64,000 nt of DNA, from the NCBI GenBank assembly GCA_015232365.1, contig JADFZU010000006.1, forward strand, positions 21,456-85,455. Direction: 5' to 3'. This document shows positions 1 through 64,000 of this stretch, piece by piece. Both the position numbers and the translations under genes were made by a program. Origin of the DNA: Magnetococcales bacterium (GTDB lineage Bacteria > Pseudomonadota > Magnetococcia > Magnetococcales > JADFYX01). The notes beneath the pieces are model-generated. The model ran no database searches, was not told where the DNA came from, and saw nothing but the letters and a program-made list of their open reading frames with translations. Every line of letters begins with the position of its first letter. Position 1 is the first letter of the stretch.

Positions 1-1
1 T

Positions 2-436
2 CTTTTGGTTCGGGATATTGTGCCAGACTGTTTTATAGTTGCCTGTGGTGCAACAAGAGCTTCAGAGCCAAGGTTGCGCAGGGTTGGGGCCGACCGGGTT
101 GTTGCACCAGCACAGATTGGTGGAGCTCAGATGGCTAATATTGTCCTCAGGCCATCAGCCACGGAATTTTTTGATATGGCCTTCAGGTCAGATAGTGATG
201 AGGTTGAGATGCAGGAGATGCATATTCCGGCACAATCACAGCTAGACGGCTCCAAACTTGGAGAACTGTATGGTCACTCTGAATTTGACGATGTAATTGT
301 TGTTGGTTATATAGCTAAGGATTCCAAGGATATCCGTTTTAACCCAAAAGGAGATGTGCAGTTAAATGCCGGTGATGTTTTGATCTGTTTTGGTCAGCTA
401 GATGATCTAGCCCGTTTTGAAAATGCACTGAAATAG
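2..436 (+). CDS. Potassium channel / TrkA-type RCK protein, C-terminal part (cut by window edge)
   Basis: This is the end of a larger protein whose frame is open to the left edge; the TTG at position 5 is only an artefact of the ORF caller. The first ~55 residues look like the end of a Rossmann RCK/TrkA-N domain (FIVACGATRA, then RRVGADRVVAP). The block GAQMANIVLRP is typical of the linker in MthK-like channel proteins. The last ~75 residues form a TrkA-C domain (DGSKLGELYG ... NAGDVLICFG), which in this family binds regulatory ligands and gates K+ flux at the inner membrane. The pore lies outside the window if present, so a soluble TrkA-like subunit cannot be excluded. It converges on argB, with two REP-like hairpins between. 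Confidence 0.8.
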   Translation, partial: LLVRDIVPDCFIVACGATRASEPRLRRVGADRVVAPAQIGGAQMANIVLRPSATEFFDMAFRSDSDEVEMQEMHIPAQSQLDGSKLGELYGHSEFDDVIVVGYIAKDSKDIRFNPKGDVQLNAGDVLICFGQLDDLARFENALK

Positions 437-464
437 TGGAATAGCGTATATTAATAGTAGCACA

Positions 465-504
465 GTGGAGTGAGCCTTTCTGCCGGGTTTGGGGAGTGCT
501 CAAG
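465..504 (+). repeat. REP-like GC-rich hairpin repeat, copy A (degenerate)
   Basis: A short GC-rich segment with the pattern GAGTGAGCC, CTGCCGGG, TTTGGGGAGTGCTC. It resembles copies B-E elsewhere in the window, which share the order GGGCTTGCC / CTGCCGG / TTTGGG-loop-CCCAAGG. It lies between the convergent channel gene and argB, where such a hairpin could end transcription. Confidence 0.5.
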
Positions 505-544
505 ATCATATTTTAATAGTTAAATCTGTTTCTTTGTAGTCATA

Positions 545-598
545 GGGGCGCAGGTGGGCTTGCCTCCCTGCCGGATTTGGGCAGGGCCCAAGGTTTTG
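545..598 (+). repeat. REP-like GC-rich hairpin repeat, copy B
   Basis: Two successive inverted repeats: GGTGGGCttGCCTCC, then TTGGGcagggCCCAA followed by GGTTTTGC. The same order and orientation recur near 13.0, 44.0 and 45.2 kb. It lies in the convergent gap between the channel gene and argB. Confidence 0.6.
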
Positions 599-665
599 CT
601 TTTAATTAAAGTCGATTGAGTAGTAAGCCATAAGAAGATTTTAGCTTTTAAAGCGACTAAAAAAA

Positions 666-1550
666 TCAGAGAAAATAGGTTCCAATTCCTTGGTCGGTAA
701 ACACCTCTAGCAGTAGGGCGTGTTCGATACGGCCATCAATAATATGGGCAGAGTTTACGCCACTTGCACGTGCATTAATACAGGTCTGCACCTTGGGGAT
801 CATTCCGCCAGCAATGGTTCCATTGCTAATTAATTCGCCAACCTCTTCTGAAGAAATCTTACTGATTAAACGGCCGTTTTTGTGTTTAACCCCTAGAACA
901 TCGGTGAGAAGAATCAACTTTTCAGCATTAAGGGCCATGGCAATATGTCCTGCAACTGAGTCGGCGTTGATATTATAGGTCTCACCATTTTCGCCGACTC
1001 CTACTGGGGCTATCACCGGAATAATGTCTGTTTGCTTAAACAGGCCTAAAAGCTGAGTGTTTATACGCTCTACATCGCCAACCCAACCCAGATCAATAAT
1101 TTCAGGAGTTTTCATGTCAGGTGAATTGCGAGTGTGTTTACGTTTTTTTGCAATGATAGTCCTGCCATCCTTGCCTGACATACCTGCTGCTTGACCGCCA
1201 TTAAGGTTGATCAGGTTGACAATATCTTTGTTGACCTTACCGGCCAAGACCATCTCGACAACATTGACCGTCTCCTGGTCAGTAACCCTTAAACCATCAA
1301 TGAAAAGTGGTTTAAGCCCCATCTGCTCCATGATTTTGCCAATTTGCGGCCCGCCGCCGTGAACCACAACAGGATTGATTCCAACTTGACGCAAGAGAAT
1401 AATATTCTGGGCAAAAGCTGTTTTTAGAGCTTCGTCGACCATGGCGTTGCCACCATATTTGATTACGAAGGTTTTCCCCTCAAAACGGCGCATATAAGGG
1501 AGTGCTTCAATTAGTATGCGAGCTTTTTCTACCCGGTTATTGATGGTCAT
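666..1550 (-). CDS. argB: Acetylglutamate kinase
   Basis: This enzyme phosphorylates N-acetylglutamate with ATP, the second step of arginine synthesis, in the cytoplasm. The 294 residues match the usual family length. The amino-acid kinase signatures are visible: KYGGNAM near residue 31 for phosphate binding, [10 protein letters not shown] near 62, and a late [12 protein letters not shown] block typical of the nucleotide-binding half. The C-terminus ([15 protein letters not shown]) is a standard ArgB ending. The start follows family convention. No other arginine gene is adjacent; the next minus-strand gene upstream is petC, separated by a terminator and a repeat element, so argB is probably transcribed on its own. 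Confidence 0.96.
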
Positions 1551-1887
1551 AACACTTTTCCAGAATTCTGTTCTGCTAATTTATGTGGAGTATAATTTGT
1601 TTTTTATGTAACGCTAGATTTGGCAGTTGTTCCTGCTTAACAGGCACAACCAGTTGATGCACCAATCATGCTTTAGCAAAATCTTGTCAGTAACAATATG
1701 CAGCGATTTCATCATGGGCAAATGGCCTTAGCCCGGTTGTGCGAAGAGTACCCATTATGTGGGCTGTAACGCCATTCCAGGCAAAATTCGCACAACATCC
1801 AGACTGGATTACAGCATGCATGTATTTACAACTGCCGAATGTAGGATAATTGCTATAGTATGTACAGTTTTGTGCTGAAACTACAAT
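1551..1887. other. Non-coding gap between petC and argB, mostly repeat-derived
   Basis: This ~340-base stretch holds a long copy of the inverted-repeat element (R1) and then the petC terminator. The 83-residue minus-strand ORF crossing it (1687-1938) is Cys-rich without a recognisable domain, runs through the terminator and into petC, and is taken as spurious. The argB promoter should lie near 1555-1612, but I see no convincing boxes. Confidence 0.6.
1613..1845. repeat. Dispersed inverted-repeat element R1 (long copy)
   Basis: The left end reads CTAGATTTGGCAGTTGTTC and the right end ACAACTGCCGAATGTAGG. These are imperfect inverted copies of the 17-bp termini of the compact copy at 12852-12954. 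The interior is about 200 bases longer than in the compact copy and holds no recognisable coding sequence. The structure resembles a non-autonomous MITE-like element; no matching transposase is in the window. Confidence 0.65.
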
Positions 1888-1918
1888 AAAAAAACCCCGC
1901 AATTTGCGGGGTTTTTTT
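1888..1918 (-). terminator. Intrinsic terminator of the petABC operon
   Basis: An A7 / CCCCGC / AATTT / GCGGGG / T7 structure begins directly after the petC stop codon. On the minus strand it gives a strong GC stem followed by a U7 tract. Because it is symmetrical it could also act in the other direction. Confidence 0.9.
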
Positions 1919-1919
1919 A

Positions 1920-2747
1920 TTAATGTACCTTGGCCCAAATCCTTCGTTTAACCGCATAAAGCATTATTGTAAATATGACCAGGTAGAGCAGAACCTTAAA
2001 CCCTAAAGCTTTTCGCTCCATTAAGGTCGGCTCAGCAGTCCAGGCCATAAAGGCTGTCACATCATGGGACAACTGCTTAAGAGAGCTTTCAGTACCATCT
2101 GCATACTCAACAGCACCATCTGCTAGTGGGGCCGGCATGGCGAAGAATTGACCAGGGAAATATTTATTGAAAGTATCTCCGTTGCCAATACGCTCCAATA
2201 CATGCTTTATATGCTCTGGATGCTGGGCATCAAGATGAAGAACTGGGGCCAACTCCAACGCTTCCGCAGAAGATACCTCTTCATCTTCCATTACTTTCTC
2301 GACCAACGCAGCCTCATTTTCGTTAAGATAGCCGGTTAAAATTCCATAGACATAATCTTCATAACCCTTTCGAGCCTTGGTCATCAAAGATAGGTCAGGT
2401 GGAATAAGGCCAAATGACTCTTTGGCGGAAACCGGGTCCATAGTCGATATCATCTTCTCTTTTTTAGTCCGGCCTTGAGTTTCTGCAAGAGCTTCAATTT
2501 CACTCTCAGTAAAACCAAACTGCTCCAGAGAGCTGAACTGGATGTATTTAAACGAGTGGCAGCCCATACATACTTCAACAGCAACCTGGGCACCACGTTT
2601 GATAGAGGCGTTGTCAAACTTACCAAAAGCCCCTTTAAAGCCCCAATCCTGAGGAGGAGGTTTTGCCGCCCCGCTAGAAGCTAGAACCACCTGGGGAAGA
2701 AAAGCGGCTGCCAACACCACAACTTGGACAATTTTTAAAAATTTCAT
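1920..2747 (-). CDS. petC: Cytochrome c1 of the bc1 complex
   Basis: This subunit carries electrons from the Rieske protein to soluble cytochrome c on the periplasmic side. A signal peptide covers about residues 1-23. The haem attachment motif CMGCH is at 60-64. A candidate axial methionine lies in the FAMPAPLADG region near 200. A C-terminal membrane anchor (about 249-268) ends in a basic tail (KRRIWAKVH). The middle contains a Glu/Lys-rich insertion (about 85-165) that may form an extra helical segment. It is the last gene of petABC, 14 bases after petB, and is followed at once by a strong terminator. Confidence 0.95.
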   Translation of the reverse strand: MKFLKIVQVVVLAAAFLPQVVLASSGAAKPPPQDWGFKGAFGKFDNASIKRGAQVAVEVCMGCHSFKYIQFSSLEQFGFTESEIEALAETQGRTKKEKMISTMDPVSAKESFGLIPPDLSLMTKARKGYEDYVYGILTGYLNENEAALVEKVMEDEEVSSAEALELAPVLHLDAQHPEHIKHVLERIGNGDTFNKYFPGQFFAMPAPLADGAVEYADGTESSLKQLSHDVTAFMAWTAEPTLMERKALGFKVLLYLVIFTIMLYAVKRRIWAKVH

Positions 2748-2761
2748 AGTCTAAACTCCCC

Positions 2762-3976
2762 TTACAGACTTTTTGGCAGCGGTAGTGGCTTCTCAATGTT
2801 AAAAGCTGTAACTACAAATAACATCGCAAAATAGCCGAAGTAGATTGCTGTTCCTGTGCGACCCAGTATGATCAGCGGCAATGCCCCATCAAAGGCTGTT
2901 GCATCTGCAGGGTTGTAACCGATCCAGCCCAACATTATGCAGTTGGCTACAAAAATCCAGAAGAGAGATTTGCTTAATGGGCGGTAGCGGAATGAGCGAA
3001 CTGGAGAGCGGTCCAAAAACGGCAGGACAAATAGAACACAGATAGCTCCAACCATGGCGATTACGCCAGCCAGCTTACTGAATGAACCCAGGAAGTCGAT
3101 AGAGCGTAGAATGGCATAGAACGGTAGGAAATACCACTCAGGAACAATATGTGGAGGTGTCTGCATCGGGTTGGCAGGAATGTAGTTATCCGGCTCCAAG
3201 AAAGCGTTTGGTGCATAGAAGACAAACCAGCAGTAGATAATCAGCAGTACACCCATTCCATAGAGATCTTTAATTGTGAAATATGGGTGGAACGGCAGGG
3301 TATCTTTCTCTTCGTCAACAATATCAATTCCGGTTGGATTGTTGGAGTGGACCGCATGAAGTGCCCACATATGGACAATTACCAGAGCGAAGATGACCAG
3401 TGGCAGCAGAAAATGCAGTACGTAGAAACGGTTCAAAGTGGCATCGCCAACTGAGAACCCGCCCCAGACCCAGACAACCAGTTCGTCTCCAACCACCGGA
3501 ACAGCAGTTATAAGATTGGTGATAACGGCAGCTCCCCAGTAGGACATCTGACCCCATGGAAGAACATAACCCAAAAAGCCGGTTCCCATCATCATGAAGA
3601 AGATGATAACACCGATCCACCAGAGAATCTCTCTAGGGGCACGGTAGGAGCCGTAATACATACCCCTAAGGATATGGACATAGATAATAATGAAGAAGAA
3701 TGTAGCACCGTTGGCGTGTAGATAACGCAGTAGCCAGCCGTAGTTAACGTCACGCATGATATGTTCGACAATATCAAATGCATGTTTAGCATCTGGCTTG
3801 TAGTGCATCGCCAAAAACAGGCCGGTTGCAATCATGACAATCAGCATGAACAGTGCTAGAGAACCAAAGTTCCACCAGTAGTTCAGATTTTTTGGGGTTG
3901 GATACTCAGTTGCCTGACTTTTGATCATCTCTGTAATCGGAAGCCGGGCATCAACCCATTCCATTAATTTAGACAC
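2762..3976 (-). CDS. petB: Cytochrome b of the bc1 complex
   Basis: This membrane core of complex III binds two b-haems and both quinone sites. The 404 residues predict eight membrane helices, as in the full-length mitochondrial and proteobacterial form rather than the split b6/subunit IV form. The Qo-site motif [14 protein letters not shown] is clear, and haem-ligand histidines occur in helices B and D ([29 protein letters not shown]). The start is GTG (MSKLMEW), supported by a perfect AGGAGG-type ribosome binding site a few bases upstream. It sits between petA and petC in the standard order. Confidence 0.97.
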
Positions 3977-4037
3977 GTTCTCTCCTCCTACTCATCAATT
4001 CGACAAAAGATGAAGTGTTTGAGCGGTTGATGGCCGG

Positions 4038-4562
4038 TTATACCGGTTTACCAATGACTAAGGTTTGGTCATCTTTAAAAGCATAATAAGGTACAGCTAG
4101 GTTGGCTGGAGCCGGTCCTTTTCTGATACGGCCAGAGGTATCGTAGTGGGAGCCGTGACATGGACAGAGAAAACCACCAAAGTCACCAGTACCAATTGGT
4201 TGTGGAACACACCCAAGGTGGGTGCAGAGTGCCAGCAGAACCAAATATTGCTTTTTTTGTACCCTGGTCTCATCCTTGGCAAAATCAGGTAATTTTTCAA
4301 AATCACCATCTTTAGCCTGTTCAATCTGCTCCGGGGTACGGTGGAGAACGAAAACCGGCTTGCCCTGCCAGGGTATGGTAATCATCTGGCCTTCAGCCAG
4401 TGCACCGATATTTACCTCAGTCGTTGCTTGTGCGAGGACATCGGCAGATGGACTCCACGATCTGATAAAAGGCCAAGCCGCACCTGCTGTTCCTGCGACA
4501 CCCACGGCACTTGTTGCCAGGATGAGAAAATCCCGACGATTCTCTTCTGTCTCAATAACCAT
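4038..4562 (-). CDS. petA: Rieske iron-sulfur protein of the bc1 complex
   Basis: This subunit moves electrons from ubiquinol to cytochrome c1 using a [2Fe-2S] cluster with two Cys and two His ligands. The cluster motifs CTHLGC (113-118) and CPCHGSHY (133-140) are intact. The N-terminus has a Tat-like RRDFL motif followed by a hydrophobic anchor (about 12-35), as expected for a folded protein exported by Tat and kept membrane-bound. The total of 174 residues is normal. It is the first gene of petABC. A double GGAGGTTAGGAG ribosome binding region precedes the ATG, and FNR-like sites lie farther upstream. Confidence 0.97.
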   Translation of the reverse strand: MVIETEENRRDFLILATSAVGVAGTAGAAWPFIRSWSPSADVLAQATTEVNIGALAEGQMITIPWQGKPVFVLHRTPEQIEQAKDGDFEKLPDFAKDETRVQKKQYLVLLALCTHLGCVPQPIGTGDFGGFLCPCHGSHYDTSGRIRKGPAPANLAVPYYAFKDDQTLVIGKPV

Positions 4563-4824
4563 AAAGACTCCTAACCTCCTAATGAGCTTGTTTGGAAGTT
4601 ACAAAATAAAAAATTGTACAAAGATTCCAGGAAAATAAGACCGGTTACGCATATTATGATCTAAAGAATCCACATTATCCACAAAATCTAACTTGAACCT
4701 GAACTAAAAGAGGCTATTATCAGCAATCTCTACCTCGACCTTCTATAAGTACACTCTAATATTTCAAAATTACCGTGGCTGAGTCAACCATATTTCCATC
4801 AAAAGGGGAAAATAAATGCTAAAC

Positions 4825-4838
4825 TTGACCAAAATCAA
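4825..4838. promoter_or_regulatory. FNR/ANR-like binding site
   Basis: The sequence TTGACCAAAATCAA differs at one position from the FNR consensus TTGAT-N4-ATCAA. It lies 50 bases before trmL and about 260 bases before petA, so it could regulate either gene. An oxygen-responsive regulator would make sense for a cytochrome bc1 operon. Binding is inferred from the motif only. Confidence 0.55.
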
Positions 4839-4842
4839 GTTC

Positions 4843-4856
4843 ATATTGATCAATAT
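4843..4856. promoter_or_regulatory. Perfect 14-bp palindrome beside the FNR-like site
   Basis: ATATTGATCAATAT is a perfect dyad just after the FNR-like site, with similar TTGAT/ATCAA half-sites but no spacer between them. It may be a second operator for a related factor or a fortuitous AT-rich palindrome. Confidence 0.4.
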
Positions 4857-4887
4857 CGGCAGTAACGTAAGTTTGAGGTGACAAAGT

Positions 4888-5358
4888 ATGTTCCATGTAG
4901 TGCTGTTTCAACCGGAGATACCCCCCAACACCGGAACCATTATGCGTCTATGTGCTGCCAGCAACACCAGGTTGCACCTTGTTGGCCCTTTAGGGTTCCG
5001 TTTAGACGCCGCCTCTCTAAGGCGGGCAGGTATGGACTACCAGGAGCTGGCAGATGTGCAGCGATGGTCTGACTGGTCTGCATATCAAGAAGAGTCGCCT
5101 GATAACAGCCGCACCTTCGCTATTTCAACACATGGTAAACAGATCTATAGTAAATCTGAGTTTCGCCCCGGTGACCGGTTTCTCTTCGGCTCAGAAGGGT
5201 CTGGCCTACCAGTGCCTGTTTTGGAATCTTTTGGTGACCGTGTTCTGCGTATCCCCATGGCCCCTGAGGCCAGAAGCCTGAATTTGGCAATAAGTGTCAG
5301 TATTGTCCTCTATGAGGCCCTGCGGCAAAACGGATTTGCCAACCCGGATATTTCATGA
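4888..5358 (+). CDS. trmL: tRNA (cytidine/uridine-34 2'-O)-methyltransferase
   Basis: This SPOUT-family enzyme methylates the ribose of the wobble base in leucine tRNAs using S-adenosylmethionine, acting as a dimer in the cytoplasm. The 156 residues match the small TrmL/CspR subfamily. The N-terminal LFQPEIPPNTG and the knot motifs FGSEGSGLP and SLNLAISVSIVLYEALRQ are characteristic. The ATG is preceded by AGGTGAC. The last codons and the stop lie within a 26-bp palindrome shared with the convergent DsbA-like gene. It is transcribed alone, divergent from petABC. Confidence 0.94.
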   Translation: MFHVVLFQPEIPPNTGTIMRLCAASNTRLHLVGPLGFRLDAASLRRAGMDYQELADVQRWSDWSAYQEESPDNSRTFAISTHGKQIYSKSEFRPGDRFLFGSEGSGLPVPVLESFGDRVLRIPMAPEARSLNLAISVSIVLYEALRQNGFANPDIS

Positions 5359-5368
5359 AATATCCGGG
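5343..5368. terminator. Perfect palindrome at the convergent trmL / DsbA-like junction
   Basis: A perfect 26-bp dyad (half-site CCCGGATATTTCA) spans the trmL stop codon and ends 9 bases before the end of the opposing gene. It would form a long hairpin in either transcript. There is no good U tract on either side, so it may protect 3' ends or serve as a weak bidirectional terminator. Confidence 0.6.
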
Positions 5369-5376
5369 ATAAAATT

Positions 5377-6339
5377 CTACTTAGCCAACTCCTGGTTGAT
5401 TACCTCTGTAAAATCGGTGAAAGGAACTGCCCCTACTAGCTTGATGCCGTTGATAAAAAATGTTGGAGTTCCGGTAATCCCCAAGCTTTTTCCGTCCTTG
5501 CTGTCTGCCGCAACCCGGCTGGCATAACTACCGCTATCCAGACAGTGATCAAACTGCTTGCTGTTTAGTTTTAGTTTTTTTGCCAACTTTTTATACTCAG
5601 AAATTTCTAGCTTGGAGCCTTTGGCAAACAGAGCATCATGGAAGGGCCAGAATGCCCCCTGATCTTTTGCACACTGTGCCGCTTCTGAGGCTTTTGGAGC
5701 CTTTTTATGGAATGGCAGTGGGTAGTGGCGAAAAACAAAACGGACTTTATCTCCATACTTTTTTTCAACTTTGTTTATGGTCTCTTGGGCACGACGGCAG
5801 TATGGGCACTCAAAGTCAGAAAACTCAATAATGGTGATCGGAGCCGTTGCCGGCCCTTTGGAGAGGTCTTGAGGTCCAGGGACTGTATAACGTGGTGGCT
5901 TCAAGAGAAATGCAACCTGATATTTATTGGTCAAGCTACGGAGATACATCCCCTGTAGATTCTCTTCAAGCTGATTTTGCAGGTAGGAGCGGATTTTAGC
6001 GTCCATCCCCTTACCACCTTCTGGTAGCTGGCCTTTGTTCGCCTCAATGAAGGCAGTAACATCGGCATCGGTAAGAGGCGGTATTTTTTTATTTACCATC
6101 TCATCCATGACTTGATTCACTGCAATTCCGTTGGCTTTGGCCTCCAACTCCAATAGATGGTCGATAACCATCTCCTGGACTTTTGCCTCCCGGAGTTCGT
6201 AAATTTTATGGGTGATCTGTTTATCAACATCAGCAACATCCAGCTTCCAACTCCCTACCGAAGCAGCCGGTTCTGCCGATACAGTAGTTGGTATGATAAC
6301 AGCGAGCAGAGCAAGCAGAGCAAAAGTTGGTCGAAGCAT
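5377..6339 (-). CDS. Periplasmic DsbA-family thioredoxin-fold protein with an N-terminal helical domain
   Basis: A signal peptide (about 1-22, cleavage near VSA-EP) precedes a ~120-residue helical segment resembling the N-terminal part of SurA/parvulin-type proteins (VQEMVIDHLLELEAKANGI). A DsbA-like domain then spans about 155-320. The active-site motif CPYC is at 178-181, the cis-Pro region reads TGTPTFFING, and two more cysteines (AQCAKD, HCLDSG) lie in the helical insert. This matches the thioredoxin_4/DsbG-like group, which forms or isomerises disulfides in exported proteins. No DsbB-like partner is nearby. It is downstream of two Coq10-like genes on the same strand and converges on trmL. 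Confidence 0.88.
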   Translation of the reverse strand: MLRPTFALLALLAVIIPTTVSAEPAASVGSWKLDVADVDKQITHKIYELREAKVQEMVIDHLLELEAKANGIAVNQVMDEMVNKKIPPLTDADVTAFIEANKGQLPEGGKGMDAKIRSYLQNQLEENLQGMYLRSLTNKYQVAFLLKPPRYTVPGPQDLSKGPATAPITIIEFSDFECPYCRRAQETINKVEKKYGDKVRFVFRHYPLPFHKKAPKASEAAQCAKDQGAFWPFHDALFAKGSKLEISEYKKLAKKLKLNSKQFDHCLDSGSYASRVAADSKDGKSLGITGTPTFFINGIKLVGAVPFTDFTEVINQELAK

Positions 6340-6382
6340 GTTGTGATCCTTTTATTTATGATTTGGAACAGCTTTTATTAGG

Positions 6383-6817
6383 TTAATTAGAGTAAATCTC
6401 AGCGGCTCTATTTTTGAAGGCTTCTACCATCCGTTTTGAGGCTTCACCAAATACCGGCCCTAAGGCTAACTCAATAAGACGACTTTTAAAACGGAAATCA
6501 ATAAAAAAGTCTATAGTACAACCCCCGGATGGTGAGTCGGTAAACCTCCATTCGCTCTCTAGGTGTTTAAAAGGGCCGTCAATATTGGCAATGGTGATTT
6601 TTTTTCCTGGAACAACAGTATCTTTAGTTATGAAAGTCTCTCGCATCCCTTTAAAAGAGATTGTCATCTCTGACATAAATGTATCACCCTGCTCATCATA
6701 TTTCCGAGTTTTAGCCAGCCATGGAATAAATTCTGAATAACTGTCCATATCGACAACTAGATCATACATCTGTTCGGCACTATAGGGGACATGGGTGGAA
6801 GAGGTGCATTTACTCAT
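6383..6817 (-). CDS. Coq10/RatA-like START-domain protein, second copy
   Basis: This 144-residue SRPBCC/START fold protein belongs to the polyketide cyclase / Coq10 group. It begins with the usual VPYSAEQMYDLVVDMDSYSEFIPW and ends with the helix GPVFGEASKRMVEAFKNRA, which closes the lipid cavity. In eukaryotes Coq10 binds ubiquinone and supports respiration; the E. coli homologue RatA has been linked to ribosome association. With bc1 and complex I nearby, quinone handling is the more attractive reading, but this is inference. It is a tandem paralogue of the next gene upstream, 28 bases away, probably in one operon with it. Confidence 0.88.
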   Translation of the reverse strand: MSKCTSSTHVPYSAEQMYDLVVDMDSYSEFIPWLAKTRKYDEQGDTFMSEMTISFKGMRETFITKDTVVPGKKITIANIDGPFKHLESEWRFTDSPSGGCTIDFFIDFRFKSRLIELALGPVFGEASKRMVEAFKNRAAEIYSN

Positions 6818-6845
6818 TTTGTCTAGAGGCTCCTAGTAAGGCACG

Positions 6846-7280
6846 TTAATTACGGTGCAGATATATTGCCCTTTTTCTAAAGGCACTGATCATCTGTTTG
6901 GATACCTGGGTAAAGACCGGCCCCATGATCATCTCTTTCATTTTACTTGAAAAACGAAAGTCGATAAAAAATTCCACTTTGGTCCGGTCTTCACCGATGG
7001 GGTGAAAGTGCCAGGTACTTACCAGATATTGGAAAGGGCCAGATTTAAGGTTGATCTCAATTTTTTTGTTTGGTTCGACAATGTCCAGGGTTTGGAATGT
7101 CTCTCTAATGCCTTTGAAAGAGACAGACATTTCAGCCATAAACTGGTTATCCTTATGGTCCCAGACCCTGGCTTTGCCACACCAAGGTAGAAATTTTGGA
7201 TAACTTTCCACGTCCACAACGATGTCGTACATCTGGGCTGTGGTAAAGGGAAGCAGCTCGCTGACTCTTATTGTAGGCAT
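6846..7280 (-). CDS. Coq10/RatA-like START-domain protein, first copy
   Basis: At 144 residues it is the same length as its downstream neighbour, with the same layout: LLPFTTAQMYDIVVDVESYPKFLPWCGKARVWD at the start and GPVFTQVSKQMISAFRKRA at the end. Shared landmarks (SFKGIRETF/SFKGMRETF, EFFIDFRF/DFFIDFRF) show that the two arose by tandem duplication and have since diverged well apart. It is first in a minus-strand group with its paralogue and the DsbA-like gene, divergent from the large dikinase-like gene. Annotation pipelines may call either copy RatA or a type II toxin component; no partner gene supports a toxin role. Confidence 0.88.
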   Translation of the reverse strand: MPTIRVSELLPFTTAQMYDIVVDVESYPKFLPWCGKARVWDHKDNQFMAEMSVSFKGIRETFQTLDIVEPNKKIEINLKSGPFQYLVSTWHFHPIGEDRTKVEFFIDFRFSSKMKEMIMGPVFTQVSKQMISAFRKRAIYLHRN

Positions 7281-7399
7281 CGGAAATCTTAGTGAGTTAT
7301 GTGTGTATTATGTTATGGTCAGGCAGTTAACTATCACTATGTATATATAACCATATAGCATTGAGAGCAAGAGGTCATCAGAGACTGGAAACAATTTAA

Positions 7400-10300
7400 A
7401 TGGCTACTATAACCCAGAATAACAATAAAATTCCGACCAAATCAGATGCTTTACGTGCCAATTTGCGTGAGACCGCCGTTGAGTCAATAAACATTGATCC
7501 ACGTTATGAACCGTTGCGAGAGGTGGTTGCAAATTATGCTGGTATTTTAAAAAATCTCGACCGTCTGCTTAGGGAGTTGAGCCATCCATTTCGCAACTGG
7601 ACTCTGGTTCTGCCCGAGCTTAGGGGTTTTGTTTTAAAAAACTGCTCACGTTTTGTCCGTAGCCCCAAAGGGGCCGAATGTTTTTTACTGTTAAGCGATT
7701 TTTTTCTGGTGGCACTGGAGGAGGTTCGTAACGAAGATAACCTCAGGGCGGTTTTAGAGGGGCTGACCGCATACATGGAGAAGCAGGTCCAGGTTTTAAA
7801 AGGTGAGGAGCTTGCTGAATATGCTGCAGCTTTTGACTCAATATTTTTCTCACTCTCCAAGCTTCATGATTCAAAACTGCTTCTTCTCTCCCAGAGCCAC
7901 CACCCTCTAAAACGGACTGTGGCTCTAATGATGAAAAAGGCTAAATCTTCCGGTCAGCCCTTTCCCTTCTCAACTGAGATCATCCAGCAGTTGGCGATAC
8001 GCTCCCTCAAGGCAACTTACGAATATTGGTTGAAGCAGTCTGACCCGGAATGGTATGCGGTCTTGGGGACCGATCCTTGTGAGAATATCAGCCACCGTTT
8101 TTTAAAAAAAGCTTTGGCCGACCTAGAGCAGCTCTCCTCTGAAGAGGCTAGCCATGTAGTGGCCTTGAAGTTGACCAAAATGCCTTCGTTCCTGGATATT
8201 ATTCGCCACTACCGGCAAGCTGCTGATCTGTTGGGGCAGAGTCCTGTTGGGGAGGTAAGCTCGCCTGACCACCTTATAGAGGGGCGTAAGTTAAGGTTTT
8301 TATTTCATATTATGGAGATTAAAGGGCTCTCGATGATCCATGAAGAGTCCCTTAGGGAGATTAACCGTTCTCTGGTCAAATTGATTCGTCTGCAACAAAA
8401 CTATAACGAAATCCATTATGCATTTATTACTACATTCTCATTTTTAAAGGCCAATGTGGTCACCTATCCTCATACCGCCTTACAGTGTATTGAAGTTTTG
8501 GGGGTTGAGGTATTTCGCCACAATAACAATAGGCTTGTGGAGTCATTTTTAGAGCAGACGGTCCGTTTTGGTTTTCAATTTAGTTCGGTAACAGGGGTGG
8601 ATAACGACTGGCAGCCAATCTGCAACCCTGCCCATCTTTATAATATCCGGGTCTGGCTTAGTTTGATTACCCAAAACCCTACCTGGAGTCCCATGCTGTT
8701 TTCAGCACTTATAATCAACCTGAAACTATCTGGTGCGCTGATTCGGGATACCGATCTTTTCCAAAAAGAGATATCCAAGCTTTTAAATAGCGGTATCAAG
8801 CCGGTCTATAACCTTGCTAAACAGTTTTGCCGGCAGTTACCGGTATATTATAATGAGATTGGTGCTGAAGGTGAACTGCGTACCGTCTCCACTGAGCTTG
8901 ATGAGATTAGCCGCCGCAAGGACCGCCTAATCCATTTTTTACGTAAACAGTGCCATGTAGAGAGTACCAACCGGATAGTCGACCTTGCGTTTAATATATT
9001 CAAATTCTGGCAGACCGGGGATAAGAGTGTTCTAAGCGGTCTGGTCTCCGACTCTATTTTGGAAGAAATTGTCCCTAGCGGCCCCTATTTCGACCATGTG
9101 CATAAGATAGTTGCCTCTATATCCAAGGATAAGGATCTGGAGTTTGACCCCATAAGACAGTCGTTGGCCAAGGTTGAGGCGAAGGTAAAGGCTTTTACCC
9201 AGCTACCAGAGAGCGAAGGTCGGCGGGTGGTTCTATTGATCCGCCTCTGCCATCAGCTAGAGTTGAAATATAATCTAGGCTTTAGGGGGCTTGGTCAGCC
9301 CCTGCGACGGGCGGCAGAGGACGGTATTCCGGGTATGGATGCTCTTTTGAGTATTCTTGAGAGCGGTGCGGTGGGGTATGAGCGTCTGCTGGGGCTGTTG
9401 GATGCCATGGAGTGCTTGAAAGAGACTATTTTAAGTGATGAGGTTTTTCCGGCCCGTGAGGAGATCTATCAAAAGAGACATATAGCTGTGGATATTCCAT
9501 CGGTTTATGGCTGTTATGAGGAGCGTAAATTTGATGCTCTCTCACTAAGTTTTCGTCTTGAGAATCTCGCCAACGTTGATCTTGAAGGGCTGGTGGATCG
9601 GATACCGGAAGATTTTATCACTCGTGCAGCATTTTTCCGGGTTGGCAAATATTTGCGTGTTTTTATTCGGGCGTTGGATGTGGACGGAATTACATCAAGG
9701 AAACTGAGCCACATGCGGGAGGTTCTGGAGCGGTTTTTGGAGTTGAACCACTTCTCATACCACCAATACCTGGATATTTTTCGCAGTTTTTCCGAAGCGG
9801 TTAAGGATATAATTCTCACCTATTATACCACCAACCACCGGGATAATCTGGCGATTATTGTTCCGATGATCCCCAAGTCGGCACTGCTTGGTAAATTTGC
9901 CCCATTAAAAGACCAGGATGATGTTATCTCGGTGGAGAGAATAGGTGAGTCATTTCTTAGGGATCTAATTGCCGAGACTTTTGGTTTGCAGTCCTTTGAT
10001 CGTTTTATTAGCCGGATTTTGCAAATTTTGGCAAGACAGCAAGAGGTGTTGGCTCCCCACCGTTTAGATCAACTTATGACCTACGATCCAGCCAATCTTT
10101 TCTGCTCTCTATATGAGCCGGATGCCAGGGTGCGAAATTTAATCCATCTAGGTAATAAGGGGTTTAATCTGGTGGAGTTGGTGGAGAACAAAATCCCGGT
10201 TCCGGCTGGAGTGGTATTGACCACCGAATTTTTCCGCTGTAGGTCGGTAATCAGCGACTATCCCCCTGCTAGCAAAGATTATATTGCCCGTCTTCGGAAG

Positions 10301-11626
10301 CAGGTAACTAAAATAGAGCAACAGACCGGGCAGATATTTGGCTCTAAACATAGACCTCTGCTGTTATCGGTTCGTAGTGGGGCTTTAATTTCCATGCCGG
10401 GTATGATGCAGACCATTCACAATGTGGGGCTTAATGAAAAGATTGTTGAAGGTATGGCTCTTGAGTCTGGTAACTCCTTTTTTGCCTGGGACAACTATCG
10501 CCGCTTTATTCAATCCTGGTGTATGACTTTTGAGATGGACCGGGGGATTTTTACAGATTTGATGCATAGTGCCAAGCGGCGTTATGGAGTAAAGAAAAAG
10601 CGTGATCTTAGTGCAGAGCAGATGGAAGCTTTAGCCAGGCAATACCGGAAAGTTGCCGATGAACACGGTCTGACAATTCCAGATGACCCCTGGTGGCAGC
10701 TACTTGCCGCTATTAATCAGGTGGTTGAGTCATGGGAGTCAAAAAAGGCTAAAGAGTATCGGGGTATCATGAATATATCCGATGATTGGGGAACCGCAGT
10801 GGTTCTACAACGCATGGTCTATGGCAACCTGCATCATCAAGCCGGATCAGGGGTGTTTTTTACCGCCCATCCCCACCGCAAACTGGATCGGGTGCTGTTG
10901 TGGGGTGACTACACTCCTGGAAACCAGGGTGAGGATATTGTTGGTGGCCTGGTTTCTACCAGCCCCATCTCTCTGGAGCAGTGTGAATATGACGGCCGAG
11001 ATCCAGATACGAGTTTGGAGCGTTGTTATCCACAGATCTATAAAGTTCTTCTCGAGCAGTCCTATCAACTTATTGATGTCTGCAACTGGAACTCGCAAGA
11101 GATTGAGTTTACCTTTGATGGACCAACTGAGGAGAATCTGTTTTTTCTCCAGAGCCGGGACATGGTGACCAGTAAAAACCGTCAATCCATCTTCCACAGT
11201 TTTGTTGATACTCCCCAGTTAAGGCAGTCTAAGTTGATTCAGGGTATCGGTGTGAGCGGTGGGGCGTTGTCTGGTCTGGCGGTATTTAACCTTGAGCAGG
11301 TAGAGGAGTTGCGGCGAGAGGATGCCAAGACTCCTCTCATTTTAATTCGTTATGATACGGTTCCTGATGATATCCGGGAAATATCACTGGCTGACGGCCT
11401 GTTAACCGCCCGTGGTGGCCAGACTTCTCATGCTGCAATTGTCGCTGCGAGGCTGGAAAAAACCTGTGTAGTAGGCTGTGAAGATCTAGCTATTTACGAG
11501 GAAGATGGGGTGTGTAAAATAAACGGCAATACCATAAGATGCGGTGACAAAATCAGTATAGATGGTTTTCGAGGGTTGATGTTTAACGGCTGGCATGAGA
11601 TAGAGACAACTCTGCTGCCGCATTAA
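7400..11626 (+). CDS. Large PEP/pyruvate-binding protein: PPDK-like ATP-grasp and phosphohistidine domains after a ~900-residue N-terminal region
   Basis: This is a 1408-residue protein with three parts. Residues 1 to about 900 are a mostly helical region I cannot assign. Residues about 912-1290 match the ATP-binding domain of pyruvate phosphate dikinase: GNKGFNLVEL, SVRSGALISMPGMMQT near 990, and EFTFDG...LFFLQSR at the end. Residues about 1310-1400 are the swivelling phosphohistidine domain with GGQTSHAAIVA, catalytic His near 1344. The C-terminal PEP/pyruvate TIM barrel of PPDK and PEP synthase is absent. It could therefore transfer phosphate from ATP through the histidine to another acceptor, as rifampicin phosphotransferase does. 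It is not pyruvate phosphate dikinase in the ordinary sense. It is monocistronic, divergent from the Coq10-like genes. Confidence 0.85.
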   Translation: MATITQNNNKIPTKSDALRANLRETAVESINIDPRYEPLREVVANYAGILKNLDRLLRELSHPFRNWTLVLPELRGFVLKNCSRFVRSPKGAECFLLLSDFFLVALEEVRNEDNLRAVLEGLTAYMEKQVQVLKGEELAEYAAAFDSIFFSLSKLHDSKLLLLSQSHHPLKRTVALMMKKAKSSGQPFPFSTEIIQQLAIRSLKATYEYWLKQSDPEWYAVLGTDPCENISHRFLKKALADLEQLSSEEASHVVALKLTKMPSFLDIIRHYRQAADLLGQSPVGEVSSPDHLIEGRKLRFLFHIMEIKGLSMIHEESLREINRSLVKLIRLQQNYNEIHYAFITTFSFLKANVVTYPHTALQCIEVLGVEVFRHNNNRLVESFLEQTVRFGFQFSSVTGVDNDWQPICNPAHLYNIRVWLSLITQNPTWSPMLFSALIINLKLSGALIRDTDLFQKEISKLLNSGIKPVYNLAKQFCRQLPVYYNEIGAEGELRTVSTELDEISRRKDRLIHFLRKQCHVESTNRIVDLAFNIFKFWQTGDKSVLSGLVSDSILEEIVPSGPYFDHVHKIVASISKDKDLEFDPIRQSLAKVEAKVKAFTQLPESEGRRVVLLIRLCHQLELKYNLGFRGLGQPLRRAAEDGIPGMDALLSILESGAVGYERLLGLLDAMECLKETILSDEVFPAREEIYQKRHIAVDIPSVYGCYEERKFDALSLSFRLENLANVDLEGLVDRIPEDFITRAAFFRVGKYLRVFIRALDVDGITSRKLSHMREVLERFLELNHFSYHQYLDIFRSFSEAVKDIILTYYTTNHRDNLAIIVPMIPKSALLGKFAPLKDQDDVISVERIGESFLRDLIAETFGLQSFDRFISRILQILARQQEVLAPHRLDQLMTYDPANLFCSLYEPDARVRNLIHLGNKGFNLVELVENKIPVPAGVVLTTEFFRCRSVISDYPPASKDYIARLRKQVTKIEQQTGQIFGSKHRPLLLSVRSGALISMPGMMQTIHNVGLNEKIVEGMALESGNSFFAWDNYRRFIQSWCMTFEMDRGIFTDLMHSAKRRYGVKKKRDLSAEQMEALARQYRKVADEHGLTIPDDPWWQLLAAINQVVESWESKKAKEYRGIMNISDDWGTAVVLQRMVYGNLHHQAGSGVFFTAHPHRKLDRVLLWGDYTPGNQGEDIVGGLVSTSPISLEQCEYDGRDPDTSLERCYPQIYKVLLEQSYQLIDVCNWNSQEIEFTFDGPTEENLFFLQSRDMVTSKNRQSIFHSFVDTPQLRQSKLIQGIGVSGGALSGLAVFNLEQVEELRREDAKTPLILIRYDTVPDDIREISLADGLLTARGGQTSHAAIVAARLEKTCVVGCEDLAIYEEDGVCKINGNTIRCGDKISIDGFRGLMFNGWHEIETTLLPH

Positions 11627-11646
11627 AGGTCAAAGTATCCTTCTTG

Positions 11647-12024
11647 TTATTTGTCCTGTTTATCTATCAACAGATCCGCTTTTTTTCCACCATTATCAAA
11701 ATATAGTTGGAATATTTTTGGGCATCTGCCGCGGCCAGACCATTTTACTCCCTGGTATTCATACTTTGCTTTTAATTTTGCTTTGTATGGTTGTTTTTGT
11801 GCATGGAAGGGGGTCTCGAAATACTCTTTTAGATCGATCCCTAAAGAAGAGGCTTTTTTATCTAGCTTCTGTTTAAACTCGTTTTTGTGTTGGATCTGCC
11901 GCAGTTTTATCAACGCCTCTATTTTGATCTTTATGGCGGTAAGCGTTTTAAGATCAAGTGATTCAACATCTATATTCTCAAAAGGTATGGATTTATTTTT
12001 TAGATGTGCCATATTTTTCGCCAA
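11647..12024 (-). CDS. H-NS-family nucleoid-associated protein
   Basis: A 125-residue basic protein whose C-terminal DNA-binding region carries KYEYQGVKWSGRGRCPK (about 88-103). This matches the H-NS signature W-(T/S)-G-R-G-R-x-P, which inserts into the minor groove of AT-rich DNA. A Lys-rich helical segment (about 25-60) would be the oligomerisation part. Unlike most relatives, a ~20-residue tail follows the motif (FQLYFDNGGKKADLLID). The start is TTG at 12024, or ATG four codons later; both lie inside the end of the preceding small ORF, which suggests translational coupling. The surrounding DNA is AT-rich, as expected for an H-NS target. Confidence 0.8.
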   Translation of the reverse strand: MAKNMAHLKNKSIPFENIDVESLDLKTLTAIKIKIEALIKLRQIQHKNEFKQKLDKKASSLGIDLKEYFETPFHAQKQPYKAKLKAKYEYQGVKWSGRGRCPKIFQLYFDNGGKKADLLIDKQDK

Positions 12025-12250
12025 TTTTTACCATAGTGACTAATCCGCCCAGCAGAACCGCCAAGCCAACAATAGGGGCAATTGCAGAGGAGAGAGTTCC
12101 AGCAGCGGCAGCAGAAGTTATGATTGCTCCTGTTTTAACTGTAGATATCACAACAGACTTGCTAGCGACTATTTTAACTGCACCAGGCCCGCTAAGTTGC
12201 ATAATCTCATTTTTAGTTAATGCTGTGGAAATTACCTGTTCCATTTTCAA
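11993..12250 (-). CDS. Small glycine/alanine-rich membrane peptide, unknown function
   Basis: This 85-residue (or 83 from the ATG at 12244) ORF overlaps the start of the H-NS-like gene. Its C-terminal half is strongly hydrophobic and rich in Gly and Ala (about 41-73), resembling one long or two short glycine-zipper helices, followed by a basic tail. The N-terminal half contains ALTKNEIMQLSGPGAVKI. An AGGGA ribosome binding site precedes the TTG/ATG. I do not recognise a family; a holin-like, bacteriocin-like or pore-forming peptide is possible but unsupported. Coupling with an H-NS-like regulator is the only contextual clue. Confidence 0.55.
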   Translation of the reverse strand: MKMEQVISTALTKNEIMQLSGPGAVKIVASKSVVISTVKTGAIITSAAAAGTLSSAIAPIVGLAVLLGGLVTMVKIGEKYGTSKK

Positions 12251-12251
12251 G

Positions 12252-12503
12252 TCTATCCCTAAGTAGTGACTAAATTAAAAGTCAGAAACTGTAAATTCCG
12301 CAATCCAGTCCCAAGCTTATATTTTATTTATTATCAAGCATTAATGTTTGTGCTAACTAACTTAGAATCTTCTTTTTTTTTTTTGCCTAGTTAGCATACA
12401 TTTTAATTATTTTGAAAACAATAAAATTCCATAGTTTTTCTGTAGTAATTTGATAGTCCCGAAGGCGGATGGCACTTCCAACGGTAGAGTCCAGGTTTAA
12501 GGT
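12252..12503. other. AT-rich gap with a long inverted repeat
   Basis: This 250-base AT-rich stretch between the small membrane ORF and the Rap1a-like gene contains a T13 run and, around it, the inverted pair TGCTAACTA (12351-12359) / TAGTTAGCA (12388-12396). The dyad could be an operator or a terminator-like hairpin. The end (about 12450-12500) is more GC-rich but does not fold as a tRNA by eye. No gene is seen. Confidence 0.45.
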
Positions 12504-12851
12504 TCAATCAGTGGTTTTGCAGGGGAATGCTTGGGACATTGCGTAATAGAAACATAATGATGCCCCTTTTTGCAGATTTTCAGGATGTTGTGCGGTATAT
12601 TTTAAAAAAGCTTTTTTGAGTCTGCCAGTAGTAACTTTTTTGGGAAAGCAGATGATTTCATGATTTTCTGAGTTGGACTGGAGAAAAATTTCCCAGCTAC
12701 TCATTCCGGCAAAATATCCCAGACATGAGCCGTACTCAATATTGTTCTCACTTTGACAATAATTAACTATCTTTTGGCAGGTGTAGGAGTTACTAACTGC
12801 ATTTTTTGGAGTGATAAGGAGAACAAGCAGAGCAAAAAAGAAGATTTTAAT
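12504..12851 (-). CDS. Secreted Rap1a/Tai-family-like protein
   Basis: The conserved part is about 115 residues. A hydrophobic signal-like segment (FFFALLVLLITPKNAVS) is followed by a Rap1a/Tai-type domain: GSCLGYFAGMSSW, then ICFPKKVTTGRLKKAF, then TAQHPENLQKGASLCFYYAMSQAFPC. In Serratia, Rap proteins are periplasmic immunity proteins against type VI amidase effectors; most family members are orphans of unknown role. No effector gene is adjacent. The ORF is open further upstream to 13031, but those ~60 codons are repeat DNA. The true start is unclear: an ATT at 12851 precedes the signal segment, and no ATG fits. The repeat may have displaced the original start. Confidence 0.65.
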   Translation of the reverse strand: MKIFFFALLVLLITPKNAVSNSYTCQKIVNYCQSENNIEYGSCLGYFAGMSSWEIFLQSNSENHEIICFPKKVTTGRLKKAFLKYTAQHPENLQKGASLCFYYAMSQAFPCKTTD

Positions 12852-12954
12852 CCTAGATTCGGCAGTTGGGTGGGCATTAATGGTACAACCTCTGGATTTA
12901 CCAGGTGAATCTAGAGGTTGTGTCAGTGATGTGCGAACAACTGCCGAATCTAGG
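12852..12954. repeat. Dispersed inverted-repeat element R2 (compact copy, best preserved)
   Basis: A 103-bp element with perfect 17-bp terminal inverted repeats, CCTAGATTCGGCAGTTG and CAACTGCCGAATCTAGG. An inner stem, ACAACCTCT / AGAGGTTGT, is also perfect, so the whole unit can fold as one long hairpin. On the minus strand it is open in the frame of the Rap1a-like gene and encodes VVRTSLTQPLDS. The same peptide (VVRTSLAQPLDS) is encoded by copy R4 near 47.7 kb. Confidence 0.8.
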
Positions 12955-12990
12955 TTAATATAGTTACACACGGTTTTTTGTCCAAAATTA

Positions 12991-13045
12991 ATGGGATGGG
13001 TCCGGGAAGGGGGGATGCCTCTTCCCAGCATGGTTTTGGGGTCGC
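12991..13045 (+). repeat. REP-like GC-rich hairpin repeat, copy D
   Basis: Stem GGGAAGG...CCTCTTCCC followed by stem GGGG-tcgc-TCCCC, in the same order and orientation as copies B, C and E. It directly follows the prfA stop, so it may end or stabilise the hemA-prfA transcript. Confidence 0.55.
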
Positions 13046-13049
13046 TCCC

Positions 13050-14135
13050 CTATTGATTACCAAGTTGAGCCAGTTGATCCGCCTGATTCTGCGTAGTAAG
13101 AGCAGCGATCATTTCATCCAGATCACCTTGAATAATTGAGTCCAATTTGTGCAGTGTTAAATTAATCCGGTGGTCGGTAACCCTATTTTGTGGAAAATTA
13201 TAGGTACGAATTCGTTCAGAGCGGTCACCAGACCCAACCTGACCACGACGCTCCTGGGACCGTTCATCATCTGCTGCCTGCTGTTCTTGATCATAAAGCC
13301 TGGCTTTTAGAACTTTAAGAGCCTGTGCTTTATTTTTAAGCTGGGATTTTTCATCCTGACATATTACCACCAGACCGCTAGGAATATGGGTAATTCTAAT
13401 GGCAGAGTCGGTAGTATTAACGCTCTGTCCACCCGGTCCTGAAGCCCGGAAAACATCAATACGCAGATCCTCCTTTTCGTTGATTTTTATATCAACTTCA
13501 TCTGCTTCAGGAAGAATCGCCACAGTACATGCCGAGGTGTGAATACGGCCACCGGCCTCTGTGGTTGGTACTCGCTGTACCCGGTGGACTCCCGACTCAA
13601 ACTTTAGAGCGGCAAAAGCCCCTTTGCCGGTCACCATTGCCACCACCTCTTTAAAACCGCCAAGAGCTGTTGGTGAGCTGGAGAGGATTTCAACTTTCCA
13701 GTTTTGGGTCTCCGCATACCGGTTGTACATACGGAAGAGATCGCCGGAAAATAGACCGGCCTCATCGCCACCGGTTCCAGCTCTTATCTCCAAGATGACA
13801 TTTTTATTCTCATTGGGATCTTTGGGTAGCAACATGATCTGTAGGTGATGCCAGGATTTGGCTACTTGGTCTTTTATAGATTCTAGCTCCTCCTTAGCCA
13901 TCTGCCGCATCTCCTGGTCAGAATCAGGATCGCTAGCCATCAGTTCAGCCTCAGCTTTTTCTGCCTCCATTTTTTGAAAAGCATCAAAGGCTTCAACAAC
14001 AGGATCAAGGTCTGAGTACTCTTTGCTTAAGCGGGTGAACTGCTCTGAGTCGGCCATGGTTTCTGGCTGACCGAGCAGGGCACTAAGCTCCGCATGTCTG
14101 GATTTGAGGGTTTTCAACTTATCTAGAAAAGACAT
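13050..14135 (-). CDS. prfA: Peptide chain release factor 1
   Basis: This factor recognises UAA and UAG stop codons and triggers peptide release on the ribosome. The 361 residues match the family. The catalytic GGQ occurs in [15 protein letters not shown] (about 235), the site methylated by PrmC. The codon-recognition region around [13 protein letters not shown] (the PxT type motif VPTTE) is present. It follows hemA by 5 bases in the standard hemA-prfA pair. The usual third gene, prmC, does not follow; repeats and the Rap1a-like gene come next. Confidence 0.97.
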
Positions 14136-14140
14136 TATAA

Positions 14141-15406
14141 TTATTTCCTCGGCCCTAGTTCAAACAGTTTTCGTACTGCATCTATATATAACCAGCTATC
14201 ATCTTCATTAGCAATATCATGCAGATGTTTAAGTGGTTTATGTAAAATTTTATTGACCAGCAGCCGGGCAAACTGCTCTAACTTTTCCTGCTCTTCAGAA
14301 GATAAATCCGGCCAGTTTTTATGCAATTTTGCCAACTCCTGATCCCGGATAATCTCTAACTGCTCACGAAGTGCAACAACTGTAGGGACTACAGCCAGAG
14401 AGTTGAGCCACTGCAAAAAAACCGGAGTCTCCTCTTGAATAATCAACTCTGCTGCCCCAACCTCCCGGCCCCGATCGCCTTTGTTATCCTCTACTATCTG
14501 CTTTAAATCGTCAATATCATAGAGAAAAGCATTGTCTACCTTGGAAATTTTCGGGTCTAGATCTCTAGGTACGGCAATATCAATATAAAACTGTGGTCGC
14601 TGCCTGCGGTTTTTAAGGGCAGTTTTAACCATATCGGCCTGCACAATCAGTTGTGCCGCACCGGTAGAGGAGATGATAATATCTGCCCTTGGTAGTTGTT
14701 GTGCTAACTGGTTAAGGGCAAAGCCCTCTCCGGAAAACTGACTGGCAAGAGTCTGGGCCTTCTCAAGGGTTCGGTTGGCCACCAGTATTTTAACCCCTTG
14801 TGAGTGTAGATGCTGGGCGGCAAGCTCACACATCTCACCAGCACCTATCAAAAGGCAGGTATGATCTTGTAGTTTACCGAAAATACGCCGGGCTAAGGTG
14901 ACAGCTACGGAAGCTATGGAGACCGGATTCTTGGCTATTTCGGTCTGGGTTCTGATCTTTTTAGCCACCTGAAACAGGCGGTGGAATAGCTTATTGAGAA
15001 TTGTTCCTGTAGTCTTACAATCAGTTGCAGCTTGAAAGGCATCCTTTAGCTGGCCTAGAATCTGTGCCTCACCAACTACTAGAGAGTCCAGGCTGGCAGC
15101 AACCCTAAAACCGTGTTTGATCGCCTCCTCGTCCCTGTAGGTGTAGAGATGGGGGGTAAGTTCTGCGAGGTCTACGTTGCTGCTTTGGGCAATCCAGCTC
15201 TGAACCGCAACACTACCGGTTATCTGCTCTTCACAGGAAAAATAGACCTCAAAGCGGTTACAGGTTGATAAAAGAACTGCCTCAGCAACACTCTCTAAAG
15301 CAACTAACTCATGTAGTTGCAGCTCTAACTGACTCCTGGCGGCTACTTTCTCACGCAAGGAGACTGGAGCGGTCTTATGGCTCAAGCCAACAATGATGAT
15401 CTGCAT
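14141..15406 (-). CDS. hemA: Glutamyl-tRNA reductase
   Basis: This enzyme reduces glutamyl-tRNA with NADPH to glutamate-1-semialdehyde, the first committed step of haem synthesis by the C5 pathway. The tracked ORF begins at 15457, but the family start is the internal ATG at 15406 ([15 protein letters not shown]), giving 421 residues. The catalytic cysteine lies in [11 protein letters not shown] (Cys49). The NADPH-binding [13 protein letters not shown] and the C-terminal dimerisation helices are present. The start is 4 bases after the small membrane gene upstream and the gene is followed closely by prfA. The C5 pathway argues against a typical alphaproteobacterium, which would use HemA of the ALA synthase type. 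Confidence 0.96.
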
Positions 15407-15410
15407 GGTT

Positions 15411-15761
15411 TTAGGAGAGGATATCAATTTCCATCTGTCTGAGAACCGCATCGACAATCAACAAGATGACTGAGACAATGTTAGCTACAAACGCACCCCA
15501 GGCCAAGCCAGTTGCCAACTCTGGGTTGTTAAAATAGTAGAAGGCCCATAAAGCCGGTACCAGGTGGAAATCAGCAGCCATGCTGGCGGCCATGGTCATT
15601 GCTCCGGTAGTGCGTCTTGCTCCAATTTTTAGTGTTGTTGCGATAATATTCATACTGACGGCAAAGATTAACTCATAGCCGTGAGGGTGGGAGAGAAAGC
15701 TGACCGTTGTGGTCAATGCCATCATCAGAAAAAATGTGGTCCAAACCGTGCGCCATTCCAT
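15411..15761 (-). CDS. Small integral membrane protein upstream of hemA (possibly DUF6394)
   Basis: A 116-residue protein with about three to four predicted membrane helices (near 5-25, 30-45, 62-80 and 84-106). A basic cytoplasmic-type loop KIGARRTTGAM lies between the second and third helix. The pattern ALTTTVSFL ... TTLKIGARR ... AADFHLVPAL resembles small proteobacterial membrane proteins that I believe are classed as DUF6394, but I cannot confirm this. It is 4 bases upstream of hemA and 46 bases downstream of the potassium channel gene, so it belongs to the same transcript. Function unknown. Confidence 0.7.
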   Translation of the reverse strand: MEWRTVWTTFFLMMALTTTVSFLSHPHGYELIFAVSMNIIATTLKIGARRTTGAMTMAASMAADFHLVPALWAFYYFNNPELATGLAWGAFVANIVSVILLIVDAVLRQMEIDILS

Positions 15762-15807
15762 AGGACACCTCTAAGCAAATTGTCTAAGAGTTTGTAAAAC
15801 TAACCCT

Positions 15808-16950
15808 TTAGTGTTGTATAACTGAATCAATCTCAGGCTCTCGTTCGTCTGGCTCTTCCTCATCAACTTCTTCTTGTTCTCTGTCCAGTTCTGGATGTAG
15901 ATATTTAGGTAGTTTGTGCAGTTGGGCCAGAGTTCCCATAATCAATACCCGGTCACCAGTGTGGATATGCATGTCTGGGTTGGGCATTAATATCAATCGT
16001 CGCTGATTACGGCGTTGAATCCCTAGAATATGTGCACCTAGATCTCGGCGTATATTGGTCTCACGAATTGTCAGCCCGGAAATTGTTGAGCCTTTTTTAA
16101 CGGTAATATCACGAATATCCAAATTTAAAAATTCACCAAAGGCGATACGGTCCAAAAAGCTGCTCTCTCCGTTACCGGATGGATGGATTGCCATGGCAGA
16201 AATTCGTTGACCAATTAGCTCATTGGGAAGAATTACCGTTGTTGCTCCAACTTTTTGCAGCTTTTCTCTCGACTCTTGATGGCCAGCAACAGTGATGATG
16301 GTTATTGGCCTTTTAATCTCTTCTTCAAGAATTTTTCCGGTAACTACCACGGTGATATTGTCTGAATCATCATGAAAAGCAGCAACAATTCCACGTGCTT
16401 GGAGAATATTGGCACGTCGAAAGCTGTCATTCAAAAAGGGGTTTAGAGGGAGAATTTCAACAATTCCATCCTCATCGGCTTGATTTACCCTGCTCGTATC
16501 ATCGTCAAGCACCACATATGGAATTCCCTGGCGCAGCAGGCTTCTCACCACCTGGCGGGTTATATCGGTATAACCTGCAATTATGAAATGATTTTTAAAT
16601 TTTCTAGCTCTACTCTCCATAAAGGTATCTCGAATTTTTCCCAGTAAATCATGAGTTACAACAACGTTGATAGAGACGGCAATTGCGTAAGACCATACAC
16701 CGACACCGCCTAAAATCAGCACTATAACAAAAAGACGCCCCTGTTGGGATATTGGGTGGGTCTCTTGATAGCCAACTGTTGTCAGGGTAAACACTGTCTG
16801 GTACACAGCATCCAAAAAGGGATAATCATCAATGATCATAAATCCCAGAATGCCGATAGTATTGACCAAAATCAGAGCAATAATTGGAGCCTGAAACCGC
16901 TCCAGGATATCACTGAGATCGTGGCGACGTTTTAAAAAACGGTTTCGCAG
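15808..16950 (-). CDS. Potassium channel protein with ion-channel pore and RCK (TrkA) domains; probable CTG start
   Basis: A two-helix potassium channel fused to a ligand-gated RCK regulator. The tracked ORF starts at a TTG inside the first membrane helix. The frame continues upstream to a CTG at 16950 with AAGGAG seven to eight bases before it; this adds 27 residues (LRNRFLKRRHDLSDIL...) that complete a basic N-terminus and the first helix. The selectivity filter TTVGYQE is then near 57-63. RCK-N (FIIAGYTDITRQVVRSLL) and TrkA-C (ITVKKGSTISGLTIRE ... GDRVLIMG) follow. The tail is highly acidic (EEVDEEEPDEREPE). It lies 32 bases downstream of pckA. Confidence 0.88.
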   Translation of the reverse strand: MRNRFLKRRHDLSDILERFQAPIIALILVNTIGILGFMIIDDYPFLDAVYQTVFTLTTVGYQETHPISQQGRLFVIVLILGGVGVWSYAIAVSINVVVTHDLLGKIRDTFMESRARKFKNHFIIAGYTDITRQVVRSLLRQGIPYVVLDDDTSRVNQADEDGIVEILPLNPFLNDSFRRANILQARGIVAAFHDDSDNITVVVTGKILEEEIKRPITIITVAGHQESREKLQKVGATTVILPNELIGQRISAMAIHPSGNGESSFLDRIAFGEFLNLDIRDITVKKGSTISGLTIRETNIRRDLGAHILGIQRRNQRRLILMPNPDMHIHTGDRVLIMGTLAQLHKLPKYLHPELDREQEEVDEEEPDEREPEIDSVIQH

Positions 16951-16982
16951 GGTTTAACTCCTTTTTTGCACATAATCAAAAT

Positions 16983-18587
16983 TTATAGCTGTGGTCCCGC
17001 AGCAACTAGAGCCTCTCCCTCTTCATTATCGGTATATTGAGCAAAGTTCTCGATAAACATTTTTGCCAGCTTGACGGCTTTGGTATTCCACTCATCCTGG
17101 TTGCTGTAGGTATCTCGAGGATCAAGGATTCCACTATCGACTCCTGGTAGTGCTGTGGGAACAGATAGATTAAAAAGAGGAATATTTTTGCTCTCTGCTT
17201 TGTCGATAGAGCCGTCTAGAATACAGTCGATAATGTTCCGGGTATCTTGGATTGAGATCCTTTTACCAGTACCGTTCCAGCCGGTATTGACCAGATAGGC
17301 CGTTGCACCTGATGCCTCCATCCGTTTTACCAGCTCCACACCATATTTGGTTGGGTGGAGGGTTAAAAATGCAGCACCAAAGCAGGCTGAGAAGGTTGGT
17401 GTCGGCTCGGTAACTCCCCGTTCGGTTCCTGCAAGTTTTGCCGTAAATCCAGAGAGGAAATGGTATTTGGTTTGATCAGGGGTAAGTTTTGAAACTGGAG
17501 GCAGAACCCCATAGGCGTCAGCGGTAAGGAAAATAACTTTGGTAGCGTGGCCGGCTTTAGATGGTGAGGGGACGCTATTGTCAATGTGGTGGATCGGGTA
17601 AGAGACCCGGGTGTTTTGAGTTACCGAGGCATCGGTGTAGTCAATTTTTCCGTTAGCGTCTACAGTCACATTTTCCAGGAGTGCATCCCGGCGAATGGCT
17701 TTGTAGATATCCGGCTCGGCAACAGGGTCCATGTTGATGGTCTTTGCGTAACAGCCACCTTCAAAGTTGAAAATACCGTCATCATCCCAGCCGTGTTCAT
17801 CATCACCAATCAATTTCCGTTTTGGATCGGTGGAGAGGGTAGTCTTACCGGTCCCGGATAGACCGAAGAAAATGGCTGTATCACCGTCTTGACCAACGTT
17901 AGCCGAACAGTGCATAGCCGCAATGCCACGAAGAGGCAGGTAGTAGTTCATCAGGGAGAATAGTCCCTTCTTCATCTCACCACCATACCAGGTGCCGCCA
18001 ATAATCTGTATCTTCTCCTCTAGATTAAAAGCCGAGAAGTTTTCTGAATGCAAGCCTAGCTCTTTGTAATCCTTATTGCTGGTTTTGGAACCGTTCATCA
18101 CCACAAAGTCAGGCTCGCCAAAATCGGCCAACTGCTCTGGAGTTGGTTTGATAAACATATTGGTAACAAAATGGGCCTGCCATGCCACTTCAACAATAAA
18201 GCGTACTTTCAATCGGCTGGTAGCATTGGCCCCACAAAAAGCATCAACAACAAAAAGCCGTTTATTAGATAGTTGATTTACCACTAGGTTTTTACAGTGT
18301 TGCCACTGTTTTTGGTTCATTGGCTTATTGTCGGAGCGATTCTCGGCAGTCCACCACCAAACAGTATCTTTAGTAACTGCATCTTCGACTATATATTTAT
18401 CCTTTGGCGAACGGCCGGTAAATATACCGGTCATAACATTAACTGCACCACTTTCAGTTAAAACCCCTTTTTCATACCCCTCTAATCCCGGCTTGGTCTC
18501 TTCTGCAAACAGCACTTCATAAGATGGATTGTGGACAACTTCACTAACGCCGGTAATGTTGTATTTTTCAAGATATGTTGGGTCCAT
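16983..18587 (-). CDS. pckA: Phosphoenolpyruvate carboxykinase (ATP)
   Basis: This enzyme converts oxaloacetate and ATP to PEP and CO2, the entry step of gluconeogenesis. The 534 residues match the ATP-dependent family. The P-loop [13 protein letters not shown], the metal-binding [11 protein letters not shown] and the early [12 protein letters not shown] are all present. It lies 56 bases downstream of pgi, suggesting co-transcription of two sugar-phosphate pathway genes. The presence of the ATP enzyme together with the dikinase-like protein at 7.4 kb does not mean they share a pathway. Confidence 0.97.
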
Positions 18588-18643
18588 GGATTTTTCCTGT
18601 TTAAAAATATATTATCATGGTGCTACATGAAACATCTGTTATT

Positions 18644-19921
18644 TCAATCCTTTTTGCTGTTTTGGGTCAAATAGGCTCTGGCTCTTACCTTGCTATCTTC
18701 TACGGCAGGCTGGTCATAAGCATCAATATTGAAGAACTCTGCCATGATGACCGTCTCTGATTCTAACAGGATGATCATCTCACCGAAAGCACTTGAGTCA
18801 CCTGTTGCTACATTTAATGTTCTTACCGGAAGTTGGCGGTTGGTTAACGCATCTCTGGTTCCGAAAAATTCAGCGGCAAAGAGGTCGCCTATTGTCCGCC
18901 CTGCTAAGGGTTGTATTGATTTCAACTGCTTGTATTTTTTACTTATCTTCTTGCCCTTGCTGGCAGATTTCGGATCATAAAATAGAGTGAATTGTTTATC
19001 CCCAGGCCCATCGAGATATAGTTGGAGTTGAGAGTGTTGATCTGTTACCCCTCGGGCTGCAACTGGAGTTAAACCGTGGTGATTACCGTTTTTATCGGTT
19101 TTACCAAGACTTTCAGCCAAAAGTTGGCTCTGCCAAGCCGCCACATAATCCAGCCTCTGGCCATAGCTCATATAGATGCTGATATTTTTTCCAGATTGGG
19201 CCATGAGGTATTGGTTGGCTGCTCCTTGCAGAGCTGGATTTAGTTTTATGTAGGGTAGCAGGCAGTTGCTCCGCATAGTCCTGGCTCCATCAAGAACCTT
19301 TGCCACGTCAACCCCAGCTACTGCAGCCGGGAGCAGACCAACAATTGATAGGGCTGAAAAGCGACCGCCTACCGCTGGGTGGTTGATTATGGGCAGATTA
19401 AGACTTTGGGCAATTTTTCCCAGATCACTCTGAATATTTTCAGTGATAATGGCAACATGCTGGTTGAGCTTAGCACCTAAACGTTTCTGTAGGGATGGTA
19501 GGGTGGTTAAAAACTGGCTTAATGTTTCGGCGGTGCTGCCGGACTTGCTAACCACCAATAAAAAGCTTTTTTTCCAATCTATCCGGCTAAGGCTGGAGAG
19601 GGAGTACGGGTCTACATTATCGTAAAACTCTACCGGCAGCCCTTTTTTGCTCTTTAAGCCGTTAACCAGCATATCAGCCCCCAAGGAGCTGCCGCCAATA
19701 CCAAAAACAATTAACCGCTCTGCCCGCTTAGAGATTTTCTTCCGCCATTTTTTTGTGGTTTTCAGAACAGAATTATCATCTAGTAGAGCCATAAAAGGCG
19801 GCAAATTTCCTTTCTGCCAACCCCGAATATGTTGCTGTACCCGAGACAACAGTTCCGACTCCTTCTCGGCGGTTGCCTGGCAAAAGCTGTTATCTTCTAT
19901 TTTCAGTCCTATATAGCTCAT
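18644..19921 (-). CDS. pgi: Glucose-6-phosphate isomerase
   Basis: It interconverts glucose 6-phosphate and fructose 6-phosphate. At 425 residues this is the short type found in many bacteria, not the ~550-residue enterobacterial form. SIS-domain motifs are clear: FGIGGSSLGADML, SKSGSTAETLSQFL, and GGRFSALSIVGLLPAA. Catalytic-region features EFFGTRDALTNRQLPVRT close the fold. It follows the NlpD-like gene by 12 bases and precedes pckA. Confidence 0.95.
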   Translation of the reverse strand: MSYIGLKIEDNSFCQATAEKESELLSRVQQHIRGWQKGNLPPFMALLDDNSVLKTTKKWRKKISKRAERLIVFGIGGSSLGADMLVNGLKSKKGLPVEFYDNVDPYSLSSLSRIDWKKSFLLVVSKSGSTAETLSQFLTTLPSLQKRLGAKLNQHVAIITENIQSDLGKIAQSLNLPIINHPAVGGRFSALSIVGLLPAAVAGVDVAKVLDGARTMRSNCLLPYIKLNPALQGAANQYLMAQSGKNISIYMSYGQRLDYVAAWQSQLLAESLGKTDKNGNHHGLTPVAARGVTDQHSQLQLYLDGPGDKQFTLFYDPKSASKGKKISKKYKQLKSIQPLAGRTIGDLFAAEFFGTRDALTNRQLPVRTLNVATGDSSAFGEMIILLESETVIMAEFFNIDAYDQPAVEDSKVRARAYLTQNSKKD

Positions 19922-19933
19922 AATCTAGAAGCT

Positions 19934-20902
19934 CTATTTTCGTTTTGGGAGGCGGTGTAGTGGGTTGAGAGGTTTAACCCGGTGTCTGATTTCAAAATGG
20001 AGACGTGGGGTCTGGGCATGTCCTGATTGACCGGCTAAAGCAATTCTCTCCCCAGATTTAACTGGTTGGCCGCGCCGAACCAGGATCTGGTTTACATAAC
20101 CATAGGCGGTCATAAAAGATCCGCCATGGCGGAGTAGAATCATCTTCCCGTAACCAGGAAGACCGCTATCGGCATAGGCAACTATACCGTCAGCAGCGGC
20201 TCGAACCGGATCACCGACTCGAACTGCGATATCTATACCATTGTTTCTCTGCTGCCCTCGGCGGCCAAAACGGTTGATTATCTTCCCTGAATGGGGCCAT
20301 AACCATGAACTTGGTGCACTTTTTGGCAGCTTCCAAATTTTAAATTTGCTCTGGAGCGTTCTCTTTTCAGTTTTTTTGCGTAGCTTTGGGCTGGCTGCGG
20401 CTATTAAAGCCGCTTTTTTTGGCTCTAAGTTATCTGGCCCTAACTTCTTTTGCTCTAACTTTTCTGGCTCTGTATTTTTTGCCAGGGGCAGTGTTTTTTG
20501 TGGGGCTATGGTCTCTTCTTGCAGTTTTGGCTTGCTGATAGTAGCAGGAGACCTCTCTTCAGGAGGCTCTGCCCCGCTGCTGGTTGGAGGGATCAAGCGC
20601 AACTCCTGCCCAACCCTTAGCTGGCTGGTATTTTCAAAATTATTCCATTTGGCAAGATTTTCCAGCTCAATACCGTGGACTGCAGCAATAGCCCATAGAG
20701 TGTCGCCAGGGTGGACCAGATATGTGCTACTTACCGATTTATCAATATATTCTGCCGCGTCACCACCCCAAGCCAGTGGAGGGCCGCTGGCGATGCGTAC
20801 CTTGGCAGGAGTTGTTACCGGTCCAAAACAGCCAGAAAGTCCAGCCATGAGGAGTATCAGTAGAGATATCTGACGTATTTGGAAGCTTGACAAAATAATC
20901 AC
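19934..20902 (-). CDS. NlpD-like lipoprotein: LysM plus degenerate M23 (LytM) domain
   Basis: A lipoprotein signal ends in the lipobox LSGC (about 22-25). A LysM domain (about 59-104: YLVHPGDTLWAIAAVHG) binds peptidoglycan. A low-complexity Glu/Lys-Pro linker (LEQKKLGPDNLEPKK) follows, and then a LytM/M23 fold (about 205-310). The zinc ligands are largely lost: the HxxxD position reads NNGID, the YxH position AYGY, and the final HxH reads RLHFE. It is therefore probably an amidase activator like NlpD or EnvC rather than an endopeptidase. Proximity to pcm recalls the classic pcm-nlpD neighbourhood. Confidence 0.85.
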   Translation of the reverse strand: MIILSSFQIRQISLLILLMAGLSGCFGPVTTPAKVRIASGPPLAWGGDAAEYIDKSVSSTYLVHPGDTLWAIAAVHGIELENLAKWNNFENTSQLRVGQELRLIPPTSSGAEPPEERSPATISKPKLQEETIAPQKTLPLAKNTEPEKLEQKKLGPDNLEPKKAALIAAASPKLRKKTEKRTLQSKFKIWKLPKSAPSSWLWPHSGKIINRFGRRGQQRNNGIDIAVRVGDPVRAAADGIVAYADSGLPGYGKMILLRHGGSFMTAYGYVNQILVRRGQPVKSGERIALAGQSGHAQTPRLHFEIRHRVKPLNPLHRLPKRK

Positions 20903-21481
20903 TTAAAGCAGTTTTATTAATATAAACGTACTGATAACCAGCAATAAAATTATTACCGTTAAAAGCTCCAGATGTTTCTCGACCAGCAGCCGTAATCTAT
21001 CTCCCCCCCACCGTAACAGAGCAGCTACTAGAAAAAAACGTGCGCCTCTGGAGAGTATGGAGACCAGGAAAAAAATAGCAAAGTTGGAACCAAAAGCTCC
21101 AGCGGATATTGTAAATAGTTTGTATGGTATAGGAGAGAACCCGGCAATAGCAATAATCCATACATCATACTGACGAAAAAGTTCTCCTAGATGCTCATAA
21201 CGGTCTGCTGCTCCATAAAATTGAATTATTGGTTCACCAATTATATGCATAAACTCCTGGCCAATCAAATAGCCAAATGCACCACCAATTGCAGAGCCTA
21301 TTGTACAAACAGTAGCAAACCAAAAGCCTTTTTTTGGTTGGGCCAAGACCATGGGCAGAAGCAAGACATCCGGTGGGATGGGAAAAAATGATGACTCCGC
21401 CAACGCGACCAGAAAGAGTGCTATTACGGCGTTTGGTGAAGCAGCCAGCCCCATGGTCCACTGGTATAACCTTCTGATCAT
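20903..21481 (-). CDS. DedA/YqaA-family membrane protein
   Basis: A 192-residue membrane protein with about four to five helices. The segment SFFPIPPDVLLLPMVLA and GSAIGGAFGYLIGQ match the VTT/SNARE-associated DedA family. The later AGFSPIPYKLFTISAGAF is the YqaA-type motif. DedA proteins are linked to lipid-carrier or phospholipid flipping and proton-motive-force homeostasis; the substrate here is unknown. It overlaps the end of pcm by 4 bases (21478-21481) and abuts the NlpD-like gene without a gap, so the three are translationally linked. Confidence 0.88.
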   Translation of the reverse strand: MIRRLYQWTMGLAASPNAVIALFLVALAESSFFPIPPDVLLLPMVLAQPKKGFWFATVCTIGSAIGGAFGYLIGQEFMHIIGEPIIQFYGAADRYEHLGELFRQYDVWIIAIAGFSPIPYKLFTISAGAFGSNFAIFFLVSILSRGARFFLVAALLRWGGDRLRLLVEKHLELLTVIILLLVISTFILIKLL

Positions 21482-22155
21482 TCCTTTTCAGCCCACCCCT
21501 TGGCCCCGACCAGGGGGACAAAACGGCAAAGCTCCAAAATTTCTCTCTTTATGGAGCCATCTTTCTGTTTAATCAACCGGACCAACTCCTGGGATTCGGC
21601 ACCGCCCTCTGGAATCAGTAAAAATCCGTCAACTGCCAGTTGGTCAATAAGGTTTTCCGGTACTACCGGTGCACCTGCAGTAACCAGAATCCGGTCAAAC
21701 AGCCTCGGTTCCGGCCAGCCCAGAGTGCCATCACCTGTGCGGTAGATCACATTATGAATATTTAGGTTGCGGAGTTTACGTCGGGCTTTTTCAGCCAACT
21801 TCTGGTGGCGTTCAATGGTGTAGACTTTTCTGCAGAGACCGGCCAGTACAGATGTCTGATAACCTGAACCGGTTCCAATTTCCAGAACCTCTTCATCACC
21901 TAAAAGCTGGAGAGATTCGGTCATTCTTGCAACTATAAATGGTTGGGATATGGTTTGACCCTCACCTATGGGCAGGGACATGTCACTGTATGCTCTGCCA
22001 GCCAAGGCTTCATCAACAAAAAGATGACGCAGTACAGAGCGCATAACCGTTAAAACACGAGGATCGATTATCCCCCGTTCAACCAGTTGTTTACGCACCA
22101 TTCTCTCTCTGGCTCTGGAAGAGATCATACCATGCTCAACATTATTTATCGGCAT
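21478..22155 (-). CDS. pcm: Protein-L-isoaspartate O-methyltransferase
   Basis: It methylates isoaspartyl residues in damaged proteins as the first step of repair, using S-adenosylmethionine. The 225 residues match the family. The motifs GQTISQPFIVARMTE and VLEIGTGSGYQTSVLAG (about 89-105) are diagnostic, and the C-terminal LVPLVGAKGW is the standard ending. It is 8 bases downstream of ihfA and overlaps the DedA-like gene. Confidence 0.95.
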   Translation of the reverse strand: MPINNVEHGMISSRARERMVRKQLVERGIIDPRVLTVMRSVLRHLFVDEALAGRAYSDMSLPIGEGQTISQPFIVARMTESLQLLGDEEVLEIGTGSGYQTSVLAGLCRKVYTIERHQKLAEKARRKLRNLNIHNVIYRTGDGTLGWPEPRLFDRILVTAGAPVVPENLIDQLAVDGFLLIPEGGAESQELVRLIKQKDGSIKREILELCRFVPLVGAKGWAEKE

Positions 22156-22163
22156 GAGTATGT

Positions 22164-22442
22164 TTAACTATTATTGACCCGGTCTCTTAGAATTTGACTT
22201 GGTTTAAACGTCAAAACCTTACGAGCGGTAATTTCAATCTCTTCACCAGTTTTAGGGTTGCGGCCACGGCGGGGTACTTTACTGCGAATTGTAAAATTTC
22301 CAAAACGAGGGATTTTTACAGACTCTCCGTTTTCCAATTGAGTACGGATCATCTCAAAGACCGAATCGACAAGGTCTGCAGACTCTTTTTTTGATAAATC
22401 AACTTGCTGGTACACAGCTTCCACAATATCAGCTTTTGTCAT
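22164..22442 (-). CDS. ihfA: Integration host factor alpha subunit
   Basis: A DNA-bending protein that works as a heterodimer with IhfB. The tracked ORF starts at 22466, but the family start MTKADIVEAV is the ATG at 22442, giving 92 residues. The beta-arm motif GRNPKTGEEIEITARKVLTFKPS is intact, including the conserved proline of the intercalating loop. It follows pheT by about 170 bases, the usual position of ihfA, and is upstream of pcm. Confidence 0.94.
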   Translation of the reverse strand: MTKADIVEAVYQQVDLSKKESADLVDSVFEMIRTQLENGESVKIPRFGNFTIRSKVPRRGRNPKTGEEIEITARKVLTFKPSQILRDRVNNS

Positions 22443-22613
22443 GAAACGACTCCATCTATCAAGCAATTGATCCGGTTTAAAAATTTCCTTTATACTATTT
22501 ACAATACCAGAGCTGCTAAGAAGATAATTTATCTCTAATCATAGCTCCGAATAATAGAATAGTGCTGTTTGATTAAAGTGTCAAGATGATTGACTTTTTT
22601 TGAAAAAAAACTT

Positions 22614-24989
22614 TTAACGTTGAGTTGCGTTAAATTTTTCTTTTGCTAAATTTATAATCTGTTCCGAGAGCTTTTGGCTCTCAGTTTCAGTCAAAGTACG
22701 GTCATCTGCTTGCATGGTTACCTTTAAAGCCAAACTTTTTTCTCCCGGCTGCATATGCTGTCCGGTATAGAGGTCAAACAGCGTAACATCCTTGATTAAT
22801 TGACTATCTACCCCTTTTATAGCAGTTAAAAACTGTCCTGCCGGAACTGTGTCAGCTAGTAAAAAGGCAAAATCTCGCTCTACAGAAGGATATCGGCTGA
22901 TGGTCTCATGAGCTTTTTTACTGGACTGTTTATCAGTTTGGGTATGCAGGTGTTTACTTGCTATCTCAAAGATAAAAATTGGTTGGGCAGGGTCCAGTGT
23001 CTCACTAATTGCCGGGTGTAGTTCGCCAACCCAGCCGATCAACTCTCTCTCTCGCCCGGTATAGACCAAGGCTTTGCGTCCAGGGTGGAGAAACTCCGGC
23101 CCCCCAGGTTCAAAGAGCAGCTTTTTATCAATCAGTCCAGAGATTAGAGCGGTCAAATCCCCTTTAATATCAAAAAAGTCTACCTGGCGATCCTTGCTGT
23201 ACCAGTTTTTATTGGTTTTGTTGCCTGAGAGCAGTGCTCCAACCCGGTCTTCCTCAACTAGCACATCATTGTCGCCGGAACAGAAGACACGGCCTACCTC
23301 AAACAGCTTTAAAATCAGGTTACCCTGGCTAAGGTTGCGTCTGGCACTCTCCATTAAACCACAGATCAGGGTGGAACGCATAACAGCCTGATCTTCTGAT
23401 ATTGGATTGAGCAGGGCAGTGGTTTTTGCTCCAGGGTCAAATTGATCCTGCAGAGCCTGACTGACAAAGGCGTAGTTTATTGTCTCATAATAACCAATTC
23501 CTGTTAGTATTTTTCTAACTTTTCTGGCAGTAGAGACGCCTGGGTTGCTTTCAGGAACATCAACCTCAATCCTGGGCAGGGAGGAGGGAACTCTATCATA
23601 GCCATAGAGACGGACGACCTCCTCCAAGAGATCCTCCTCGATTACCAGATCATGGCGATGGCTTGGTGGTTGGAACTCACCTGCTGGAGTTTTTTTACAG
23701 CCTATGCCCAATAACATTGTCTCCATCTCAGCAATAGGCAGCTTTATACCCCCTAGCTGGTTTATCCGTTCTGGACGGAATGGGATAGGAGCATTTGGCT
23801 GCCAGACTCCGGTATCGACAATATTGTTAGGACCGGCACTGCCTCCTGCCAGTTCAAGTATAAGCTCAGTGGCTCTATCAAGTGCCAACTCCAGGCCCAT
23901 TGGGTCCACACCTCGTTCAAAACGGTGTCGGGAGTCACTTTGAATTGCCAGCTTGCGTCCGGTATGGGCGGTACGTATGGGGTTGAAATAGGCAGCTTCA
24001 AGAAAAATATCCCTGGTTACCTCGGTAACACCGCTATCTTCTCCACCCATGATCCCTGCTAAAGCCAGGGGCCGGGTCTGGTCGGCAATCACTGTCATTT
24101 CGGTGCTAAGCTGACGTTTTACCTCATCCAGTGTGGTTAATACTTCACCAGCATTGGCTTGCCTTACCTGTAGTGGCAGAGATATTTTTGCCAGATCAAA
24201 GGCGTGAAGGGGGTGGTTTAAGTCTAATAGTATGAAGTTTGTTACATCAACAACATTGTTTATAGATCTAAGCCCAACAGACTCAAGGCGGTCTCTTAAC
24301 CAGCCGGGGCTGGGTGCGATGGTCACTCCACGGATGATCCGCCCACCATAACGGGGGCAACCTTGAATATCTTTTATTTCGATGGATGCCTGACTATCGT
24401 TGCTAACTTGAACCTTGGCCGCCAACGGTTTTAGCGGTTTATTGGTAAGCACTCCAAGTTCACGGGCAATACCGCGGACACCAAGGCAGTCGCCACGGTT
24501 TGGGGTTAAGTCAAGTTCAAACAGTGATCCGCTACGACCGAGAATCTCTGCAACTGCTGCCCCTGATTCAGCAGAATCTGGTAATATAATAATTCCGTCA
24601 GCACTATCCGCCATGCCAAGTTCAGCAAGCGAGCAGAGCATCCCCTCTGATAGCTCGTTACGGATTTTGCCTTTTTTGATTTTCAAACCATTGGGAAGGT
24701 TGGCTCCAACTCTGGCAACTGCTACTTTATCCCCTGTTTTATGGTTTTTTGCTCCACAGACTATGGATAGTTCCTCTTCGCCAACCATGACTTTGCAGCA
24801 GGTAAGGCGGTCGGCATTGGGGTGCTGCTCTACGGATATAAGCTCACCAACCTGTACCAGTTCAAGTCCGGCTCCCAGATCGGTAAGGCCATCTAGCTCT
24901 AGGCCAGCCATGGTCAGTTTTTCACCAATAATATTGGCGGCCAGGTCGGTATCGATATGCTCTTTTAGCCACTGTAGGGTAAATTTCAT
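22614..24989 (-). CDS. pheT: Phenylalanine-tRNA ligase beta subunit
   Basis: This is the large subunit of the (alpha-beta)2 enzyme that charges tRNA-Phe and edits mischarged tyrosine. The 791 residues match the bacterial length. Domains in order are: an N-terminal MKFTLQWLKEHID; a tRNA-binding EMAP-like domain (about 40-150, QHPNADRLTCCKV); the B3/B4 editing domain with RGDCLGVRGIARELG; B5 (RPERINQLGG); the synthetase-like core; and the C-terminal ferredoxin-fold anticodon-binding domain (ISRYPSVERDFAFLL). It follows pheS directly with a one-base gap. Confidence 0.97.
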   Translation of the reverse strand: MKFTLQWLKEHIDTDLAANIIGEKLTMAGLELDGLTDLGAGLELVQVGELISVEQHPNADRLTCCKVMVGEEELSIVCGAKNHKTGDKVAVARVGANLPNGLKIKKGKIRNELSEGMLCSLAELGMADSADGIIILPDSAESGAAVAEILGRSGSLFELDLTPNRGDCLGVRGIARELGVLTNKPLKPLAAKVQVSNDSQASIEIKDIQGCPRYGGRIIRGVTIAPSPGWLRDRLESVGLRSINNVVDVTNFILLDLNHPLHAFDLAKISLPLQVRQANAGEVLTTLDEVKRQLSTEMTVIADQTRPLALAGIMGGEDSGVTEVTRDIFLEAAYFNPIRTAHTGRKLAIQSDSRHRFERGVDPMGLELALDRATELILELAGGSAGPNNIVDTGVWQPNAPIPFRPERINQLGGIKLPIAEMETMLLGIGCKKTPAGEFQPPSHRHDLVIEEDLLEEVVRLYGYDRVPSSLPRIEVDVPESNPGVSTARKVRKILTGIGYYETINYAFVSQALQDQFDPGAKTTALLNPISEDQAVMRSTLICGLMESARRNLSQGNLILKLFEVGRVFCSGDNDVLVEEDRVGALLSGNKTNKNWYSKDRQVDFFDIKGDLTALISGLIDKKLLFEPGGPEFLHPGRKALVYTGRERELIGWVGELHPAISETLDPAQPIFIFEIASKHLHTQTDKQSSKKAHETISRYPSVERDFAFLLADTVPAGQFLTAIKGVDSQLIKDVTLFDLYTGQHMQPGEKSLALKVTMQADDRTLTETESQKLSEQIINLAKEKFNATQR

Positions 24990-24990
24990 C

Positions 24991-26055
<1,065 letters not shown>

Positions 26056-26064
26056 TTAATGATA

Positions 26065-26139
26065 TGGGTTTGGGGTAACGCCCCAAGGATATCTAAAAAA
26101 GAAAAGGCCCGGAAAATAAACTCCCCAGGCCCTGCCTTA
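26065..26139 (-). terminator. Hairpins between rplT and pheS (possible attenuator or terminator)
   Basis: On the minus strand, an imperfect GC hairpin (AAGGCAGGGCC ... CCGGGCCTTTTC) is followed by TTTTTT. Next comes a simple hairpin TTGGGG-cgtta-CCCCAA, which resembles the second half of the REP-like repeat. The first structure has terminator form. Since pheST follows, it could allow partial read-through or attenuation. I did not identify a Phe-rich leader peptide. Confidence 0.45.
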
Positions 26140-26161
26140 TTAAATTTCTATGACGACAACT

Positions 26162-26515
26162 TTATAACGCAGCTTTTGCGGTATCCGCTAATTTTGCAAA
26201 GTCAGTCGGATTGGATACTGCAAGTTCTGCCAAAATCTTCCGGTCTACCTCAACACCAGCCTTTACCAGGCCGTTCATGAAGCGACTATAAGATAGTCCG
26301 CAAATCCGAGCTGCAGCATTGATACGGGTAATCCAGAGACGGCGGAATTCACGTTTACGGTTTTTCCGGTCCCGGTAGGCGTATTGCAGGCCTTTCTCTA
26401 CCTTCTCGGTAGCGATACGATAACATGAGGAGTTGCGTCCTTGGTATCCTTTGGCCCGTTTTAGTACTTTTTTATGACGTGCGTGTGCTACTACACCCCG
26501 TTTAATTCTCGGCAT
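26162..26515 (-). CDS. rplT: 50S ribosomal protein L20
   Basis: A 117-residue highly basic protein needed early in large-subunit assembly; in E. coli it also represses its own operon. The start [23 protein letters not shown] and the [21 protein letters not shown] block are diagnostic. It follows rpmI by about 110 bases in the standard infC-rpmI-rplT order. Confidence 0.98.
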
Positions 26516-26624
26516 TGCCGTTACTCCTAATAAACTTGATTGTTTAGCAGCCTTTATTTGTATATCAGGCCACTCACTTGCGGGACTATCCTCGGTGTCA
26601 GGTCATCCACACATTTTTGCTTGC

Positions 26625-26822
26625 CTACATTCCTGGCAGCATCTTACGAACTGCAGCAATATCAGCATCACATACCAAACTAGCACCACGCATGTTTCTT
26701 TTACGCTTGGTGGTTTTTTTGGTTAGAATATGCTGTTTAAAGGCGTTGGTCCGTTTAATTTTCCCCTTACCAGTGACCTTGAACCGTTTTGCGGCCCCAC
26801 GGTGGGTTTTAATCTTGGGCAT
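26625..26822 (-). CDS. rpmI: 50S ribosomal protein L35
   Basis: A 65-residue basic protein with the family signature [20 protein letters not shown] and the [10 protein letters not shown]-type second half. It lies between infC and rplT. The ~190-base gap to infC is A/T-rich and might contain a leader control element; no pseudoknot was modelled. Confidence 0.97.
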
Positions 26823-27014
26823 CGTACTTCCACTTTAATGTTAGAGGTTAAATAAAACCTGCTATGAAACAACACCCGGAAACTGCATTAATTAAAGATA
26901 TTATCGCCAAAGCATTGGTCTACAAAGGCATTTTAAGACGATAACATCCATAATTCATGGAATACCCGGGAATAGAACGGAGCAGAATATAAAAATTTAA
27001 TCTGAATATCAAGA

Positions 27015-27590
27015 CTAAACAGTTGATTTTTTCTCTTTTGCCGTCAGGCTGGGAGCAACCACCATGGTCATCTGCCGCCCCATCATTTTCGGAAACTGCT
27101 CAACCTTGGCTACCTCAATCAGATCTTTCTCTACCCTTTTGAGTAGTTGCAGACCAATGCTCTGATGAGCCATCTCTCGGCCACGAAATCGTAGCGTACA
27201 CTTGACTTTGTTTCCAGCAGCAATAAATTTACGCATATTCCGCAGTTTTACTTCATAGTCATGGACATCGGTTCCAGGTCGGAATTTGATCTCTTTGATC
27301 TCAACCCGAGTCTGTTTTTTCCTGGCCTGGCGTTCTCGTATCGACTGTTGATACTTGAACTTGGTGTAGTCCATAATTTTGCAGACCGGTGGTTTGGCTG
27401 CAGGAGATACCTCAACAAGATCTAGTCCGGCCTCCATAGAGCGACTTAGAGCTTTATAGCGTTCAACTACCCCAACCTGCTGGCCGTTTTCGTCAATTAA
27501 ACGCACTTCCGGCACCCTAATCATTTCGTTGATACGGGTACTATCCTGGCTCTGAGGTGGAGCCTTCTCTTTAATTGGTGGTCTGGCGAT
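27015..27590 (-). CDS. infC: Translation initiation factor IF-3, with a predicted ATC start codon
   Basis: IF-3 binds the 30S subunit, prevents premature 50S joining and rejects non-standard start codons. The tracked ORF begins at an internal ATG (27524, MIRVPEVRLI), which would remove the normal N-terminal extension. The frame is open upstream and passes through STRINE, the family's usual lead-in. It reaches an ATC at 27590, preceded by AGAGGAG at 8-base spacing, and is closed by a stop two codons further up. Starting there gives 191 residues. In E. coli infC starts with AUU, which lets IF-3 repress its own translation; the same logic probably applies here. It follows thrS by 100 bases. Confidence 0.92.
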   Translation of the reverse strand: MARPPIKEKAPPQSQDSTRINEMIRVPEVRLIDENGQQVGVVERYKALSRSMEAGLDLVEVSPAAKPPVCKIMDYTKFKYQQSIRERQARKKQTRVEIKEIKFRPGTDVHDYEVKLRNMRKFIAAGNKVKCTLRFRGREMAHQSIGLQLLKRVEKDLIEVAKVEQFPKMMGRQMTMVVAPSLTAKEKKSTV

Positions 27591-27690
27591 GAGTTATACT
27601 CCTCTTTATAATACGGTTATTTTAGTTACCATGACTTGGTTGTAACACAAAGATCAACAATATATAAAATATTTTTACTCGTATGGTCAA

Positions 27691-29604
27691 TTAGGTCCTG
27701 TCGGTAATCTCTTTGACCAAACTTGTTATTACATCGTCTATGGGGGTAATGCCAAGGTTTTTCCCAGATTTATCTCTTGGGCTAACCGCTTTTTGTGCCT
27801 GCTCCTGCTCCCCGACAATAAACATCCACGGCACTTTCTTCATAGAGTGGTTGCGAATTTTGTAGCCTATTTTCTCATTTCTCAGGTCTACTTCAGCCCT
27901 AACCCCTGCCGCTCTCAGACGGTCCCGAACCTCGGTTGCCCACTCTGAGTGCGACTCGGTAATGGTCAAAACAACTGCTTGTACCGGGGCAAGCCAGACC
28001 GGAAAACGGCCTGCATAATGTTCGATGAGAATGCCAAAGAACCGCTCTAAAGAGCCAAGCAACGCCCGATGAATCATGATTGGCTGGTGCTTGCCTCCAT
28101 CCTCCCCTACGTAGGTTATATCAAAACGCTCAGGAAGATTGAAGTCTAATTGTATCGTTGAGCACTGCCACTTCCTGCCTATGGTATCGGTTATCTTAAC
28201 ATCAATCTTTGGCCCATAAAAAGCTCCGCCGCCAATATCTTCAACATAATCAAGCCCTTTATGGGTGATTGCACTGGCTAGAGCGTTTGTCGCTTTCTCC
28301 CAAATTGCTTCTGATCCAACCGATTTTTTCGGTTTGGTCGAGAGAAAAATTTCAAAATCAGAAAAACCAAACGCCTTTAGCGTGTCAAGTGTTAACTCTA
28401 AAATACCCCGGATTTCCGACTCTATCTGATCTTCACGGCAGAAAACATGGGCATCGTCCTGGGTAAAGCCCCGAACCCTGAACAGGCCATGAAGTGCACC
28501 TGACATCTCATAGCGGTAGACCGTACCAAGCTCTGCCCAGCGTATGGGAAAATCCCGGTGCGAGTGGAGCTGGGATTGATAGATCAGGATGTGAAACGGA
28601 CAGTTCATGGGCCGGATCTGATACTCCTGCTCATCAACTTTTAGTGGTTGAAACATGGATTCGCCATAAAAATCCAGATGGCCGGAGGTTTTCCATAGAT
28701 CAATGTTGGCAATATGCGGGGTGTAGAGAAATTCATAACCGGCTTTTGCGTGTGACTCTTTCCAGTAATCTTCAATGGTCTGGCGCATTCTTGCTCCCAT
28801 GGGATGCCAGAAAACCAGTCCGCCACCAGCATCATCCTGGATGGAGAAGAGTTCCAAATCCTTACCAATTTTCCTATGGTCACGCTTCTCAGCCTCTGCC
28901 ATCATGTAGAGATAGGCTTTTAGAGCTTTTTTGTCGGCAAATGCTGTACCGTAGATTCTTTGAAGCTGTTTATTATTAGAGTCGCCACGCCAATAAGCTC
29001 CAGCCACCCTGAGCAGCTTAAAGGTTTTTAGATGGCCGGTCGATGGCAGGTGGGGACCACGGCATAAGTCAATAAAATCTCCCTGTGAGTAGAGTGAGAT
29101 AGACTCCCCCTGGGGAATTTCAGCAATTATTTCTGCCTTATAATCTTCATCCATTTCTTTGAACAAACTGATGGCCTCATCACGGTCCATAACTTTTCTG
29201 GTGATGGGAATATCTTCTGCTGCCAAGGACTCCATCTTTTTTTCAATAGTGGCTAGATCGTCAAGGGTAAATGGACGCTCATAGTCAAAATCGTAATAAA
29301 AACCATTCTCTACTGAGGGGCCGATAGTTACTTGTGCCGTAGGAAATAGCGATTTAACCGCCTGGGCCATGAGATGGCTGGCAGAGTGACGAATAATATC
29401 TAAAGCTTCTGGCGATTTATTGGTAATCAAGGATATTGTCGAATCTTTCTCCATTACCGTACTGAGATCAGCCAGCTCGCCGTCAATAACTCCAGCTAGA
29501 GAGGCTTTGGCCAAGCCTGGGCCTATTGCTGCTGCTACCTCTGCTAATGAGACAGGTGAGTCAAACTCTTTGCCGGTTCCGTCCGGCAGTGTGATGCAGA
29601 TCAT
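27691..29604 (-). CDS. thrS: Threonine-tRNA ligase
   Basis: It charges tRNA-Thr and clears misacylated serine. The 637 residues are the standard length. Parts in order: TGS domain (1-60), editing domain with [11 protein letters not shown] near 73-83, class II core with [12 protein letters not shown] and [12 protein letters not shown], and C-terminal anticodon domain (from about 535). The zinc-binding Cys/His ligands of the core are consistent (MNCPFH, HVFC, MIHRA). It lies 4 bases downstream of glmM and upstream of infC, the common thrS-infC order. Confidence 0.97.
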
Positions 29605-29608
29605 TTTC

Positions 29609-30988
29609 CTATACCCCAGATGCTTTTTTTATTGTCTGACATAAATCACTAACTATTTCCGTAATTTCTGTCAAGGAGTCACCCTCAACCATAACCCTGA
29701 CTTTTGGTTCAGTGCCTGATTTTCTGACTAGAACCCGGCCCCGGTCTTTTAATTTTTCTGAAGTGGAGTTGATTGCCTTCTGGACGGCTTTGTTGCTAAG
29801 TGGATCGCTACCTGGCTCTATCACAACATTTTTTAAAATTTGGGGGACCACCTCCATCTTCGAGCCAAGCTCGGAGAGGGGTTTGTCACCATCGGCTATC
29901 AGTTCCAAGATTTTCAACGCCGAAACCAGACCGTCTCCAGTGGTGTTATGATCCATAAAGAGCAGGTGTCCCGACTGTTCGCCGCCTAGGTTAAAGCCGT
30001 TAGCCAACATATGCTCCAAGACATAACGGTCTCCCACCTGGGTTCGAACCAGATTCAGACTGTTTTTAGCCAGATACCGCTCCAGTCCCAGGTTTGACAT
30101 AACAGTAGCAACAACACCGCCGCCACTCAGGGTTTTTTTCCGTTTCATGGCTATTGCACTCATAGCCAGCAGATGGTCACCATCTAAAATGTTGCCTTTT
30201 TCATCGCATATCAACAGGCGGTCAGCATCACCGTCTAAGGCGATACCTATATCTGCCCTTACCTCCAACACCTTTTTTTTGATCTGATTCGGGTGGAGGG
30301 AGCCAAAGCCATCGTTGATGTTCAGGCCGTTGGGGTTGTTGCCAATAGCAATAACCTCGGCGCCAAGCTCCCAAAAAATTGCCGGGGCAACTTTATAAGC
30401 GGCGCCATTGGCACAGTCAACCACAACTCTTAGGCCGGTAAGACGCAGGTTTTTTGGAAAGCTGTTTTTACAGAATTCAATGTAGCGACCACCTGCATCA
30501 GCAATTAAGGTGGCCCGGCCGATATGGGCATCTTCTGGTGGATAATGATCCATCTCTCCAGATAAGAGCACCCTTTCGATCTCAGCCTCCATAGCATCAG
30601 GTAGTTTCATGCCGTTGGTGTCGAAAAATTTAATGCCGTTATCACAGAAGGAGTTGTGCGAAGCAGATATAACCACACCGGCATCTGCCCTGAGAGCACG
30701 GGTCATGTAGGCAACGGCTGGTGTGGGTAGAGTTCCCAACTGTAGGCAGTGGATACCCATGGATGTGAAACCTGCCCTGAGAGCAGACTCAAACATATAA
30801 CCCGATAGCCGGGTATCTTTGCCTATGACTACAGTGTGTCGACGATCATTTTTACGAAAGACATACCCTGCAGCCCTGCCCAGTTTCAGCACCTGTTCTG
30901 CTGTCATGGGGCTTACATTGGCCCGGCTACGAATTCCATCGGTACCAAAAAATTTCCGGTCCGATATTTTACCTGAACTTTTTACCAT
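29609..30988 (-). CDS. glmM: Phosphoglucosamine mutase
   Basis: It converts glucosamine 6-phosphate to glucosamine 1-phosphate for cell-wall precursor synthesis. The 459 residues are normal. The family start [13 protein letters not shown], the phosphoserine loop [17 protein letters not shown] (Ser near 110), the metal-binding DGDADRLL and the sugar loop [10 protein letters not shown] are all present. The residues after ASHN (SFC rather than the frequent PYY or PFY) are slightly unusual. It follows folP in the ftsH-folP-glmM arrangement common in proteobacteria. Confidence 0.96.
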
Positions 30989-31030
30989 TGTTATAGGGTG
31001 CTCTCCAATTAATCCTTCTAACTGCCGTCT

Positions 31031-32185
31031 CTAGTGTTTATGCCACCAACCTCTGGTAACTTTCAGAGCTTCACAGGCTCCCTTTACATCATGGACTCGA
31101 AAAATATCTGCCCCAGCCAGACAACCAAATGCTGCAAGTAGATTACTGGCCCGGTCACGCTGTTCCGGCCTATCTTCTCCACTCAATTTACCAACAATTC
31201 TCTTCCGGGAAAGTCCCAATAAAATTGGTACCCCCAAACCACGAAAGGTTCGTTGTCGACGCATTAGCTCAAGGTTATGCTCTGCCGTCTTGCCAAAACC
31301 GATGCCTGGATCGACAATAATCCGCTCTTTTTTTATGCCGTTAGCCAGACAAAAAGTGATCCGCTCTGCCAGAAATCCGTACACCTCTGCCATAACATGG
31401 TGGTAGTGGGGTGCTCTCTGCATAGTGGCTGGTTCCCCTTGCATATGCATTAATATGATGGGGCAGTCGCTCTTGGCTAACAGATCCAGCGTCTCTTTTG
31501 CTTTATGTTTATCACCTAAACCTTGCAGAGCAGTAACATCGTTGATAATCGCTGCCCCAGCCTCAATACTGGCTGCCATAACCTCTGGTTTAGAGCTATC
31601 TATACTTATGGGAATTGATAGCTGGCTGGCAAGGGCTTTGACCACCGGTACAACAAGGTTTAATTCTTGTTCAGCAGTTACCTCGGTAGCTCCGGGCCGG
31701 GTTGATTCACCACCGATATCCAGTATAGCAGCTCCCTGTTCTGCCATCGCCAGACCCTGGTCTATGGCCTGTTCTACCGTGGTTCCGTCACCTGAAAATG
31801 AGTCTTTGCTAACATTTATAATCCCCATTACATGAGACTGGCTAAAGTCCAGTCGCCACTGCCGTTTGCTGGACTTGGTTCTCCACAACATCGTACTGTC
31901 TTTCGCAGTGTGGCCCTGTAGACTACTAGCCAGGGTTCCGGCTGGTTGTTTATGACCAGCCTGATCCAGTCTCTCTATCCATCCGTCAAGTCGAATACGG
32001 GATATTCGGCCTACACAGTGGATTGTCTTGTTAATAGAGACCAACTCCATCCCGGAAGGTGGATGTCCCCAACACTCCTGCCAGTGGTTTAGCCGCACCA
32101 TCCACATGGTGTCTGCTGCCGCCAAATTGGGCAGGATTGGTTCTGCAAGACCCAGGACAGGCTCAAGCAGGGCACATAGAGTCAC
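31031..32185 (-). CDS. folP: Dihydropteroate synthase with a ~115-residue N-terminal extension
   Basis: It joins p-aminobenzoate to dihydropterin pyrophosphate in folate synthesis. The DHPS TIM barrel starts near residue 119 with VMGIINVSKDSFSGDG, followed by DIGGESTRPGA, a substrate loop SIDSSKPEV and DPGIGFGKT; it ends near 384. The extension contains Trp and Cys residues and no domain I recognise (for example WQECWGHPPSG). The start is a GTG overlapping the ftsH stop by one base (TAGTG), so translation is coupled and the extension is translated if that start is used. Internal starts closer to the barrel cannot be ruled out. Confidence 0.93.
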   Translation of the reverse strand: MTLCALLEPVLGLAEPILPNLAAADTMWMVRLNHWQECWGHPPSGMELVSINKTIHCVGRISRIRLDGWIERLDQAGHKQPAGTLASSLQGHTAKDSTMLWRTKSSKRQWRLDFSQSHVMGIINVSKDSFSGDGTTVEQAIDQGLAMAEQGAAILDIGGESTRPGATEVTAEQELNLVVPVVKALASQLSIPISIDSSKPEVMAASIEAGAAIINDVTALQGLGDKHKAKETLDLLAKSDCPIILMHMQGEPATMQRAPHYHHVMAEVYGFLAERITFCLANGIKKERIIVDPGIGFGKTAEHNLELMRRQRTFRGLGVPILLGLSRKRIVGKLSGEDRPEQRDRASNLLAAFGCLAGADIFRVHDVKGACEALKVTRGWWHKH

Positions 32186-34110
32186 TAGTTATCGCTGCTC
32201 TCTTTATCATCATTTTTAGCCGTAAAATCTGGCTTTTTTTCCTGCTCTGCCTCAGGTTTTCCCTCATTAAGGTTTAATTTTGGTTTTGGTTTTGGTTTAA
32301 GAGCTTCGCCTAAAGGTATACCCTCCATCAATTTTATAACCTCTTCCGCATCGATGGTCTCCCGGTCGAGGAGGGCTTGAGCCATGTTCTCTAAAATCTC
32401 TGCTTTTTCAGTCAAGATATCTCTGGCCCGTTTGTCGTGGGAATCAATGATAGACCGGATCTCTTTATCAATGCTGCGTGAAGTCTCCTCAGATACACTC
32501 TTGTGCTGGGTGATCTCCCGGCCTAAAAAGATCTCCTCTTCATTCTCGCCGTATGAAATTGGCCCCATGCTTTCACTCATGCCAAAATCACATACCATCT
32601 TCCGGGCCAGATCCGTCGCCCGTTTAATGTCGTTGCTGGCTCCTGTGGTCATCTGATTCAGGCAGACCTGTTCTGCTATGCGTCCGCCCATCAAAACTGC
32701 AATGTTGTTCTCCAACTGCTGTTTGGTATAGGTGTAGCGATCTTCGGTTGGAAGCTGCATGGTCAACCCCAAAGCCCGACCTCGTGGAATGATGGTCACT
32801 TTATGTACTGGGTCGGTGTTGGGCAGTGCAGCAGCAACAATTGCATGTCCTGCTTCATGGTAGGCAGTGGTTCTCCGCTCTTTATCAGAGATGATTGCAG
32901 AGTTGCGGGGCTTGCCCATCATTATTTTATCTTTGGCAGCTTCAAGATCATCCATATCTACCAATTTTTTGTCGTATCTGGCAGCCCCAAGAGCAGCTTC
33001 GTTGACCAGGTTTGCCAAATCAGCACCTGAGAATCCTGGAGTACCACGGGCGATAACCTCAACATCAATTTTATCGTCAACCGGGACTTTATTCATATGA
33101 ACCAGCAAAATTTGTGTGCGACCATTAATATCTGGGTTTGGCACATCAACCTGACGGTCAAAACGGCCAGGGCGAAGCAGTGCCGGATCTAGAACGTCTG
33201 GTCGGTTGGTGGCAGCGATTAAAATCACCCCTTCCGCCGACTCAAAGCCGTCCATCTCCACCAAAAGCTGGTTTAGGGTCTGCTCTCTCTCGTCATGTCC
33301 ACCGCCTAGTCCGGCTCCACGATGGCGGCCAACAGCATCAATTTCGTCGATAAAGATAATGCAAGGGGCATTTTTCCGACCCTGTTCAAACATATCCCTA
33401 ACCCTGGCAGCACCAACACCGACAAACATCTCAACAAAGTCGGAGCCAGAGAGGTTGAAAAACGGTACGTTGGCCTCACCGGCAATAGCACGAGCCAGCA
33501 GGGTTTTACCGGTTCCAGGAGGGCCGACCAGAAGAACGCCCTTTGGAAGTTTTCCTCCAAGGCGTTGAAATTTTTGTGGGTTTCTTAAGAAGGCGATAAC
33601 CTCCTCAAGTTCCTCTTTGGCCTCTTCGATACCAGCAACATCAACAAATGTTACTTTGTTCTGCTTATCATCGTTGAGCATCTTGGCTTTGGATTTGCCA
33701 AATGACATAGGTCCACGACCGCTGCCGCCTCCCTGCATCTGGCGCATGAAGAAGATCCAAACACCGATCAGAAGCAACATTGGGAACCAGCTAATCAGGA
33801 GGGTCAGCATCAATGATGCCTCTTCAGGAGGCCGGGCGTTGATGTTGACCTTCTTCTCTCTGAGCAGACGTACCAGATCGGGATCTTCAGGAGTATAGGT
33901 GCTAAAGGTTCCTCCATCGGACAGAACGCCGTTTAGGGTCCTGCCCTGGATGGTAACGTCGGTTACCCGTCCTTGCTCAAGCTGGTAGTTAAATTCCGAA
34001 AATGGAATTTGATGACCTTGTCCAACTGGCTGGTTGAACAGGTTGAAAAGCATGATCATCAACATACCGATGACCAGCCACAAAGCGATGTTTTTATAGA
34101 AGCTGTTCAA
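32185..34110 (-). CDS. ftsH: ATP-dependent membrane metalloprotease FtsH
   Basis: A membrane-anchored AAA+ protease that degrades short-lived and misassembled membrane proteins. The 641 residues include a first membrane helix (about 8-25), a periplasmic domain, a second helix (about 102-122), Walker A GPPGTGKT (196-203), Walker [16 protein letters not shown], the second region of homology, and the zinc site HEAGHAIV near 418. The tail is Lys/Glu-rich. It overlaps folP by one base. TilS lies upstream across a 240-base AT-rich gap, where a promoter is likely. Confidence 0.97.
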
Positions 34111-34354
34111 AAAAAACTCTCCCGGACGCTTTTTGCACCCACGACATTGAATAAAAAGTAATCTAAGATAGGGTATTTAATACACTTCATCAACCAATTA
34201 AGATATTTTTTCCGTGATTATTGGCGATTTATAGCCAGTATAATTCAGCAATTAATAATTTAATCCCTTAAAAACTGCTGCAAAAAGCTATTTTTTTTGG
34301 TTATGCCGTGGTTGTTATCCTGATATTTGTCCAGTCAGATAGTCTGGCATAGTG

Positions 34355-35392
34355 TTACATATTTTGTCTTGGTGAAGTTCTCTCACCGCAAAAAACAAGC
34401 CGTTTATCTCCTTTGCTGATTTTTAGGCCACGAATTCTAATTTCTCCCTGCTTTTGTTTGGATCTGACCAGGGTAATAAACTCCTGACCGGCTTTTTCAC
34501 TTGGTGGATGGTCAGATTTTGTAACGGTTTTCTGACAGCGACGCAGGGCGAGAATTACCAGTTCATCCGGCATGGTAATCATGGCAGCCTGATTTATGGT
34601 CAAGCCCTGCTCTGTCACTCTCTCTTCCATATCAGGCCACCGCTGTTCAAGTGACCACTCAAGAGCCTCCTGGGCCTGGGCGATCCGCTGGGTTGTCGCG
34701 GCAATTCGCTCCATGGTATTCGGCTCTAGACTGGAGAGCAGGGGGAGAACCTTGTGGCGTAAATATGCTCGGCGGTAGTCGGTATTCTGGTTGCTTGGAT
34801 CTTCTCGCCACTCAATGTTTTGTATACGCAGCCAATTTTGAATCGTCACCCGGTCCATTGTCAGCAGTGGGCGTATCAACTTAATGGCTGTGGCGTTTTC
34901 CAAGCTTCGCACCGCTGCCATGGCTCTAAGACCTGTCAAACCGCTGCCTCTGATCAGTCGGTCCATAAAAGTTTCGACCTGATCATCCTGATGATGCCCG
35001 GTTGTTAGACAGTTGGCAGAAAATTCAGTTGCAGTTTTAATTAAAAAATTATATCTAGCTTGCCGGGCCTGGGCGGGCAAGTTGCCATTTGCAGGGGTGG
35101 CGGCCCAGAGTTCAACAACAGACTCAAGGCCCAGATCTCTGGCTGCATTTTCGACAAAACGACGATCTTCGGCAGAATCACTTCGAAGGTTATGGTCAAA
35201 ATGGGCCACCAGCAAACGGTTTTTTCCTGCTCCGGTAAATAGTTCACACCGGGATAAAAAGTGCATCAGAGCTACGGAGTCAGCACCTCCAGAGACCGCA
35301 ACTACAACTCTTGATCCGGCAGGAAAAAGCTGCAAGGCATTTTTATTGAACTGACGCTGTAGGGCGGTAGCTGTTTTGCTTTGTTTAAGAAT
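34355..35392 (-). CDS. tilS: tRNA(Ile)-lysidine synthase
   Basis: It converts C34 of the AUA-decoding tRNA-Ile to lysidine using ATP. The PP-loop motif AVSGGADSVALMHFL and the downstream TGHHQDDQVETFMDRLIRGSG are diagnostic. The tracked start is a TTG at 35335 (MQLFPAGS), 14 residues before the PP-loop. The frame also continues upstream to an ATT at 35392, directly after the cpoB stop and with AGGAG eight bases before it, adding 19 residues. I list the longer form because its ribosome binding site is better, but either start is possible. Length is about 326-345 residues, short of the ~430 of the E. coli enzyme; the C-terminal domain is reduced. Confidence 0.85.
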   Translation of the reverse strand: MLKQSKTATALQRQFNKNALQLFPAGSRVVVAVSGGADSVALMHFLSRCELFTGAGKNRLLVAHFDHNLRSDSAEDRRFVENAARDLGLESVVELWAATPANGNLPAQARQARYNFLIKTATEFSANCLTTGHHQDDQVETFMDRLIRGSGLTGLRAMAAVRSLENATAIKLIRPLLTMDRVTIQNWLRIQNIEWREDPSNQNTDYRRAYLRHKVLPLLSSLEPNTMERIAATTQRIAQAQEALEWSLEQRWPDMEERVTEQGLTINQAAMITMPDELVILALRRCQKTVTKSDHPPSEKAGQEFITLVRSKQKQGEIRIRGLKISKGDKRLVFCGERTSPRQNM

Positions 35393-36274
35393 TTACTGCT
35401 CTCCTGCCCGTTCTTTGATTTTCTCAAGCCGTTGCTTGGCTAATGGTACAGCGGTTGATGTTGGGTAGTCGTTAACAAGCCGGGTGAGGCTGATCCGGGC
35501 GTTCTCCATGTCTCCAAGCTCGTAAAAAGAGAAACCAATTTTTAGAAGGCAAGGTGGAACCTTGGTGCTGTTGGGCCAGCGTACCAGGACGTTGTTAAAC
35601 GCTTGCAGAGCTTCCGGGAACTGTTTCTGCACATAGTGTAGCTCGCCGATCCAATACTGGGCATTGTCGGCAAGATTATCGTTGGGAAACCAGGTTAAAA
35701 ATTGGTTGAACTCCTGTAGTGATTCAGGAAAATGTCTCGCCAGAAGTTTTTGATAGGCACTGTCATAGGTCTCCCGTGATGAGGCGGGGGTGGTGTCCTT
35801 AATGGTAACTTCTGCCGGTGTGGTTTTAAGCTCTGGAATTGGTGAGCTGACCACTGGCGTTGGCTGTTGCTGCTGTTTTGCTGTTGTGGCTACGGCAAGT
35901 TGAGTCTGGGGAGTTGAGGTAACAGGAGTGCTGCCCATATCGGTGGTTTCGAAAGATGAGAGACGGTTGTTTAGCTGTTGGTTTGCATGTTGAGCCATCT
36001 CAAGACTGCCACGGAGTTCATTGACCTCACTTTCCAGTAGGGCAAGACGGTTCTCAAAACCGGAAATTGCTTTGCTTTGGATGCTGTCAGCTTTTTTTAC
36101 CTGCTTCTGTATATCTGCAATCGCCCCCTTCCAGGAGGCGGTAGATGAGCTATAGCTGGAGGTTCCGCCACCAGTCGCTGGTTTTGGCTGGACGCCTATT
36201 GTACAGCCACCGAGAACAAAAAATGTCCCTAGGAACAGGATATGCCATTTTTTAGAAAATGTCGGCATGGTCAT
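35393..36274 (-). CDS. cpoB: Cell division coordinator CpoB (YbgF-like) lipoprotein
   Basis: CpoB links the Tol machine to peptidoglycan synthesis during constriction. The N-terminus has a lipobox-like LGGC (about 21-24), so this copy may be lipid-anchored, whereas E. coli CpoB is soluble periplasmic. A coiled coil spans about 50-115, a Thr/Pro/Gln linker about 115-165 and TPR repeats about 168-290 (YDSAYQKLLARHFPESLQEF, YWIGELHYVQKQFPEALQAF). It follows pal by 16 bases in the usual tolB-pal-cpoB order. Confidence 0.9.
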   Translation of the reverse strand: MTMPTFSKKWHILFLGTFFVLGGCTIGVQPKPATGGGTSSYSSSTASWKGAIADIQKQVKKADSIQSKAISGFENRLALLESEVNELRGSLEMAQHANQQLNNRLSSFETTDMGSTPVTSTPQTQLAVATTAKQQQQPTPVVSSPIPELKTTPAEVTIKDTTPASSRETYDSAYQKLLARHFPESLQEFNQFLTWFPNDNLADNAQYWIGELHYVQKQFPEALQAFNNVLVRWPNSTKVPPCLLKIGFSFYELGDMENARISLTRLVNDYPTSTAVPLAKQRLEKIKERAGEQ

Positions 36275-36290
36275 GAAAAAACTCCCAAAA

Positions 36291-36854
36291 CTATCTTATG
36301 TTGATCTCAGCCCGGCGGTTTTTTGCCCATGAGTATGAGTTGTGACCTCTAATCATTGGCCGCTCTTTACCGTAGGATATCGCCTGAATCCGGTCTGGGT
36401 CTACTCCGCGAGCAGTTAAAAATCGTACAACAGCTTCAGCTCTCTGCTGCCCGAGTGCCAGGTTATACTCTCTGGTTCCCCGTTCATCACAGTGGCCTTC
36501 AACTATAATGTCTCTATGTTGCCTGCTGAGCCAGCCAACATTTTTTTCAAGTAGTTCAGTGGCCTCAGCATTAAGTATGGCAGAGTTCAGGGCAAAGTGG
36601 ACTCGCCGTTCAGTTGTAACTGTGTCCCAGTTTCCCCTATTGGCCATCCCTTGATGGTCTAGATCATCACTGCCTCCACCTGGTCGGTTTAGGGCAGTTC
36701 CTGATTCATTTGGCTGCAGACCGCTGCCTGTACCATTTGCATCCTCTGATGCCGATTGGTCTTGGTCAGATTGTGGGGCTTTTGGGGTTGATGAACAACC
36801 AGCTACGAGTCCCATCAATAGAGCTGCACAAATCAAAGAGTTTAAGGATTTCAT
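36291..36854 (-). CDS. pal: Peptidoglycan-associated lipoprotein Pal
   Basis: An outer-membrane lipoprotein that binds peptidoglycan and TolB. The lipobox VAGC lies near residue 20. A Ser/Gly/Asp-rich linker follows (about 22-78), then an OmpA-like domain (about 80-187) with HFALNSAILNAEA, IVEGHCDERGTREYNLALGQQRAEAV and the ending WAKNRRAEINIR. The 187 residues are normal. It lies between tolB and cpoB. Confidence 0.96.
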   Translation of the reverse strand: MKSLNSLICAALLMGLVAGCSSTPKAPQSDQDQSASEDANGTGSGLQPNESGTALNRPGGGSDDLDHQGMANRGNWDTVTTERRVHFALNSAILNAEATELLEKNVGWLSRQHRDIIVEGHCDERGTREYNLALGQQRAEAVVRFLTARGVDPDRIQAISYGKERPMIRGHNSYSWAKNRRAEINIR

Positions 36855-36918
36855 GCTATTTCCTTCGTTATATAAAGTTACCAGCGAATGAGACGTAATT
36901 TTTTTGTTAAGCCAATAG

Positions 36919-38292
36919 CTACTGAATAAGTGGTGACCATGATGGGTCAGAGCCGTCCAACTTTTTTTCCAGTTTCATTAATCGCTCATTATGACCTGTT
37001 AAATCAATCGTGTAAAGCCGTGTCTGATTGCTTATCTGTCTGGAAAAGAGAATTACCCGACCATTTGGTGCCCAACTTGGTGATTCGTCCATCCAGGAGT
37101 CAGTTAAAATACGGCTTTTTTTACCTTCTGGGTCTATGACTGCAATTCTAAACTGCCGGTCACCACCACGAACATAAGCTATATAATCTCCTCTAGGCGA
37201 CCAGGCCGGGGCAGCGTTATAAGGGCCGTCAAAGGTGATGCGACGGACATTTTTACCGTTTATGTCCATAATATAGAGCTGTGGGGTCCCTGAACGGTCG
37301 GAGTTGAATACCAGCTTTTTGCCGTCTGGAGACCAAGAGGGTGAGGTATCAATACCGCTACTTCTGGTGATACGGGTTAATTTATTTGATTTTAAATCTT
37401 TTAAATAAATCTCAGCATTTCCGTCTTTAGTTAGAGTTAAAGCCATTTTTTTGCCGTCTGGAGACCAGGCAGGAGCGCTATTCAAACCAGGATAGTTCCC
37501 TTGTGGTTCTCTTTTGCCGGTGTAGAGGTCCCAGCGGAAGATTCTCGGCGGACCCTGTTCATAGGAGACAAAAAACAGATGTTCCCCGTCTGGTGAGAAG
37601 CGGGGGGTCAATACCAGATTACGGCCTTTGGTTAGATCCACACGGTTTTCACCATCTTGGTCCATTAAAGCCAGCCATTTTTGATCACCTTTTTGGGCAA
37701 CAAAAGCTATACGGGAGGTGAAATAGCCCGACTCTCCAGTTAAACGGGTGTAGATCTCATCTGCTACCCGGTGGGCCATATGCCGCCAATCACGAAGCGG
37801 AGCGGTAAACCGTTTGCCTTTTCCAACAGTCGAGCCGCTATAGACATCGTAGAGATAAAAATCTACCAGCAGATGTCCGCTTTTCTCCATCACTGCACCA
37901 GAAATCAACGCTTCAGCTCCAATTAATCGCCAATTTCTGTAGTGGGGTCTGTATTTCCATAAATTTGTGCTAGATTGCAGATAAGATTTTTCGTCTAAGG
38001 GTTGGAAGAGGCCAGAACGTTCCAGGTCGGCAGTTACCACAGCAGTGATCCGGCGGCCAATATCATCAGAACTGCTGACACTCTCTTTTATTTTTCCCTG
38101 GGAGGTGAGATTGACAAAGGTTGGAATAGCTATAGGCAGAGGCTCCTGTCCACCTTTGGTAATATCAATTACCATTCCTGCCCGTGCATGATTAATGGTA
38201 AATATAGTAGTCAGTAAAAACAAGAGTATAACTACATAAGCATCGATACGGTTTTGCTGGATGCTTTGAGCAAAGAAACATTTTTTTGCCAT
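36919..38292 (-). CDS. tolB: Tol-Pal system protein TolB
   Basis: A periplasmic beta-propeller protein that connects TolA to Pal. The tracked ORF starts at 38370, but the ATG at 38292 (MAKKCFFAQ) is preceded by AGGTGA and leads directly to a signal peptide ending near HARA-GM, giving 457 residues. The TolB N domain (about 45-170) and repeated propeller motifs (SPDGEHLFFVSYEQG, PAWSPDGKKMALT, PSWSPDGKKLVFNSDR, PAWSPRGDYIAYV) are clear. The tolQ, tolR and tolA genes that normally precede it are missing here; an unrelated divergent gene lies upstream. Confidence 0.95.
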   Translation of the reverse strand: MAKKCFFAQSIQQNRIDAYVVILLFLLTTIFTINHARAGMVIDITKGGQEPLPIAIPTFVNLTSQGKIKESVSSSDDIGRRITAVVTADLERSGLFQPLDEKSYLQSSTNLWKYRPHYRNWRLIGAEALISGAVMEKSGHLLVDFYLYDVYSGSTVGKGKRFTAPLRDWRHMAHRVADEIYTRLTGESGYFTSRIAFVAQKGDQKWLALMDQDGENRVDLTKGRNLVLTPRFSPDGEHLFFVSYEQGPPRIFRWDLYTGKREPQGNYPGLNSAPAWSPDGKKMALTLTKDGNAEIYLKDLKSNKLTRITRSSGIDTSPSWSPDGKKLVFNSDRSGTPQLYIMDINGKNVRRITFDGPYNAAPAWSPRGDYIAYVRGGDRQFRIAVIDPEGKKSRILTDSWMDESPSWAPNGRVILFSRQISNQTRLYTIDLTGHNERLMKLEKKLDGSDPSWSPLIQ

Positions 38293-38541
38293 GGATACAA
38301 TATCACCTGTATTTATTCTGCTAATACTATCTAATCTATTAAAATTTTTAGTTAACGTAATGTAGCACACTGTTTAACCAAACCGATAGGTTAACTAGCT
38401 GAAAATTTATTTTTTTTGATTAAGATCGGGGGCTTTGCTTCCAAATTCTAGACTAACGCACTATTTTTTTAATTAATGCCATTGGTTTGCAGTAGAGTGC
38501 CTATAAGAGTTCAGCATTAATTTTATCGGATATTTTTTGGT
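38293..38541. promoter_or_regulatory. Divergent tolB / MBOAT intergenic region
   Basis: A 249-base AT-rich gap that must carry the promoters of tolB-pal-cpoB and of the acyltransferase gene. It contains several T runs and a GGTTAACTAGC segment but no boxes I can assign with confidence. The start of the GC-richer CGGGGGCTTTGCTTCC stretch near 38430 faintly resembles a REP-like fragment. Confidence 0.4.
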
Positions 38542-39990
38542 ATGTTGTTTAATTCAAGCGTATTTTTTATATTCATCGCCATTTTTTTTCTATTTTGGCC
38601 CTTAGCCAAACAGAAGAAAAATCTCCGTTTTGCCTATCTTATAACCGCATCTTTCTTTTTTTATGGCTGGTGGGATTACCGCTTCCTGTTTTTGATTATA
38701 GCTAGTGGTCTTCTCGATTACCTGTTGGCTTTTAGGATAGCTAAAAGCAGTAGTCTGCCAAAAAAACGTTTTTTTCTTTTTGCCTCACTGCTTGGCAATA
38801 TTGGCTCTTTAGCATGTTTTAAATATCTCGGATTTTTTGCCGAAAACCTTAGCCTGCTGCTGGCAGGAGTCGGCATTGAGGCATCTCTCCATGAGAACAT
38901 TCCAGCATTTATGTTGATACTGCCAATTGGTATAAGTTTTTATACCTTTCAATCAATGAGTTACACCATAGATGTCTATTTTGGCCGTATCAAGCCAACT
39001 GATAATATCCTGCACTTTTTTGCTTATCTGGCGATGTTCCCCCAACTGGTTGCTGGCCCTATTCTCAGAGCGAAAGATATTCTTCCCCAGCTTCTGGTCA
39101 ACCGGAGTATAAGCGAAGCCGAAAGATGGTCGGCTCTCCAGAGGGTGGTTTTCGGCTTTTTCAAAAAGGTGGTTATAGCAGATAATCTAGCACCAATTGT
39201 CGCCGCCGGTTTTGCTTCAGATCCTGACAGTGGTACCGGTCTTTACTGGTGGTTTATAGTTACTGCGTTTGCAGTGCAGATCTACTGTGATTTCAGCGGC
39301 TACAGTGATATTGCTATTGGGATTGCCAAATGGATGGGTTATGACTTCAAGACCAACTTCAACCATCCATACATAAGCAGGTCTTTACGTGAGTTCTGGA
39401 CCAGATGGCACATATCCCTCTCAAGCTGGTTTCGAGACTATCTCTACATTCCGTTAGGGGGAAGCAGCAGAGGCTCCTGGCACAGTTATATAAATCTATT
39501 TGTGGTTTTTATCATCTCCGGTTTTTGGCATGGAGCAGCATGGAACTTTATTGTCTGGGGTATGTTGCATGGCCTGTTTCTCTCATTAGAGCGTTTAAGT
39601 GGTTGGCCTGGAAGGATAAGTGGCTGGTGGGGTGGAGGTCTGCTGGCAACAATTCTGGTTATTATCCAGGTCTGGATCGGTTGGGTGTTTTTCAGGTCTG
39701 AAAGTTTTTCACAGGCCGTGGATATTCTAACCATGATGTTTACTCTTCAAGGCGGGCTGAGTTTTGGCGGCGTGGGTCTATCTATCTCTTGGCAACATCT
39801 CCAGGTTGGCGGGTTAACCATGGCCATCATATTTTTTCGTGAGTTATATGTGGGTTATAGTGAAAGGAGCGGTAAAAGCTGGACTATTTTGGAGAGCAGA
39901 GTGTTCGGCCCGCTTTTTCTAGCGGTTTTGATTGTGGTCTCTATTTTTTTTAGGGGGGCTGGCGATGAGTTTATCTATTTTCAATTTTAG
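38542..39990 (+). CDS. MBOAT-family O-acyltransferase (AlgI-like)
   Basis: A polytopic membrane enzyme that moves acyl groups, usually acetyl, to extracytoplasmic glycans. The 482 residues have about 11 hydrophobic segments. Signatures: FYGWWDYRFLFLI at the start, GISFYTFQSMSYTIDVYFG, FPQLVAGPILR, FSGYSDIAIGIAKWMGY, the REFWTRWHISLSSWFRDYLYIPLGG block, and the catalytic-His region SGFWHGAAWNFIVWG (His near 330), with a second His near 343. This is the AlgI/PatA type. It is followed by an SGNH-like partner. The glycan substrate is unknown. Confidence 0.93.
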   Translation: MLFNSSVFFIFIAIFFLFWPLAKQKKNLRFAYLITASFFFYGWWDYRFLFLIIASGLLDYLLAFRIAKSSSLPKKRFFLFASLLGNIGSLACFKYLGFFAENLSLLLAGVGIEASLHENIPAFMLILPIGISFYTFQSMSYTIDVYFGRIKPTDNILHFFAYLAMFPQLVAGPILRAKDILPQLLVNRSISEAERWSALQRVVFGFFKKVVIADNLAPIVAAGFASDPDSGTGLYWWFIVTAFAVQIYCDFSGYSDIAIGIAKWMGYDFKTNFNHPYISRSLREFWTRWHISLSSWFRDYLYIPLGGSSRGSWHSYINLFVVFIISGFWHGAAWNFIVWGMLHGLFLSLERLSGWPGRISGWWGGGLLATILVIIQVWIGWVFFRSESFSQAVDILTMMFTLQGGLSFGGVGLSISWQHLQVGGLTMAIIFFRELYVGYSERSGKSWTILESRVFGPLFLAVLIVVSIFFRGAGDEFIYFQF

Positions 39991-40010
39991 AAAGGCCAGG
40001 TCAATAAATA

Positions 40011-40940
40011 ATGATCATTTTTAAGGAGCGATTGATCCTGACCTTGCTACTGTTTACCGGTTTGATGTTTGTAACTGTTTACATTATCAAACCGCAGCCG
40101 GTATGGGGCAGCAAACACTATCTTTTTTATAAAAAGAAATTAAACGCCCCGCCCATACACAATATAGTAATTGCCGGTGACTCCAGGGTTCTGCGGGATC
40201 TATCTCCATTAGAACTTGGTAAAGAGGTAGGGTTAGATTATAAAATAACCAATTTTGGGTTCTCTTTTACCGGGCTCAACCCTTTAATGTATCCAGAAAT
40301 TGAGAAAAAACTTATTGGTGACGGCTCTTTTAGGATGATTTTAATTGGTGTTGGGCCAAGAATGTTTCTTGAATCCCTATCTGGAAATCCGGAGATGGTT
40401 AGCTACCGGGAGGCGTCCTGGTTTAAGGTGTTAACCGCCCAACTCGACAAATATCTAACACCTACCAGCTTTGACTTGGCTTTTAAAAACATAAAAAGTG
40501 CATGGTCTGGAACTCCTAGGCATGGGTTTTTTGAGGAGGAGCGTGAAAATGGCTGGCTGGCAGGTTGGCGGTATCCCCTTGATGAAAACCGGGCTGAGGA
40601 GTTCTATCTAAATACCTTTAAAAAGGAGAAGGTCTCCAATACAATAATAGATGCTACCTTCAGACAGTTAAGAGCATGGCGGCAAAAAGGGATTAGGGTG
40701 GTAGGCTTTCGCCCACCTGTAAGCCCAAGGATATATCAGATTGAGCAGCAGTTGAGTAATTTTGATGAGATGGATTTTGTCGCAAAGTGGCGGGCCAATG
40801 GCGGAGATTGGCTAGATATGCCTATGGCCGGCTACAAAACATATGATGGCAGCCACCTTGAAGTGGAGTCGGCTATTAAGTTTAGCAGAGCCATCGGGCT
40901 TCGTTTAAAACAGGAACAACTTCTAGGTCCCTGGTTTTGA
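40011..40940 (+). CDS. SGNH-like membrane-anchored protein paired with the MBOAT gene
   Basis: A 309-residue protein with one N-terminal membrane anchor (about 8-25) and an extracytoplasmic domain. It contains IAGDSRVLRDL (GDS at 56-58) near the start and YDGSHLEV (Asp 279, His 282) near the end. This is the Ser/Asp-His layout of AlgJ/AlgX-like or SGNH hydrolase folds, though the overall match is loose. Such proteins complete the acyl transfer begun by an MBOAT partner. It lies 20 bases downstream of the MBOAT gene, so the two very likely act together. Confidence 0.72.
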   Translation: MIIFKERLILTLLLFTGLMFVTVYIIKPQPVWGSKHYLFYKKKLNAPPIHNIVIAGDSRVLRDLSPLELGKEVGLDYKITNFGFSFTGLNPLMYPEIEKKLIGDGSFRMILIGVGPRMFLESLSGNPEMVSYREASWFKVLTAQLDKYLTPTSFDLAFKNIKSAWSGTPRHGFFEEERENGWLAGWRYPLDENRAEEFYLNTFKKEKVSNTIIDATFRQLRAWRQKGIRVVGFRPPVSPRIYQIEQQLSNFDEMDFVAKWRANGGDWLDMPMAGYKTYDGSHLEVESAIKFSRAIGLRLKQEQLLGPWF

Positions 40941-41075
40941 AAAAGTCGCCGGTTTTATCTTTACGTGGTATAGTGTTGTCTATTGTTTAGATCTTGATCA
41001 ATAATTTAGATTAAGGCTGAGTATTATATAGTTTTTGAGAATTATTTATTGAGTTTAACTTTGGAGTGACTGGTA

Positions 41076-41492
41076 ATGGCAATTATTCGTATATTAGACG
41101 CTGCTCCGGGGATGGTTTTAGCTGCCGATGCTCAAGATATGAGCGGTCGTATGCTCCTTGGTGCTGGTAAGGAGATCACAGCCAAGCATTTAAAAACATT
41201 TAGAACCTGGGGTGTAACTGAGATTGATGTCCAGGATTCGGCAGAAGGGGAAAAGAGGGCTGCTGTTGATACAAAGGCTGATGAGAGTGTCACAAAACAG
41301 GCCCAAGAACATTTTTGCCAGAACGACCTCGGTAACCCGTTGATTGCAGAGCTGTTTAATAACTGTATTGTCCAAATGCAAAAACAGCCACAGAAAAAAT
41401 CTTCAGTAAAACCTGAGGCTGATAAAAAGCCTGCACGCCGCCAACTACCACAAAGCTCCAGAGGACAGGTATCTCGCTATGGCCGTCGTTGA
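41076..41492 (+). CDS. Small cytoplasmic protein with a DUF3391-like N-terminal segment
   Basis: A 138-residue soluble protein. Residues 1-53 (RILDAAPGMVLAADAQDMSGRMLLGAGKEIT...WGVTEIDVQ) match the short beta-rich module often found before HD-GYP or HDOD domains. The rest is Lys/Gln-rich and low in complexity, with a very basic C-terminus (RGQVSRYGRR). A GGAG ribosome binding site lies 9 bases before the ATG. Its end overlaps the HDOD gene by 14 bases, so translation is coupled. It probably acts as an accessory to the HDOD protein; its exact role is unknown. Confidence 0.75.
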   Translation: MAIIRILDAAPGMVLAADAQDMSGRMLLGAGKEITAKHLKTFRTWGVTEIDVQDSAEGEKRAAVDTKADESVTKQAQEHFCQNDLGNPLIAELFNNCIVQMQKQPQKKSSVKPEADKKPARRQLPQSSRGQVSRYGRR

Positions 41493-42324
41493 TTTAGATA
41501 GTATAATTGATTCTGAAAGCCAGATAGCCTCATTTCCAGCTATCGTTCCCCGTATTCACAAAGCGGTTGATGACCCCCGTGGGTCTATGGATACTGTTGG
41601 TAGAATCATCACTGAAGATCCAGCACTATCGGCCCGCCTGCTTAAAGTAGCCAACAGTTCGTTTTATACCAGCCCTTTTCCGGTAAAGTCCATCTCCAGG
41701 GCGTTGACCATGATTGGCACCAAGCAGCTCAAGGATCTGGTGACAGCTATCTATACTGTTAAAATGTGCTCAAAATATGCAAGAAAACAGATAGATATGG
41801 ACTCCTTTTGGCGGCACAGCATAGCTTGTGGCGTTGCAGCAAGGGTAATCGCTACTGCAAAACGGATTATGAATACTGAGCGGTTCTATCTGGCTGGTCT
41901 GCTACATGATGTTGGCCATTTGATTATCTATACCAAGTTGGTAAAACATACTGAAGAGCTATCGAAAAGATGCAATCTTGGTAAAGAGCCTGTTTATAAA
42001 TTAGAGCGTGAGCTATTGGGTTTTGACCATGCAGAGGTTGGTGGACGACTGCTAAAAAAGTGGCAGCTACCTGATGAACTGGTTGGCCCGGTTATGTACC
42101 ACCACACCCCATCACAAGCTCCGGACTTTCAAATGGAGACAGCAATAATCCATGTTGCTGAAATTGTAGCATCTAGTATGCTTTATAGTAGTCGAATTGA
42201 AACCAAAGTACCACCACTAGACCCAGCAGCATGGGATCTGATAGGTACACCTCTAAGTGCAGTGCCAACTATTCTTGAACAGGTTAAGGTGCAGTTTGAG
42301 GATGCTGTGAAGATGTTTTCATAA
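41479..42324 (+). CDS. HDOD-domain signalling protein
   Basis: A 281-residue protein that is essentially one HDOD domain. Signatures: ITEDPALSARLLKVANSSFY, ISRALTMIGTKQLKDLV and LAGLLHDVGHLIIYTKL, followed by HAEVGGRLLKKWQLPDELVGPVMYHH. The HD-like motif is partly retained, but HDOD proteins usually lack phosphohydrolase activity and serve as scaffolds in signalling and stress regulation. It sits between the small DUF3391-like protein (14-base overlap) and a class III cyclase (8-base gap), suggesting one output module. Confidence 0.88.
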   Translation: MAVVDLDSIIDSESQIASFPAIVPRIHKAVDDPRGSMDTVGRIITEDPALSARLLKVANSSFYTSPFPVKSISRALTMIGTKQLKDLVTAIYTVKMCSKYARKQIDMDSFWRHSIACGVAARVIATAKRIMNTERFYLAGLLHDVGHLIIYTKLVKHTEELSKRCNLGKEPVYKLERELLGFDHAEVGGRLLKKWQLPDELVGPVMYHHTPSQAPDFQMETAIIHVAEIVASSMLYSSRIETKVPPLDPAAWDLIGTPLSAVPTILEQVKVQFEDAVKMFS

Positions 42325-42332
42325 GGCAGCTC

Positions 42333-43961
42333 ATGAGCAGTGAAAATGTTGGTAAATCATCCAAGCTCGAAGAGCGGATTGAGTTTCTAGAGGTTGCCAA
42401 TCGGCAGCACGCGTTTACCATGGAGCTGGCTGCCTCCATGGTCCATTTTCATGGCAGGCTCAGCCACACCCGTGACATCAATTCCATACTTGAAGAGTCG
42501 CAAAAATTTCTAAGGCGGCTGCTCTTTGATTTTAAGGCAATGGCCTATTTCACTGTGGATGAAGAAGATGCCAGCTTCCACTTGGTAATGTGTTCCCCAG
42601 ATGATAAATCTGCAGAGATTCAAGGTCTGGGTGATATGTTAATTGATTCTGGTGAGTTTGCCTGGGCTTTAAATCAGCATCGTGGTTTGATAACCCAAAG
42701 TAAATTTTGGGGGCACTCGGTATTTCTACACCAATTAGCCACTGATGATCGTATTCGGGGGATGTTTGTGGGAGTTGTCAATCTTGGTGGCGAGGTAATT
42801 TCCAACTCATTTCTTGACCTTTTTTCCATTGTTTTTCGTAACACTGCCTATGCTCTAGAGAGTGCAGAGTTATACCGGATGCTAGACGATCACAACAAAA
42901 ATCTAGAGGCCCGTGTTGATCAACGCACCGCTGAGTTGAATGCTGCAAACAGTGATTTAGAGAAGGCCAACCTTTTTGTTCGCAATACTTTTGGCCGTTA
43001 TATGTCTGATGAGGTGGTTGCCTCAATTTTGGATACGCCAGAAGGTACAGCTCTTGGTGGAGAGCGTAAAGAGGTCACGGTTTTGATGAGTGATCTTAGG
43101 GGATTTACGGCACTTAGTGAAAAGCTGGACTCTCAAGAGGTTGTTACCATCTTGAACATGTATCTTGAAGTAATGACCGAGATAATTCTAAAATATTACG
43201 GCACAATCATTGAGTTTCTCGGTGATGGCATTCTGGTCATCTTTGGTGCACCAATCACCCGTAGCGAAGATGCTACAAATGCGGTGGCTTGTGCGCTGGA
43301 GATGCAGCTTGCCATGCCGATTGTAAACGCCAGAAACCGGCAAGGTGGCCACCCTGATCTTGCCATGGGCATCGGCATTAATACCGGGGCTGTTGTTGCT
43401 GGTAATATTGGTTCAGAAAAACGCAGCAAATACGGTGTAGTTGGCTCCGCAATCAACTTTGCCGCCCGGATAGAGTCATCAACTATTGGTGGTCAGCTTT
43501 TGATCTCAGAGAGCACCAAGCAAAAGTGTGGTTCAATGTTGAGGATTGATGATATTCTTGAAATTCAACCAAAGGGTATTTCCAATAGCGTAAATATCTA
43601 TAATATCGGAGCCATTGGCGGAGAGTATAATATTACCCTGCCGGAGCCGATTGCTGATGGTTTTCAATCCATACCATCAGGAGTGACAGTTGAATTTGTA
43701 ATTTTAAAAAATAAAAATGCTGGCTCCATGAATCTTACTGGTCAAATAGTTGGTTTGACAAAAAAATCGGCTAAAATCAAAAGTGATGCTAAATTAGAGA
43801 AGCTGCAAAACCTGAAACTGGCTCTATATAACAGTGGTACTGAAATTACTCGGGAGCTATTTGGCAAGGTAGTTGGTGTAGCAGACAAAGAGATTGTAGT
43901 TGCCTTAACAGCTATTCCAGATAGTGCAGCAAGGTTTTTCAAAGAGGTTCTCTCAAACTAG
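42333..43961 (+). CDS. Class III nucleotidyl cyclase with N-terminal sensor region and C-terminal PilZ-like domain
   Basis: A 542-residue soluble protein. Residues ~10-185 form a GAF-like sensor; a coiled-coil linker runs ~185-220. The cyclase domain (~235-420) has metal-binding Asp253 (MSDLRGFT) and Asp298 (EFLGDGI), plus the NxxxR helix INFAARIES. The base-selecting positions are Glu294, where adenylyl cyclases have Lys, and Gly368, where they have Asp or Thr; this points to GTP. The last ~100 residues (VEFVILKNKNAGSMN ... FKEVLSN) resemble a PilZ-type beta barrel but lack an obvious RxxxR. It follows the HDOD gene by 8 bases. A REP-like hairpin ends the unit. Confidence 0.85.
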   Translation: MSSENVGKSSKLEERIEFLEVANRQHAFTMELAASMVHFHGRLSHTRDINSILEESQKFLRRLLFDFKAMAYFTVDEEDASFHLVMCSPDDKSAEIQGLGDMLIDSGEFAWALNQHRGLITQSKFWGHSVFLHQLATDDRIRGMFVGVVNLGGEVISNSFLDLFSIVFRNTAYALESAELYRMLDDHNKNLEARVDQRTAELNAANSDLEKANLFVRNTFGRYMSDEVVASILDTPEGTALGGERKEVTVLMSDLRGFTALSEKLDSQEVVTILNMYLEVMTEIILKYYGTIIEFLGDGILVIFGAPITRSEDATNAVACALEMQLAMPIVNARNRQGGHPDLAMGIGINTGAVVAGNIGSEKRSKYGVVGSAINFAARIESSTIGGQLLISESTKQKCGSMLRIDDILEIQPKGISNSVNIYNIGAIGGEYNITLPEPIADGFQSIPSGVTVEFVILKNKNAGSMNLTGQIVGLTKKSAKIKSDAKLEKLQNLKLALYNSGTEITRELFGKVVGVADKEIVVALTAIPDSAARFFKEVLSN

Positions 43962-43983
43962 TCAAAAGTCTTTTATTCACGGA

Positions 43984-44041
43984 ATGGGTTTGGGAAGGGT
44001 GCGTAGCTCTTGCCAATTTGGTGTGTGGGGCAAAGCCCCGC
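43984..44041 (+). repeat. REP-like GC-rich hairpin repeat, copy E
   Basis: GGGAAGGGTGCGTAGCTCTTGCC followed by GTGTGGGGCAAAGCCCCGC, the latter a clean GGGGC-aaa-GCCCC hairpin. It fills the 87-base gap between the convergent cyclase and aroC genes, where it could stop transcription from both sides. Confidence 0.6.
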
Positions 44042-44048
44042 AAAAGCA

Positions 44049-45137
44049 TCAAAAAATACCACTACGACTACGGTGCTGGAGAAAATGGTCTGCCAAAACA
44101 ATAGCAGCCATGGCTTCAGCAACAGGAACCGCCCGTATTCCAACACAAGGATCGTGTCGGCCCTGGGTGGCAATCTCCTGGGCTTTCCCTTCAGTATCAA
44201 TAGTTTTCTTGGGAATATTTATTGAAGAGGTCGGTTTTACTCCAACCCTGACAATAAGATCTGCACCGCTGGAAATACCGCCTAGAATACCCCCGGAAAA
44301 GTTGTTTAAAAATTTAACTCCACCACTTTTTTTGGCGTCTGGGACCATCTCGTCAGCCATTGCTGAGCCGGTCCCCCTTCCTGCCGCCATGCCTGCACCA
44401 ATCTCAACCCCCTTTACCGCATTTATACTCATCATTGCTTTGGCTAAATCAGCGTCAAGGCGATCAATAACCGGTTCGCCCCATCCTGCTGGAACCCCTT
44501 TGGCGACAACCTCTAAAATAGCCCCTACAGAGTCCCTCTGTTTTAGAATTGAGTTCAGCAATTTTTCAAACCTGGGAATCGCTGCTGCATCAGGAGAGAA
44601 AAATGAGTTGTTGCCAACCTCAGACCAGTCCCAGTTATTTCTGTCTATCTCTTCCTCGCCAATACTGATAATAGCACCACGAACATATACACCTACGTGG
44701 TGCAGAAGTTTTTTGGCAACAGCACCTGCTGCCACACGCATAGCTGTCTCTCTGGCTGAAGAGCGGCCTCCACCACGATAATCTCGTACACCATATTTTT
44801 TGAAATATGTGTAATCAGCATGTCCTGGCCGGAAGGTGTTTTTGATTTTAGTATAATCTTTAGAGCGTTGGTCGGTATTTTCAATTAACATTCCGATGGG
44901 TGTGCCAGTTGTTACCCCTTCAAAAACACCGGATAAAATTTTAACTTTATCACTCTCTTGGCGTTGCGTAGTAAAACGGCTTGTTCCAGGACGGCGACGG
45001 TCCAAATCCTCTTGAATATCAGCCTCGCTCAAGGCCATTCCAGCAGGACAGCCATCAACAATAGCTCCAATTGCCGGGCCGTGGCTTTCGCCAAATGTTG
45101 AATAACAAAAAAGACGTCCAAAACTATTGGCCGACAT
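44049..45137 (-). CDS. aroC: Chorismate synthase
   Basis: It makes chorismate from EPSP with reduced FMN, the last shared step of aromatic amino-acid synthesis. The ATG at 45137 ([24 protein letters not shown]), preceded by AAGGA, is preferred over the tracked TTG two codons earlier; this gives 362 residues. Signatures [36 protein letters not shown] and [17 protein letters not shown] are present. Upstream lies fabI, separated by a repeat-rich gap. Confidence 0.96.
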
Positions 45138-45163
45138 AATCAATATCCTTTCAAACTAATAGA

Positions 45164-45218
45164 TGGGCAGGGGAGGGCTTGCCTCACTGCTGGGTGTGGG
45201 CAAATCCCACGGTTTTGC
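45164..45218 (+). repeat. REP-like GC-rich hairpin repeat, copy C
   Basis: GGGCAGGGGAGGGCTTGCCTCACTGC followed by GTGGG-caaat-CCCAC and GGTTTTGCC. It is nearly the same as copy B near 550 in order and orientation. It lies just upstream of the aroC start. Confidence 0.6.
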
Positions 45219-45236
45219 CTTTTATCTTTCAAACCA

Positions 45237-45394
45237 AATTCAGCAATTATTCATACATCACTGGTGCAAACTCTTGATTCACCAGGCATATCAGAAAAAA
45301 GTCTCATAACCAGAATGTGACATCGATTTTTCCTGATTCATCAGACAAAACTATATCTTATAACATTAATGCACGTCCAACTGCCGAATCTAGG
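45237..45394. repeat. Dispersed inverted-repeat element R3 (degenerate copy)
   Basis: The right end CCAACTGCCGAATCTAGG is intact and is preceded by CATTAATGCAC, as in the reverse complement of R2. The left part (ATTCAGCAATTATTCATACATCACTGG ... CTTGATTCACC) aligns with the R2 left half with many changes. The middle holds about 55 extra bases. Confidence 0.6.
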
Positions 45395-45436
45395 CTTAAA
45401 AAAGGGTGTTCAGGTGCCTGCATGGCCTGCAAAAAA

Positions 45437-45474
45437 AATTGACCCGGACACTCTATAAATATCCGGGTCAATTT
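45437..45474 (-). terminator. Intrinsic terminator of fabI
   Basis: A 13-bp perfect stem (AAATTGACCCGGA / TCCGGGTCAATTT) with a 12-base loop. On the minus strand it is followed by a run of eight T. It lies 27 bases after the fabI stop. Confidence 0.9.
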
Positions 45475-45500
45475 AAAAACCTGTTTAATCCGGTTGCTAG

Positions 45501-46286
45501 CTAATCTAGTTCAACAGCCTTCATGCCAACCACGTTATAGCCAGCATCAACATGCATAATCTCGCCAGTAATGCCAGAACCAAGATCCGATAGCAGCAGA
45601 AGTGCTGAATTGCCTACCTCATCTTGAGTTACATTCCGCCTAAGAGGGGAGTTGTCCCGGTTCCAGTTAAGGATCTCTTTAAAATCTCCTATGCCTGCTG
45701 CAGCAAGGGTTTTTATCGGTCCGGCAGAGATAGCATTTACCCGAACTCCTGATGGACCAAAATCAACAGCTAGATAACGGACACTTGCTTCCAAGGCAGC
45801 TTTTGCCACACCCATTACATTATAATGGGGAATGACCCGCTCTGCACCTAGGTAGGAGAGAGTAAGTATGCTGGCACCAGGATTAAGCAGAGGTGCTGCT
45901 CGCTGGCATACTGCTGTCAATGAGTATGCTGAAGCCTCAAGGGCAATACGAAAACCCTCTCTGGAGGTGTTATAAAAATGGCCGGTTAATTCAGCTTTAT
46001 TGGCAAAAGCTATTGAGTGGACAATAAAATCGATGCCTCCCCATCTCTCTTTTACCTGCTCAAATACTGCGTCAATCTGAGCATCATCATTTATATCACA
46101 AGGCATAACAAAGGTTGAATTAACCTGCTCTGCAAGAGGAATTACCCGTTTTTTAAGTGGCTCACCCAGGTAGGTGAAAGCCAGTTCAGCCCCCTCACGA
46201 TGACACGCTTGTGAAACCCCCCAGGCTATACTGCGATCGTTAGCCAGACCAAGAATCAAGCCTTTTTTTCCATCCAACAACCCCAT
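45501..46286 (-). CDS. fabI: Enoyl-ACP reductase (NADH), FabI type
   Basis: It catalyses the last reduction in each round of fatty acid elongation and is the target of triclosan-type inhibitors. The 261 residues are standard. Signatures: the nucleotide-binding GLLDGKKGLILGLANDRSIAWG, the first tyrosine in LSYLGAERVIPHYN, the catalytic YNVMGVAKAALE (Tyr-x6-Lys), and AGPIKTLAAAGI. It is monocistronic with a strong terminator. Confidence 0.96.
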   Translation of the reverse strand: MGLLDGKKGLILGLANDRSIAWGVSQACHREGAELAFTYLGEPLKKRVIPLAEQVNSTFVMPCDINDDAQIDAVFEQVKERWGGIDFIVHSIAFANKAELTGHFYNTSREGFRIALEASAYSLTAVCQRAAPLLNPGASILTLSYLGAERVIPHYNVMGVAKAALEASVRYLAVDFGPSGVRVNAISAGPIKTLAAAGIGDFKEILNWNRDNSPLRRNVTQDEVGNSALLLLSDLGSGITGEIMHVDAGYNVVGMKAVELD

Positions 46287-46444
46287 AATAAGATCCCTTG
46301 AATATGTTGGTATATTTATAAAAAAACTACACTGTACAGCATAACAAAATATAGCTGTTTTTAAAACATAGATCTATAACTCTTCTATATATTAGCTTAG
46401 AAACTGCGGATGGAGAAGTGTGCTTATGACTGCAGCTTCATGGA

Positions 46445-47581
46445 TCATAGTTTATCTCTCTGATCGTTAAGTCTAAAGCCGCTGAGTTTATGTTGAGATA
46501 TTTTTTTCCCAAGAGCCAACACCTTGAATGTCTCTCCCATGCCCTCAGGTAGTATCAACCTTAATACCGCCTCCTTTAGATTGCCAATATCCACCCCTTC
46601 TAAACTACGCAACATTTCTAAACGTTCTAAGATTCCCAAACTTTGGAGAAACCAGCCTTGGCTTGTATAACCAGCCAGCTCAAGTTCAGATGCTCTGCCA
46701 GCCTCTACAATTGCTGTAAAATCGACATGGGCTGTGATATCCATCTCACCCGGATTGGCTAAAGGGTCATCAATACGAACGTGCTTTAAATGGCCGGTTA
46801 AAGTACCATTTTCTCGTAGCGGGGTATAATAATCTTTTTGTGGGTGACCATAATCAATCAACAGAACCAGACCCTGCTGCAAAACCTCTCCAGCCTTTTT
46901 TATCCACTGTTGACCGGCAATTCCAACTTCTGTACGGCTCCCAGGGGTTAGAGTTATGTTGCGAGATGTGAAATAATCATCTGCTATCTCAGCCGATAAA
47001 GGTTGTAAAACGGTGGTAAAGTCACCATTTTCATTTACGCAAACCCCAACCTCAGACAAGCCGTCAGGGGTCTGCTCAAGCCAATGGACAGGGAGTGCAT
47101 CAAGAAATTCGTTTGCAAAAATTACCCCTACAATTGAATTATCAGCAATATTATTCAAATCTTTATGCCACTTGGCTTTGGCTATTACCCCTGATTCTTT
47201 TAGGGTTTTTTCCTGTCTGTCTTTGAAATCCTGGCTTATCTCAATAAGCTCATAACTAATTGTGCTGTAAAATTTGGGAAAACGTTTTGCTGTAAGTAGA
47301 ATATCCTGAGCTAAACGGCCACTACCCGGCCCCATCTCTATTAGTTGGAATTTTGTTGGTGAACCCATTAACTGCCACAGCTCAACCATCTGTAGTGTTA
47401 GTAGCTCGCCAAATAGTGAAGTTAATTCTGGTGAGGTAATAAAATCTCCTTCGACACCCAGTCGCTCACCTACTGTCATGTAGTAACCCTTTTGCGGGTG
47501 GTAGAGAGCATGTCTCATATACTGGGCGTATGAAATGGAGCCGCCAGCAGCTTGAATTATTTTTTTTAGCTCGGTTTTCAT
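46445..47581 (-). CDS. SAM-dependent methyltransferase of the NDUFAF7/MidA family
   Basis: A 378-residue protein from the ATG at 47581 (MKTELKKIIQAAGG). The tracked ORF adds 49 codons that read through repeat R4 and are not credible. Family signatures: MRHALYHPQKGYYM, GDFITSPELTSLFGELL, the SAM-binding IEMGPGSGRLAQDIL, and FANEFLDALPVHWLEQ. Human NDUFAF7 dimethylates an arginine of NDUFS2 during complex I assembly. The bacterial NDUFS2 counterpart, NuoD, is encoded in the nuo operon just upstream and keeps that arginine (LLHRGTEKL). The gene is on the nuo strand, about 240 bases after nuoN and beyond a terminator. Function inferred from family and position. Confidence 0.88.
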   Translation of the reverse strand: MKTELKKIIQAAGGSISYAQYMRHALYHPQKGYYMTVGERLGVEGDFITSPELTSLFGELLTLQMVELWQLMGSPTKFQLIEMGPGSGRLAQDILLTAKRFPKFYSTISYELIEISQDFKDRQEKTLKESGVIAKAKWHKDLNNIADNSIVGVIFANEFLDALPVHWLEQTPDGLSEVGVCVNENGDFTTVLQPLSAEIADDYFTSRNITLTPGSRTEVGIAGQQWIKKAGEVLQQGLVLLIDYGHPQKDYYTPLRENGTLTGHLKHVRIDDPLANPGEMDITAHVDFTAIVEAGRASELELAGYTSQGWFLQSLGILERLEMLRSLEGVDIGNLKEAVLRLILPEGMGETFKVLALGKKISQHKLSGFRLNDQRDKL

Positions 47582-47655
47582 GAATATATCCGGTTTTGAG
47601 ATATTGCAGAGCTTAGCCCCCACACTCCATTGGGAATGGCAGGTCATCTTCAATA

Positions 47656-47717
47656 TAGATTCGGCATTTTGGCGTGAATCAAGAGGCTGTGCCAATGATG
47701 TGCGAACAACTACCGAA
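47656..47717. repeat. Dispersed inverted-repeat element R4 (short copy)
   Basis: TAGATTCGGCATTTTG at the left and CGAACAACTACCGAAG at the right, with AATCAAGAGGCTGTG inside matching AATCTAGAGGTTGTG of R2. It is about 62 bases long, so an internal part of R2 is deleted. On the minus strand it encodes VVRTSLAQPLDS in frame with the methyltransferase ORF downstream. Confidence 0.65.
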
Positions 47718-47761
47718 GAGCCAAGCAAATGAATAAAAACTATATTATGAGCACCTTAAAC

Positions 47762-47796
47762 GAAAAAAGCACGGATAACTCTCCGTGCTTTTTTCG
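47762..47796. terminator. Terminator after the nuo operon (symmetrical)
   Basis: GAAAAAAGCACGGA / TCCGTGCTTTTTTC with a short loop gives a GC stem flanked by A6 and T6. It lies 28 bases after the nuoN stop on the minus strand and would work in either direction. Confidence 0.88.
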
Positions 47797-47823
47797 TTAT
47801 TTATAGTGTTGTAACTAAAAAAT

Positions 47824-49272
47824 CTACTGAAACATCCGAACCGTAGTCTCAGTCCAACTAAGTAGAGAGCCAGGAAATACACCCCAGACTAGCATGATCA
47901 CACCGCTCATCACAATTACGGCCTGGCTTGCAGAACTAACCGGCATGCTAAAATCTGACTTAGCTTCGTCAAAATACATATATTTAACAACACGAAGATA
48001 GTAAAAAGCACCAACAGCAGAGAACAGAACGCCAGCTATAGCGATTGATATCATGCCAGCTTTAATCGCAGCCATAAATATATAGAGCTTACCAATAAAC
48101 CCAGCGAGTGGTGGAATACCTCCCATGGAGAACATAAACGTTGCCATAAGAACCGCAAGAAAAGGCCGTTTTTTTGCTAAACCTTTAAAGTCGGTGAGTT
48201 CATCACCAATTCCGCCTCTGTTTAGTATCAATATCAGAGCGAAAGCACCGGTGTTCATGATGATATAGATGGTCAAATAGAGCAGCACGCTCTGGTAGCC
48301 GTCACTGGTGCCTGTGGATAGGCCAATAAGTAAAAATCCAACATGCCCTATTGATGAGTAAGCCAACATACGTTTAATGTTGGTCTGAGCTATAGCAGCA
48401 AAAGAGCCAACCGCTAGTGAGGCAATCGCCAAGAACTGCAGCAACGGCCCCCACTGCGAGTGTAGGGCAGGAAAGGTGATAATCAACACCCGGTAGAGAA
48501 CCGCAAAAGCTGCAACCTTAGGCATTGACGCCATAAATGCAGTAACCGATGTGGGAGCACCCTCATAGACGTCTGGTGCCCACATATGGAACGGAGCAGC
48601 AGCAACCTTAAAACTTAAACCACCGACTATCATCACCATGCCTAAACCAACAGCAGGAGTGACATGACCATGAGAGTTGGCCAAAGCCTCTGCTATACCA
48701 GTATATGATACAGTACCAAATGAGCCGTAGATCAGCGATATACCATAGAGCAGTATGCCGGAAGCCAAAGAGCCAAGGATGAAATATTTAAGACCAGCTT
48801 CACTGGATTTTTGATCATTGCGTTTAAATGCCGCAAGAACATAGATGGAGAGAGACATCAGCTCTAGACCTAGATAGAGCATGACAAAGTCACCGCTGGA
48901 TACCATGAACATGCCGCCAAGCATGGAGAATAGGGTAATTACATAATACTCTCCACCATCCATTTTGTTGTCATGTACATAGTTAAACGATATAAGCAGA
49001 GGCAGAACCGTTGCTATCAAAAGCAGCAGCTTCATGTAGCGAGCAAAGGTGTCATCGACAAACATGCCGCCAAAGGTCGTCTCTCCAGTGCCGCCACCGA
49101 TCATAATCGCAAGTGCAGCCAGGCCTATGCCAAAAATTGACATCCAACCAATGGTTCCACGTCCCTCTTTACCATACCAGGCACTCATCAACAGCAGGGC
49201 CATGGCAAGGAGAGCAACCAATATCTCTGGCAACATAAGGCCCAGGCTTATATCAGGCATTTGTACGGGCAT
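47824..49272 (-). CDS. nuoN: NADH-quinone oxidoreductase subunit N
   Basis: One of three antiporter-like membrane subunits of complex I that pump protons. The 482 residues have about 14 predicted helices. Signatures: YLGLELMSLSIYVLAAF (the charged helix of the Mrp-antiporter family), LASGILLYGISLIYG, PFHMWAPDVYEGAPTSVTAF and IKRMLAYSSIGHVGFLL. It is the last gene of nuoA-N, 74 bases after nuoM, and is followed by a terminator. Confidence 0.96.
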   Translation of the reverse strand: MPVQMPDISLGLMLPEILVALLAMALLLMSAWYGKEGRGTIGWMSIFGIGLAALAIMIGGGTGETTFGGMFVDDTFARYMKLLLLIATVLPLLISFNYVHDNKMDGGEYYVITLFSMLGGMFMVSSGDFVMLYLGLELMSLSIYVLAAFKRNDQKSSEAGLKYFILGSLASGILLYGISLIYGSFGTVSYTGIAEALANSHGHVTPAVGLGMVMIVGGLSFKVAAAPFHMWAPDVYEGAPTSVTAFMASMPKVAAFAVLYRVLIITFPALHSQWGPLLQFLAIASLAVGSFAAIAQTNIKRMLAYSSIGHVGFLLIGLSTGTSDGYQSVLLYLTIYIIMNTGAFALILILNRGGIGDELTDFKGLAKKRPFLAVLMATFMFSMGGIPPLAGFIGKLYIFMAAIKAGMISIAIAGVLFSAVGAFYYLRVVKYMYFDEAKSDFSMPVSSASQAVIVMSGVIMLVWGVFPGSLLSWTETTVRMFQ

Positions 49273-49346
49273 TTTTTCTCAGCACTCTCTAGAAAAATTA
49301 ATCATTATTCCCAACCAAACAAAATGTCTGGTCTTCATGTCCCACT

Positions 49347-50831
49347 TTAATACATCGATACTGCAGCAGTTCCGGCTTTAATTGTGTGTGCCTGAGCCAA
49401 TAGCTGCTCTACAGAGGTGTGCATAATCTCAAGAAACGGCCCAGGATAGAAACCGATCCAGAAAATTAGAATGATCAGAGGGGCAAAAATCGCCATCTCT
49501 CTTCTATCCATATCTTTTAATGCTTGTACCTCATCACTATGTATAACTCCAAAGAAAACTTTCTTATAGAGCCACAACATATACGCTGCACCCAATACCA
49601 AACCTGTGGTTGCAACAATTGCTACCCCTTTGTTGGCTAAAAATGCACCGAGGAGAATTAAAAACTCACCTACAAAACCGTTGGTTCCTGGCAATCCAAC
49701 CGCAGCCATGGTAAACAGCATGAAAATTACAGCATAGACCGGCATTACGTTAACAACACCGCCAAACTTGGCAATCTCTCTGGTATGCATTCGGTCATAA
49801 ATAACTCCAACCAGCAAGAAGAGACCGCCTGCAACAATACCATGGTTGATCATCTGTAAAATTCCACCTTCAAGACCCTGCTGGTTGAAGGAGAAAATAC
49901 CGATGGTTACAAAACCCATATGGGAGACTGATGAGTAGGCTATAAGCTTTTTAAGATCTTTCTGCATCAAAGCTACCAGTGCAGTATAGACAACCCCAAC
50001 CAACGACAGGCCAAAAATCAGCGGAACAAAATAACGGGCTGCATCCGGCAACATTGGTATGGAGAAACGGAGAAAACCGTATGCACCCATTTTCAGTAGA
50101 ATACCAGCAAGGATTACCGAGCCTCCTGTTGGTGCCTCAACATGGGCATCTGGTAGCCAGGTGTGGAAAGGCCACATTGGTACTTTTACCGCAAAGGAGA
50201 CAAAGAATCCCAAGAAGAGCCAGATCTGGAGGTTAAACCCCAATGGTGCATTCATCAAATCCGGTATGGAGAAAGTTCCTGCGGTATATTTCATTACGAT
50301 AATGGCGATCAGCATCAAAACTGAACCGGCCAAAGTATACAAGAAGAACTTTAGTGCGGCATAGACCCGGTTAGGACCGCCCCAGATCCCAATCAATAGG
50401 AACATTGGGATCAGCATCGCCTCCCAGAGAATATAGAAGAGGATAAAATCCAGAGCACAAAAGACACCGATCACAAAAGCTTCAAGTGCCAGGAAGGCAA
50501 TCATGTACTCTTGAACCATCTTCTGTACTGATTTCCAGGAAGATAGGATACATAACGGGGTCAAAAAGGTGGTCAGTAGAACAAATGGCAGACTTATGCC
50601 GTCAACACCCATACGGTAGGTGATGCCATATGCAGGCAGCCACTCAGACTCTTCAAGAAACTGAAAAGCTGCTGTGCTGCTGTCAAAATCGATCAAAAGT
50701 CTCAGGCTCAGAACAAAGGTCGCCAAAGAGACAATTAGAGCAATATAGCGGGCAGTGTTTGCGTTATTCCTGGCGGCAATAATAATCGCTAAAACACCGG
50801 CCAAAGGAAAAAATGTTACCAGACTCAACAT
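49347..50831 (-). CDS. nuoM: NADH-quinone oxidoreductase subunit M
   Basis: An antiporter-like proton-pumping subunit. The 494 residues contain YILWEAMLIPMFLLIGIWGG, the MWPFHTWLPDAHVEAPTGGSV block and LKKLIAYSSVSHMGFVTIGIF, all with the expected charged residues (Glu in the IPMF helix, Lys in broken helices). The C-terminus carries an amphipathic tail. It lies 19 bases downstream of nuoL. Confidence 0.97.
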   Translation of the reverse strand: MLSLVTFFPLAGVLAIIIAARNNANTARYIALIVSLATFVLSLRLLIDFDSSTAAFQFLEESEWLPAYGITYRMGVDGISLPFVLLTTFLTPLCILSSWKSVQKMVQEYMIAFLALEAFVIGVFCALDFILFYILWEAMLIPMFLLIGIWGGPNRVYAALKFFLYTLAGSVLMLIAIIVMKYTAGTFSIPDLMNAPLGFNLQIWLFLGFFVSFAVKVPMWPFHTWLPDAHVEAPTGGSVILAGILLKMGAYGFLRFSIPMLPDAARYFVPLIFGLSLVGVVYTALVALMQKDLKKLIAYSSVSHMGFVTIGIFSFNQQGLEGGILQMINHGIVAGGLFLLVGVIYDRMHTREIAKFGGVVNVMPVYAVIFMLFTMAAVGLPGTNGFVGEFLILLGAFLANKGVAIVATTGLVLGAAYMLWLYKKVFFGVIHSDEVQALKDMDRREMAIFAPLIILIFWIGFYPGPFLEIMHTSVEQLLAQAHTIKAGTAAVSMY

Positions 50832-50850
50832 TACCTATACGTCCCACCCA

Positions 50851-52767
50851 TTAAGAGTAAACGGTTACTAGAACCAAAAGACCAACAATCATAGCAAAAG
50901 CATAGTGGTATACGTAACCTGTCTGTACACCCTTAAACCATTGCGCCACGCGACCACAGGTTGCAGCAATACCGTTCACACCATAACCATCAATGATGGT
51001 TATATCACCGGTCTGCCATAACCCTCTGCCAATTGCTTTAGCCGGTTCTACAAATATCTTGTCGTACAGCTTATCAAAGTACCATGCATTCAAAAGGAAC
51101 TTATAGATACCCAAATATGTCTCAGCCAAAATTTTCGGCAGTGTAGTTACCTTTATATAGAGGAACCAGGCTAGAGTCAGTCCAACCAGGAATGCACCAA
51201 ACGGAAGCCACTTCACCCAGAGTGCTACATGGTGGGCGTTTGCCATGGCATCATGACCAGGAGCTAAGATAATAGCCTCTTTGAACCAACCTTCATGGAC
51301 CATTGGTGCTCCAAGCATTCCAGCGAATATCGCACCCACAGCCAAAACCAGAAGAGGAAAACGGATGGACCACGGAGCTTCATGGGCGTGGTCATATGCG
51401 TGTTGGTCACGGGGTTTGCCGTGGAAGGTCATAAAGATCAGGCGGAATGAGTAAAATGAGGTCAATACCGCAGCACTCATACCCATAACCCAGGCGATTG
51501 TACCTGAGGTGCTATGGGCAGCATAAGCTGCTTCTAGTATGGCATCTTTAGAGAAGAAGCCTGCTAGATATGGGAATCCAGTTAAGGCCAGGGTTCCAAT
51601 CATCATTACAGTATAGGTGATGGGAAGCTTTTTCCAGAGACCACCCATCTTGCGCATATCTTGCTCATGGTGCATAGCGTGGATTACCGCACCGGCACTC
51701 AAAAAGAGCAGGGCTTTGAAAAATGCGTGGGTCATAAGATGGAAAATTGCTGCTGAGTAGGCTGATACACCTGCGGCAAAAAACATATAACCAAGCTGAG
51801 AACAGGTAGAGTAGGCGATAACTTTTTTGATATCGTTCTGCACCAGACCAACAGTGGCAGCAAACAGTGCTGTTGTTGCTCCAACAAGCGTTACAACTGT
51901 AAGTGAAGTTTCAGACAGCTCAAACAGTGGCGAGGTTCTACAGACCATAAAGACACCAGCAGTAACCATGGTTGCAGCATGAATAAGAGCCGAAACCGGA
52001 GTTGGACCCTCCATAGCATCAGGCAGCCATGTATGGAGAATAAACTGTGCTGACTTGCCCATAGCACCAACAAAAAGCAGCAAAGTGATTACAGTTATAG
52101 TTGGAGAAGGACCAAAGAAGATAAAATCGATTGTTTTTGGATACTGATCCGTACCGGCCATCTGGAAAACCTGGGCATAATCCAGGGTACCAAAAACCAT
52201 GTATATAGCAAAAATACCGAGAGCAAAACCGAAATCGCCAACACGGTTGACCAGAAACGCCTTCATCGCGGCATTACAGGCAGACTCTTTTTGATACCAG
52301 AAGCCGATGAGGAGATATGAGGCCAGACCCACTCCTTCCCAGCCAAAGAATAGCTGAAGGAAGTTATCACCTGTTACCAGCATCAACATGGCAAAAGTGA
52401 AGAATGATAGATAGCTGAAGAACCTTGGCTGATGGGGATCTTCCGCCATGTAACCCACTGAGTAGATGTGGATCAGAGTGGATATACCGGAGACTACAAT
52501 CAACATGGTAGCAGTAATCCGGTCAATCAAGATACCAAAGTGCACCTTGAAATCACCTGCGATAATCCATGAGAAGATCTCCTTGCGGATCTCAGGGCCA
52601 TCACCAACGGCAACTTCAAAAAAGACAATAATAGCCAGTGCAGCAGAGACCGTCATTCCTAAGATGGTCACATTGCGAGCCATTGCTTTGCCAATATACC
52701 GTCCAAAGAGGCCAGCTATCATCGAGCCAATTAACGGGGCAACAATTATGAGAAGTTCTCTGCTCAT
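50851..52767 (-). CDS. nuoL: NADH-quinone oxidoreductase subunit L
   Basis: The distal antiporter-like subunit, which carries the long lateral helix HL. The 638 residues include FFGWEGVGLASYLLIGFW, HTWLPDAMEGPTPVSALIHAATMV, and IKKVIAYSTCSQLGYMFFA. The C-terminal part (about 510-638) fits the lateral helix and final transmembrane helix. It lies 30 bases downstream of nuoK. Confidence 0.97.
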   Translation of the reverse strand: MSRELLIIVAPLIGSMIAGLFGRYIGKAMARNVTILGMTVSAALAIIVFFEVAVGDGPEIRKEIFSWIIAGDFKVHFGILIDRITATMLIVVSGISTLIHIYSVGYMAEDPHQPRFFSYLSFFTFAMLMLVTGDNFLQLFFGWEGVGLASYLLIGFWYQKESACNAAMKAFLVNRVGDFGFALGIFAIYMVFGTLDYAQVFQMAGTDQYPKTIDFIFFGPSPTITVITLLLFVGAMGKSAQFILHTWLPDAMEGPTPVSALIHAATMVTAGVFMVCRTSPLFELSETSLTVVTLVGATTALFAATVGLVQNDIKKVIAYSTCSQLGYMFFAAGVSAYSAAIFHLMTHAFFKALLFLSAGAVIHAMHHEQDMRKMGGLWKKLPITYTVMMIGTLALTGFPYLAGFFSKDAILEAAYAAHSTSGTIAWVMGMSAAVLTSFYSFRLIFMTFHGKPRDQHAYDHAHEAPWSIRFPLLVLAVGAIFAGMLGAPMVHEGWFKEAIILAPGHDAMANAHHVALWVKWLPFGAFLVGLTLAWFLYIKVTTLPKILAETYLGIYKFLLNAWYFDKLYDKIFVEPAKAIGRGLWQTGDITIIDGYGVNGIAATCGRVAQWFKGVQTGYVYHYAFAMIVGLLVLVTVYS

Positions 52768-52797
52768 GTTTTTTAAAAATGCCGGATAGTCCGGTCC

Positions 52798-53100
52798 TTA
52801 TCCCTTCAAGGTGTCGATTTCTTCAACGTCAATTGTTGCTCTGTTCCTGAAAAATGTAACCAGGATAGCAAGACCAATAGCCGCTTCTGCTGCTGCAACA
52901 GTCAGCACAAAAAAGGTGATAATCTGCCCATCTATGTTGCCAAGGTAGCTGGAAAAGGCAACAAAGTTGATATTGACTGACAGAAGTATCAATTCAATAC
53001 TCATCATGATAATGATGACATTGCGTCGATTCATGAAAATGCCAAACACACCAATGGTAAAAAGTAGGGCACTTAGTATTAGATAGTTGTTTAAGCTCAT
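52798..53100 (-). CDS. nuoK: NADH-quinone oxidoreductase subunit K
   Basis: A small three-helix membrane subunit. The tracked ORF starts at 53226 inside nuoJ; the real start is the ATG at 53100 ([17 protein letters not shown]), giving 100 residues. Conserved membrane glutamates are in [14 protein letters not shown] and [13 protein letters not shown]. It starts 4 bases after the nuoJ stop. Confidence 0.97.
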
Positions 53101-53104
53101 TCTA

Positions 53105-53701
53105 TTACGATGCCCCCTCGCCAGATGCCACTTTTTTAAGTTCAACAGATTGCTCTGGTGTTCTTGCCATCTGTTTTTGGATGTTTTGCCGTTTAGGACG
53201 TTTACGCTCACGGTAGGTAAGAACAATAGCTCCCACCAAAGCCACCAACAAGATAACTGAGGCTATCTCAAAAGGCAGTAGATATTTTGTGTAGAGTAAG
53301 CGTCCCAACTCCAATGTATTTGGTACATCACTTGCCACAGCACCTGCTGCATCATGGTCGATATGGACCTGAGTGATTATAACTATCAACTCTATTAGGA
53401 TTATAACACCAACAGCAATGCCCATAGGCAGATACTGCATTGCCCGCTCTTTGAGTGCTGAAAACTCAACATCCAGCATCATAACCACAAAGAGGAACAA
53501 GATTGCCACTGCACCCATGTAGACCATAATAAGTATGGCCGCCAGGAACTCAGCACCCAACAGCACAAATAGTGCTGATGTGGTAAAAAATGTCAGGACC
53601 AAAAATAGGACTGAATGGACCTGATTTTTTACGCTGACTACACCGAGTGCTGCAATGACGGTGATCGTCGCAAAAAGGTAGAAAACTATATCCGCTACCA
53701 T
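53105..53701 (-). CDS. nuoJ: NADH-quinone oxidoreductase subunit J
   Basis: A membrane subunit with five helices; 198 residues. The conserved early segment [19 protein letters not shown] and the pi-bulge helix region [17 protein letters not shown] are present. The C-terminal ~35 residues are a hydrophilic basic tail ([14 protein letters not shown]). It follows nuoI by 20 bases. Confidence 0.95.
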
Positions 53702-53721
53702 GATTACCTCAAAACCCCTAA

Positions 53722-54219
53722 CTACCGATATTTACCGTCTGCTTCAATACAGGCATCCAACTCTTTTTTCCACTGCTCGCCGTTTGCCAACAGCTTCTGC
53801 TTGGAGAAATAGAGATCAGCCCGCGACTCTCCAACATATTCAAAATTTGGCCCTAGAACAATTGCCTCAACTGGGCATGCCTCTTGACAATAACCGCAAA
53901 AAATGCATTTTGTCTGGTCGATGTCATATACAGATGTTAAACGTTCGCTTGCTGTGCTGTTAACATCTATCTCAATGTAGATAGCCTCTGCTGGACACAC
54001 CGCCTCACATAGTTTACAAGCTACACAACGCTCACCACCATCGTCATGCTTTCTAAGGGCATGTTCACCGCGAAACCTTGGTGAGATAGGGGTTCGCTCT
54101 TCTGGATATTGGATGGTGATGTTGGGTTTGAAAAAATGCTTCAACGTCACCGCCATACCCTGAGCCAACTCCTTCAGGAGAAAACTGCCAAGCAACTGTT
54201 TGAAATCGATACTCATCAA
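53722..54219 (-). CDS. nuoI: NADH-quinone oxidoreductase subunit I
   Basis: The peripheral-arm subunit with two [4Fe-4S] clusters (N6a, N6b) on the path to N2. The 165 residues include [16 protein letters not shown] and [16 protein letters not shown], each with the CxxCxxCxxxCP pattern. An N-terminal amphipathic helix (about 8-30) docks it to the membrane arm. It follows nuoH by 11 bases. Confidence 0.97.
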
Positions 54220-54230
54220 CTACTCTCCTG

Positions 54231-55271
54231 TTACGCCTTGAATAGATGGATCATCAACCCGGTCAAGAAGATCCAGAATAGTGATACCGGGAGAAAAACC
54301 TTCCACCCCAACCGCATTAGTTGATCATAGCGGTATCTGGGGAACGTAGCGCGTAGCCATAAGAACACAAACATCAAGAAACCAGCCTTTATTCCCAACC
54401 ATACCAGACCGGGGATAAAGGAGAGCAGGCCAATTGGTGGCAGCCAGCCACCCAAAAACATCAAGGCACCTAAGAAAGAAACCATCACAATGTTGGCATA
54501 CTCTCCCATGAAGAATACACCAGAACTCATTGCTGAGTATTCAGTGATAAAACCGGCAACAAGTTCGGCTTCCGCCTCAGGTAGATCGAAAGGTGCTCGG
54601 TTTGTCTCAGCAACTACAGAGATGAAATAGATAACAAACAGTGGTAACAGAGGTACTATATTCCATACATCACTCTGGGCTTCAACCACATCAACAAGGT
54701 TCAGACTACCAGTTAACATAACAACTGGAATCAAAGTAAACCCCATGGATACCTCGTAGGATATCATCTGGGATGCTGAACGCATGGAGCCAAGAAAAGC
54801 GTACCTGGAGTTAGATGCCCAACCAGCCATCAACACACCGTATGCACCCAAGGAGGATATGGCCAAAATAAACAGCAATCCTATATTTATATCTGCCAAC
54901 ACCAGTTCAGGAGAGAACGGGACAACCGCCCAGACTACCAGAGCCGGAGCCAGGGTCAGGGTTGGAGCCAGAAAGAAAACCGGCAGGTCAGCATGTTTTG
55001 GTATAATTGTCTCTTTGGTTATCAGTTTAAGTGCATCTGCCAGCGGTAGTAAAACGCCAAATATTCCAGCCCGGTTTGGACCAGGACGCACTTGCATTGC
55101 ACCAATAATCTTCCGCTCAGCCAGAGTGATGTAGGTCACAATGAACAGCACAGGGGCCAAAAGCATTACCACCTTTGCCACCGTCCATACTAGTGGCCAG
55201 AGCAGGGTGCCGAATAGATCCTCACCGAATGTGTGAATTATCGGTAGGATAGTTTGCAGGATTTCAGACAT
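54231..55271 (-). CDS. nuoH: NADH-quinone oxidoreductase subunit H
   Basis: The membrane subunit at the quinone-entry channel; 346 residues, eight or more helices. Signatures: ERKIIGAMQVRPGPNRAGIFG, SNSRYAFLGSMRSASQMISYEVSMG, and ETNRAPFDLPEAEAELVAGF. These glutamate- and arginine-rich loops form the quinone-coupling region. It follows nuoG by 58 bases. Confidence 0.97.
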   Translation of the reverse strand: MSEILQTILPIIHTFGEDLFGTLLWPLVWTVAKVVMLLAPVLFIVTYITLAERKIIGAMQVRPGPNRAGIFGVLLPLADALKLITKETIIPKHADLPVFFLAPTLTLAPALVVWAVVPFSPELVLADINIGLLFILAISSLGAYGVLMAGWASNSRYAFLGSMRSASQMISYEVSMGFTLIPVVMLTGSLNLVDVVEAQSDVWNIVPLLPLFVIYFISVVAETNRAPFDLPEAEAELVAGFITEYSAMSSGVFFMGEYANIVMVSFLGALMFLGGWLPPIGLLSFIPGLVWLGIKAGFLMFVFLWLRATFPRYRYDQLMRLGWKVFLPVSLFWIFLTGLMIHLFKA

Positions 55272-55329
55272 TTATTCCCGATCCCAACCTTGTGGTCCTC
55301 TGATTAACAAAAGACAAAAAATTATTATA

Positions 55330-57717
55330 TTACAGCGCAACTATACTAATTTGTGGGAAGCCTTCTTCCCAGTTATACAGATCCTGAACCAAACCTTCTG
55401 TAGATCCAAACTGCCCAAAGATAACTCCCTTAGGCACTTTTTTATCAATTTTAGCTTTTATTTCAACGTTTTTCTCGCCACTTATCAATCTAACCTTTTG
55501 GCCGTCAGCTATACTCTGCAACGCTGCGTCCTCAGGATTGATCTGCACCGAGCTGCCATCCACAAGTAGAGCAAGGGTGCTAGAATTTTTAGCAACGCTG
55601 CTATCTTGATAGAAAGATGCCTCAACCACAAGGGTCATGCCACCTTTAGCTTTTTTGCCATTAGCAGCTTCAAGTCCTGTTGTTACAGGAGAGTGGTCAC
55701 AAGCAGGTGCAATTTCGTTTGCATATAGCTCAGAGAGATCATAACGGTGGTCAGCATTTGCCATCGCTAATCTTAAAGCTTCTATGTTGTTATAAGAGAG
55801 AGGCTGAGAAAAACGGTCACTTAACGCCCGCAGTATCCGCCACTGCTCTTTACTCTCAATCGGACCGTTTACCGCTTTCTGCCCTCTTTGAACCCGGCCT
55901 TCACAGTTGGTTATTGTGCTCTCTTTTTCACCAAGGGCCAGACCAGCAAGAATAACATCAGCATTTTTGCTGGATTGGTTGGTGTGGGTTCCAATATAGA
56001 TCACCTGAGCTTTATCAAGAGCTGTTTTTACCAACTGGCTATCTATTGCGTCTGTAGCTGGGTCTCCACCTAATAGAAGTAGAACTTTTATCTCACCAGA
56101 CGCTGCAGCTTTAAAAATTTCCAGTGAATTCTTGCCGCTGGAGTCTAAAGATTTATAGCCAGCTCCACGATGGGGTACAACGCCTAAATCTTGAGCTGCT
56201 GCTGAGTTGCCTCTGGAGGCTACACGGTTAAAGCCGTTCCATTTACCATTTAAAGCGGAGGCTTTTCCGGTTATGGCAACTGCCAAGCGACGAATTGACT
56301 CTGCGTCTGGATGGTAGTTGGCGTAATCTCCTAGCAGGATAACAGGACGCTCACTAGCTTTAAGGGCTGTGGCAATTTGACCTGCTTCACTTTTAGCATC
56401 AGCTTTATCAAAACCGGCCAAAACTGCATTTAAAAATTCAATCTCACCACCTGGATGAACAACAGACTGTTTCAGTCCCTCTAAGTTGGTATTTAGCTGC
56501 CGTGGATTCAGGGAGAACATTCTTGCTCCCTCCAGCGAAGCCTGCCGCAAACGAAGATTGAGCAGAGGAGTTTCAAAACGTGGGTCACAGCCGATAAGAA
56601 ATGCAGCATCTGCTGTTGCCATATCGGCAAGGCTGGTGTTCATCATCAGATCAGCACGGGTCAACTTAACCGTGTCGCCGCTAAAATCCTGGATACGGGT
56701 ACGGTGGTCAATATTACCTGTTCCCACAGCATTACGGAGAAAATCCTGGAAGGCATAAAGCTCTTCAGCACCATGCCCGGATGGATCAGCAATACCGGCA
56801 ACTTCATCAGGCTTAACACCTTTTATCAACTCAGCAGCTCTATCCATAGCTGACTGCCAGGAGATAGTGCCAGGCTCGTCTTTAACAGATGGTTGCTCCA
56901 GGCGGTTAGCTGTCAAACCGTCATAGGCAAAACGGCCTTTATTACATAGCCATGACAGATTGATCTCGTCACACTCACGAGACATAACCCTTTTGATTGT
57001 GTTATCCAGGTAGTCATTGCTAGTTTGGCAGCCAACTGAGCAGAGGTCACAGATCCCATCAGCATTTTTAAGCTCCCAGCCACGGGCCTGAAAATGGAAA
57101 GGTTTCAGGTTTAGTGCACCAACAGGGCATGATTCGGCGATGTTGCCAGCCATCTCAGATGTAAGGGTAAGCTTCTCTACATAAGGGCCGACCTTCATAT
57201 GGTCGCCACGGCCAACTGCTCCCATCTCCTCAACACCAGCCACTTCGGTGGAGAATCTGATGCAGCGGGTACACTGGATACAGCGGTTCATCTCGGTCTC
57301 AATTAACGGACCAAGGTCGTAGTTGGGAAATTGCCGTTTCTCCTCTCGGTAGCGACTTCGGTCTGGTCCGTATTTCATTGCCAGATCTTGAAGTGAACAC
57401 TCACCGCCCTGATCACATACCGGGCAGTCGAGAGGGTGGTTGATGAGAAGAAACTCCATCACACCCTTGCGTGCCTCAGTGACCATTTCAGAGTTGGTAC
57501 TGACTACCATACCGTCATTAACCGGCATAGCACAGGAGATGACAGGTCGTGGCATCTTCTCAACTTCGACCAAACACATCCGGCAGTTGCCAGATATGGC
57601 TAGTTTTGGGTGATAACAAAAGTGGGGGATGTAGACACCAAGCTGCTTAGCTGCCTCCATAATGGTGGCACCCGGCTTGACGCTAATCTCCTTCCCGTCG
57701 ATGATAAGAGTTGGCAT
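55330..57717 (-). CDS. nuoG: NADH-quinone oxidoreductase subunit G
   Basis: The largest peripheral subunit; 795 residues. The N-terminal [2Fe-2S] domain has CYHPKLAISGNCRMC and a final Cys near residue 62. A His/Cys cluster site follows (HPLDCPVCDQGGEC), then CIQCTRCIRF, then a molybdopterin-oxidoreductase-like domain. The four extra cysteines CDLCSVGC ... CNKG match the N7-type cluster ligands seen in E. coli and Thermus NuoG, which mitochondrial NDUFS1 lacks. It starts 16 bases after nuoF. Confidence 0.95.
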   Translation of the reverse strand: MPTLIIDGKEISVKPGATIMEAAKQLGVYIPHFCYHPKLAISGNCRMCLVEVEKMPRPVISCAMPVNDGMVVSTNSEMVTEARKGVMEFLLINHPLDCPVCDQGGECSLQDLAMKYGPDRSRYREEKRQFPNYDLGPLIETEMNRCIQCTRCIRFSTEVAGVEEMGAVGRGDHMKVGPYVEKLTLTSEMAGNIAESCPVGALNLKPFHFQARGWELKNADGICDLCSVGCQTSNDYLDNTIKRVMSRECDEINLSWLCNKGRFAYDGLTANRLEQPSVKDEPGTISWQSAMDRAAELIKGVKPDEVAGIADPSGHGAEELYAFQDFLRNAVGTGNIDHRTRIQDFSGDTVKLTRADLMMNTSLADMATADAAFLIGCDPRFETPLLNLRLRQASLEGARMFSLNPRQLNTNLEGLKQSVVHPGGEIEFLNAVLAGFDKADAKSEAGQIATALKASERPVILLGDYANYHPDAESIRRLAVAITGKASALNGKWNGFNRVASRGNSAAAQDLGVVPHRGAGYKSLDSSGKNSLEIFKAAASGEIKVLLLLGGDPATDAIDSQLVKTALDKAQVIYIGTHTNQSSKNADVILAGLALGEKESTITNCEGRVQRGQKAVNGPIESKEQWRILRALSDRFSQPLSYNNIEALRLAMANADHRYDLSELYANEIAPACDHSPVTTGLEAANGKKAKGGMTLVVEASFYQDSSVAKNSSTLALLVDGSSVQINPEDAALQSIADGQKVRLISGEKNVEIKAKIDKKVPKGVIFGQFGSTEGLVQDLYNWEEGFPQISIVAL

Positions 57718-57733
57718 CTTCTCGGTTTGCTCC

Positions 57734-59008
57734 TCAGCCTACCATGCAGCGGCCGTGTTCTACGTGATAAATATATTCGTCCCGGAACGCTTTGATTGAA
57801 CCAGCTACTGGTCCTACCGCTGCATCACCGAGGGCGCAGATTGTTTTTCCTGATATATTGTCGCCGATACTCAGCAACAGGTCGATGTCACCTTCAACAC
57901 CTTGACCGTTCTCTATTCTGGTCATTATCTGTGATATCCAGCCTGTTCCCTCCCGGCATGGAGTACACTGTCCACAAGATTCATGGCGATAAAAACGTGA
58001 CAACCGTTCAACTGCCTTTACGATGCAGACCGATTTGTCCAAAACGATCATTGCTCCAGAGCCAAGCATACTTCCAGCTTTGGCTATTGCGTCATAATCC
58101 ATGGTGACGGTATCACATACATCCTTTGGGAGAATTGCTGAAGATGAGCCTCCTGGAATTACCCCTTTTAGATTGTCCCAACCTCCCCTAACGCCACCAG
58201 CATACTCTTCGATCAGGGTCTTCATGGGAATACCAAGCTCTACCTCATAGTTGCCAGGTTTGTTAACATGGCCGGAGATAGAAAAAAGTTTGGTTCCACT
58301 AGATTTTTCCACGCCCAGATTGCCATACCATTCGCCACCATTCTCAATAATGGATGGTACGGAGGCCAGAGTCTCTACATTATTGATAACTGTTGGACCG
58401 CCCCACAAACCAATATTGGCTGGAAATGGTGGCTTAACCCGTGGTTGACCTTTTTTCCCTTCAAGGGATTCGATAAGCCCGGTCTCTTCGCCACAGACAT
58501 ATGCACCGCCACCACGGTGTATAGCAAGATCAAAACGGATTTTTTTGCCGTTAATATTTTTCCCGAGGCGACCATTATCGTAAGCCTCTTTAATGGCCTC
58601 TTCTAAAATCTCTGCTTCTCGAACAAACTCGCCACGAATGTAGATATAACCACGCTCTGCTCCTACTGCGTACGCGGCAATTACCATCCCTTCGATGAGC
58701 ATATGCGGGGTGTAGCGCATTATATCACGGTCTTTACAGGTCCCTGGCTCACCTTCGTCAGCATTACAAACCAGATATTTGTCCCTGGAGTTATCCTTGG
58801 GAATAAAAGACCATTTCAGCCCGGCTGGAAATCCTGCACCACCCCGACCACGAATACCCGCACGCTTCACCTCGTCAATCACATCCTCAGTGGACATGGA
58901 CATGGCACGCTCAGCCTGTTTATAGCCACCATCCTGACAATATACCTTGTAGGTGTGGCTATCTTTTTTATGGATATTCTTAAAAAGGATTTGTACTTTA
59001 CTGCTCAT
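57734..59008 (-). CDS. nuoF: NADH-quinone oxidoreductase subunit F
   Basis: The subunit that binds NADH and FMN and carries cluster N3. The 424 residues include the FMN/NADH loop RGRGGAGFPAGLKW, NADEGEPGTCKDR, HRGGGAYVCGEETGLIESLEG and the cluster motif ESCGQCTPCREG. It follows nuoE by 13 bases. Confidence 0.97.
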   Translation of the reverse strand: MSSKVQILFKNIHKKDSHTYKVYCQDGGYKQAERAMSMSTEDVIDEVKRAGIRGRGGAGFPAGLKWSFIPKDNSRDKYLVCNADEGEPGTCKDRDIMRYTPHMLIEGMVIAAYAVGAERGYIYIRGEFVREAEILEEAIKEAYDNGRLGKNINGKKIRFDLAIHRGGGAYVCGEETGLIESLEGKKGQPRVKPPFPANIGLWGGPTVINNVETLASVPSIIENGGEWYGNLGVEKSSGTKLFSISGHVNKPGNYEVELGIPMKTLIEEYAGGVRGGWDNLKGVIPGGSSSAILPKDVCDTVTMDYDAIAKAGSMLGSGAMIVLDKSVCIVKAVERLSRFYRHESCGQCTPCREGTGWISQIMTRIENGQGVEGDIDLLLSIGDNISGKTICALGDAAVGPVAGSIKAFRDEYIYHVEHGRCMVG

Positions 59009-59021
59009 GTTTTAATCCTGT

Positions 59022-59534
59022 TCAAGGTAGACGGTCGATAATCTCGGCAATTGTGTCTGCCGTTAGATTTTCGTGATAGTCATCATTAACCTGCATCATT
59101 GGTGCACGAATGCAGGCTCCAAGACACTCAACCTCCGAAAGGGTAAAGCGGTTGTCTTGAGTGGTTGCACCCATTTTGATCTGTAGCTTATCCTCCAAGA
59201 CCTTTACAACATTGTCCGAGTCACACAACCAACAGGCAATATTGGTGCAGACCTGCACATGATATTTCCCTACCGGTTTTAGATTATACATAGTATAGAA
59301 GGTCGCAACTTCGTAACAACGAATCGGTGCAACTCCTACAACTTCAGCCACATAATCAAGGGAAGCCTGTGAAAGCCAGCCTCCGAACTCCTTCTGGGCA
59401 AGATGGAGAACCGGCATCAGTGCCGACGCCCTCCGCTCCTCAGGGTAGCGGCTGAAAATTATCTCCACCTGTTTCATCGCGTCAGCGTTGAATTGTGGTT
59501 TTTCTAGTTGTGTATTTTCTTGCATCTCACTCAT
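59022..59534 (-). CDS. nuoE: NADH-quinone oxidoreductase subunit E
   Basis: A thioredoxin-like [2Fe-2S] (N1a) subunit. The ATG at 59534 is preferred to the tracked TTG one codon earlier, giving 170 residues. Cluster ligands are in CTNIACWLCD (two Cys five apart, plus one extra Cys) and ECLGACIRAPMMQVN. The early YPEERRASALMPVLHLAQKEFGGW is the usual helical domain. It precedes nuoF. Confidence 0.95.
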   Translation of the reverse strand: MSEMQENTQLEKPQFNADAMKQVEIIFSRYPEERRASALMPVLHLAQKEFGGWLSQASLDYVAEVVGVAPIRCYEVATFYTMYNLKPVGKYHVQVCTNIACWLCDSDNVVKVLEDKLQIKMGATTQDNRFTLSEVECLGACIRAPMMQVNDDYHENLTADTIAEIIDRLP

Positions 59535-59600
59535 CAATTAAATGCCGAGTCAGGGGGCTTTTGATCTACGCCTCCTACTCGCTATTAACGGGTACCTACT

Positions 59601-60782
59601 TTACCGGTCAATCTCACCAAACACAATATCTATAGAGCCAATAATGGTCGTTACATCGGTCAGCATCAGCCCTGGCAACATCTCTTTTGCCGCCTGAAGA
59701 TGGTTGTAACCTGCCGGTCTGATTTTAACCCGGTAGGGCTTGCTGCCACCTTTGGAGACTATATAGACTCCAAACTCACCTTTAGGGCTCTCAGTGGCAA
59801 GATAAACTTCGCCCTCTGGTACTTCAAAACCTTGCGAAAAGTGTTTAAAGTGCAGAATAAGAGACTCCATCTTGTTCTCTTGATCTTCCTGCTTGGGAAC
59901 CGAAAGTTTGAAGTTTTCGTGTTTAACCGGTCCCGGTTCCATCTGCTCCAAACATTGCTGAATTATTCTGCAACTCTGGCGTAGCTCTTCAACTCGAACC
60001 AGATAACGGTCATAACTATCACCATTTTTGCCTACCGGAATATCAAAATCAATCTTGGCATAGGCGTCGTAAGGCTCGGCTTTTCTTAAATCGAAGGCAA
60101 CTCCTGAGCCACGCAACATCGGACCAACAAACCCCCAATCCAATGCTTGGGCTTCAGAGACAACTCCCACATCCACCAACCGCTGTTTCCAGATCCGGTT
60201 GTTGGTCAACAGAACTTCATACTCATCAATTTTTGATGGAAAATCGTCGATGAACGCCCGAATTTTTTCAGCGTGCCCCTCAGGGAAATCTTTACCAACT
60301 CCACCAGGACGGAAATATGCTGCGTGCATTCTTGCACCGCAAACCTCCTCATAGAGATCAAAAACAACCTCTCTCTCCCGGAAGGTGTAGATAAACATGG
60401 TCATAGCCCCAACATCCAGACCATGAGCACCTAAAAAGAGCAGATGGTTTAGAATGCGAGTCAACTCGGCATAAATAACCCGAATGTACTGTGCTCTTGG
60501 TGGAGCCTCAATGCCAAGGAGTTTTTCAACTGCCAACACCCAGGTGTGCTCCTCTGACATCATGGACATGTAGTCCAAGCGGTCAAAATAGGGGACACCC
60601 TGAAGATAGGTTTTGTGCTCTAGAAGCTTTTCTGTACCACGGTGCAGAAGACCAATATGAGGGTCTGCACGCTCCACTACCTCGCCATCCAACTCCAGCA
60701 ATAGGCGTAGCACGCCATGGGCCGCTGGATGTTGTGGTCCAAAGTTAATGGTATAGTTCTGAAACTCTTTAGGCTCTTCCAT
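59601..60782 (-). CDS. nuoD: NADH-quinone oxidoreductase subunit D
   Basis: This subunit forms most of the quinone site together with NuoB. The ATG at 60782 gives 393 residues. Signatures: [22 protein letters not shown] with quinone-site His, then [12 protein letters not shown] near 42-53, and the NiFe-hydrogenase-like fold ending DIVFGEIDR. The arginine in LLHRGT corresponds to Arg85 of mature bovine NDUFS2, the site dimethylated by NDUFAF7. Separate nuoC and nuoD rule out the fused NuoCD of enterobacteria. Confidence 0.97.
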
Positions 60783-60836
60783 CAATCGCTATCCACCGCC
60801 AAAAAACTTCTAAGCTAGTAAAAAAACAGTATATTC

Positions 60837-61412
60837 TCAGTGGCTCTGTTGGTATGGTTCCCGTCTACTGCGTTTAAATGGTTCTCTTTTGCTCTTACTC
60901 ATATCAACCGGTACTCGAACTACACGGCGAAGCTTTTCGTCATACTTCATCTCAATCTTGCCGCTGAGAGGGAAATCCTTTCTCAGAGGATGGCCGTCAA
61001 ACTCATACTCATTGAGGATACGTCTAAGGTCTGGATGGTTGCTGAACATAATTCCCAACATGTCATAGGCTTCACGCTCGTACCAGTTTGCACAACTCCA
61101 TATTGAAGTTATGGACGGTACTGCCGCCCCTTCATCAACCGAAACCTTGACACGAATCCTCTGATTCTTTTTTACCGACAGAAGCTGGTAGACAACCTCT
61201 AGTGGTTTGTCCCGTTTAGGATAGTGGACTCCTGCTAAATCAATCATCAGGGTAAAGTTCAGGCCAGGGCCATCACGTAACTGGCTCATTGTCTCTATTA
61301 GCTGTTTTGGCTCTACACGAATCACCAGAGAGTCAATCTCACGCTCACGAGGCAGGTCGGGAAATTTTTCACTGACAAGCTTTTCCAGGTTTTCCAGCTT
61401 CTCTTCGGTCAT
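60837..61412 (-). CDS. nuoC: NADH-quinone oxidoreductase subunit C
   Basis: The 30-kDa-type peripheral subunit. The ATG at 61412 overlaps the nuoB stop as ATGA, giving 191 residues; the tracked start five codons earlier is inside nuoB. Signatures: [31 protein letters not shown] and [22 protein letters not shown]. The C-terminus is rich in Arg and Lys. It is followed by nuoD after about 54 bases. Confidence 0.96.
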
Positions 61413-61921
61413 GCCCGCTCTCCCCAACCACTGTAGATGGTGTGGGTACGGTGGATCTTCTTATGGAGTTGAAGTATGCCGTACAAAAATGCTTCTGCGG
61501 TTGGAGGGCAACCGGGTATATATATATCTACTGGGACAATTTGATCACAACCACGAACAGTTGAGTAGCCGTAATGATAATAACCGCCGCCATTGGCACA
61601 TGAGCCCATGGAGATAACCCAGCGTGGTTCAGCCATTTGATCGTAGAGCAGGCGAAGAGCGGGGGCCATTTTGTTGGTGAGGGTTCCTGCTACAATCATT
61701 ACATCAGACTGCCGTGGGCTACCACGAAAAGCACCCATGCCAAAACGGTCAAGGTCGTAACGGCTAGCACCGGCATGCATCATCTCTACGGCACAGCAAG
61801 CCAAACCAAAGGTCATGGGCCACATGGAGCAGGTTCTTGCCCAGTTTACCAGTTTGTCGGCAGAAGCGAGCATAAAGCCCCGCTCTGAGACATCTTTGTT
61901 GATCTCTTCTACTACTCCCAT
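61409..61921 (-). CDS. nuoB: NADH-quinone oxidoreductase subunit B
   Basis: This subunit holds the terminal [4Fe-4S] cluster N2, which reduces ubiquinone. The ATG at 61921 ([10 protein letters not shown]) is the family start and gives 170 residues. The tandem cysteines are in [10 protein letters not shown]; the other ligands are in [12 protein letters not shown] and [11 protein letters not shown] further Cys occurs in [11 protein letters not shown], where Gly is more frequent. Its start overlaps the end of nuoA by 10 bases and its stop overlaps nuoC. Confidence 0.97.
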
Positions 61922-62268
61922 TCTAATGCACCTTTCTTCCAAGCGTAGATGTAGCCAACAAGAAGAACAAAGAGAAAGAGGACCATCTCAATGAAGCCAA
62001 TAATGCCAATATCATTGAAAGCCACTGCCCACGGGAACAAAAAGGCAGCCTCAATGTCAAAGATTATGAAAAGAATTGCGACAAGGTAGAACCGTACATC
62101 AAACTGCATGCGAATACGGTTGAATGGCTCAAATCCGCACTCGTACTGGCTCTGTTTGTCTGCATAGGGGTTTTTCGGGCCGACGATGTAGGACAGCCCT
62201 ATCATGCCGACGGCCATTGCCATACCAGCACCAAGAAGGACGAGAACCGGGAAATAACTTTCAAGCAT
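61912..62268 (-). CDS. nuoA: NADH-quinone oxidoreductase subunit A
   Basis: A small three-helix membrane subunit and first gene of the operon. The ATG at 62268 ([13 protein letters not shown]) gives 118 residues; the tracked start 14 codons earlier reads upstream leader. Signatures: [52 protein letters not shown]. The conserved Cys of the switch loop and the membrane Asp/Glu pair are present. Confidence 0.97.
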
Positions 62269-62363
62269 TATTCTAAAACTCCAAATCGTCCCACTGTAGA
62301 GACAAATCACACATTAAAATAACCGGAGCAACAGTTCGCCTACATCAAATTTAAGGCTCCAAA

Positions 62364-62392
62364 AATTTACACCCCATACACTTCATAGTCAA
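62364..62392 (-). promoter_or_regulatory. Candidate sigma-70-type promoter of the nuo operon
   Basis: On the minus strand, TTGACT is followed after exactly 17 bases by TAAATT (4 of 6 matches to TATAAT). This lies about 95 bases before the nuoA start, leaving a moderate leader. It is a sequence match only. Confidence 0.5.
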
Positions 62393-62412
62393 CGGTCTAA
62401 AGCCACTATATC

Positions 62413-62428
62413 ATTAGCAAAAGCTAAT
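62413..62428. promoter_or_regulatory. Short dyad upstream of the nuo promoter candidate
   Basis: ATTAGC-AAAA-GCTAAT is a perfect 6-bp inverted repeat with a 4-base spacer, 20 bases upstream of the TTGACT box. It could be an operator for nuo control, or a weak hairpin after the preceding membrane gene. It lacks a U tract. Confidence 0.35.
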
Positions 62429-62469
62429 AGTCCCAGGCGATTCCCTTAAATTTGCAGAGGTTACGTATA

Positions 62470-63423
62470 TTAATTTTCAGCAGTTTTTGTCTCATTATTT
62501 TTATCTGGAGCTGATTTTTTTGACTCAATCAGGTAAAAAAACAGACCAATTGGCAGAACGGTTACCCATTGCACTGCCCTGATCAGCAACATGATTTCTG
62601 CTCCATTATTTATCCCAACCTGTGCCATTAGTGTCTGGGCCGCAGCTTCTCCAACTCCTAATCCGCCAAATGAAACCGGCAAACTATTGGCAATTATCAC
62701 CAGGGGAGTGATCAGGAAAATTGCCAGCCAGCCTAACTGGGCGTGGAGAATGTCACTAGACAACTTAAAAGCCACAATCATCGTAATATTGGTCGCTATG
62801 GAGATAAAAAGAAGCTTGGAGAGCTGTTTTATACTCTGTTCACCTTGGGAAAAGAATCCACCTATCCGCTGTTGCCACAACTCCGGCAGATAGTTAATAA
62901 CCCAGTAGCGTAACTTGGGTTGGTAGAGTAGTACAAAAAAGCTGGAGATAGCAAAAAAGAGCAGGAGGGCGACCCAGCCCATCTGCTGCACCCCTAAAGG
63001 CTGGGGAGTTTGCCAGGAGAGAGTTAAAAAGGCTATAGAACCGAGGATGGTAAAAGTATACAACCCCAAAAGCCGGTCAATAAATGCTGTGGAGATAGCG
63101 GCAACTGTCCTCCCTCCTGAGTAGCGGCTGATATAGTAGGTTCGTGCCGCCTCTCCTCCAGCCATACCAAGGGTGGTCATGAAAAAAAACTGACCAATCC
63201 AGAAGATCCGCAAGACATCTCTTAACGGTATGGTTATCTGGTGCATTTTCATAACCGATGCCCAACGTAGTGCCTGACCGGCAAATCCCAGCAGCAAGGC
63301 TGTTGCCACCAGCAGTTGCCCAAGAGAGAAAAAACCGTCACTGACGGCAGAAAAATCCAACTGGTTGGAGTCTGCCAGCCAGTAGATTAGTAGAGCAGCG
63401 ATAATCAGTTTTAGAAAATTCAA
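62470..63423 (-). CDS. YbhN/UPF0104-type membrane protein (lysylphosphatidylglycerol synthase TM-like)
   Basis: A 317-residue membrane protein with about eight helices. The pattern LRWASVMKMHQITIPLRDVLRIFWIGQFFFMTTLGMAGGEAARTYYISRYSG and, later, NSLPVSFGGLGVGEAAAQTLMAQVG matches the flippase-like domain of MprF and the YbhN/AglD group. Such proteins are linked to glycolipid or aminoacyl-lipid transfer across the inner membrane, but the substrate here is unknown. Its end is 4 bases after the start region of the YfhO-like gene upstream (63427), suggesting a pair acting on lipid-linked sugars. Confidence 0.83.
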   Translation of the reverse strand: MNFLKLIIAALLIYWLADSNQLDFSAVSDGFFSLGQLLVATALLLGFAGQALRWASVMKMHQITIPLRDVLRIFWIGQFFFMTTLGMAGGEAARTYYISRYSGGRTVAAISTAFIDRLLGLYTFTILGSIAFLTLSWQTPQPLGVQQMGWVALLLFFAISSFFVLLYQPKLRYWVINYLPELWQQRIGGFFSQGEQSIKQLSKLLFISIATNITMIVAFKLSSDILHAQLGWLAIFLITPLVIIANSLPVSFGGLGVGEAAAQTLMAQVGINNGAEIMLLIRAVQWVTVLPIGLFFYLIESKKSAPDKNNETKTAEN

Positions 63424-63426
63424 TAT

Positions 63427-64000
63427 TTATCTCTTTTTGCCAATGCGGTATGGAGGCCAATACTCCATGACTATCTCGTGCCTGCCTTTTGTAAGCTCTA
63501 ACCCTCTAAAGAGATGGTAGACCGGGAAAATATCTGTCTCAACCCCATCCACCCAGGCCCGCCAGTATTTGTTGTAGTTATCGGTCAACACCAAAATAGC
63601 TGCAGCATCGCTCCAGCTATGAATAACAGCCCGGTCTGGTCGGGGGTATGAGATGGTGACATCACTCTCTTGCAAAGGTGATGGAAACTCTTTGGGGTTT
63701 CTTATATCTCCAGTTTGAACCAGAGCTGTTGACCTCAGTTGTGGGGCAGACTGACTGCCCAGGGCTTTTAGCAGGGAGTCTGAAGTGGTGAATTGGCTAA
63801 TGTTTCCTACCAAAAACGCTCTGGGCATAACCGATTTATTCTCATAAATATAGAGAGCATGGGGAGGAGGGGAGCCTTTTAAAACTCCCAAAACCATCTG
63901 CCACTCGCTATATTGTTCCCACTGCTTACGGACTACCAGCTCTTTGCTTGGATCGTTGACCAATTGCAGGTCAGGATGCTCAATGGGCCAGTGGGAGATG
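63427..64000 (-). CDS. YfhO-like membrane glycosyltransferase-type protein, C-terminal part (cut by window edge)
   Basis: The frame is open to the right edge, so only the last ~190 residues are seen. They form an extracytoplasmic beta-rich domain: PRAFLVGNISQF, then SYPRPDRAVIHSWSDAAAILVLTDNYNKYWRAWVDGVET, then VYHLFRGLELTKGRHEIVMEYWPP. This is the typical end of YfhO-family and related GT-C-like proteins. The membrane part lies outside the window. It is coupled closely to the YbhN-like gene downstream (3 bases). Confidence 0.72.
   Translation of the reverse strand, partial: ISHWPIEHPDLQLVNDPSKELVVRKQWEQYSEWQMVLGVLKGSPPPHALYIYENKSVMPRAFLVGNISQFTTSDSLLKALGSQSAPQLRSTALVQTGDIRNPKEFPSPLQESDVTISYPRPDRAVIHSWSDAAAILVLTDNYNKYWRAWVDGVETDIFPVYHLFRGLELTKGRHEIVMEYWPPYRIGKKR

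What the first reader, a model, noticed from the sequence alone, without database searches (positions are those of the whole stretch)
7400..11626. Giant dikinase-like protein without the PEP barrel: a possible phosphotransferase for an unknown acceptor
The protein has a PPDK-type ATP-binding domain and an intact phosphohistidine domain (GGQTSHAA), but the chain ends about 65 residues after the histidine, so the PEP/pyruvate TIM barrel is missing. In its place are ~900 N-terminal residues with no recognisable domain. Rifampicin phosphotransferase shows that ATP-grasp plus His domains can serve another acceptor. The N-terminal region is the obvious candidate for acceptor binding or for partner recruitment. 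Function is inference.
Basis: partly seen in the sequence, partly recalled or inferred. Interest (0 to 1): 0.72.

Follow-up and report, generated by a model that had tools for sequence, protein, structure and literature searches.

The report
Barrel-less giant dikinase linked to GAPDH
A 1408-residue protein found in nearly all sequenced Magnetococcia (a class of bacteria that includes magnetic cocci) keeps the ATP-driven phosphohistidine machinery of pyruvate phosphate dikinase, but has swapped the pyruvate-binding part for a new, highly conserved helical domain, and its gene usually sits next to genes for the sugar-metabolism enzyme GAPDH, so it probably passes phosphate to an unknown target at that step.

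Summary
Window 7400-11626 (+) encodes 1408 aa: a helical N-terminal region (about 1-900) without Pfam, NCBIfam or PDB match, then a PPDK-type ATP-grasp domain (906-1255) and a phosphohistidine domain with His1344, ending 64 residues later. Aligned ATP-site residues and the histidine are near-invariant. The protein occurs in 45 of 48 Magnetococcia genomes and in none of about 350 other Pseudomonadota per sample (two samples). Two N-terminal blocks (357-530, 686-730) are more conserved than the ATP-grasp domain, as expected of a second functional site. New: in 32 of 44 genomes (12 of 13 families) a same-strand GAPDH gene lies beside it, often as gap1-dikinase-gapL; PGK is present elsewhere. The window's own genus has lost this arrangement. 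Best reading: a PPDK-derived His-phosphotransferase whose N-domain holds the acceptor at the GAPDH node. Main rival: a VadK-like kinase regulating GAPDH. Structure prediction failed (permitted alignment too shallow), and phyla other than Pseudomonadota could not be searched. New variant of a known kind; acceptor unknown.

The parts
7400..11626 (+). CDS of the barrel-less dikinase-like protein, 1408 aa
   Evidence: family conserved in 45/48 Magnetococcia genomes
7400..10099 (+). N-terminal region, residues 1-900, predicted all-helical, no known domain
   Evidence: no Pfam/PDB match; low-confidence AF2 model all helix
8468..8989 (+). conserved core block A, residues 357-530: mean pairwise identity 0.757, 79 of 174 positions at least 97% identical, 9 basic and 8 acidic among them
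9455..9589 (+). conserved core block B, residues 686-730 (QKRHIAVDIPSVYG.Y.E.KFDALSLSFRLE), 25 of 45 positions at least 97% identical
10115..11164 (+). PPDK-type ATP-grasp domain, residues 906-1255
10157..10159 (+). Lys920 codon (aligns with PPDK Lys22)
10373..10375 (+). Arg992 codon (aligns with PPDK Arg92)
11099..11158 (+). Glu1234, Glu1236, Gln1251, Arg1253 (align with PPDK Asp321, Glu323, Gln335, Arg337)
   Evidence: PPDK residue roles from general knowledge
11237..11590 (+). phosphohistidine (swivel) domain, residues about 1280-1397
11429..11431 (+). catalytic His1344 codon in GGQTSHAA (codons 11414-11437)

Best explanation
A dikinase-type phosphotransferase that descends from the PPDK family but lacks its pyruvate site. 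The ATP-grasp domain uses ATP (probably with Pi, as in PPDK, giving AMP and PPi) to phosphorylate His1344. The swivel domain then carries the phosphoryl group to a second site formed by the N-terminal helical domain around blocks 357-530 and 686-730, where a ligand linked to the GAPDH / triose-phosphate step accepts it. Shown: the domains, intact catalytic residues, absence of a barrel in cis or trans, two N-terminal blocks more conserved than the ATP-grasp domain, and gene linkage to GAPDH in 12 of 13 families. Inferred: that His1344 is phosphorylated (about 85%), that the function lies at the GAPDH node (about 65-70%), and that the acceptor is a small molecule bound by the N-domain rather than a protein (about 55-60% given the first two).
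For: PPDK homology over ATP-grasp plus His domain only. K920, R992, E1234, E1236, Q1251, R1253 and H1344 at least 97% identical in 38 sequences (alignment with host PPDKs). Block 357-530 mean pairwise identity 0.757 against 0.645 for the ATP-grasp domain, with 9 basic and 8 acidic near-invariant residues. No stand-alone barrel. GAPDH genes adjacent on the same strand in 32/44 genomes: gap1 upstream and/or gapL downstream, actual spacing to gapL 13-648 bp in the loci read. In MC-1-like loci the ratA/DsbA surroundings are gone but gapL stays next to the gene, and in the G007 locus gap1 stays. Near-universal in Magnetococcia, present alongside canonical PPDK in most genomes and without any detected PPDK in a 99%-complete congener, G003. 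Precedent for other acceptors: rifampin phosphotransferase (PMC4844700) and the two-component HpeHI (PMC12167813).
Against: No structure of usable quality: AF2 mean pLDDT 47 for the N-domain and 32 for residues 640-1408 with a 2-sequence alignment. No ligand motif recognised. A strongly conserved surface could also be a protein-binding site. The window's genus and one other genus have lost the GAPDH adjacency, the ratA/DsbA neighbours are about as widely conserved, and three genomes have the gene without a detected gapL (G005, G017, G023).
Confidence: 0.42

Rival explanations
1. VadK-like regulatory kinase: the protein autophosphorylates at His1344 and, through its helical N-domain, binds and regulates GAPDH or another glycolytic protein, with or without phosphate transfer to it.
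For: VadK (Rv1127c) is a PPDK lacking the barrel that autophosphorylates on its histidine, is encoded beside methylcitrate-cycle genes and interacts with those enzymes (PMC13400623). The gene here is likewise beside GAPDH genes, and the N-region is all-helical in the low-confidence model, with only non-specific helical-repeat matches.
Against: VadK has no large extra domain; here an N-domain core more conserved than the ATP-grasp domain looks more like an active site than a scaffold. The protein scores below the PRK05878 cut-off (281 against 456 bits).
Confidence: 0.3
2. The histidine domain works in trans with another enzyme, for example donating to or accepting from HPr / PtsP, or forming a mixed complex with canonical PPDK.
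For: Many genomes hold canonical PPDK as well; this genome and its congeners have a PtsP-like protein.
Against: G003 (99% complete) has no PPDK and keeps the gene; no stand-alone barrel in any genome; the dikinase clade is cleanly split from all sampled PPDKs (100/100). It would not explain the N-domain or the GAPDH linkage.
Confidence: 0.1
3. A former PPDK whose ATP-grasp/His part is now only structural or ATP-sensing, with the N-domain doing unrelated work.
For: The barrel is lost; the long branch to PPDK (about 4 changes per site in total) shows much divergence.
Against: ATP-site residues and the histidine are at least 97% identical over 38 sequences.
Confidence: 0.08

Closest known systems
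Pyruvate phosphate dikinase (PPDK, TIGR01828)
   Same: ATP-grasp and phosphohistidine domains in the same order, about 32-36% identity, same ATP-site residues, GG.TSHAA motif
   Different: No PEP/pyruvate barrel; about 900 extra N-terminal residues; 368 bits against the 843-bit cut-off; separate clade
VadK (Rv1127c) of Mycobacterium tuberculosis
   Same: PPDK-derived, barrel missing, no barrel partner elsewhere, gene beside genes of central carbon metabolism (PMC13400623)
   Different: VadK is only the ATP-grasp and His domains; no giant N-domain; different gene neighbours; score below the PRK05878 cut-off. That PRK05878 represents VadK-type proteins is my inference
Rifampin phosphotransferase (RPH) and two-component dikinases HpeHI / PpsAB
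   Same: ATP-grasp plus swivelling His serving an acceptor other than pyruvate, via a non-barrel acceptor domain (PMC4844700, PMC12167813)
   Different: Order there is ATP-grasp, acceptor domain, His (or two chains); here the new domain is N-terminal to both, and the ATP-grasp is PPDK-type. RPH model 23 bits against a cut-off of 999
Alpha-glucan water dikinase (plants; from memory)
   Same: Large N-terminal region plus dikinase chemistry
   Different: There the His domain precedes the nucleotide-binding domain and the N-terminus holds carbohydrate-binding modules; not the arrangement here

Membership tests
PPDK (TIGR01828 equivalog) | ATP-grasp domain with conserved ATP-site residues | tested here: met
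PPDK (TIGR01828 equivalog) | phosphohistidine domain with catalytic His | tested here: met
   His1344 in GGQTSHAA
PPDK (TIGR01828 equivalog) | C-terminal PEP/pyruvate barrel (PF02896) | tested here: not met
   absent from the protein and not encoded separately in the genomes searched
PPDK (TIGR01828 equivalog) | score above curated cut-off | tested here: not met
   368.4 against 843.45 bits
VadK / PRK05878-type truncated PPDK | ATP-grasp plus His domain, no barrel in cis or trans | tested here: met
   definition from PMC13400623
VadK / PRK05878-type truncated PPDK | score above PRK05878 cut-off | tested here: not met
   281.4 against 456 bits
VadK / PRK05878-type truncated PPDK | ATP- and Mg-dependent autophosphorylation of the histidine | not testable with these tools
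   needs protein
Rifampin phosphotransferase / small-molecule dikinases | acceptor-binding domain between ATP-grasp and His domain | tested here: not met
   ATP-grasp (906-1255) is followed by the His domain (about 1280) with only a short linker; the extra domain is N-terminal
Rifampin phosphotransferase / small-molecule dikinases | score above NF041857 cut-off | tested here: not met
   23.3 against 999 bits
PEP synthase | score above TIGR01418 cut-off | tested here: not met
   64.8 against 739.75 bits
Anti-phage defence protein | match in PADLOC-DB | tested here: not met
   no match; near-universal in the class

The most novel reading that the evidence does not exclude
A second dikinase of central metabolism: the N-domain binds 3-phosphoglycerate (or a close relative) and His1344-phosphate turns it into 1,3-bisphosphoglycerate for the neighbouring GAPDH, with ATP going to AMP and PPi, so that PPi hydrolysis drives gluconeogenesis past the unfavourable PGK step (or the reverse, conserving PPi, in glycolysis). 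PGK is also present in most genomes, so this would be a parallel, differently driven route. Nothing here demonstrates it.
Probability: 0.1. Interest if true: 0.88.

Novelty: new variant of a known kind. Interest (0 to 1): 0.6.

Why it matters
PPDK-type phosphohistidine machinery is known with the pyruvate barrel, without it (VadK), and with small-molecule acceptor domains (RPH, HpeHI). This is a fourth arrangement, core to a whole bacterial class, with an uncharacterised domain of about 900 residues whose centre is more conserved than the ATP-grasp domain. The gene linkage to GAPDH turns an open-ended 'unknown acceptor' into a short list of testable candidates (triose-phosphate and phosphoglycerate metabolites, or the two GAPDH proteins themselves).

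Tried and rejected
Structure prediction: only window sequences and loci from the named tools may be submitted, leaving one relative (L003); both models were poor (mean pLDDT 47.3 and 31.8), the second failing even on the known PPDK domains, so no pocket can be read from them. PGK replacement: rejected as a simple substitution, since PGK is present in 43 of 48 genomes. Regulation by a PPDK regulatory protein (DUF299): none in this genome (genome 83% complete). Recent truncation of the host PPDK: not supported, because the family and the PPDKs form separate, fully supported groups. Relation of the N-domain to the barrel: none by hhalign. Plasmids and viral contigs: no relatives. Absence in G022 rejected as real: the stretch beside its gapL is masked with N. 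Defence role: no PADLOC match. Three literature searches for this architecture or its GAPDH link found no description.

Full report
WHAT IS THERE. The ORF at 7400-11626 (+) encodes 1408 residues. Pfam finds PPDK_N and the PEP-utilizer mobile domain and nothing else significant. phmmer against the PDB aligns residues 905-1400 to residues 9-511 of the 874-residue C. symbiosum PPDK, i.e. the ATP-grasp and phosphohistidine domains; the barrel that follows in PPDK is missing, and the chain ends 64 residues after His1344. NCBIfam scores it closest to PPDK (368 bits) but far below the curated PPDK cut-off of 843.

WHERE IT COMES FROM. The closest named record is a Magnetococcales MAG (L003, 79% identity). 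All 48 genomes of the window's class are of one order. A profile of residues 12-898 hits 45 of these 48. The three others are G022, where the stretch beside its gapL gene is masked, G042, which is 75% complete, and G021, which lacks both this gene and gapL. Two draws of about 400 Pseudomonadota genomes gave no hit outside the class. Other phyla could not be searched, so 'class-specific' holds only within Pseudomonadota. One genome, G014, has exactly the length that I recall for Magnetococcus marinus MC-1 (4,719,581 bp); this is from memory.

NO BARREL IN TRANS. PF02896 was sought in 48 genomes: apart from fragments on broken contigs or frames and one sub-cut-off hit, every match lies in a frame of about 900 aa (PPDK) or about 590-680 aa (PtsP-like). 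In the window's genome the only match is the PtsP-like protein. G003, 99% complete, has the gene and no PPDK; most other genomes have both.

CATALYTIC STATE. In 38 distinct family sequences K920, R992, E1234, E1236, Q1251, R1253 and H1344 are at least 97% identical. They align with PPDK K22, R92, D321, E323, Q335, R337 and H455 (roles of the PPDK residues from general knowledge). A tree of the catalytic part separates 18 family members from 15 PPDKs (8 from Magnetococcia) with 100/100 support. The gene is therefore not a recent truncation of the host's PPDK.

THE N-TERMINAL DOMAIN. It has no significant PDB match and no convincing Pfam match, alone or as a profile, and hhalign finds no relation to the PPDK barrel. 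Conservation is uneven. Residues 357-530 have mean pairwise identity 0.757 and 686-900 have 0.637, against 0.645 for the ATP-grasp domain and 0.654 for the His domain; residues 12-356 and 531-685 have 0.472 and 0.411. Blocks 357-530 and 686-730 contain 14 near-invariant basic and 14 near-invariant acidic residues. This is the pattern of a second functional site, not of a loosely conserved scaffold, but a conserved protein interface is not excluded.

GENE NEIGHBOURHOOD. In 32 of 44 genomes with a placed gene, covering 12 of 13 families, a GAPDH gene lies beside it on the same strand: a normal-length one (gap1) upstream, a long one (gapL, about 410-430 aa with insertions, catalytic Cys and His motifs kept) downstream, or both. 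The ratA-like pair and the DsbA-like gene upstream are also widely conserved; but where the gene sits in other surroundings (MC-1-like loci, G007) a GAPDH gene is still beside it. The window's own family has lost the adjacency: its gapL is on contig C11, and a small H-NS-like gene stands downstream instead. Related genomes count as separate cases here, so the figure shows deep conservation, not 32 independent events. PGK is present in 43 of 48 genomes.

MECHANISM. Shown: domain content, intact catalytic residues, no barrel, conserved N-terminal blocks, GAPDH linkage. Inferred: ATP phosphorylates His1344 (PPDK-like, probably with Pi), and the swivel domain carries the phosphoryl group to the N-domain site, whose ligand belongs to the GAPDH node. 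The main rival is a VadK-like regulatory kinase: VadK is a PPDK without the barrel that autophosphorylates and interacts with enzymes encoded beside it (PMC13400623). Rifampin phosphotransferase (PMC4844700) and HpeHI (PMC12167813) show that the same two catalytic domains can serve small-molecule acceptors through non-barrel domains, though in a different domain order.

VERDICT. A real, conserved, barrel-less dikinase with an uncharacterised domain: a new variant of the PPDK/dikinase kind. The acceptor is unknown; the GAPDH linkage makes it testable.

Noticed in passing
window 6383-6817 and 6846-7280 (-): Tandem pair of RatA/START-like (Polyketide_cyc) proteins, divergent from the dikinase gene and conserved beside it in most loci; next to a DsbA-like protein (5377-6339).
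   Followed up: partly
window 11647-12024 (-) and the AT-rich stretch up to 12500: Small protein with an H-NS C-terminal domain match, standing where other families have gapL; the following stretch looks poorly coding.
   Followed up: partly
L034:11634-12914, L088:5130-6362, L089:6210-7499: gapL, a GAPDH of about 410-430 aa with several insertions, in nearly all Magnetococcia alongside normal GAPDHs; in the window's genus and some others a conserved gene of about 220 aa without any family match follows it.
   Followed up: partly
L091:3995-5408 (G000:C15): ArsJ-type GAPDH next to an ArsR-like regulator, probably an arsenate-resistance GAPDH rather than a glycolytic one.
   Followed up: no
L093 (G022:C175): 6001 N beside gapL; the 24389-aa 'open frame' reported there is masked sequence, not a giant gene.
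   Followed up: yes
window 16983-18587 and 18644-19921 (-): PEP carboxykinase and glucose-6-phosphate isomerase genes lie 5-8 kb downstream; no PPDK was detected in this genome, so PCK is the likely route to PEP.
   Followed up: partly

Follow-up and report, generated by a model that had tools for sequence, protein, structure and literature searches.

Gene organization at the locus

The window, i.e., the whole stretch of 64,000 nucleotides analyzed, belongs to an assembly of 2.84 Mb (103 contigs, 83 % complete), and its nearest relatives are found among the Magnetococcales, with the best match in a genome of the same genus (G004). Three genes arranged in tandem, the third of which encodes the cyclase, and the features of the latter are as follows:

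41076..41492, + strand: p138, a 138-aa protein and the first gene of the operon; found in the same place in several Magnetococcales genomes
41479..42324, + strand: HDOD-domain protein, 281 aa; Pfam HDOD (E 1.1e-61), gene order kept in relatives
42333..43961, + strand: predicted GAF–guanylyl cyclase–PilZ-like protein, 542 aa; open reading frame and domain searches
42465..42872, + strand: predicted GAF-like sensor domain, residues ~45-180; AF2, Foldseek and a weak Pfam GAF_3 match
42990..43001, + strand: FGRY motif of the cyclase transducer element (CTE), residues 220-223; conserved in homologues
43068..43607, + strand: class III nucleotidyl cyclase catalytic domain, residues ~246-425; Pfam and phmmer
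43212..43214, + strand: codon of Glu294, purine-specificity residue (position of Cya2 E488); alignment
43434..43436, + strand: codon of Gly368, second specificity residue (Gly in Cya2); alignment
43668..43958, + strand: predicted degenerate PilZ-like domain, residues ~446-542 (~95 residues); AF2, Foldseek and sub-threshold Pfam

The p138 and HDOD genes overlap by 14 bases, an 8-base gap precedes the cyclase gene, and a convergent chorismate synthase gene comes thereafter. Of the two neighbours named in a first-pass annotation of this DNA, the HDOD protein is real. The other, p138, had been termed DUF3391-like; NCBIfam relates it only weakly (E 0.042) to the C-terminal end of an HD-GYP-type protein, and the Pfam scan of p138 gave no match, so that the resemblance holds but not the assignment to this family. 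An MBOAT O-acyltransferase gene and the 309-aa gene behind it, for which Pfam gave no match (38542-40940 of the window), were not seen adjoining the p138–HDOD operon in the relatives examined.

The order p138, HDOD and GAF sensor gene is conserved across several Magnetococcales genomes. In other families of this order, the gene following p138 and HDOD encodes a histidine kinase, often a hybrid one, with an N-terminus homologous to that of the window cyclase (~40-54 % identity), whereas the cyclase cassette stands in place of this kinase output in G004 and the window. A more fitting description of the locus is that of a conserved sensor operon, the histidine-kinase output of which was swapped for a guanylyl cyclase cassette. 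Two further genomes of the same genus (L051, L057) retain the kinase, which is followed by a gene for a cyclase with tail of the REC-cassette lineage. A paralogue in the host genome (L039) shares the architecture of the window cyclase, but has neither p138 nor HDOD as neighbour.

Catalytic domain and purine specificity

Little is understood of cyclic GMP signalling in bacteria, where the number of characterized guanylyl cyclases is small. The open reading frame at 42333-43961, proposed to encode a class III cyclase, indeed does so: Pfam Guanylate_cyc covers residues 246-398 (E 9e-27), and the catalytic set of this class is complete, comprising the metal-binding residues Asp254 and Asp298 as well as the transition-state residues Asn375 and Arg379. 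Best solved relatives in the phmmer search are 2w01 (E 6.3e-60) and 6fht (E 2.2e-70), which we take, partly after PMC5995499, to be the catalytic domain of Cya2 from Synechocystis PCC 6803 and a phytochrome fusion built on Cya2, respectively.

The identity of the two specificity residues could be confirmed, since in the family alignment Glu294 and Gly368 share columns with Glu/Gly of Cya2 (2w01) and with Lys/Thr of CyaB (3r5g). The first-pass annotation had noted that guanylyl cyclases display a Glu-containing pair of this kind, and the Glu-Gly pair is also that of Cya2, a proven guanylyl cyclase (PMC4215837). Exchange of the corresponding glutamate in Cya2 (E488K) switches specificity to ATP, i.e., yields an adenylyl cyclase (PMC5995499), and flipping by a single exchange marks this residue as decisive. 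Among homologous cassettes, Glu is present at position 294 in 100 of 114 and the Glu-Gly pair in 78 of 114, such that the residues of the window protein do not reflect chance. The host genome encodes three cyclases with a tail, displaying Glu-Gly (window protein and L002) or Glu-Ser (L039), and these are its only cyclases with Glu at the specificity site; tail-less cyclase domains mostly have Lys-Thr or Lys-Asp, one has Asp-Thr and a divergent one carries Asn. By homology to Cya2, the nearest solved relative with the same pair, GTP-type specificity is well supported, and the window enzyme very probably forms cyclic GMP from GTP.

Cya2 and the window protein further share the FGRY transducer element and a homologous C-terminal extension, but differ in several respects. 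Cya2 possesses a membrane CHASE2 sensor rather than a soluble GAF-like one, and the window gene has HDOD and p138 genes upstream instead of a neighbouring phosphodiesterase gene. In addition, the Tyr preceding the catalytic Arg, which enhances guanylyl cyclase activity of Cya2 (PMC4215837), is replaced by Ala378. Since only 10 of 114 homologues have Tyr at this position, the residue is no hallmark of the family at large.

The N-terminal sensor matches Pfam GAF_3 only below threshold (E 0.0065). Its AF2 model (pLDDT 86) yielded 38 Foldseek matches at E <= 0.001, mostly to GAF and GAF-like folds, suggesting a GAF fold. A coiled coil with the FGRY motif of the transducer element (described in PMC5995499) links the sensor to the cyclase; conservation among the 114 homologues is high for F220 and G221 (109 each) as well as R222 (100).

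The host genome also contains a 717-aa frame (G000:C83; L007:241-2391, L179:702-2852) with two cyclase domains, the first of which has Val at one of the metal-Asp positions and may thus represent a catalytically dead partner.

The C-terminal tail and the Cya2 extension

A PilZ-like tail had been proposed from the sequence, and structure prediction agrees with this fold. The AF2 model of the tail, obtained from residues 434-542 together with 42 homologues, reached a pLDDT of 88.6, and its Foldseek matches in the PDB at ranks 1-23 are PilZ or PilZ-containing proteins except for one uncharacterised Legionella protein (probability 1.00, E 5e-4 to 0.08, TM ~0.6). The likeness in predicted fold thus extends to PilZ domains of the Alg44, BcsA/CesA, YcgR and MapZ type.

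Sequence-based signals are weak. The window protein itself has no Pfam PilZ match in the scan. Weak or sub-threshold PilZ matches were obtained with 3 of 42 homologue tails and, in a second set, with 17 of 68 (2 of 68 for the next family); the best of them has an E-value of 0.0005, and none of those inspected reaches the Pfam cut-off. Comparison of the tail profile with true PilZ domains gave p-values of 0.0024 (wide set) and 0.07 (narrow set), with controls at 0.09-0.15. A search by sequence for a solved structure of a tail relative returned no credible match. PilZ matches by structure alongside weak signals by sequence point to a fold that is likely PilZ and to a sequence that has drifted far; this assignment depends mainly on predicted structure, with modest Foldseek E-values.

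Unlike canonical PilZ domains, the tail forms part of a cyclase in the homologues collected, and the window tail lacks both c-di-GMP-binding motifs, RxxxR and [D/N]xSxxG. Among 113 homologue tails, RxxxR is present in 5 and [D/N]xSxxG in 2, and the two never occur together, while the same patterns do detect both motifs in five extra PilZ domains of another Magnetococcales genus. The tail hence looks like a PilZ domain that lost its c-di-GMP-binding residues. Cross-talk with c-di-GMP, which had been considered plausible from the PilZ likeness, is consequently unsupported for the window protein, and binding of c-di-GMP by its tail was rejected on account of the two missing motifs. Most conserved in the tail are instead K461 (97 %), G470, N493 (95 %), K512 (100 %) and T526 (95 %).

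Two homologues from Desulfobacterales/Desulfococcaceae (L119:4858-7446, L137:1038-3563) have a REC domain nested in the PilZ-like barrel, within the hairpin before the last strand, and carry an Ala-Asp specificity pair.

The tail is also encountered in the cyanobacterial lineage of Cya2. A narrow tail profile, built only from tails of Pseudomonadota (mostly Magnetococcales), matches the C-terminal extension (residues 633-738) of the cyanobacterial protein L142 with an E-value of 3.9e-14, and the narrow and the wider-set profile can be aligned along their full extent (E 2.5e-41). L142 is 97 % identical to the Cya2 catalytic domain and represents a close orthologue rather than the PCC 6803 protein itself. 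Etzl and colleagues described the 118-residue extension of Cya2 as "structurally uncharacterized" and needed for substantial activity: its removal nearly abolished activity, and its inclusion altered the dynamics in the linker–CTE region (PMC5995499). Based on the profile match, we infer that the Cya2 extension is the same PilZ-like domain acting in cis, and the tail may be read as a built-in PilZ-like activator, since the extension is uncharacterized and yet required for activity. The activating role is transferred from Cya2 in artificial phytochrome fusions, where truncation could simply have destabilized the enzyme. Literature searches in an open-access library turned up no report of a guanylyl cyclase, or of Cya2, with a PilZ domain.

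Cassette family and proposed mode of action

A scan of GTDB genomes retrieved at least 556 related stretches, named examples of which come from at least five phyla (Pseudomonadota, Thermodesulfobacteriota, Cyanobacteriota, Spirochaetota and Nitrospirota). The transducer, the cyclase and the tail form a single unit, a cassette that is combined with varied sensors, the N-terminal partners being REC, GAF, CHASE2, dCache, HAMP, FIST, a flavodiiron-type lactamase domain, or histidine kinase plus REC. The cassette tree places the window cassette among REC-GAF cassettes.

In about a dozen of 80 named loci, mostly from Desulfobacterales, a predicted Apyc1-like metallo-beta-lactamase phosphodiesterase is encoded directly downstream of the cassette (e.g., L063, L064, L069, L079, L085, L087, L101, L112), as is the case for the four closest Cya2 orthologues (L142-L145). 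An Apyc1-like phosphodiesterase is also fused to the cassette in a Nitrospirae protein (L104:5020-7800), and a metallophosphoesterase in a Mariprofundus protein (L138:1104-3329); in two relatives from the phylum of the window, a metallophosphoesterase gene adjoins the cassette (L033:671-1459, L034:596-1384). Such pairing of synthesis and degradation, by fusion or adjacency, supports a cyclic-nucleotide role of the cassette. No phosphodiesterase gene lies beside the window gene, and the search for Apyc1-like proteins elsewhere in the host genome gave sub-threshold partial matches only, so that it yielded no partner phosphodiesterase.

Taken together, the window protein is well supported as a new member of the Cya2-type guanylyl cyclases, the tail of which is reinterpreted for the family, and probably acts as a soluble, sensor-regulated enzyme with a degenerate PilZ-like tail operating in cis. 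The GAF-like N-terminal domain would read a cue, perhaps helped by the co-encoded HDOD protein and p138, and the signal would pass through coiled coil and FGRY transducer element to the cyclase homodimer. The latter would convert GTP to cyclic GMP, with guanine accommodated by Glu294 and Gly368, while the PilZ-like barrel most likely acts on the linker/transducer region, keeping the cyclase productive as the Cya2 extension appears to do. Some of the numerous cyclic-nucleotide-binding proteins encoded in the genome would then serve as cyclic GMP receptors. A search for cGMP-binding proteins, suggested along with the initial proposal, gave 30 CNB-domain matches (besides 9 PilZ and 3 HDOD matches), although a preference of these domains for cGMP is not readable from sequence, the patterns of the CNB phosphate cassette being too weak to separate cGMP from cAMP binders.

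Use of ATP, alone or alongside GTP, despite the Glu-Gly pair is an improbable alternative. Ala378 in place of the Tyr of Cya2 makes dual use conceivable, and Cya2 was reported to discriminate through turnover rather than affinity (PMC4284465). However, the window cyclase lacks the adenine-selecting Lys, which most other cyclases of the host genome keep whereas the family mostly has Glu at this site, and the effect of E488K in Cya2 equally argues for GTP. The tail, in turn, could still serve as receptor for a nucleotide or another small molecule at a non-canonical site, coupling a second signal (c-di-GMP or other) to cGMP synthesis. We regard this as unlikely: the near-invariant polar or charged residues K461, N493, K512 and T526 could line a pocket, but could equally contact the cyclase; the nested REC domains mentioned above demonstrate that the tail can take input, and in another Magnetococcales genus the cassette has gained a motif-complete PilZ domain, but the window tail has no RxxxR, the two motifs are rare and never combined in the homologue tails, and the sequence search provided no solved relative.

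As to the origin of the operon, direct collapse of a two-component system, i.e., fusion by deletion at this locus of the histidine kinase with a downstream REC-cyclase, is suggested by the gene order in L051 and L057, where the p138–HDOD–histidine kinase operon is directly followed by a gene of the REC–cyclase–tail type. The window cassette derives from a different lineage, however, and grouping of the fused with the adjacent cassettes is rejected in the cassette tree (p-AU 7e-13), rendering such a same-locus fusion highly improbable. Swapping-in from another cassette paralogue fits better.

The guanylyl cyclase preferred here resembles the XC_0250/XC_0249 pathway of Xanthomonas campestris in that a class III guanylyl cyclase is involved, there with cGMP feeding c-di-GMP control (PMC3770947). 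XC_0250 differs in lacking the Asn-Arg pair and in its linkage to tetratricopeptide repeats, and the link to c-di-GMP proceeds via a separate CNB-GGDEF receptor (PMC3770947).

The analysis thereby provides a signature in sequence and fold for a large set of likely guanylyl cyclases, together with a candidate identity for the activity-giving Cya2 extension, which is relevant to red-light optogenetic cyclases; the neighbours of the cassette point to predicted partner phosphodiesterases. Equating "PilZ-like" with c-di-GMP binding is corrected. One may tentatively speculate further, at somewhat less than even chance, that bacterial guanylyl cyclases took up the PilZ fold as an allosteric component that is fixed and binds no ligand (explaining the Cya2 extension), that the cassette constitutes a general bacterial output unit for cGMP across many phyla, and that one Magnetococcales genus re-attached a motif-complete PilZ domain, giving direct control by c-di-GMP.

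The proteins of that genus are five in number (L013:1081-2775, L015:1351-3069, L022:1039-2775, L024:1357-3096, L025:1039-3291). In each, the degenerate tail is followed by a second PilZ domain with RxxxR and DFSLDG, recognized by Pfam in the two scanned (E 1.9e-7 and 2.6e-6), and the specificity positions are occupied by Asn-Thr. Control of a class III cyclase by c-di-GMP is more likely to be found in these proteins than in the window gene, and such cross-talk seems plausible for them.

Two frames of the host genome (G000:C14:33076-34449, G000:C81:10760-12148) have both cNMP-binding matches and partial matches to Apyc1-like lactamases and possibly represent cyclic-nucleotide-regulated hydrolases.
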